From positions 1 to 23,322 of IMG/VR virus record IMGVR_UViG_3300023292_000289: a stretch of DNA of 23,322 bases. One strand, 5' to 3'. This stretch comes from a virus. Positions 1 through 23,322 of this stretch are shown piece after piece. The position numbers were made by a program, and so were the translations under genes. Within the stretch, counting starts at the first letter, position 1. The number at the start of each line of letters is the position of its first letter. Under the pieces are notes generated by a model, which saw only the letters and a list, made by a program, of their open reading frames with translations, made no database searches and had not been told where the DNA came from.

Positions 1-84
1 CTCGGCGAAATGGGGCCATAATACACGAGACTCGTTTTTGACTTCACCATTGTTATAAACACGCCAAATTTTGATATCACTCAT
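1..84 (-). CDS. Hypothetical protein, 3' part missing (runs off left edge)
   Basis: An open frame begins at an ATG at 84-82 and stays open to the window edge (28 codons, starting MSDIKIWRVYNNGE). Its start overlaps the end of the gene at 77-367 by 8 bp, the same close overlap seen through the whole gene string, which is the main reason to believe it. Trp, Tyr and Val in the visible part suggest a folded protein, but no family can be recognised from so little. The product and full length are unknown. Confidence 0.55.
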   Translation of the reverse strand, partial: MSDIKIWRVYNNGEVKNESRVLWPHFAE

Positions 85-367
85 ATTCGGTTCCACCTAC
101 AACTTTAAGGGATGTTAAAGAATTCTTGACATCAGCTTTATGATTTTGAAGAGCTAAACCCCTATCATGAGTATTCTTACCGGTGCCAATATCTTTTTCA
201 AAAAGTTTGGTAACAGTTTGTACTGCGCGACGAGCTTTCAAGAGAACAATAAACTGTTCCCCGGACTCTTTTGAGAATGTTGAAGATTCATTAACAACCG
301 AATCTTGGATTGGTCGATCTTTTGAACGAGCTTTTTCGCTCATGTGTGGGAATTTTTGTTTAGTCAT
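77..367 (-). CDS. Hypothetical small protein (96 aa)
   Basis: An ATG at 367 is preceded by a good ribosome binding site (AAAGGG, 6 nt spacer). The first 20 residues are rich in Lys/Arg (MTKQKFPHMSEKARSKDRP); the middle, about residues 38-60, looks helical and amphipathic (FIVLLKARRAVQTVTKLFEKD). It has no signal peptide or membrane segment and no cysteines. It lies 3 bp after the gene at 371-589 and overlaps the next gene by 8 bp, so it belongs to the short operon started by the promoter at 675-707. I do not recognise the family. A basic N-terminus could bind nucleic acid, but that is a guess. Confidence 0.6.
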   Translation of the reverse strand: MTKQKFPHMSEKARSKDRPIQDSVVNESSTFSKESGEQFIVLLKARRAVQTVTKLFEKDIGTGKNTHDRGLALQNHKADVKNSLTSLKVVGGTEYE

Positions 368-370
368 TAT

Positions 371-589
371 CTACCCTTTCACTGCTACGTGGATAACACT
401 TTCGTAATCATCAATACCGTAATTATAATTAATTGAATAAACCGTACCATTGGTTCCGTCGTGGGATATCGTTTCACCTATTCTTGGAATATATGTTGGG
501 TTATCTACCGAAAAGTGCATATCACATCTTCTTTCAAGAAAATTAAAATTATCCGAAATCCACATTCTTGTTGGTTCTTTATTACTCAT
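371..589 (-). CDS. Hypothetical small protein (72 aa)
   Basis: The frame extends up to an ATG at 598, but I place the start at the ATG at 589 (MSNKEPTRMW). That codon forms an ATGA overlap with the stop of a 19-codon upstream frame (586-645), and the GGAG sequence upstream lies only 3 nt from the 598 ATG. The second half reads like a small beta-barrel: PRIGETISHDGTNGTVYSI followed by alternating hydrophobic residues (YESVIHVAVK). No catalytic motif is visible and the function is unknown. It is probably the first full-length gene of the short left-end operon driven from the promoter at 675-707. Confidence 0.55.
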   Translation of the reverse strand: MSNKEPTRMWISDNFNFLERRCDMHFSVDNPTYIPRIGETISHDGTNGTVYSINYNYGIDDYESVIHVAVKG

Positions 590-645
590 AGTAGACATCC
601 ACTCCCAAATTTAATAGTTAGTGCTTCAATTAACTTATCCATCAT
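586..645 (-). CDS. Leader micro-ORF (19 aa), possible coupling peptide
   Basis: ATG-ATG at 645-640 follows an AAAAAGG ribosome binding site with a 5 nt spacer. The frame reads MMDKLIEALTIKFGSGCLL and ends in an ATGA overlap with the next gene. It is the first frame after the promoter at 675-707. It may be a real micro-protein, or it may only deliver ribosomes to the gene at 371-589. The sequence alone cannot separate these. Its length makes chance plausible, but the binding site plus exact overlap argue for translation. Confidence 0.45.
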   Translation of the reverse strand: MMDKLIEALTIKFGSGCLL

Positions 646-674
646 ATAAACCTTTTTGTTTTTCCTTTACATAC

Positions 675-707
675 AATATATAAGGGTTTACACCGAAATG
701 TAAACCC
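675..707 (-). promoter_or_regulatory. Early-type promoter P1 with internal inverted repeat
   Basis: On the minus strand GGGTTTACA (707-699) serves as the -35 region. TATATT (680-675, 18 bp spacer) or the overlapping TATATA (16 bp spacer) serves as the -10. A perfect 9 bp inverted repeat, GGGTTTACA-6 nt-TGTAAACCC (684-707), fills the -35 and the spacer. It lies between the stop of the gene at 725-1003 and the micro-ORF at 645. The dyad could be an operator or, in RNA, a weak terminator hairpin for the upstream gene. Confidence 0.65.
684..707. repeat. Inverted repeat GGGTTTACA / TGTAAACCC in promoter P1
   Basis: Perfect 9 bp arms with a 6 nt loop. A diverged copy with 7 bp arms and the same 24 bp total length lies at 3106-3129 in promoter P2. 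The other five early-type promoters have only the first half-site. Confidence 0.8.
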
Positions 708-724
708 CCTAAATCAAATTAATT

Positions 725-1003
725 TTAATTATTTTCAGTCTCATCAGGTCGATGAAACACAAATTCATCATACATCTCTCGAAGTTTATCTCTAAGCTCC
801 CCAACCTCATCTCTAAGTTTTCGATTTTCATCTAGTAACTTATCGATCTGAGTACTCATTCTATTAAATGTACTATTAGCATCGTCTATATTATTTTTTT
901 TATGTTGAGTCCAAAAGTAGATTCCCACAAAAGCGATAGATATAAACAAGGCAATATTAGGTGAATTTGCTCCAATTAAGGCTATTATTGCTTGTATTTC
1001 CAT
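725..1003 (-). CDS. Small membrane protein with cytoplasmic coiled coil
   Basis: This 92-residue protein has one hydrophobic segment at about residues 16-31 (NIALFISIAFVGIYFW) followed by a basic stretch (HKKN). A long charged heptad-like region at about 46-80 (MSTQIDKLLDENRKLRDEVGELRDKL) is probably a coiled coil. Positive charges after the membrane segment place the C-terminal part in the cytoplasm. The architecture fits a holin, a spanin-like part or a superinfection-immunity membrane protein, but no family is recognised. It stands alone: a late-type CATAAATA motif lies about 90 bp upstream, and the start ATG at 1003 has an AAGGA binding site. Late expression would suit a role near lysis, which is an inference. 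Confidence 0.65.
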   Translation of the reverse strand: MEIQAIIALIGANSPNIALFISIAFVGIYFWTQHKKNNIDDANSTFNRMSTQIDKLLDENRKLRDEVGELRDKLREMYDEFVFHRPDETENN

Positions 1004-1093
1004 GTGTATTTTTCCTTAGTATTAGAGTACATAGTCATACATAAAGTAGAGTTCGCCAACAAAAATGACCTCAATAGTAAGAGATCCTATGTG

Positions 1094-1101
1094 TATTTAT
1101 G
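1094..1101 (-). promoter_or_regulatory. T4-type late promoter motif CATAAATA
   Basis: CATAAATA lies in the 122 bp gap between the genes at 1126-1722 and 725-1003. T4-like phages use NATAAATA as the late -10 element read by gp55/gp33. The resulting leader before the ATG at 1003 would be about 80 nt. The same octamer occurs in front of two other genes here (8451 and 8929). The rest of this gap holds no other signal I can support. Confidence 0.5.
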
Positions 1102-1125
1102 ATAATTAGTTGATTTAAATCAATT

Positions 1126-1722
1126 TTATTGAGGGTTTTGATAGAATTCATATTCAAGTTTTTGTATATTATTTTTGATACCTCTATAGAATATAAACTG
1201 ATCATTATTTTCCCACATCAGTTTAATAGAAGAATCATATACTTCCCAATCACTAAAAACATCAGGTCGCCCATCTTTTAATTTTTTAAAAAATGTAGGA
1301 CTTTTGTCTCGTGTCCAAACAACTAATTTATATTCGTCTGGAATAGAATCTAAAACATATTCAAGTTCCTGAAAATCATCAATCTTATCTAACAGTTTAT
1401 TCCCGTCCGTTCTATATTTAGGAAATACGAAATACCTACTAAACACTCTAACACATTCGTCATTTAGAATTTGAGTACCAGATATGAATACTGGTTTATC
1501 GTTTTCAACATCATACACAACATTATAGAATAACATGCTACCAAAATTAATATTACCATACGCATAGTTATATGATAGTCGATCGCGACGACGCTCTAAC
1601 TGTAATGAACGAAAGGTTTGATCACACATTTTAAAATCTTCTTCAGACAATTCTTCGTTTATTTCGCCATTAACAATATATGGTATTACCCTAAAGCCGC
1701 ATTCTAGATCTTTCGATTTCAT
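1126..1722 (-). CDS. Unknown protein, possible GNAT-like acyltransferase
   Basis: This 198-residue soluble protein starts in an ATGA overlap with the methyltransferase gene upstream, so the two are probably translated together. The middle has the look of a GNAT core: a strand pair around residues 64-84 (MLFYNVVYDV...PVFISGTQIL), then a strand ending in Arg-Tyr and Pro-x-Tyr-Arg (FSRYFVFPKYR, about 93-104). In GNATs this is the substrate strand leading to the acetyl-CoA loop. The usual Q/RxxGxG/A loop is not clear, so this stays a suggestion. If it is a GNAT it could act on the same target as the neighbouring methyltransferase. It is equally possible that it is an unrelated phage family. Confidence 0.6.
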   Translation of the reverse strand: MKSKDLECGFRVIPYIVNGEINEELSEEDFKMCDQTFRSLQLERRRDRLSYNYAYGNINFGSMLFYNVVYDVENDKPVFISGTQILNDECVRVFSRYFVFPKYRTDGNKLLDKIDDFQELEYVLDSIPDEYKLVVWTRDKSPTFFKKLKDGRPDVFSDWEVYDSSIKLMWENNDQFIFYRGIKNNIQKLEYEFYQNPQ

Positions 1723-2414
1723 AATGTTATACTCACGATCTTTCTTCTTCCTGAAAATATATTTCGGTTAACAATTACATCTTGATATTTTGAATATTTT
1801 TCTTTATACAAATATAATTGGTCTTCAATAGTGTTTAATGTTAAATTTTCTAACCATTTATTTTTTGGTTGTTCTGAACACGGTTCCTGAATTATCGCGT
1901 GCGGGGCATTATAAAATTTATGCAATCTTTCAAATAATTCCATATGTGTTTCTGGTTCATATAATAGTACACCCGACCATATTAGACAATCAACTTTGAA
2001 ATCTACATCAATCTTTTCAATGTCATTCCATGATGCGCATCTATATTCTATATTGGGTGAATTTGACCATACGGCATTTGCATAATCTATAGGTTGTGGA
2101 CTCGTATCAAATCCCATATAATTGTAATCGTAATACCCTCGATCATATAAAATATCATTAACTGGACCGTGTCGACAACCAATGTCGACAATTCCCTTAT
2201 ATCCATTATCAATAATTATGTCGGCTTGAATCTCAAATATCGGTAGAGCTTCTTCGGTGTCAAGATAATCCATAGATCGGAATAAATATTCTTCCTTTAA
2301 TGGCACCTTTACCTCTTCATCAAAAGAATCCGGTAAACGAGGCCATGGCATACCATTTACCTTGTTTACCGGTTTCCAGTCATATAGTGTTTTGTCTATA
2401 TTATTTCTTATCAT
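1719..2414 (-). CDS. Class I SAM-dependent methyltransferase
   Basis: The 231-residue protein carries motif I of class I methyltransferases as VDIGCRHG (residues 76-83). An acidic end of beta-2 follows in YMGFDTSPQPI (about 99-109), and a motif IV-like strand in DCLIWSGVLLYEP. The C-terminal part (HAIIQEPCSEQPKN) resembles the loop after beta-5. The substrate cannot be read from the sequence. No DNA-methylase (D/N)PPY motif is present, so a small molecule, lipid, sugar or protein is more likely than DNA. The start ATG overlaps the stop of the exported protease gene as ATGA, and the end overlaps the possible acyltransferase the same way, so the three genes form one coupled unit from the promoter near 3100. 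Confidence 0.8.
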   Translation of the reverse strand: MIRNNIDKTLYDWKPVNKVNGMPWPRLPDSFDEEVKVPLKEEYLFRSMDYLDTEEALPIFEIQADIIIDNGYKGIVDIGCRHGPVNDILYDRGYYDYNYMGFDTSPQPIDYANAVWSNSPNIEYRCASWNDIEKIDVDFKVDCLIWSGVLLYEPETHMELFERLHKFYNAPHAIIQEPCSEQPKNKWLENLTLNTIEDQLYLYKEKYSKYQDVIVNRNIFSGRRKIVSITL

Positions 2415-3073
2415 TCAAAAAGCTCTATATTCATTACACAATCTTCGTTTGTTTTACATTTTTGAAAATTATCAGCGTCGTTAAACGTCATAAAATGTTT
2501 TGCGTCTGTATCTCGCATAACGGTTTCTAAAAACTCTAATGAAAGACCTGCTTTTAAAAACCACACCGTCATATCTAAGGTGCTACTAACTCCTGCATCA
2601 AACATTTCTACAAGTTCAGCAGGTTCAATAGGTTCAGGTTTAATTCCCGATATAAACGAAGAAGATGCAGAAGCTCTAGTGGGCCTATGAAATCCTAATA
2701 CACCGTTAATTGTTAAGTCGTTACTTGGGGCTACAGCTACAGCGCAAGCACTCATACATTTTTCATCAACGATTATAGGAATATTTTTAATTGTTTCTCT
2801 AACACTATCAATGACACTTATTACACCGCCACGACTGTTAAAGACAATATATTCAGGATCATATTCATCTACTGCCTGTTGAAGAAGGCGATCGGTATCT
2901 TGATGAAAATACCCATTATAATACAAATATTTGTTATCTTCTGCATCGACCTCTGTTGAGATCTCAAAATTGAAAAAAACAATATGACGGGGTGAATATG
3001 GGGTTGGTGCATAAATTTCTGCGGAAGCTGTTGATGCCGCCAATGCTATTGTTAGTGGTATGAAAAATTTCAT
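2411..3073 (-). CDS. Exported ClpP/crotonase-fold protease-like protein
   Basis: The frame is open up to 3103, but the start is set at the ATG at 3073. It has AAGGAG 9 nt upstream, begins a clear signal peptide (MKFFIPLTIALAASTASA, cleavage after residue 18), and follows the promoter, whose -10 overlaps the longer frame. The mature part has the ClpP-like layout: a strand and RGG turn (VFNSRGG, about 78-83), a nucleophile candidate Ser108 in CMSAC, and a His129 candidate in LGFHRP. These match the periplasmic ClpP-like serine proteases of Gram-negative bacteria. Cys106 and Cys110 flank the Ser and may form a disulfide. Length is 220 residues. A phage protein exported to the periplasm could act on the envelope or block another phage; its target is unknown. 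It is first in an operon with the methyltransferase and the possible acyltransferase. Confidence 0.75.
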   Translation of the reverse strand: MKFFIPLTIALAASTASAEIYAPTPYSPRHIVFFNFEISTEVDAEDNKYLYYNGYFHQDTDRLLQQAVDEYDPEYIVFNSRGGVISVIDSVRETIKNIPIIVDEKCMSACAVAVAPSNDLTINGVLGFHRPTRASASSSFISGIKPEPIEPAELVEMFDAGVSSTLDMTVWFLKAGLSLEFLETVMRDTDAKHFMTFNDADNFQKCKTNEDCVMNIELFE

Positions 3074-3094
3074 TATATAGTTCTCCTTTGATAC

Positions 3095-3131
3095 TATATA
3101 CATAAGGGTTTATTTTTGAATTTAAACCCCC
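3095..3131 (-). promoter_or_regulatory. Early-type promoter P2 with internal inverted repeat
   Basis: GGGTTTAAA (3129-3121) matches the early -35 element of this phage except for one base. The best -10 is TATATA at 3100-3095, 20 bp away, with TATAGTAT just after. A 7 bp inverted repeat GGGTTTA-10 nt-TAAACCC (3106-3129) has the same total length, 24 bp, and the same placement as the one in P1. It overlaps the stop codon of the gene at 3122-3637 and drives the exported protease at 3073. Confidence 0.55.
3106..3129. repeat. Inverted repeat GGGTTTA / TAAACCC in promoter P2
   Basis: 7 bp arms around a 10 nt AT-rich centre, placed on the -35 and spacer as in P1, followed in both by TTAT. The shared geometry suggests a common operator or a combined terminator/promoter. 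Confidence 0.7.
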
Positions 3132-3637
3132 TTAGTGAAAAAATTTCCATTGTCCACCTGTTCCACTAATTCTTTCCATCCGCCGGATTTTAGATTCAAT
3201 TGGATTTGAACCCACCATTTATGTGTACCATCATTTTGGACTGTATGTGTATATTTTAGACCATTATGAAGAATGGGAATAACATTACCCATAGCATTTA
3301 CTCGATATTCATATTCATAAATTGGTTTGTTATTATCATCCAAATAACTCAATATATATTTTATTGGTGTGATGGGAAATATGAGTACATTACCATTATC
3401 CTTATGAGGAATTAATGATGCGTATGGTAATTTTTCGGTGAGATATGCTTTTATAGGATTTTCAGTAAATATATCAGGATTGATAATATCATACAATCTA
3501 AAATCTTGTTGGGTTCTTGGTATTTCATAACAGTTAATACCATCAATCCATTCTATACCTTTACCCTTATTTTTAATCAGTGAATATGGGTTAAAGATAT
3601 TAGCCAACATAGGCATTTCTAGATTATAATCACTCAT
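3122..3637 (-). CDS. 2OG/Fe(II) oxygenase-like protein, possibly degenerate
   Basis: This 171-residue protein resembles its neighbours at 3630-4250 and 4222-5007 in its core. It has an HxD candidate His78-Lys-Asp80 (IPHKDNG) followed by a strand (NVLIFPI), and distal His candidates His124 or His131 (YTHTVQNDGTHKWWVQIQL). The Arg that binds 2-oxoglutarate in this superfamily is not obvious, since a Lys (THKWW) stands near its place. It may be a diverged or inactive member, or bind another cosubstrate. The start ATG overlaps the upstream gene by 8 bp and has GGAAA 8 nt upstream. It is the last gene of the oxygenase string; a promoter begins at its stop codon. Confidence 0.6.
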   Translation of the reverse strand: MSDYNLEMPMLANIFNPYSLIKNKGKGIEWIDGINCYEIPRTQQDFRLYDIINPDIFTENPIKAYLTEKLPYASLIPHKDNGNVLIFPITPIKYILSYLDDNNKPIYEYEYRVNAMGNVIPILHNGLKYTHTVQNDGTHKWWVQIQLNLKSGGWKELVEQVDNGNFFTKGV

Positions 3638-4250
3638 TAAACATATTTCCGCTATTATAAAGATCTACTACATCTTCAAATTCCCAATCTTCATTTCCAA
3701 AATAAATTCTGAACGAGAGCATTTTTCTTTCGCGTTTATCTAAGACCGCATGAGGGTGTTTCGTGTTTAATATCGTCGGACATCTATACGTGTGTTTATA
3801 AATTACATTATAATCATATGGAACGTCATCCTCATATGGTCTGGTGTAAAAATCAGAACCAATCTTATCCATTCCTTCTTCAATATTATCCGTAAAAACA
3901 ATATCATAATCATTAGGTTCAATAGGATATATGACTACAGCATTGCGGCCGGGCGCGTTGTCTATATGGGGACGCATCCATTTACCCTCATGTTTAACCG
4001 TGAGATATGGATCTATAGTCGTCTCGCCTTCAACAAAATCTCTGTTTATATGAGATATTCCATCAAAGATTCTTTTGTCGCGGACCCTATACCACGTCTG
4101 ACCGTCCCACGATCTCTGATCTTGGGAAAGCAATTCAGCACGTAACGACCAAAGTTCTTCTTTGGGTGGTAACAGATCCACAAATTCAGGAACTTCAATT
4201 AGATATTTATTTACTATTTGATTATCTAAAATCATGGTCATACAACACAT
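3630..4250 (-). CDS. Predicted 2OG/Fe(II)-dependent oxygenase (Asp-hydroxylase-like)
   Basis: The core reads MRPHIDNAPGRNAVVIYPI, giving HxD as His95-Ile-Asp97 followed by the conserved strand. Further on, ILNTKHPHAVLDKRERKMLSFRIYFG provides the distal His (165 or 167) and an Arg (173 or 175) for 2-oxoglutarate. This is the layout of the aspartyl/asparaginyl beta-hydroxylase-like branch of the double-stranded beta-helix oxygenases. The substrate is unknown. Several Met codons crowd the N-terminus (MCCMTM), so the true start could be 4250, 4241 or 4235; no clear ribosome binding site decides. It overlaps both neighbours, consistent with joint translation. Numbering is from 4250. Confidence 0.7.
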   Translation of the reverse strand: MCCMTMILDNQIVNKYLIEVPEFVDLLPPKEELWSLRAELLSQDQRSWDGQTWYRVRDKRIFDGISHINRDFVEGETTIDPYLTVKHEGKWMRPHIDNAPGRNAVVIYPIEPNDYDIVFTDNIEEGMDKIGSDFYTRPYEDDVPYDYNVIYKHTYRCPTILNTKHPHAVLDKRERKMLSFRIYFGNEDWEFEDVVDLYNSGNMFNE

Positions 4251-5007
4251 GATCTGGAAAGCGTTTAATACTTCTATCTAAAATAGCGTTATGCTTTTCT
4301 ACATCCAATATTCCTGATATGATGATTTGACACCTATCTCTCATTTTAAAACCTTCATCAGCACCGTGTTCATATACAGAACCATCATAGACAAATGCAT
4401 CGGTTTCCTCTGGTAATACTGGGTATATTTTAGTGGCACCACTGTCCTTTGTCATAAAGAAAACTTCCTTTTCAGGCTCAGTAACTCGACTCCACCTTAT
4501 TCTGTAACACGACGGAGACTGTTTTCTAAGAATCGGGGTCGCGCTAAAAGGTTCATCGTAATGAGGAATAGTTTCTTTCGGGGGTGCGACGAATGCAAGT
4601 TGTCGTATATGAGTGAATGGTAATTTTTCAATATATTCTTTAACGTGGGGTAATTCATAGTCTACCCAATCCCACCAATCACCATTCCCGTATGGATGAG
4701 TGAAGAAGTTTTGTTTTAAAAATAAAACATTACCAGCACCAAAGCCACAGTGAAATTTCGCATTAGGAAAACGCTTATCTAATGCATCGCCATACAATAA
4801 ATCGTGTACATGATCTGTATCTACTTCGAGTTTTGGTAGATCTAGAGGAGTCCAAACAATACCTTTATGACCTTTATATTCCTCATTTATTTGAAGATCG
4901 TTATATGTAGGTCTATCATCTTTAGGTGCTAAATTGGAATAACCTCTTATGGGTGTACCATCATCATTGAAATCTAATTTATGTTTTTCTATTCTATGTC
5001 TTAACAT
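4222..5007 (-). CDS. Predicted 2OG/Fe(II)-dependent oxygenase (Asp-hydroxylase-like)
   Basis: The start is placed at the ATG at 5007 rather than the longer frame at 5028, because AAGGA lies 5 nt before it and it falls just after the upstream stop codon. The 261-residue protein has a long N-terminal part without recognisable motif. A C-terminal oxygenase core follows: LAFVAPPKETIPHYDEPF gives His149-Tyr-Asp151, and VYEHGADEGFKMRDRCQIIISG gives His214 and Arg223 or Arg225. The arrangement fits the Asp/Asn beta-hydroxylase-like family. The N-terminal 130 residues (Trp-rich around 111-116) may bind the substrate. The substrate is unknown; the gene is in the middle of six oxygenase-type genes. Confidence 0.75.
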   Translation of the reverse strand: MLRHRIEKHKLDFNDDGTPIRGYSNLAPKDDRPTYNDLQINEEYKGHKGIVWTPLDLPKLEVDTDHVHDLLYGDALDKRFPNAKFHCGFGAGNVLFLKQNFFTHPYGNGDWWDWVDYELPHVKEYIEKLPFTHIRQLAFVAPPKETIPHYDEPFSATPILRKQSPSCYRIRWSRVTEPEKEVFFMTKDSGATKIYPVLPEETDAFVYDGSVYEHGADEGFKMRDRCQIIISGILDVEKHNAILDRSIKRFPDHVLYDHDFR

Positions 5008-5015
5008 TGTATTCC

Positions 5016-5594
5016 TTACCATAACCACACTACGAATGAATATCTGGTACCTTTAGTAACAGGCATAACTTTGTGTGGATATAAAAAATTAGAAGGGAAC
5101 ATTATTATTTCCCCGGCTTTTGGTTTTATGTACGTGTCTTCCCAGAATTTTAATTCCCCTCCCTCGTAATTATCATTTAACATGCACAATGCTGTTAAAA
5201 TAGGGATGCCGCGTTTTGTCCCATCAAACTGGTTTCTAACATGGTCACAATGCGTGTCCATACCAGATCCGGTTGGGTACTTAATATAATGTGCTTGACT
5301 ATTTCCAGTTAAATACGAGAACCACGGGAGATCTGCCAAGAAATCTGTGACGTATTCTTCACCAACTTTTTTAATTTTTTCTTGGATGAATTTAGATACA
5401 TCATGATCTTCCGGTAATCTAGCATCATAATATGCGATCTCGGGATTTTCTGTTACACATATATTTTGGGAGGGGCTATCATATGGATATTCTCTCCAAA
5501 CATTTTCAAAAGCTAAGTCTGCAATGATTTCAGAGCATTGATCCGATGGGATTAGTCGCTGTTTGAGTAAATATGCTTCTACATCGCGCTTCAT
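5016..5594 (-). CDS. 2OG/Fe(II) oxygenase, prolyl-4-hydroxylase type
   Basis: This is the most canonical member of the oxygenase string (192 residues). The metal ligands are His115-Cys-Asp117 (MDTHCDHV) and His174 (FLYPHKVMPV), and Arg184 (GTRYSFVVWLW) is the 2-oxoglutarate-binding residue. The segments MLNDNYEGGELKF and KPKAGEIIMFPSN between them are typical of the P4Hc/2OG-FeII_Oxy family. Phage members of this family are common in marine T4-like phages, where the substrate is generally not known. It starts in an ATGA overlap with the TauD-like gene upstream. The protein ends two residues after the last core strand, so it is a minimal single-domain enzyme. Confidence 0.85.
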   Translation of the reverse strand: MKRDVEAYLLKQRLIPSDQCSEIIADLAFENVWREYPYDSPSQNICVTENPEIAYYDARLPEDHDVSKFIQEKIKKVGEEYVTDFLADLPWFSYLTGNSQAHYIKYPTGSGMDTHCDHVRNQFDGTKRGIPILTALCMLNDNYEGGELKFWEDTYIKPKAGEIIMFPSNFLYPHKVMPVTKGTRYSFVVWLW

Positions 5595-6379
5595 GATATG
5601 TTACTATAATCGCTCGCGATGCGCCAAAGAAGTCTGTTTTTATCAAGAACCGGGGTTCGTCTATGTAGAGTAGTAAATTGGTCCATGAATAACAAATCTC
5701 CTTTTTTAAATATATGATGATATTGATATTTTGATTTGAAAATAATTTTCTTAAGTTTCTCGATCATTTCAACATGATCAATAACGGTTTTACCATGCCA
5801 TGCTTTTGTGATAAAATGATATGGAAAATAGAAATAATGATCTCCAGTATGCGGATGAACACCTACAAGAGGTCTAATACTACCTTTATTTTGACTCATG
5901 AATTCCAGCTCAGGATCGTCATCTTCTAAGTGATACATTGTGTTATTTTGAAATTTTAATCGGATTTTAATGTCGCACCAATAATCTCGTTCTTCAGCAG
6001 GGAGATCGTAAAATGGATCTGACGTCTGGCAGACACTTAATGTAGTATTAATATCCTCTTCAACGCAATATAGACCGATAAGAATTTTATCTATATTGTG
6101 TCGAGAGTTCCCATTACTGTGCCAACCAAGTTCAGTGTCACCGAACATACCAATTTTCTCGCCGTCTACACGTTTACCCGTTACAAGAAATATTTCTGGA
6201 TATTCTTTAGGATTCATGAATAAACCAGGGGCTTCACATTCACCAAATCGCTTACATAAATCGATAAATTTTCTTTCATCAAGATCTTGCTCATTATATA
6301 CGACATAACCCGTCGACTGTATAACGGCTGCAATATGTTCTAAATGGGGTTTATTGTAATCAAATAGCTGCGAGGTCAT
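5591..6379 (-). CDS. TauD/TfdA-family dioxygenase-like protein with HxN in place of HxD
   Basis: The 262-residue protein matches TauD-type oxygenases along its length: an N-terminal GYVVYNEQDL...F.DLCKRFGE segment, the metal site region GWHSNGNSRH (His87-Ser-Asn89), RPLVGVHPHTGDHYFYFP, and the C-terminal DLLFMDQFTTLHRRTP with distal His239. Arg253 (LLWRIASDY) is the likely 2-oxoglutarate ligand. The carboxylate normally found two residues after the first His is Asn here, from an AAT codon, which may weaken or change iron chemistry. It overlaps the upstream oxygenase gene by 20 bp and the next one by ATGA. The substrate is unknown. Confidence 0.8.
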   Translation of the reverse strand: MTSQLFDYNKPHLEHIAAVIQSTGYVVYNEQDLDERKFIDLCKRFGECEAPGLFMNPKEYPEIFLVTGKRVDGEKIGMFGDTELGWHSNGNSRHNIDKILIGLYCVEEDINTTLSVCQTSDPFYDLPAEERDYWCDIKIRLKFQNNTMYHLEDDDPELEFMSQNKGSIRPLVGVHPHTGDHYFYFPYHFITKAWHGKTVIDHVEMIEKLKKIIFKSKYQYHHIFKKGDLLFMDQFTTLHRRTPVLDKNRLLWRIASDYSNIS

Positions 6380-6980
6380 CTTGTCCGTCCAAACTAAACA
6401 TTAGAGCAATTCTAGGTTTATCACTATTATTATAAACTGCATGAGCAAATCCTGTGTTCAAGAAATACGCTTTACCTGCTTCAAGATGAGTATCAAACAA
6501 ATGATTTCTTACTTTGAACGCATTTTTAACTTCAAAGTTTGTATAAATTGGTACAATAATTCTTACTGCATATGTTGGGTCATAATCAATATGCATAGGT
6601 ATTTCTGTTTGAGGCGCCAATTTTGTTATTCTTACGCGCATGACGGGCGCGAGAAACTGATCTGTGATTTCTTGAAAATAACTATCAATGAAATCTTCAG
6701 TCGGTTTTTTATAAAGCGCTTCTTCTTTTCTTCGAATTCGTTCTTTAATATTATCAGTGAATTCTAAAGGGGGTCCGTCTAATTCAGTTAAGTTAATCTG
6801 TTCAAAATTATCATATACGTTCTTCACCAATTCTGCGTGGTTTTCACATAGGGCAGGATTAGCAGTCATGACATCAATAAATTTATTAGAAATTTCATCA
6901 CACGCTTTTTGTAATTTTGGTAAATCTATCTTAATTTGATCTAGACTTTCATATGCCGGTAATTGATATTTTCTTCTCAT
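6360..6980 (-). CDS. Predicted 2OG/Fe(II)-dependent oxygenase (Asp/Asn hydroxylase-like)
   Basis: The frame is open to 7007, but the ATG at 6980 has GGAGG 4 nt upstream and an ATGA overlap with the aminotransferase stop, so I start there (206 residues). The core MRVRITKLAPQTEIPMHIDY gives His130-Ile-Asp132. AYFLNTGFAHAVYN gives distal His180, and KPRIALMF gives Arg190. This fits the aspartyl/asparaginyl beta-hydroxylase (cupin-like) branch. The first 100 residues are helical with no motif. It is the first oxygenase gene after the desaturase and aminotransferase genes in the same transcription unit. Confidence 0.78.
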   Translation of the reverse strand: MRRKYQLPAYESLDQIKIDLPKLQKACDEISNKFIDVMTANPALCENHAELVKNVYDNFEQINLTELDGPPLEFTDNIKERIRRKEEALYKKPTEDFIDSYFQEITDQFLAPVMRVRITKLAPQTEIPMHIDYDPTYAVRIIVPIYTNFEVKNAFKVRNHLFDTHLEAGKAYFLNTGFAHAVYNNSDKPRIALMFSLDGQDDLAAI

Positions 6981-7822
6981 AATTCCTCCAATAATGGGGT
7001 TATGCACAATCGTGCTTTAGTTCCATTTCTTCGTCTTCTTATATAATACTTATCCTCTGATGTAGCAATAATACAAGAATCACTAGGTTCTAAATCATAT
7101 TTTTGACAAACTAATAATTGATATGGTATTAAAAGTTCGTGTAAATAATCGGGCGGATATCGCTCCATAATTTCATCAATAAGTTCTGTAGTTGCATAAT
7201 TCCAGCAACCAAATGACTGGGTATGTTTTAATGTAGCGTGGGGTTTCTTTGAATATACAACTCCAGCTCTTTGACCGATAAGACCCCACCCCTTACTAAA
7301 ACTAAACATGATTTGTTCGGTATTTTTAGGAATGCGCGTTTGACGTATTTCTGTGGAACCAACGTAAGCGCAATCTAGAATAACAGGACACCCGATAGCA
7401 TCAATAGCATCTATATCTTCATCAGAAAGAAAGTTACCATCTATAGCAGACGGATTACTTATATAAAGAACTTTATTAGACCATAAGTGATCGAGAGTTA
7501 CTTTATACCCAACGCCACCGACCATATGTGGCCATTCGTAATCTCCTATCAAAGATTGCCATGGTCTGGTTTCTGATAATTTCCACAGATTTATAGCTTC
7601 AGTAGCTCCGGCTGTTATATAAGAATATTCAAAGTCCGCGGTATCTACAATATCACTTATCCATTTTCTGTGGTGAAATAGAACATATGCTAAATAATCT
7701 TCGATCTGTTTTGGTCTAGGATACGTATCGCCGAGAGATATTGTATCTAGGGTCTTTTTTATACTATCACTCGTTGGGGCAAACACATATTGATTATTTT
7801 TTAACGAAGAACTTTTCAGCAA
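6977..7822 (-). CDS. PLP-dependent aminotransferase-like protein (short)
   Basis: The fold-type I aminotransferase signature is clear: ITAGATEAINLW (PLP phosphate region), YISNPSAIDG (the NP.N.TG motif with Asn123), VILDCAYVGS (Asp150 and Tyr153), and MFSFSKGWGLIGQRAGVVY, where Lys177 is the Schiff-base lysine. With 281 residues it is about 100 shorter than typical class I/II enzymes, mostly at the C-terminal domain. The start is a TTG at 7822, chosen because GGAGG lies 5 nt upstream; it overlaps the desaturase gene by 29 bp. The gene is coupled by ATGA to the first oxygenase. It may make or consume an amino acid or amine that feeds the oxygenases, which is an inference. Confidence 0.75.
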   Translation of the reverse strand: MLKSSSLKNNQYVFAPTSDSIKKTLDTISLGDTYPRPKQIEDYLAYVLFHHRKWISDIVDTADFEYSYITAGATEAINLWKLSETRPWQSLIGDYEWPHMVGGVGYKVTLDHLWSNKVLYISNPSAIDGNFLSDEDIDAIDAIGCPVILDCAYVGSTEIRQTRIPKNTEQIMFSFSKGWGLIGQRAGVVYSKKPHATLKHTQSFGCWNYATTELIDEIMERYPPDYLHELLIPYQLLVCQKYDLEPSDSCIIATSEDKYYIRRRRNGTKARLCITPLLEEL

Positions 7823-8432
7823 GGTAACCTCCAATGTCGTATTTTCCTAATCTAATACGTCTATAATTATCATGATGATTTTTGTGATATCCCTCGCCCG
7901 CGACAATTAGATTCAAGATTGGGACATTGCGTACTTCAGTTGGATCTACATGACACGCTGTGTTGATTAAACCAAAACCTATTTTTGCAACGATGAATGG
8001 TATTAAAACAAAACCTAAAAAGAGATATGGACTAATAAGAAATGTTACTATCCATATGACAGCAGCTATCTTAAACCAATGTTTATGACAAAACACAAGT
8101 CGTGGATTTTTATATAAATCTCGAGCATATTTTAAGGGTATTTTTGGAACTGACCAAGTAGTGGAAAGTACTTTCCAAAAGCCGACATGAGCTGGGGCAT
8201 GAGGATCTTTTTCTGTTCCAGAGTAAGCATGGTGCATTCTGTGTGATGCGATCCAACCAATAGGCGATCTGATCACAGCAACCATTAACATAAAGAGTCC
8301 TACGTTTTCAAACCAAACTGGAACATCAAACTGTTTATGACAATAGTGTCTATGTAATAGAATTGATGCTCCAAAATGTGAAATAATCTCAGACCATATT
8401 ATACCTAATATTATTGTAATTAAAAGAGTCAT
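7794..8432 (-). CDS. Membrane fatty acid desaturase (acyl desaturase family)
   Basis: All three histidine boxes of the integral-membrane acyl desaturases are present: HRHYCH (27-32), HRMHH (64-68) and HKNHH (183-187). Hydrophobic segments lie at about 3-22, 43-60 and 122-152. At 212 residues it is shorter than usual, but it keeps the core from box 1 to box 3. The enzyme would introduce a double bond into host acyl chains using O2 and a diiron centre. Desaturases occur in several marine T4-like phages and are thought to change membrane fluidity during infection. A late-type GATAAATA motif lies about 20 bp before its ATG, so it heads the accessory unit that continues into the aminotransferase and oxygenase genes. 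Confidence 0.9.
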   Translation of the reverse strand: MTLLITIILGIIWSEIISHFGASILLHRHYCHKQFDVPVWFENVGLFMLMVAVIRSPIGWIASHRMHHAYSGTEKDPHAPAHVGFWKVLSTTWSVPKIPLKYARDLYKNPRLVFCHKHWFKIAAVIWIVTFLISPYLFLGFVLIPFIVAKIGFGLINTACHVDPTEVRNVPILNLIVAGEGYHKNHHDNYRRIRLGKYDIGGYLAEKFFVKK

Positions 8433-8450
8433 GTAACATCCTGTTTATTC

Positions 8451-8458
8451 TATTTATC
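8451..8458 (-). promoter_or_regulatory. T4-type late promoter motif GATAAATA
   Basis: GATAAATA lies 19 bp upstream of the desaturase ATG and directly after the terminator at 8464-8493, so a new transcript is expected to start here. The octamer matches the NATAAATA late element of T4-like phages. Confidence 0.5.
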
Positions 8459-8463
8459 ACGCA

Positions 8464-8493
8464 TAAAAATGGGAAGCTAACCGTTGGCTTCCC
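8464..8493 (-). terminator. Rho-independent terminator
   Basis: On the minus strand GGGAAGC (8493-8487) pairs perfectly with GCTTCCC (8477-8471) across a 9 nt loop and is followed by ATTTTTA. It lies 45 bp after the stop of the outer-membrane-like gene at 8539-8892 and separates it from the desaturase unit. Confidence 0.8.
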
Positions 8494-8538
8494 GCGGATC
8501 TATTAAGCGATCAACCCATTCTAGTAACGGAGGAGGTG

Positions 8539-8892
8539 CTAGAATTCGAGTGAGGCACCGACATAGAAGTCGCCCCAATTTACATCTGCATCAACCGTAG
8601 TATAACCATATAGAGTTACACCCTCTGCAGAATATTCAACGCCAAGTTCAGCTACGCCAAAATCGATGTCCTGTAGATCAAAAACGGTTTCTGCATAAAC
8701 AGAGAAATCGTCATATGAGTAATTAAGATTTGCGGTATAGTTTACAGCAAGCTCTTCAGTAGTGACATTATATTCTGCTGCGACAGTATTGTCAAGAGCA
8801 AAATCATAACCAAGATCGAAAGCACTTGCAGTAGAAGCTACACCAGCGAGTCCGAGAACAGCAACTGCTGCCAATAGTACATTTTTCATCAT
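8539..8892 (-). CDS. Small outer-membrane beta-barrel-like protein
   Basis: The 117-residue product begins with a strong signal peptide (MMKNVLLAAVAVLGLAGVASTASA, cleavage after residue 24). The mature 93 residues consist of alternating polar/hydrophobic strands rich in Tyr, Val, Asp and Thr, and end YVGASLEF. A C-terminal Phe with alternating hydrophobics is the usual BAM recognition signal of outer-membrane barrels. The number of strands (about 6-8) is small for a pore. Its own late-type promoter motif (8929) and strong terminator (8464) indicate a separately and perhaps highly expressed gene. Roles that fit are receptor masking against superinfection or an outer-membrane change at lysis; neither is shown. 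It is strongly acidic and resembles host porin/OmpA-like repeats rather than a virion protein. Confidence 0.75.
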   Translation of the reverse strand: MMKNVLLAAVAVLGLAGVASTASAFDLGYDFALDNTVAAEYNVTTEELAVNYTANLNYSYDDFSVYAETVFDLQDIDFGVAELGVEYSAEGVTLYGYTTVDADVNWGDFYVGASLEF

Positions 8893-8928
8893 AAATTCCT
8901 TTTGTGTTTGATGATTTGGTAACGGATT

Positions 8929-8936
8929 TATTTATG
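8929..8936 (-). promoter_or_regulatory. T4-type late promoter motif CATAAATA
   Basis: CATAAATA lies 37 bp upstream of the ATG of the beta-barrel gene at 8892, in the 94 bp gap after the GapR-like gene. The gene's binding site AAGGA follows downstream. Together with the terminator at 8464 this defines a one-gene late transcript. Confidence 0.55.
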
Positions 8937-8986
8937 TCCCAATACTCCGTTCAATAATGAGACAAATTCTTCATGTGACTATTTTA

Positions 8987-9238
8987 TCACATTCCCAACG
9001 CTTCTTTGTAAAGTTCAAGAATGGCTTCGGTTTCAGAAACTGACTGAGGATCTTTCTTCCGAAGTGCTACCAACATGCGGATAATCTTAGTATCATACCC
9101 ACGAGATTTGGCCTCGGCCATCACCTCCTTCTCTTGGTCCAAGAGATCTTTTCGCTCAGATTCAAGTCGTTCATAACGTTCTATAAAACTGCGAAGTTCT
9201 CCAGCGGTTACTCGATATTGACTTTCTGTTTCACTCAT
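8987..9238 (-). CDS. GapR-like DNA-binding protein (DUF2312)
   Basis: The 83-residue protein is a near full-length match in layout to the alphaproteobacterial GapR/DUF2312 family. An N-terminal SQYRVTAGELRSFIERYERLE is followed by a charged coiled coil with KEVMAEAKSRGYDTKIIRMLVALRKKD, and it ends EAILELYKEALGM. GapR is a nucleoid-associated protein that clamps overtwisted, AT-rich DNA ahead of replication and transcription and helps topoisomerases. A phage copy could organise phage DNA, relieve positive supercoils during replication, or displace the host protein. It lies 3 bp after the gene at 9242-9427 and downstream of the tmRNA, so it is probably on the same transcript as the tmRNA precursor. 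Confidence 0.88.
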   Translation of the reverse strand: MSETESQYRVTAGELRSFIERYERLESERKDLLDQEKEVMAEAKSRGYDTKIIRMLVALRKKDPQSVSETEAILELYKEALGM

Positions 9239-9241
9239 AAT

Positions 9242-9427
9242 CTAATTCCATCCAATTTGTTTAGACGCAGCAGTATGTTCCACTGGCCCTGGGTATTTCT
9301 TTTTAATTTCTTCCTGGAACATTTTATATTGTTCAGGGTCAGAAAACATAGGATCTCCCATAGGAGCAAACCTCTGTTTATTTAACAACACCAAATAAGT
9401 GGCGTTTTCAAACCATTCTTTATCCAT
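9242..9427 (-). CDS. Hypothetical small protein (61 aa)
   Basis: The ATG at 9427 has CGGAG 7 nt upstream and begins about 20 bp after the last predicted stem of the tmRNA. The protein (MDKEWFENATYLVLLNKQRF...) is rich in Phe, Tyr, Met and Pro, with no membrane segment and no cysteine. The fragment GDPMFSDPEQYKMFQEEIKKKYPG looks like a helix preceded by a Pro-rich turn. No family is recognised. Its place between tmRNA and GapR-like genes, with tight spacing, makes it a real gene in the same unit. Confidence 0.6.
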   Translation of the reverse strand: MDKEWFENATYLVLLNKQRFAPMGDPMFSDPEQYKMFQEEIKKKYPGPVEHTAASKQIGWN

Positions 9428-9489
9428 AATATATCTCCGTGAATTTGTGAGCCCGTTCTGTTGCTAGGTGGAACTCATACCCCATAGAA

Positions 9490-9534
9490 TCACGCTGCTA
9501 GGCGTAGTTCCATAGGTGCTTTGTTATCGTTTGC
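9490..9534 (-). other. tmRNA proteolysis-tag reading frame
   Basis: Resume codon GCA at 9534-9532, then ANDNKAPMELRLAA and TGA at 9492-9490. The ANDN start is shared with many alphaproteobacterial tags, and the LAA end is the ClpX/ClpA recognition type. The basic insertion MELR before LAA is unusual to my knowledge. Confidence 0.88.
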
Positions 9535-9618
9535 ACTTACGTGTTTTGAGCCGATATGGTGTGCTCATCCAGTAATCTCCACTTCATCCCCAACGCCTGT
9601 CGATCCTATTTCGACCCC

Positions 9619-9743
9619 AGCAAAAATATTATTTTACTTCAACAGCGTAGCTCAGGCAGCATAGCCGTATCTATTATGTATCCCGCTAGGGACCTCTTTT
9701 CCTCATCCATCTTCTACTCTTGGAAGAGAGGTAATAATATTCA
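9619..9743 (-). other. tmRNA intervening segment joining the two pieces
   Basis: This 125 nt segment lies between the encoded CCA and the first base of the coding piece and must be cut out to give mature two-piece tmRNA. Near its two ends AATATTATT (9740-9732) and AATAATATT (about 9633-9625) are exact reverse complements, so the segment can extend the acceptor stem as a long helix. Inside, GTCCC-TAGC-GGGAT forms a small hairpin. It contains no ORF or tRNA that I can support. Confidence 0.75.
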
Positions 9744-9862
9744 TGGTGGAGTCGCTGGGTACCGCCCCCAGGTCCAGAACATCTTTGTGTCGTTTCATCG
9801 ACTACATATTCCCGTTTAAGGGAAACTTATCATTTCTAAATCCTAACTTTAGAGTAATACTC

Positions 9863-9879
9863 TATTTATATTATTTATA
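9863..9879 (-). promoter_or_regulatory. Tandem late promoter motifs (two TATAAATA)
   Basis: TATAAATA occurs twice, at 9879-9872 and 9870-9863, just upstream of the tmRNA acceptor piece and partly overlapping the -10 of the early-type promoter. Both copies equal the T4 late consensus exactly. They would allow tmRNA transcription late in infection. In such AT-rich DNA one copy could be chance; two in this position are less likely to be. Confidence 0.55.
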
Positions 9880-9910
9880 TAATATCACACTCTAAGTGGA
9901 TTGTAAACCC
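9879..9910 (-). promoter_or_regulatory. Early-type promoter P3 (tmRNA unit)
   Basis: GGGTTTACA (9910-9902), then exactly 17 bp, then TATTAT (9884-9879), with TGTGA before the -10. The expected start near 9872 is about 45 nt before the tmRNA acceptor piece. It begins 4 bp after the stop codon of the gene at 9915-10055. Confidence 0.75.
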
Positions 9911-9914
9911 CCAT

Positions 9915-10055
9915 TTACCAAATATAGGGTTTATCTTTTTGGTGGACTATTTCATATCCGCGATCTTCCCAACCTTTTGCTTCATCCTCAAATTCAACAT
10001 ATCCAGCTACATATTCACCAGCTTGATCGGTACCAATTACCCAATATTTTTTCAT
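9915..10055 (-). CDS. Hypothetical small protein (46 aa)
   Basis: The ATG at 10055 overlaps the stop of the upstream gene as ATGA, and the frame ends with TAA at 9915-9917 immediately before the tmRNA promoter. The product begins MKKYWVIGTDQAGEYVAGYV and ends HQKDKPYIW. It looks like a compact alpha/beta peptide with many aromatic and acidic residues. The tight coupling at both ends supports a real gene although it is only 46 codons. Family and function are unknown. Confidence 0.65.
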   Translation of the reverse strand: MKKYWVIGTDQAGEYVAGYVEFEDEAKGWEDRGYEIVHQKDKPYIW

Positions 10056-10312
10056 CCGGCGCAATCTTTATTAATATTTTTCATAACTTCTAAATCGGTA
10101 TATGGATAGGTTGCAGCTACAATGGTTGCTTGCATCCAACCTAACCATCTACATTTTTTAGTGTCGCTCATGCTTTTGGAATCTCTAGACCAACGAAACC
10201 ACATATCTTCTATATGTTCATAGGTCATTTCTTTACATGGGGCTTCTCTCCAATTATTCTTTTGCTGGAAAGCAACATTTCTTGTTAGCTGACCCGCTCG
10301 ATCTATATTCAT
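10052..10312 (-). CDS. Conserved-looking phage protein (86 aa), function unknown
   Basis: The 86-residue protein starts MNIDRAGQLTRNVAFQQKNNW and contains APCKEMTYEHIEDMWFRWSRD, a Trp-rich helix, then KKCRWLGWMQATIVAATYPYTDLEVMKNINKDCAG. Three cysteines (30, 58, 84 approximately) are spread out and do not form a zinc motif. It is coupled by ATGA to the genes on both sides, so four small genes (10730 to 9915) are read as one cassette. It looks like a helical helper or inhibitor protein, but I cannot assign it to a family. Confidence 0.65.
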   Translation of the reverse strand: MNIDRAGQLTRNVAFQQKNNWREAPCKEMTYEHIEDMWFRWSRDSKSMSDTKKCRWLGWMQATIVAATYPYTDLEVMKNINKDCAG

Positions 10313-10557
10313 AGATGTTCCCCGCGTTCATGCATTTCAATTAGGTCTTGCGCAAAGAATTTGATTTTATTCAAATCATATAATGTCGATGCACCGTCCT
10401 TTTCCCCGAGTCGATAACACGATTTAAAAATATCACCGCGTGACTTACTCATCGCTTTGTGTGATATTAAATGTCGTAGTTCGCTCGCGTGATCGGGTAG
10501 TTCATAATAGGATGTTGACAATCCTGTTGATACAATTTTCTTTTTTTCTTTTATCAT
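10309..10557 (-). CDS. Small phage protein, weak resemblance to DUF3310
   Basis: The 82-residue protein has the pattern TSYYELPDHASELRHLI...MSKSRGDIFKSCYRLGEKDG...LYDLNKIKFFAQDLIE. The combination of an early Tyr-Tyr/Leu-Pro, a G-I-F-K-x-x-Y-R-x-G-x-K block and a final helix resembles the DUF3310 family of small phage proteins. That family is associated with nucleotide metabolism in T7-like phages. The match is by eye only. It is coupled by ATGA to both neighbours in the small-gene cassette downstream of the cell wall hydrolase. Confidence 0.6.
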   Translation of the reverse strand: MIKEKKKIVSTGLSTSYYELPDHASELRHLISHKAMSKSRGDIFKSCYRLGEKDGASTLYDLNKIKFFAQDLIEMHERGEHL

Positions 10558-10730
10558 GCTTTAATCAATATTCTTTCTTTTTCATAAATTTTTTGAAGCA
10601 ACAAATAGTTGCCTGTAATTTCAATCTTCTCACCATTATCACAATAACCAATTAAAACATTTCTTTTTTCATGAGAAAATTGAAATCTAATATTGTCGTA
10701 GTCCCCACCGGAATTTTGATATGCTGCCAT
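10554..10730 (-). CDS. Hypothetical small protein (58 aa)
   Basis: The ATG at 10730 has AGAGGA with a 5 nt spacer and follows the hydrolase stop by one base. The frame ends in an ATGA overlap with the next gene. The product begins MAAYQNSGGDYDNIRFQFSH and continues KRNVLIGYCDNGEKIEITGNYLLLQKIYEKERILIKA, probably a small beta-sheet followed by a helix. No family is recognised. The strong binding site and the coupling make it a real gene despite its size. Confidence 0.7.
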   Translation of the reverse strand: MAAYQNSGGDYDNIRFQFSHEKRNVLIGYCDNGEKIEITGNYLLLQKIYEKERILIKA

Positions 10731-10731
10731 G

Positions 10732-11175
10732 TTATCCTCTGTAAAAAATATGTTTACCTATTATGGCGACTCTATCAAAACTAGGGACCCAATAGGGGTT
10801 TGCGTAATTAGCGTGATAATATGTAGCTCCATATGTAGGATCATCAAAATATTCATAATTTTCATATAAATCTTTTGCGATGGTATAAGCGATTTGATAT
10901 GCAATTGGCTCTGCTGGAATATCAGATTTACCATCATGGGTCCAGCTGAATTGTTCTGTTTGCCAAACTACTTTACATACTGTATCGCGAAATCCATTAG
11001 CATCTCTACGATTAAGAGTTACCCAAGCCACTGCGACTTGACCATCTATATCTTCGCTTCGTGCTTCAAAATATATGTTATCAGCGAGACATTTGATTTC
11101 ATCTGCTGAATCTGCTAAAACTGGTGTCCCCAGTCCGAGGACTAAGGACACTGCTGCTATTTTAAGTTTGTTCAT
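10732..11175 (-). CDS. Secreted cell wall hydrolase, SleB/CwlJ family
   Basis: The 147-residue protein has a signal peptide (residues 1-21, cleavage after PVLA) and then the complete Hydrolase_2 (SleB) domain: CLADNIYFEARSEDIDGQVAVAWVTLNR with the catalytic Glu37, TVCKVVWQTEQFSW, GATYYHANY and the end GKHIFYRG. The family cleaves peptidoglycan as a lytic transglycosylase. Export by the host Sec system would place it in the periplasm without a holin, so it may be an endolysin of the signal-peptide type or help wall remodelling. Its ATG has AGGAG 6 nt upstream. Early-type promoter P4 lies directly before it and a possible late motif just upstream of that. Confidence 0.88.
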   Translation of the reverse strand: MNKLKIAAVSLVLGLGTPVLADSADEIKCLADNIYFEARSEDIDGQVAVAWVTLNRRDANGFRDTVCKVVWQTEQFSWTHDGKSDIPAEPIAYQIAYTIAKDLYENYEYFDDPTYGATYYHANYANPYWVPSFDRVAIIGKHIFYRG

Positions 11176-11194
11176 TTTCTGCTCCTATAGTACT

Positions 11195-11226
11195 AATATA
11201 AGTGTTCTGGAGTAGAATGTAAACCC
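11195..11226 (-). promoter_or_regulatory. Early-type promoter P4 (cell wall hydrolase)
   Basis: GGGTTTACA (11226-11218), 17 bp, then TATATT (11200-11195). The predicted start near 11188 gives a leader of about 12 nt that contains the AGGAG site of the hydrolase. It lies 12 bp after the stop of the gene at 11239-11448. Confidence 0.7.
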
Positions 11227-11235
11227 CCTTTTGGT

Positions 11236-11243
11236 TATTTATT
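11236..11243 (-). promoter_or_regulatory. Possible late promoter motif AATAAATA
   Basis: AATAAATA covers the last codons and stop of the gene at 11239-11448 and stands 61 bp before the hydrolase ATG. A lysis-type gene would be expected to have late expression, but a single octamer overlapping coding sequence is weak evidence. Confidence 0.25.
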
Positions 11244-11448
11244 CCATAAGAGGTTTATAGCCAAGCGCCCAATTTTCAGCTTTATCTTCGACAATATTTA
11301 CCGGATCTCCAGCAAATTCCTCATCAAAGAATTTATTACCAACACCGTCAAAATATTCGATGTTATAGTTACCCGTTTTTTCATCGAGTTTAACAATAGC
11401 CTTACCTTGGCTATTTTCTGCTTTATGGGTTGAGATTATTCTAGACAT
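11239..11448 (-). CDS. Hypothetical small protein (69 aa)
   Basis: The ATG at 11448 shares its A with the ThyX stop codon (TAATG), so translation is coupled to thyX. The product MSRIISTHKAENSQGKAIVKLDEKTGNYNIEYFDGVGNKFFDEEF... looks like a small beta-sandwich with a final helix (ENWALGYKPLME). It is acidic, without cysteine or membrane segment. I do not recognise it. It is the last gene of the replication unit before promoter P4. Confidence 0.62.
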   Translation of the reverse strand: MSRIISTHKAENSQGKAIVKLDEKTGNYNIEYFDGVGNKFFDEEFAGDPVNIVEDKAENWALGYKPLME

Positions 11449-12140
11449 TAAGTCTCCTTCTCTACAAAATTATTAATTAGCGGGAATACACCAGATAAAG
11501 CTTCTGCACACCCAAGTGCAATTTCCCTATGTTCTTTTTGCGTGCCGTGTCCCGATCTTAAATTCACATAATGAACCCAAGAACGAATGGTACCTTTCAT
11601 ATAAAGTTTAGAAACCGTATTACCCTCAGGCAATACTGATCGGGCTTGTTCCTTTGCAATACCATTTTCTATTGCCCAAGAATAATTATCTTGTGCATTC
11701 TTATTATGTCGAGTCTGTCGGATATGCCATTGAGCTGCAATCTGTTTTTGTTTCTCATCGTTTACGTCCATATTTATAGAATTTTGTCTATTCTTATGGT
11801 CTTGTAGACGGGCTTCGCGCTCAACGAATGATAGATCTTTAGTAGGATCTGCATAACGCTGTGAGAATTCCTGGAACGAGAATGAGCGATGACGAAGAAT
11901 CTGTCGAGCAATATCACGGGTAGTGATAATCTCCAGAGTCGCGCCAACCATTTCTAGCGGACTCCAGTGATCATTATCTATCAGATATTTAATCAATTTA
12001 TCATTAGTATCAGTATTCAACTGATTACTAGGGTTACTTACGCGAGCGGCGTACGCAATGATATCTTGAAGGGATTCAACGCCTGGTAAATTAATATTAG
12101 GGTTTACCGTGTCACTGCAGAGCAGGGTTACCTTACTCAT
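11448..12140 (-). CDS. thyX: Flavin-dependent thymidylate synthase ThyX
   Basis: The 230-residue protein contains the ThyX signature RHRSFSFQEFSQR (residues 83-95; RHR, seven residues, Ser93), preceded by HWSPLEM and followed by the C-terminal LYMKGTIRSWVHYVNLRSGHGTQKEHREIA. That last segment carries the dUMP-binding Arg and His residues typical of the family. It converts dUMP to dTMP with methylene-tetrahydrofolate, FAD and NADPH. With the dCMP deaminase at 16050-16574 it gives a route from dCMP to dTMP, as in many T4-like marine phages. It is ATGA-coupled to the small basic gene upstream. Because dTMP is made here, the TS-fold protein at 17966-18703 probably has another job. Confidence 0.95.
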   Translation of the reverse strand: MSKVTLLCSDTVNPNINLPGVESLQDIIAYAARVSNPSNQLNTDTNDKLIKYLIDNDHWSPLEMVGATLEIITTRDIARQILRHRSFSFQEFSQRYADPTKDLSFVEREARLQDHKNRQNSINMDVNDEKQKQIAAQWHIRQTRHNKNAQDNYSWAIENGIAKEQARSVLPEGNTVSKLYMKGTIRSWVHYVNLRSGHGTQKEHREIALGCAEALSGVFPLINNFVEKET

Positions 12141-12424
12141 GTAGCGTACTCCCCTGCAGCTGGTTTCTTATCCTTAGTATTCCAGTCGTCTACTTTCCAA
12201 ACAGTCTTTGCATCAACACGAATGAAACGTTTATTTGTTTCAGTCTTGTTTGGGTTTTCAATAGTAAGCATAACCTTCTTACCTTTATGAAACGCAATCA
12301 ACTGGTTCATGATTCTGGAACCTGACGCCATGTAATCGCGGCGTTGTCCTTTTACTTTTTCGCGTGACACACTGTGGCGTTCGCCTTTAGATGTGTACTT
12401 TTGACGTAGTCTTTTCTTACCCAT
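12137..12424 (-). CDS. Small basic protein, function unknown
   Basis: The 95-residue protein is strongly basic at its N-terminus (MGKKRLRQKYTSKGERHSVSREKVKGQRRDY), followed by a possible small beta-domain (KKVMLTIENPNKTETNKRFIRVDAKTVWKV) and a disordered tail. The charge suggests nucleic acid binding, which fits its position directly after the replicative helicase gene (3 bp gap) and before thyX (ATGA overlap). No family is recognised. It could be a helicase accessory or an RNA-binding protein. Confidence 0.65.
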   Translation of the reverse strand: MGKKRLRQKYTSKGERHSVSREKVKGQRRDYMASGSRIMNQLIAFHKGKKVMLTIENPNKTETNKRFIRVDAKTVWKVDDWNTKDKKPAAGEYAT

Positions 12425-12427
12425 AAT

Positions 12428-13837
12428 TTATTCCTCATCTATAACAACGACATCTTGTTCGTCGTCTATTTTAAAATTTTCAAATTTTTGTAATTTACCA
12501 GCACTTGCTTTATCATAATCTGGGGTATCATTAACAAGATCTTGTTGATCGTCATTTACGTCAAACAACCTCATTTTTGCTCGATCTACCCCAATTACAA
12601 ATTTCTTAAATGCTAATACATCAGCATACCTATTCTTTAACTGTTTTATTAATAATTGACCTAATTGTTGTAATTCTTCCGTTGTAATAAGAGCGAACAT
12701 AAAGTCTGCCGTTGCCGGTAATCCAAAAGATTCTGATGTATCTTCAAGACCGACATCACTATTTGAAAAGCCAGATCTATTTGTTTGTGTTGCAGTTACA
12801 ATAGGTAGATTATTCTCTACAGCCAATCCTCTTAATTCTTCTGCAACAGCCTTTATATAACCATATGAGTTAGAGGCTGCAGCAGCACCTTTCATTCTAG
12901 ATGATGCACAGATATTGAGATAATCAATATAAATGATATCTGGGGTGAAGTTCTTTTTTAGTTTAAGTTCTTTTAAAAGTGCTCTGAAGTGTCCAGCATT
13001 TGCTTGACCTGTAGGATACTCCTTAATAATTAATTTACCGGACGTCTTTCTTTTTAAATCTGATACCTTACTCGTAAACATCTCTTTCGACATATGTTTA
13101 ATTTGAGGTATATCAACATCAAGAAGATTTGCGTCAATACGTTCAGCAATTTTTTCTTCAGCCATTTCTGCAGTAATATAAAGAACATTAAGACCCCGAA
13201 CCAAATTTGACGAAGCAAAGTGGCACATCGCCATAGATTTACCGACGTTAGTTCCAGCAAGAATAACATTTAGTGTTTTTCTGGGTAATCCACCGCCGGT
13301 AATAATATTAAGAATTTCAATATCAAACGGAATTCTTTCTTCTTCTCGATGATAATATTCATATCTATCATCTGCAGCTTCAATAAAATCGTGACCAATA
13401 TTTGTATCAAATGAAACTGATAGCGCCGTACTCAAAAGTTCAGGCAAAGCGTTTTTAGTTAGTTCTTTATGTTTACCATCAATAATCGTAAGTGATTCCA
13501 TGACAGCATTGAAAAGTGCTCGATCCTGACACCAGCGTTCTGTTGTTTCCATAAGCCATTCTTGATCCGTTTCTTCAGACGAATATAGCTGTGGTAATTC
13601 TTCTAGTGTCGATGAATATTGTTGATCGGTAACGTGTTCAGCATCGTCTAATTCGATTTTGAACATTTCAAATGTTGGTGCTTTATTATATTTTGTAATA
13701 AAGTTTTTTGTCTCTTGAAAAATAATCCTATCTGTTTCTTGAAAATATTCTGGTTGAATAAACGGTAGAACTTTTCTCATATAATCTTCGTTGGTTAGGA
13801 GATTTCTAAGAATAGCTCTTTCTATACTTACTTCCAT
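12428..13837 (-). CDS. 41: DnaB-type replicative helicase (T4 gp41 type)
   Basis: The 469-residue protein has the DnaB organisation. An N-terminal helical domain (EVSIERAILRNLLTNEDYMRKVLPFIQPEYF, like the DnaB N-domain) precedes a RecA-like motor with Walker A AGTNVGKS (194-201), LYITAEMAEE (motif 1a), Walker B IIYIDYL (301-307), the TATQTNRSGF motif and DTSESFGLPATADFMFAL. T4 gp41 forms a hexameric 5'-3' helicase at the fork and works with a primase. The ATG at 13837 has AGGAGG with a 4-5 nt spacer and shares one base with the stop of the preceding gene. Promoter P5 inside that gene gives it a separate transcript. The C-terminus is acidic (DDEQDVVVIDEE). Confidence 0.93.
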   Translation of the reverse strand: MEVSIERAILRNLLTNEDYMRKVLPFIQPEYFQETDRIIFQETKNFITKYNKAPTFEMFKIELDDAEHVTDQQYSSTLEELPQLYSSEETDQEWLMETTERWCQDRALFNAVMESLTIIDGKHKELTKNALPELLSTALSVSFDTNIGHDFIEAADDRYEYYHREEERIPFDIEILNIITGGGLPRKTLNVILAGTNVGKSMAMCHFASSNLVRGLNVLYITAEMAEEKIAERIDANLLDVDIPQIKHMSKEMFTSKVSDLKRKTSGKLIIKEYPTGQANAGHFRALLKELKLKKNFTPDIIYIDYLNICASSRMKGAAAASNSYGYIKAVAEELRGLAVENNLPIVTATQTNRSGFSNSDVGLEDTSESFGLPATADFMFALITTEELQQLGQLLIKQLKNRYADVLAFKKFVIGVDRAKMRLFDVNDDQQDLVNDTPDYDKASAGKLQKFENFKIDDEQDVVVIDEE

Positions 13838-14151
13838 TAAACCTCCTGGAGTTCTACGCTCTTCTCTATAATGTTAGATAGTATCATACCCATGTGTGTT
13901 TGTAAACCCTCATCTTCAATAGTTAACTCATTATCTGGTGAACGAATTATTTCAAAATCGAAATTTAGAAATTCACCTGTGTCATCAAGTTTGAGTGTAC
14001 CAAATTGTATAACACTCTCTACAAAAATACCATTTAGAATTCTAATTTGCCAGAGCTGATCTTGGCCCGTTTTTTGAACCTGACCCATAACTGGGACAAG
14101 TTCATAATCTACATCTTCTAATAGAGATACGTGCTGATCTATATTATTCAT
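13837..14151 (-). CDS. Small unknown protein at the T4 gene 40 position
   Basis: The frame begins at a TTG at 14157, but I favour the ATG at 14151, since GAGGAGG lies 9 nt upstream of it and only 3 nt from the TTG. The 104-residue protein (MNNIDQHVSLLEDVDYELVPVMGQ...) reads as a beta-rich domain (LWQIRILNGIFVESVIQFGTLKLDDTGEFLNFDFEII) followed by a helix (THMGMILSNIIEKSVEL). It lies between uvsX and gene 41, where T4 has gene 40, a head-assembly/chaperone gene, but I see no real similarity. It overlaps uvsX by 8 bp and gene 41 by 1 bp. Its 3' part carries promoter P5. Confidence 0.65.
   Translation of the reverse strand: MNNIDQHVSLLEDVDYELVPVMGQVQKTGQDQLWQIRILNGIFVESVIQFGTLKLDDTGEFLNFDFEIIRSPDNELTIEDEGLQTHMGMILSNIIEKSVELQEV
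13878..13909 (-). promoter_or_regulatory. Early-type promoter P5, inside a gene, upstream of the helicase
   Basis: GGGTTTACA (13909-13901), 17 bp, TACTAT (13883-13878), with TATGA before the -10. It lies within the last 70 bp of the gene at 13837-14151 and would start a transcript near 13871, about 34 nt before the gene 41 ATG. Keeping this element forces the codons for GLQTH there, so it is a promoter embedded in coding sequence. Confidence 0.65.
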
Positions 14152-15223
14152 CGTCAATCACCTCCTCAAATTCTTCAAAGTTAATTAATTCTTTATGACC
14201 TATTGAATATAATTCTTCGACAAAAGTCGTGAATTTTTCATTAGCCAATAGAGGATCCCAGAATTCTGCATTATGAGTATCCTTTTCATAATAGACCTTT
14301 TCTTCAATTTCGCCCGTGTCGGAATTCATTTTAGAATAACCTAAGCTTTGACCTTTTTTACCCTTATGAATAAATTTACCAAGAACAGCTACTTCCAAAA
14401 GACCCGAATATGGTTTTACAAATTCTTCCCATGAAACTGAGATAGGAATTTTAGCACCCTCTTTTAGATACCTCGATTTTTCCATCTTAATAATAAAGTT
14501 ATATCCAGTCACACCTTTTGCATCAGAAGCTTTACCCTCTTGACGTCTACCAATAATCCAGATTGTGTCTGCAGAGTAATAAATACCTGTACCACCTGAA
14601 ACAATATCCTTTGGATATAGACCCATTTCTTTATATGTGTGGTTAACAGCAATGAATGGGATATCATTCAAATATAATTTTGGTGTAACCATTCTGAACA
14701 GACTTTTGAAGGCCTTCGCGCGTGTCATATCCGCGACAGATTTTCCTGCCTCAGCATCATCAGTTTCTTTCATCGATGCAATGTTACCTGCAGAGTCAAG
14801 AATAATTATCACTTTATCTTTGCGATCTATTTCTTTAAGCTGACGTACAATGTCAAATTTTAATTCTTCGATTGTTGTTACAGGGGAATGATACACTTGG
14901 TTCGGGTCAATTCCAAATGATTGGAAATAAGATTCTTTAGATCCGAACTCAGAATCATAGAATAGAAGAACTGCATCTTCACCATGTTTTCTTAAAAACG
15001 CTGCGGCGATTAACAATGCGAAATTACTTTTAAAGTGTTTTGAAGGTCCAGCAAAAACAGTAACTCCTGCTGCAATTCCTGAATTAATAGTACCACCTAA
15101 TGCTACATTAATCATAGGCACACCGGTGTCTACGATATCAAGATTTTTAAACACCTTTGATTCTGTTAGGACGGCGGAATGTTTAAGTACGCTCGTCTTT
15201 TTGATTTTATCCATTAATCCCAT
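14144..15223 (-). CDS. uvsX: UvsX, RecA-like recombinase
   Basis: The 359-residue protein carries Walker A as GPSKHFKS (59-66), nearly the T4 UvsX form GPSKSFKS rather than the bacterial RecA GPESSGKT. Walker B is VIIILDSAG (about 138-146), and FIAVNHTYKEMG with the following GGTGIYYSADTIWIIGRR corresponds to L1/L2 and the core end. It forms filaments on single-stranded DNA for recombination-dependent replication and repair. Its ATG has AAGGAA upstream. The acidic C-terminal tail (NFEEFEEVIDDE) is typical of RecA proteins. It stands 2 bp after the nucleotide-sugar dehydrogenase gene. Confidence 0.95.
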   Translation of the reverse strand: MGLMDKIKKTSVLKHSAVLTESKVFKNLDIVDTGVPMINVALGGTINSGIAAGVTVFAGPSKHFKSNFALLIAAAFLRKHGEDAVLLFYDSEFGSKESYFQSFGIDPNQVYHSPVTTIEELKFDIVRQLKEIDRKDKVIIILDSAGNIASMKETDDAEAGKSVADMTRAKAFKSLFRMVTPKLYLNDIPFIAVNHTYKEMGLYPKDIVSGGTGIYYSADTIWIIGRRQEGKASDAKGVTGYNFIIKMEKSRYLKEGAKIPISVSWEEFVKPYSGLLEVAVLGKFIHKGKKGQSLGYSKMNSDTGEIEEKVYYEKDTHNAEFWDPLLANEKFTTFVEELYSIGHKELINFEEFEEVIDDE

Positions 15224-15225
15224 TT

Positions 15226-16053
15226 TTATTCCTTAAAATTTACTTTTTGTTCTATTTCTCGAGAATCCATGGAGTAATCGCGTCTATACGCGTTATTGGC
15301 TAGGATTACCTCATTTAGTACTGTAAACTCATCTTTTGCAAATTTAGCAAAAGCTTTGCTATCTTTTGGAAAACATGAGCCGCCAAATCCCCTTTTATTG
15401 TCAAAACCTGGGGCTTGTGTGTGACTATATCCAACCCTAGGGTCAGATCCTATCGCATTTATTACCTTATTAAAGTTTCCAGTACTTCTATTATCTATAA
15501 CGTCTTTAAATTGGTTAAACCATAGTGTTTTTGATGCGAGATACGTGTTAATTCCATACTTCACAAAACTTGCTTCTTCTGCACTCATATAAAATACTTC
15601 ACACGGTCTACATCTAGAATGATTCTGATATAGATCAAACACCTTAACACAATATCCATAATCTACTCCACCAAGAATATGAAATATAGGATTAATAAAA
15701 TCCTCAATTGCATTTCGTTCTGTTAAAAATTCCGGATTATAAACTACTCTAAACGATTTTGACGATAACGATTTTGCGTCGTCTGGTGGTATTGTTGATT
15801 TAATCACAATGTTTGTCATTATAGTAGTTGATACTAATTTTTGGGTTATATCAAGAACAATACTAGAATCCACTGATCCATCAGCACTCATAGGAGTAGG
15901 TACACACACAAATATGAAATCTTGATCTGCTTTAATATCTTCTAAATCTGTTCCATATTTTGGGTCTATAATATCAATATTATTACCTCGAACATCTAGC
16001 GCATATTCTAGGGATTTTCCAACAAATCCGTGACCTACAATTGTTATATTCAT
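15226..16053 (-). CDS. UDP-glucose/GDP-mannose dehydrogenase-family protein lacking C-terminal domain
   Basis: The start is set at the ATG at 16053, which forms ATGA with the deaminase stop and begins directly with the Rossmann strand (MNITIVGHGFVG). The longer frame starts at 16071. The 275-residue protein has the NAD site GHGFVG (7-12), VCVPTP (49-54), KSTIPP (85-90), YNPEFLTERNAIEDF, EEASFVKYGIN with Lys165, and GFGGSCFPKD with the catalytic Cys227. Family members oxidise a nucleotide sugar twice to the uronic acid. Usual length is 390-450, and here the third, UDP-binding domain is missing: the protein stops soon after the catalytic loop region. It may use an unusual substrate or a partner. 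The context (asparagine synthetase, cytidylyltransferase-like protein) hints at sugar or surface modification. Confidence 0.85.
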   Translation of the reverse strand: MNITIVGHGFVGKSLEYALDVRGNNIDIIDPKYGTDLEDIKADQDFIFVCVPTPMSADGSVDSSIVLDITQKLVSTTIMTNIVIKSTIPPDDAKSLSSKSFRVVYNPEFLTERNAIEDFINPIFHILGGVDYGYCVKVFDLYQNHSRCRPCEVFYMSAEEASFVKYGINTYLASKTLWFNQFKDVIDNRSTGNFNKVINAIGSDPRVGYSHTQAPGFDNKRGFGGSCFPKDSKAFAKFAKDEFTVLNEVILANNAYRRDYSMDSREIEQKVNFKE

Positions 16054-16574
16054 TCTACTAAATATTCCCATTTAACGCCGGACTCTTCAAACATCATAGT
16101 TGTGAACTCCCAGGATTCTCTCCATCGTTCAAAATCAACAGTAGGTTTTGGAAGAACTACTCTTTTAATTCCTGCTTGAATTATACCCTTTGCACATTCT
16201 GAACAAACCGGTAATCCGTAGACATATAAAGTTGCTCCATTCAAAGAAAGACCGTACCAAGATGCATTATATATGGCATTCATTTCTGCGTGAACAACCA
16301 ATTTATATTTCGTCGGTCTATCATTCAATCTTTCTTCAGAGTCTGCTATACCTCGGGGAAATCCATTATAACCCATACTTAAAACTTGACCCGTTTTTGA
16401 TACTGCAACTGAGCCAATTTTACTAGAAGGATCTTTAGACCACTTCGAGACTTCTCTTGCAAGTCCCATATATTTTTGGTCCCACGTCATGATTTTATCG
16501 GGTAAAATTAAATCGCACATACATTCTTTATGTAATCCACACGCACATCCACCGCCTTGATCATATTTAGCCAT
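16050..16574 (-). CDS. dCMP deaminase
   Basis: The zinc-dependent deaminase signature is complete: HAEMNAIYNA with His95 and Glu97, and LPVCSECAKGIIQAGI with Cys124 and Cys127. SSKIGSVAVSKTGQVLSMGYNGFPRG upstream and 174 residues total match the dCMP deaminase branch (T4 cd type). It makes dUMP from dCMP and so feeds ThyX. An N-terminal extension, MAKYDQGGGCACGLHKECMCD, has four Cys (10, 12, 18, 20) and His15 and could hold a second, structural zinc. It overlaps the asparagine synthetase gene by 8 bp and the dehydrogenase gene by ATGA. Confidence 0.92.
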   Translation of the reverse strand: MAKYDQGGGCACGLHKECMCDLILPDKIMTWDQKYMGLAREVSKWSKDPSSKIGSVAVSKTGQVLSMGYNGFPRGIADSEERLNDRPTKYKLVVHAEMNAIYNASWYGLSLNGATLYVYGLPVCSECAKGIIQAGIKRVVLPKPTVDFERWRESWEFTTMMFEESGVKWEYLVE

Positions 16575-17964
16575 TATACATTTCCTTCCAAATTCGATTA
16601 TTAGTCAATCTTTGTTCCATTGGGAATTTTTTAATTCCTGGGATCTTAAGAGGTTTCTTGGCCCGCAAAAGAATATCTTGTGGGACATAGGATTCAAATA
16701 CACTTTTAAGCATTTCTTTATCACCCATTCTATTTTCATATGGTACTCGAAGAGCATATTTAATAACCTTTGGTGATAAAAATGGTGCTCTTAATTCCAC
16801 CGTTGATCTCATCATAGTTCGATCAAGTTTTGGTAGATGATAGTATGGGAGCTCTAAAAATATATCTGAATGTTGAGAATCATATTCTTTTGCTCTTCGA
16901 TATCCGCCGAATAACTCATCAGCACCATCACCAGTCATAACAGCATAGAAGCCTAGTTTTTTAAGTTCTTCGGCCATTGCTATTTGAGGTTTCACTGAAC
17001 CTAGGTCAACTGGGGTTTGGTGGATTTTAATTGCTTTTTCATCTGACACTTTATCAAATGTAACGATTAAAAGATCCTTAGTAACAAGTTCCGCATAATG
17101 AGATTCATTATTCTCAGCATGTATAGCTGTTATAGGAATATCTTCATCACCATATTTCCATTCTTCTGAATGAATTTCTTTTATAAGATTATATATGATC
17201 GTTGAGTCAATACCACCAGAAAGGAGCACTGCTACTTCTCGTTCTCCCGTAAGTCTATTTTTAACGGATTCTTTTAATATATCTTCTAGAGAGTCATTTT
17301 CAGAAAAATCTACGCGCTCCCAATCCCAATATTTTGTGATTACACCATCAAGATAATAATGACCTGGCGGGATTTGTTTAATTTCGTTCCATGGGGATTC
17401 TGGTCCTGGATTATATCCCCATTTTAATACGTTCGAATGAAATAATTCATTTCTTGTGACGCCCTTAAGATTTTTAAGTACATCAATTTCAGATGCAACC
17501 ACATTCAAATCTGTTCTATAATAAACCGGTTTTTGGGATAGGTAATCGGTACAAGCAAATAACTTATCTTTGAGAATAGTTGCAAACGACCAAAAACCGT
17601 CATAGTTATGCATGTAATTAAGATCTATTTTTTGATTTCCGTAATTATGAAAATGAAAATCTCTAACAAAGAATTCAGCATCGGATCTAACTTTCCATTC
17701 TAAGAAGTCATCGTTGAGGAATTTCCAATTAAATATCTCCCCAACAAAGACATTTGGTATACCTTCTGCACCATGATAGATCGGTTGTATTGCTACCTCT
17801 GGGTCTAAATTAGTGAACGGAAGACTGACATGACCAAACTGAGCATCACCATATCTACCTGAACCCGTAAATTCTGGAAGGCCCCTGTAATCCATTTCGC
17901 GGACAACACCCGCTATATTTCTATGATTAAGACCGGGTTGTTTCCAAGCTATAAATCCACACAT
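16567..17964 (-). CDS. asnB: Glutamine-hydrolysing asparagine synthetase (AsnB-like)
   Basis: The N-terminal nucleophile is Cys2 (MCGFIAW), followed by a class II glutamine amidotransferase domain (GHVSLPF, VFVGEIFNW, SDAEFFV, DGFWSFATI) up to about residue 200. The synthetase domain has the ATP PP-loop LLSGGIDST (249-254 for SGGIDS) and TGDGADELFGGY (344-355). At 465 residues it is shorter than E. coli AsnB (554) but keeps both active sites. It would convert aspartate to asparagine, or amidate a related carboxylate such as a sugar acid; phage-borne asnB genes occur in marine T4-like phages. It lies 1 bp after the TS-fold gene and overlaps the deaminase gene, inside the nucleotide cluster. 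Confidence 0.92.
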   Translation of the reverse strand: MCGFIAWKQPGLNHRNIAGVVREMDYRGLPEFTGSGRYGDAQFGHVSLPFTNLDPEVAIQPIYHGAEGIPNVFVGEIFNWKFLNDDFLEWKVRSDAEFFVRDFHFHNYGNQKIDLNYMHNYDGFWSFATILKDKLFACTDYLSQKPVYYRTDLNVVASEIDVLKNLKGVTRNELFHSNVLKWGYNPGPESPWNEIKQIPPGHYYLDGVITKYWDWERVDFSENDSLEDILKESVKNRLTGEREVAVLLSGGIDSTIIYNLIKEIHSEEWKYGDEDIPITAIHAENNESHYAELVTKDLLIVTFDKVSDEKAIKIHQTPVDLGSVKPQIAMAEELKKLGFYAVMTGDGADELFGGYRRAKEYDSQHSDIFLELPYYHLPKLDRTMMRSTVELRAPFLSPKVIKYALRVPYENRMGDKEMLKSVFESYVPQDILLRAKKPLKIPGIKKFPMEQRLTNNRIWKEMYNG

Positions 17965-17965
17965 A

Positions 17966-18703
17966 TTATTTTACCAACTGTTCTAGAGCAAATCTATCAT
18001 TTGCAAAGCAATGAAAGGATGAAGACGAGAAGTGGAGATAACCTGGTGTGGCATCTAATCCTGCTTCCTCAATCATCCATAATGTTAATGCGTTTGCAAA
18101 GAATAAATCGTTATGTACGTGACGAACCGCGTCACACGAGCGCATATGATACGCGCAATGTAATTCTTTTCCTCGAAGCATGAAATGCCAACCAAACGTG
18201 CACGGAACTCGTTCACCTTCTAATGATGCCGTTAAATCCTCGGGGAACCACATTGGAACATAGCACTGTCGAGTTGTGGGTTCATTTTTAAGAAGAGCTA
18301 CCGCTGTATCTAAATTACCTTGTTTAAATCTAATACCATCTTTTGTAATATCGCACCACATACGTTCTGGATAACTATGACTAAATGCTTCATTTTTACT
18401 TAGATATTCATTTGTCTTCATCAACCAACGTTCATGTGATGGGGGCGGATTATAAGGAACCCCAGATACCCGTTCTGCAAAATGCTCATCCGCCCAGGGC
18501 TGCATGGCATCAACCGAGTCAGATGCCTTCTGATACGAGTCTGACATTTTTGCAACTAAATCAGCGTGAAGAATTTCAATGAAAACTGGTGGATCTGCTT
18601 TGCCCTGCCATTTTTCTGTTGAAATCTCATATCCTTGATTTAATAAAATCTTTCGAAGATTTTTTAAGCCTTCACCGATCGTTCTACCTTGAGCTCTATT
18701 CAA
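17966..18703 (-). CDS. Thymidylate-synthase-fold protein, candidate dCMP hydroxymethylase
   Basis: The C-terminal half aligns by eye with thymidylate synthase: a phosphate Arg in NEPTTRQCYVPMWFPEDL (Arg145), the catalytic Cys in ERVPCTFGWHF (Cys168), the MRSCDAVRHVHND block (Arg188, Asp191) and LHFSSSSFHCFAND (His231). Where TS has the dUMP-selective Asn (N177 in E. coli), the ungapped alignment gives Asp199, as in T4 dCMP hydroxymethylase. Its gene position, between gene 43 and uvsX, equals T4 gene 42. ThyX is encoded separately, so a role in making a modified dCMP is likely. The start is a TTG at 18703 with AGGA 9 nt upstream. It overlaps the cytidylyltransferase-like gene by 8 bp. The 245-residue length is close to the family's. 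Confidence 0.75.
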   Translation of the reverse strand: MNRAQGRTIGEGLKNLRKILLNQGYEISTEKWQGKADPPVFIEILHADLVAKMSDSYQKASDSVDAMQPWADEHFAERVSGVPYNPPPSHERWLMKTNEYLSKNEAFSHSYPERMWCDITKDGIRFKQGNLDTAVALLKNEPTTRQCYVPMWFPEDLTASLEGERVPCTFGWHFMLRGKELHCAYHMRSCDAVRHVHNDLFFANALTLWMIEEAGLDATPGYLHFSSSSFHCFANDRFALEQLVK

Positions 18704-19106
18704 TTTTTTTAATCCTATTTCTTAATTCCGAAGAGGAAAACCTATGGTTTCTCTTATTAAAATATAATTCAATTCCTAGGGTTTCACAACGTTCTCTACC
18801 GGTGAAATCCCTGTCTTTATATTCTTCTCCTAAAATTCTAACGTCAATTTGTTTTAATTCAATAATATCAATTAATGCTTTTTCGGAATCATAGCAAACT
18901 ACTTCATCCACATATTTAACAGCTTCAAGTTGTATTTGTCTTTCGACAACGCTTTGAGCTGGTTTATTCTTTTCTTCTCTGTCGCGGGATGGATCAATAT
19001 CTAAGGCACAAATCAAATAGTCACATTGATCTTTTGCTTCTCTAAGCATTGATACTTGTCCTGCGTGTAACAGATCAAATGCAGAAGCTGTTAATCCAAC
19101 TTTCAT
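18696..19106 (-). CDS. Cytidylyltransferase-like nucleotidyltransferase
   Basis: The 136-residue protein matches the small HxGH nucleotidyltransferases of the glycerol-3-phosphate cytidylyltransferase (TagD) or RfaE C-terminal type: VGLTASAFDLLHAGQVSMLREAKDQCDYLI, VVERQIQLEAVKYVDEVV, and the final HRFSSSELRNRI (an ISSTxxR-like motif). The signature HxGH is HAGQ here (14-17), so the second His, which helps the transition state, is Gln. It would couple CTP or ATP to a phosphorylated small molecule such as glycerol, ribitol or a heptose. It is ATGA-coupled to the DUF1599-like gene upstream and overlaps the TS-fold gene downstream. A link to nucleotide-sugar chemistry with the dehydrogenase is possible. 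Confidence 0.83.
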   Translation of the reverse strand: MKVGLTASAFDLLHAGQVSMLREAKDQCDYLICALDIDPSRDREEKNKPAQSVVERQIQLEAVKYVDEVVCYDSEKALIDIIELKQIDVRILGEEYKDRDFTGRERCETLGIELYFNKRNHRFSSSELRNRIKKIE

Positions 19107-19585
19107 CTTGAATTAGCATCTGCTTCATCAAGTATTGCCTGTGCTTGTTCAACTAGACTACCTGGGAATTTAGAAAACATTGAAATATTTTGTTCTATTG
19201 CAGATTCATAGGCTTTTTCTGGGGGAGAAGTCCAGGTCAGTGTACCTGTCGGTGTGGCTTCATATTCAACATTGAATGCGTCCGTGTTAGGTCGCTGACC
19301 ATCAATACCTTTATCAAGATATGACGCAAGAAATGATGCGTAGTTAATAAGATCTACACACGAATCTTTCATTGACTCGTGATTTACGTCCGCATTAGGA
19401 TTGGCTTTTAACCAATCTATAAGAGAGCGAAGTCTGAGCATTTTCATGTTCATGACTTCATAAATTGTCTCTATCCCGCGCGGGTAATAATCTGCTTGTC
19501 GAACGCTCGAAACACTATGTTGATAATCCTCACCCTTAGATTTTTGTAATGCTAGGGCTTCTTCTAATACTTCTGCTGGTTTCAT
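19103..19585 (-). CDS. DUF1599/Nmad1-like protein
   Basis: The N-terminal 93 residues have the pattern KGEDYQ...RGIETIYEVMNMKMLRLRSLIDWL...ESMKDSCVDLINYASFLASYL. This resembles the DUF1599 family, also named nucleotide modification associated domain 1, found beside base-modifying enzymes in phages. The acidic and Asn residues (Glu43, Asp74, Asp78, Asn81) resemble the metal site of all-alpha NTP pyrophosphohydrolases. A 65-residue C-terminal tail shows no motif. It is the first gene after promoter P6, with AAAGGA before its ATG, and is followed by the cytidylyltransferase-like and TS-fold genes. This neighbourhood supports a nucleotide-modification role. Assignment is by eye. Confidence 0.75.
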   Translation of the reverse strand: MKPAEVLEEALALQKSKGEDYQHSVSSVRQADYYPRGIETIYEVMNMKMLRLRSLIDWLKANPNADVNHESMKDSCVDLINYASFLASYLDKGIDGQRPNTDAFNVEYEATPTGTLTWTSPPEKAYESAIEQNISMFSKFPGSLVEQAQAILDEADANSR

Positions 19586-19602
19586 TTTATTTCCTTTAAT
19601 CT

Positions 19603-19634
19603 ATTATATCAAAAATATTTGTTACTGTAAACCC
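19603..19634 (-). promoter_or_regulatory. Early-type promoter P6 (strong consensus)
   Basis: GGGTTTACA (19634-19626), exactly 17 bp, then a perfect TATAAT (19608-19603), with TTGA before it. The first G of the element is the last base of the upstream TAG stop codon. It is the best sigma70-like promoter in the window and opens the unit starting with the DUF1599-like gene at 19585. Confidence 0.85.
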
Positions 19635-20188
19635 TAAAAATTTAATTTCCATTCAGGAATCCACCACTCATGGCGTTGACTTTTTTCTTCTATAAATTGA
19701 CTCGGTTCTAATGTGGTAACAACCTTTTGAGCATCCCAAACACCTAGAAATTCAAATGTTATTTTATCCCCAATTTGTAATAATTGATCTTCAGGTCTTT
19801 TACAAAACTGTCTATAAAAAAGAAAATCTGTTAATAGCTCATCATCTATAGCACATTGAAACCAGGCTTTCTTACTATGTTTTCCAACATTATAATGTCT
19901 ACCTTTTATACATTTAAAATCGGTTAAAGACACCTCACCGTTCATAGGAAACCTTGAATCGTATTCAATATAATGTTCAAACTTATTATTTCTGGGATCT
20001 TTTTTCGGTGCAAATGCTGCATTTGTTATATTAATTTTTGATTCTAAAATAGTATAATCAATACCTTTTTTAGAATCTGCCCAACGCTTTTTATGTTGGA
20101 TTTCACGTTCATTTATCCACCATTGATCAACGACGATTTCCGTACTATTAATAGCTTTTTTTAGAGTTTCAATTGTTTTTATATGCAT
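19634..20188 (-). CDS. Hypothetical protein (184 aa)
   Basis: The 184-residue protein begins MHIKTIETLKKAINSTEIVV and is rich in Trp, Lys and aromatic residues (VDQWWINEREIQHKKRW near the start, HEWWIPEWKLNF at the end). The middle looks beta-rich (YIEYDSRFPMNGEVSLTDFKCIKGRHYNV; DKITFEFLGVWDAQKVV). There is no signal peptide and no known motif. It overlaps the primase-like gene by 20 bp, so it is likely co-translated with it, and it ends at promoter P6. A replication accessory role is possible from context only. Confidence 0.65.
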   Translation of the reverse strand: MHIKTIETLKKAINSTEIVVDQWWINEREIQHKKRWADSKKGIDYTILESKINITNAAFAPKKDPRNNKFEHYIEYDSRFPMNGEVSLTDFKCIKGRHYNVGKHSKKAWFQCAIDDELLTDFLFYRQFCKRPEDQLLQIGDKITFEFLGVWDAQKVVTTLEPSQFIEEKSQRHEWWIPEWKLNF

Positions 20189-21164
20189 ATTCTATCGCCC
20201 TGTCGGCCTCCACTTTTAATGGTCTGGTTTCGTACCAATTCCCATTTTCCATATCAAGTTCTCTACATAGATCAACAATCTGATCTGTACTAATAGGATA
20301 CTCCTTTTTAACTGCTTGAGACGCAATTGCAACCATAATTTGATATAGTTTAAGATACCAACCAGTTCCTGTAATTCCTGCATATTCATCCGCCATTTTA
20401 TTTGGAAAGAATGGACAATCACGATAACCTGTCCAGGTATAATCGGTATTGTTCATATTTGATTTTTTATGTTTAATTATATTCTGTTGAATATCTCTTG
20501 GTAATCTATCCACAAATGAGCCACGAATAGCTTTATCTACAAAAGGATATTTTGCGATAATAATATCTGGGTCCATAACACTACCAGATTTGTTACTAAA
20601 AATGAAATTGTGGCTACCATCATAAAGAGCAGGGATGTAAAACATACGAGATAAATCTTTAGTTTGTTTATCCCCAATAGAGCCAATTTCGGAGTTGAGA
20701 GCGTACCAGAAAGCTTTAATCGAAGTGTTTTTAAGTGATTTTGTAAGGGGAAATACCAACCTAAACTTAGGATGCCCAACGCTACTACTAGCGGTGGAGT
20801 AACAAACATAATTATAATTTCCCAGTTTATTAAATAACTCATCTTCTAAATTTCCCTCAAATATATGATCGTCAACATCAACTGCTGCCCAACCGTCCCA
20901 TGATACTACATTTACATTTTTTCTGTGATAGTATGGGGTTACAATTTTCTTACTAGGTTCTTTTAGTGCGTCAGGGTGATGCATAGCAGAATTATCATCC
21001 ACAAATAATGCGGGTGATAATAGCTGTGCATCTTTTTTATTCTTTAAGGGTCTTTTTGATAAATCATAAAGGAACTTTTCAAATTTACTAAAATCTTCAA
21101 ATGTCATTCTTTTATGAGTTGTATTATCGTAAATACTCTTAAAAAATGTTACTGAGACTTCCAT
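20169..21164 (-). CDS. Primase-like protein (archaeo-eukaryotic primase fold, tentative)
   Basis: The 331-residue protein has the two short motifs expected of AEP-type primases in the right order. One is a DxD-like GWAAVDVDDH (Asp96-Val-Asp98) in the first half; the other is an SxH-like STASSSVGHPKFRLVFPL (Ser128 to His131, Arg135) about 30 residues later. Its C-terminal third (GYRDCPFFPNKMADEYAGI...YQIMVAIASQAVKKEYPISTDQIVDLCRELD...RAIEYAYKNN) resembles the helical PriCT-type end of phage primases. It would lay primers for the polymerase encoded just upstream, in place of a DnaG-type gp61, which is not in this window. The ATG has GAGG 6 nt upstream. The fold assignment is by motif only. Confidence 0.65.
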   Translation of the reverse strand: MEVSVTFFKSIYDNTTHKRMTFEDFSKFEKFLYDLSKRPLKNKKDAQLLSPALFVDDNSAMHHPDALKEPSKKIVTPYYHRKNVNVVSWDGWAAVDVDDHIFEGNLEDELFNKLGNYNYVCYSTASSSVGHPKFRLVFPLTKSLKNTSIKAFWYALNSEIGSIGDKQTKDLSRMFYIPALYDGSHNFIFSNKSGSVMDPDIIIAKYPFVDKAIRGSFVDRLPRDIQQNIIKHKKSNMNNTDYTWTGYRDCPFFPNKMADEYAGITGTGWYLKLYQIMVAIASQAVKKEYPISTDQIVDLCRELDMENGNWYETRPLKVEADRAIEYAYKNN

Positions 21165-21552
21165 GATTACCCTCGTGCGATGGTCCAGTCCAACCTTCAG
21201 GTTTAATAAGATCTGGGAGACCCATTGGATTTGGTCGACCTTCTTTTACGCCTGGATTTTTTGCCATATTTGCAGCTAGAACATTATCCCACGCTTTATT
21301 CGCATCGACGCCAAATACATCGAGGGTTCCAATTGCGAAGACACACAGATCAATAATTCCATCTACAATTTCTTCTGGATCCTGGTTAAATACAGCATCG
21401 TCAGTTTCTGTCATTTCCTCCGCGAGCATACTGACCCTGAAGTTTAAATATTGCATCATAAGTTTTTTATCATCGCTATTTTTAACAAACCATTCATGAA
21501 CGCCAAACTTCGCGTGCATGTCGGCAATATCTTTTACCCAATTATTACTCAT
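21139..21552 (-). CDS. MazG/PRA-PH-like nucleotide pyrophosphohydrolase
   Basis: The 137-residue protein shows the all-alpha NTP pyrophosphatase metal motif. MLAEEMTETDDAV (Glu45, Glu46, Glu49) is followed by EEIVDGIIDLCVFAIGTL (Glu61, Asp64, Asp68), with the C-terminal ANMAKNPGVKEGRPNPMGLPDLIKPEGW seen in phage phosphoribosyl-ATP pyrophosphohydrolase-like proteins. Such enzymes hydrolyse (d)NTPs to monophosphates; in phages they trim the nucleotide pool or remove unwanted dNTPs during base modification. It overlaps the primase-like gene by 26 bp and is coupled by ATGA to the gene upstream. Confidence 0.8.
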   Translation of the reverse strand: MSNNWVKDIADMHAKFGVHEWFVKNSDDKKLMMQYLNFRVSMLAEEMTETDDAVFNQDPEEIVDGIIDLCVFAIGTLDVFGVDANKAWDNVLAANMAKNPGVKEGRPNPMGLPDLIKPEGWTGPSHEGNHGSLSNIF

Positions 21553-21908
21553 TTAGTTGTCTCTCCATTTGGTGTTATTCGGTGGTATAATACTTTGTCA
21601 GGATTTACAATAACTAAGTCACCACCTTGAAGGTGTAGACCTAATGTTGTATCATTTGCCGTATAACCAACAAGATCATATAAGGTTAAAGAATGACCTG
21701 ATTCAAATTGAATTTTTCTTTTAGATTCTTTTACTTCATTAATATTCAACGTTTTTTCCTTTGAAAATTTAGATCCACGTTTTGCGATGAAAGCGTCGGG
21801 AAATTTAGCTTTCACTTGTGAAAAATTACATTCGTTTGCTTCTGTTTGAGAGCGACATCGATTTTTATCGCCTATACCACAGAATGCGCACGTTGGTTCA
21901 ATACTCAT
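21549..21908 (-). CDS. Hypothetical Cys-rich N-terminus protein (119 aa)
   Basis: The N-terminus has four Cys with zinc-finger-like spacing (CAFCGIGDKNRCRSQTEANEC: 7, 10, 18, 27). A basic segment (KFSKEKTLNINEVKESKRKI) and a small beta-domain (HSLTLYDLVGYTANDTTLGLHLQGGDLVIV) follow. The family is unknown; a zinc-stabilised nucleic-acid-binding protein is plausible. The only start in frame is the ATG at 21908, which overlaps the -10 of promoter P7 (TAGTATG) and has no good ribosome binding site. Transcripts from P7 would therefore lack this start, and the protein must be made from read-through of the polymerase transcript, or the promoter start differs from expectation. Confidence 0.65.
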   Translation of the reverse strand: MSIEPTCAFCGIGDKNRCRSQTEANECNFSQVKAKFPDAFIAKRGSKFSKEKTLNINEVKESKRKIQFESGHSLTLYDLVGYTANDTTLGLHLQGGDLVIVNPDKVLYHRITPNGETTK

Positions 21909-21938
21909 ACTATCACACTTTCTAATGTTTGTAAACCC
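21907..21938 (-). promoter_or_regulatory. Early-type promoter P7, after the DNA polymerase gene
   Basis: GGGTTTACA (21938-21930), exactly 17 bp, then TAGTAT (21912-21907), with TGTGA before it as in P3. Its first G is the last base of the polymerase TAG stop, the same arrangement as P6. The -10 overlaps the next gene's ATG. Confidence 0.65.
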
Positions 21939-23322
21939 TAGACAAAAAAGTCTTCAAGGGTATCTTTTTCTTCTACCGACCAACCAACAGCTTCTAATAT
22001 CTGTGTGATAGGAACAATAAACGATTTTTCAAATTGCATATTATAATCAATATAATCATCCAGATTTAATTCTTTTGGTAAGAAGTCCGGAAATGCAACT
22101 ACATTTGATTTAACTGGATTTGGTAACAAAAGATATGAGAATTTAATCTTATTACCGTTTCGAATTATTTCATACTGCTTATCAAGTTTGGCCTTTTCAA
22201 TTGCCTTATTAAAAGTCATACTCGCGCGTACCTGAATAGGTGTACCCTTTTTATGACCCCAGTTACCTTTTAACCATTTAGTGATGTTATTCACGCCGCG
22301 TGGGAATGCCACTTTATCTGCTGGTAGGCTTTTAAACTCTCTCTTGAAATCCTGAATGAATTTTCGTGTTTCTTCCTCAGAACCATTAATAATGATTTTG
22401 AATACTTCTTTAAATTTATCACGAACCACTTCTGGTGTTGATGATTTAATGGCCTCAATTCCAACCATTTTAAGCTTAGGTTCAGCGTATCGAACACCTT
22501 CATTATCGAGTACATTAAGAATATATCTTTTCTTGGCGACCCAAATACCCTTATCGGCTATTGCCTCTCTGTCCATAACCATTCTATTCTCATAAGAATT
22601 CATGGCTACGTGAAGTTCGGCAAATGCTTTTTCAAAAATAGGTTCAAAATGTTTTTCACATATTTTTGATAGTGCATCAACCGGATTTTTTGGATTCAGT
22701 TTTTGAACTAGTGGATCAAAGTTAACATAAAGAGAGTCGGTGTCAATAGCAATTACATAATCAACATCTTTTGTTTTCATCACTTTATTCATTTCAAGAT
22801 TTAGTTCTTTCTCTGCCCATTGAATAGCTAACTGACCTGTTAATGTGATACCCTCGGCAATCGCAAGATCAAAATATCTGAAATACTTATTACCAATAGC
22901 ACCATAAAAGCTGTTCATGAGAATTTTGATCGCCTGCTGTTCATTATATAGCTGACCTTCAAGATTAACAAGTTCTTTTGTTTTATTTTTTTGAATCTCT
23001 TTTTGGGTATCAAGCATTTTACCCTTAACGATTTTTCTTCGACCATAATAGTCTCGAATAACTTGTGGGAATACACCTTCAAAATCATTTGTAAATGTTG
23101 CACCATTACAAGCTACCGACATACCCTCCACTTTAGGTATATTACCGGCAAGATAATGTGCTACTCCACCATATATTGGGTTTGATGGATCATTTATAAT
23201 TGACTCTGGTGACATGTTCCACTGTGCAATAATATTAGGATAAAGTGATGCAAGGTCAAATGAAACCACCCAACGGTATTGACCCGGTTTGACTTCTTTT
23301 ACATACCCGCCAGGATATTCTA
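21938..23322 (-). CDS. 43: Family B DNA polymerase (T4 gp43 type), 5' part missing
   Basis: The frame is open to the right edge; residues before the first visible Val-Val-Ser read EYPGGYVKEVKPGQYRW, so the protein continues beyond the window and the GTG at 23269 is internal. The palm motifs are present in order: motif A SFDLASLYPNII, motif B KILMNSFYGAIGNKYFRYFD, motif C AIDTDSLYVNF. The N-terminal and 3'-5' exonuclease domains lie outside. The C-terminus ends DTLEDFFV, which has the look of the sliding-clamp-binding tail of gp43. This is the phage replicative polymerase. Its TAG stop overlaps promoter P7 by one base. Confidence 0.95.
   Translation of the reverse strand, partial: EYPGGYVKEVKPGQYRWVVSFDLASLYPNIIAQWNMSPESIINDPSNPIYGGVAHYLAGNIPKVEGMSVACNGATFTNDFEGVFPQVIRDYYGRRKIVKGKMLDTQKEIQKNKTKELVNLEGQLYNEQQAIKILMNSFYGAIGNKYFRYFDLAIAEGITLTGQLAIQWAEKELNLEMNKVMKTKDVDYVIAIDTDSLYVNFDPLVQKLNPKNPVDALSKICEKHFEPIFEKAFAELHVAMNSYENRMVMDREAIADKGIWVAKKRYILNVLDNEGVRYAEPKLKMVGIEAIKSSTPEVVRDKFKEVFKIIINGSEEETRKFIQDFKREFKSLPADKVAFPRGVNNITKWLKGNWGHKKGTPIQVRASMTFNKAIEKAKLDKQYEIIRNGNKIKFSYLLLPNPVKSNVVAFPDFLPKELNLDDYIDYNMQFEKSFIVPITQILEAVGWSVEEKDTLEDFFV

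Follow-up and report, generated by a model that had tools for sequence, protein, structure and literature searches.

A complete two-piece tmRNA gene of the alphaproteobacterial type in a phage contig, with an enlarged IVS that in related phages often appears to hold a small gene

The window analysed here is a whole IMG/VR virus record of 23,322 bp (IMGVR_UViG_3300023292_000289), and cmscan at the gathering threshold confirmed on its minus strand a circularly permuted tmRNA gene that is complete and of alpha type. The alpha_tmRNA family RF01849 matched positions 9861-9446 over its full model (1-355) with 115.6 bits (E 3e-31; gathering cut-off 50 bits), the tmRNA_permuted family RF04321 matched 9806-9490 with 103.3 bits (E 1.7e-19; cut-off 47), and these were the sole Rfam families at E<=10 within 9400-9960. 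A first-pass annotation, made from the letters only, had proposed a phage-encoded permuted tmRNA of this type at 9448-9828 and had named the Infernal search with RF01849 as its check beforehand; the match spans both pieces and bears the proposal out, with coordinates that were correct to within about 35 nt and an offset at the 5' side. The features of the locus are listed below, where IVS stands for the segment between the encoded CCA and the coding piece.

9879-9907, minus strand: sigma70-like promoter TTTACA-N17-TATTAT with TG before the -10 (10/12 consensus score)
9863-9879, minus strand: two TATAAATA (T4-late-like) boxes, at 9872-9879 and 9863-9870 (motif scan)
9446-9861, minus strand: entire permuted tmRNA gene (ssrA) of alpha type, as matched by the covariance model (RF01849, 115.6 bits)
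9744-9861, minus strand: acceptor piece, first in the gene, with a 5' hairpin, T-arm TGGGGGCGGTACCCA and encoded CCA (covariance-model alignment, sequence)
9748-9754, minus strand: 3' strand of the acceptor stem, CGACTCC, with G3-U70 (sequence, pairing script)
9619-9743, minus strand: IVS of 125 nt, predicted to be absent from the mature RNA (sequence), longer than all 112 bacterial IVSs (maximum 82)
9733-9741, minus strand: 5' strand of the stem closing the IVS, AATATTATT (fold)
9639-9710, minus strand: 23-codon ORF within the IVS, MDEEKRSLAGYIIDTAMLPELRC, judged not to be a gene (no Shine-Dalgarno sequence; codon score)
9625-9633, minus strand: 3' strand of the stem closing the IVS, AATAATATT (fold)
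9446-9618, minus strand: coding (mRNA-like) piece (covariance-model alignment)
9612-9618, minus strand: 5' strand of the acceptor stem, GGGGTCG (sequence, pairing script)
9490-9534, minus strand: tag frame ANDNKAPMELRLAA followed by TGA, resume codon GCA (sequence; covariance-model alignment to the conserved TGCAAACGAtAAC block)

The order of the pieces is that of a permuted gene, the acceptor piece with its CCA preceding a coding piece that begins with GGGGTCG at 9618. The two strands of the acceptor stem pair at 7/7 positions, including G3-U70, the alanine identity pair, and ACCA at 9747-9744 follows directly on the 3' strand, placing the CCA end at 9744. The tag is read as GCA AAC GAT AAC AAA GCA CCT ATG GAA CTA CGC CTA GCA GCG TGA, and its ANDN start, AA end and stop codon are those of an alpha-type permuted tmRNA. 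The T-loop, the D-loop TCGAC block and the resume context are likewise intact, and some non-standard pairs were flagged by the covariance model. Both the acceptor pairing over 7 bp and the stop-terminated tag frame, on which the first-pass annotation had relied, can be read directly in the sequence and recur in many other viral contigs. ARAGORN, the second check it had named, gave no tmRNA match in the window; because this program misses 121 of the 255 viral permuted tmRNA loci detected by other means, its silence is not counted as evidence against the gene. A blastn search with the tmRNA gene against 50,697 phage records returned no match, and the gene is therefore divergent from those of isolates.

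The same annotation had expected two RNAs of about 85 and 170 nt, which is reasonable for the mature pieces, and had overlooked the 125 nt of the precursor that lie between them (9743-9619). Their length was compared by applying one strict T-arm/CCA pattern to viral contigs and bacterial genomes alike. Bacterial IVSs were 28 nt long at the median and 82 nt at most (n=112), against a viral median of 67 nt with 27 IVSs of at least 100 nt (n=108; Mann-Whitney p 3e-16, kinship ignored), the contigs being fragments and the samples pattern-limited and redundant. With further viral patterns, one of which selects for a long closing stem, there were 255 unique viral IVSs with a median of 86 and a maximum of 304 nt. 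The closing stem of the window's IVS has 10 bp, which places the gene in a group of phage tmRNAs defined here by an IVS longer than the sampled bacterial range and a closing stem of about 10 bp. Eight cultured and mostly unrelated phages all exceeded the sampled bacterial maximum, namely vB_EliS-L02 (88 nt), Cp1R7A-A1 (93), RcRudolph, MD18 and DSS3_MAL1 (98 each), DSS3P8 (106), RcXuper (109) and Melnitz (142), their hosts being Erythrobacter, Rhodobacter (two), the Roseobacter group (three), Mesorhizobium and OM43; a call of 410 nt for Phosso was excluded, since it may have the wrong partner. The length in the window is therefore typical of phages and untypical of the sampled bacteria. The idea that marine AT-rich hosts characteristically have long IVSs found no support in two such alphaproteobacterial genomes, one of them from the Pelagibacteraceae, whose IVSs measure 6 and 4 nt.

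What such a segment may contain is clearest in the relatives. Of the 126 viral IVSs that reach 90 nt or more, 50 contain an ATG-initiated ORF of at least 20 codons preceded by a Shine-Dalgarno sequence, whereas 100 dinucleotide shuffles gave 5.0 on average and never more than 9. Several ORF families recur in divergent tmRNAs, for example ...WMFKAYIVWSICADIFLLGGIAYLIFF and MDDKDKIIDIK...LASTNASGKMILWAVLLLFFTFMIMEVFGFNQYFL, and substitutions in the IVS ORFs fall mostly on third codon positions (2309, versus 1460 at first and 893 at second positions), one family showing 155 synonymous and 26 nonsynonymous codon differences; in both counts the pairs are non-independent. The 62-aa IVS protein of locus L111 is 70% identical to the product of gene 85 in phage Melnitz, which is annotated there as a gene of its own immediately upstream of the tmRNA; this supports both a real gene and the idea that cargo enters and leaves the slot. 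In its own IVS, Melnitz carries a different ORF from that of L111, unannotated and preceded by a Shine-Dalgarno sequence, MFKWLSKTRLVVITRDYF... / MFKWLSKTRLVVITRDYFRERN..., inside the annotated SsrA gene (about 1534-1675 of locus L333, MZ577097.1). No family match was obtained in PHROG for the ten micro-proteins tested. According to ARAGORN, two further loci (L512 and L523) have an intact tRNA-Arg(TCT) within the tmRNA IVS. The ribosome-binding site lies inside the closing helix in 17 of 53 ORF-bearing IVSs, the commonest position of the stop is one base before the coding piece, and loci bearing cargo still score as tmRNAs. To judge from these sequences, the IVS of many related phage tmRNAs would be a slot for micro-ORFs, a tRNA and apparently structured RNAs.

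For the window itself, a hidden micro-protein was rejected. The 23-codon ORF lacks a Shine-Dalgarno sequence and has a codon log-likelihood ratio of -0.19, at the 0.6 percentile of true coding sequence of the same phage (mean 0.13, sd 0.11), so that it scores like off-frame sequence. A known riboswitch or ribozyme was also rejected, with no Rfam match for the IVS up to E 10, and ARAGORN reported no tRNA in it, L512 and L523 being the only loci listed with one. The window's own IVS is thus most likely non-coding. Its interior folds no better than shuffles (z -0.39), and no relative was found for it outside its own phage.

Two accounts of this non-coding segment deserve similar attention. It could be a neutral insertion without cargo, of which only the closing stem matters for folding and processing, as might be expected from an ORF that does not look coding, an interior devoid of significant structure, and the lack of any Rfam match or relative; we regard this as a serious possibility that still falls short of probable. 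Phage genomes are compact, and yet the unrelated cultured phages all keep an IVS above the sampled bacterial range, which speaks against neutrality, as do two properties of the IVSs without ORFs: taken as a set they have a slight excess of stability over shuffles (mean z -0.48, p 5e-4), and C(GAAA)G, a motif that fits GNRA tetraloops, occurs in 12 of 78 of them where 1.7 would be expected. The segment could instead be a functional non-coding RNA set free by tmRNA processing. Its length resembles that of other phage IVSs without ORFs, one family of which (three members) has stems with three covarying pairs, and the tRNAs of L512 and L523 offer a parallel; the missing conserved relative and significant fold weigh on the other side, and we consider such an RNA quite conceivable and somewhat more doubtful than not. 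A broader proposal, to which we would give slightly less than an even chance, is that the phage permuted tmRNA serves as a cargo platform with a helix-closed slot for swapped genes, the IVS of the window being non-coding cargo. Under the platform proposal the tmRNA promoter would drive all cargo, and tmRNA processing would possibly release it or switch it on.

As such, the gene belongs to an already known type, because two-piece tmRNAs of phages have been reported before: 402 tmRNA-bearing phage genomes yielded 133 unique tmRNA structures, of which 53 were two-piece and 50 of these 53 came from marine or aquatic phages (PMC9004378), and the current tmRNA database holds 79 unique phage sequences (PMC11915505). 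Among its closest known counterparts is the gene of phage Melnitz (MZ577097), which shares with the window a phage-encoded alpha-type permuted tmRNA matching RF01849 and RF04321, an upstream promoter-like sequence with TATAAATA, and a long IVS, but differs in its tag (ANDNYVPVDYALAA versus ANDNKAPMELRLAA in the window), in its unannotated micro-ORF (MFKWLSKTRLVVITRDYF...) where the window has none, and in a glutamine riboswitch after the coding piece that the window lacks. Melnitz infects OM43, classed as gammaproteobacterial, and nevertheless has the alpha-type two-piece form (PMC9004378), so that the type alone is no proof of an alphaproteobacterial host. The other seven cultured phages, all of alphaproteobacteria (DSS3P8, MD18, DSS3_MAL1, RcXuper, RcRudolph, vB_EliS-L02 and Cp1R7A-A1), also have a permuted, phage-borne tmRNA with a long IVS of 88-109 nt and no evident protein gene, although their IVS sequences are unrelated to that of the window and most of their tmRNAs are unannotated in the records. 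The public records of several cultured alphaproteobacterial phages at loci L599, L601, L602, L604 and L605 leave the permuted tmRNA unannotated. Bacterial alpha-type tmRNAs (RF01849) have in common with the window the gene order, the acceptor stem, the T-arm, the tag frame and a full-model score, and differ in a far shorter IVS (median 28, maximum 82 nt in 112 genes, versus 125 nt), the window's gene being moreover phage-borne. A gene nested in a tmRNA IVS has been described before in GCA-2688965 sp002688965.2, whose permuted tmRNA contains a tRNA-Ala and was called a unique feature (PMC11915505); that genome is a nominally archaeal one from a metagenome, whereas the phage cases involve tRNA-Arg or protein genes. 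In the open-licence literature on nested genes in the tmRNA IVS we found only this single tRNA case and no protein genes, and the enlarged phage IVS, in relatives often with a hidden small gene, seems to be previously undescribed.

The promoter-like sequence of the window and its TATAAATA boxes sit in the non-coding gap upstream of the tmRNA. Because promoter scores in the upstream region as a whole are not enriched over shuffles, the call leans on its position. Across the sample, TATAAATA precedes 189 of 250 viral tmRNAs and none of 109 bacterial ones, at a median of 76 nt before the CCA end (quartiles 74-76). In 131 of the 189, a TTGACA is found about 17 nt further upstream, compared with 1.8% of other TATAAATA sites. 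The T4 late promoter first considered as the driver of the phage tmRNAs was revised on account of this -35 box, and the site is read as a sigma70-type promoter, a strong one whose -10, TATAAATA, resembles that of T4 late promoters. In most viral contigs (e.g., L333, L328, and L111) the composite TTGACA-N17-TATAAATA, in which perfect -35 boxes are fused to a T4-late-like -10, keeps a constant spacing to the tmRNA.

The surroundings of the gene are those of a phage. It is flanked by genes for a UvsX-like recombinase, a DnaB-like helicase, a DNA polymerase and thymidylate synthases, with a cell-wall hydrolase and a GapR-like protein also nearby. A 69.7-kb viral contig (IMGVR_UViG_3300035698_004752), which shares 19,551 bp with the window at 99.99%, carries the same tmRNA and adds a ribonucleotide reductase, an endolysin and an exonuclease. 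No integrase was seen among the scanned proteins, a subset of all. SmpB was not found in the 69.7-kb contig by a search in which 10 of 14 control genomes score, and that of the host would therefore be required. The GapR-like DNA-binding protein (8987-9238, minus strand) lies downstream of the tmRNA and has relatives in 48 viral loci. The first-pass annotation had seen in the tmRNA strong evidence for the class of the host, a claim that Melnitz weakens; the GapR-like neighbour is consistent with an alphaproteobacterial host. Just downstream of the tmRNA and the GapR-like gene there is a run of metabolic genes (5016-8432, minus strand) for a 2OG-Fe(II) oxygenase and for TauD-like, Asp/Arg hydroxylase-like, aminotransferase-like and fatty acid desaturase-like proteins, and UDP-glucose dehydrogenase-like, deoxycytidylate deaminase-like and asparagine synthase-like genes are found inside the replication region (15226-17964, minus strand). 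Elsewhere in the set, locus L207 encodes at 2833-4332 (plus strand) a 499-aa protein that matches a PHROG 'RNA-binding protein' family and Pfam DUF7788/DUF2828.

We consider it about 85% probable that this is a complete phage two-piece tmRNA of the alphaproteobacterial type, belonging to a viral group with enlarged IVSs and working as follows. A single precursor would be transcribed from the sigma70-like promoter just upstream; by analogy with bacterial two-piece tmRNAs, RNase P would cut at G9618 and tRNA 3' processing would expose the CCA at 9744, so that the 125-nt IVS would be excised and the two pieces would be held together by the acceptor and internal stems. The alanyl-tRNA synthetase of the host (AlaRS) could charge the RNA, for which the G3-U70 pair is present, and host SmpB and EF-Tu would bring it to stalled ribosomes, where addition of the tag ANDNKAPMELRLAA would free the ribosomes and send the stalled products to host proteases. 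The phage might benefit if ribosomes on broken mRNAs are recycled in the course of infection or if stalled products are removed, and the putative role in ribosome recycling or protein redirection suggested by the first-pass annotation is plausible. We infer these steps, from processing and charging to tagging and benefit, from the sequence and from what is known of two-piece tmRNAs.

That the gene is instead a decaying passenger from a host, its function lost, appears improbable. The gene is sporadic: among the 50 closest DnaB-relatives searched, many of which are short fragments, just 2 reach the RF01849 cut-off, the 69.7-kb sister record being one of these. The non-standard pairs and the unrelated IVS would also fit decay. 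Against it stand the intact acceptor stem, G3-U70, CCA, T-loop, D-loop TCGAC, resume context and tag, a promoter-like sequence that is sensibly placed, and an all-viral clade with conserved parts: in the tmRNA tree the nearest relatives are all viral (L007, L328, L075, and L085; moderate support), and the contents of their IVSs differ, L328 and L075 having related micro-ORFs and the other two no evident protein gene. An ordinary host gene on a contig mis-called viral would suit the alphaproteobacterial type of the tmRNA and is scarcely credible given the flanking phage replication and nucleotide genes, the second and longer viral contig with the same tmRNA, and closest tmRNAs that are viral and not bacterial.

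Few bacterial RNAs have been studied as much as tmRNA, yet the versions found in phages have received little attention and often go unannotated. About half of the viral permuted loci in our set escape ARAGORN, and surveys that rely on this program are therefore likely to underestimate the number of phage tmRNAs. Melnitz, DSS3P8, MD18 and RcXuper are cultured phages and are open to direct tests. If the IVS is indeed a gene slot, a precursor segment regarded as discarded would yield proteins and RNAs during infection, hidden from gene callers by its location inside an RNA gene.
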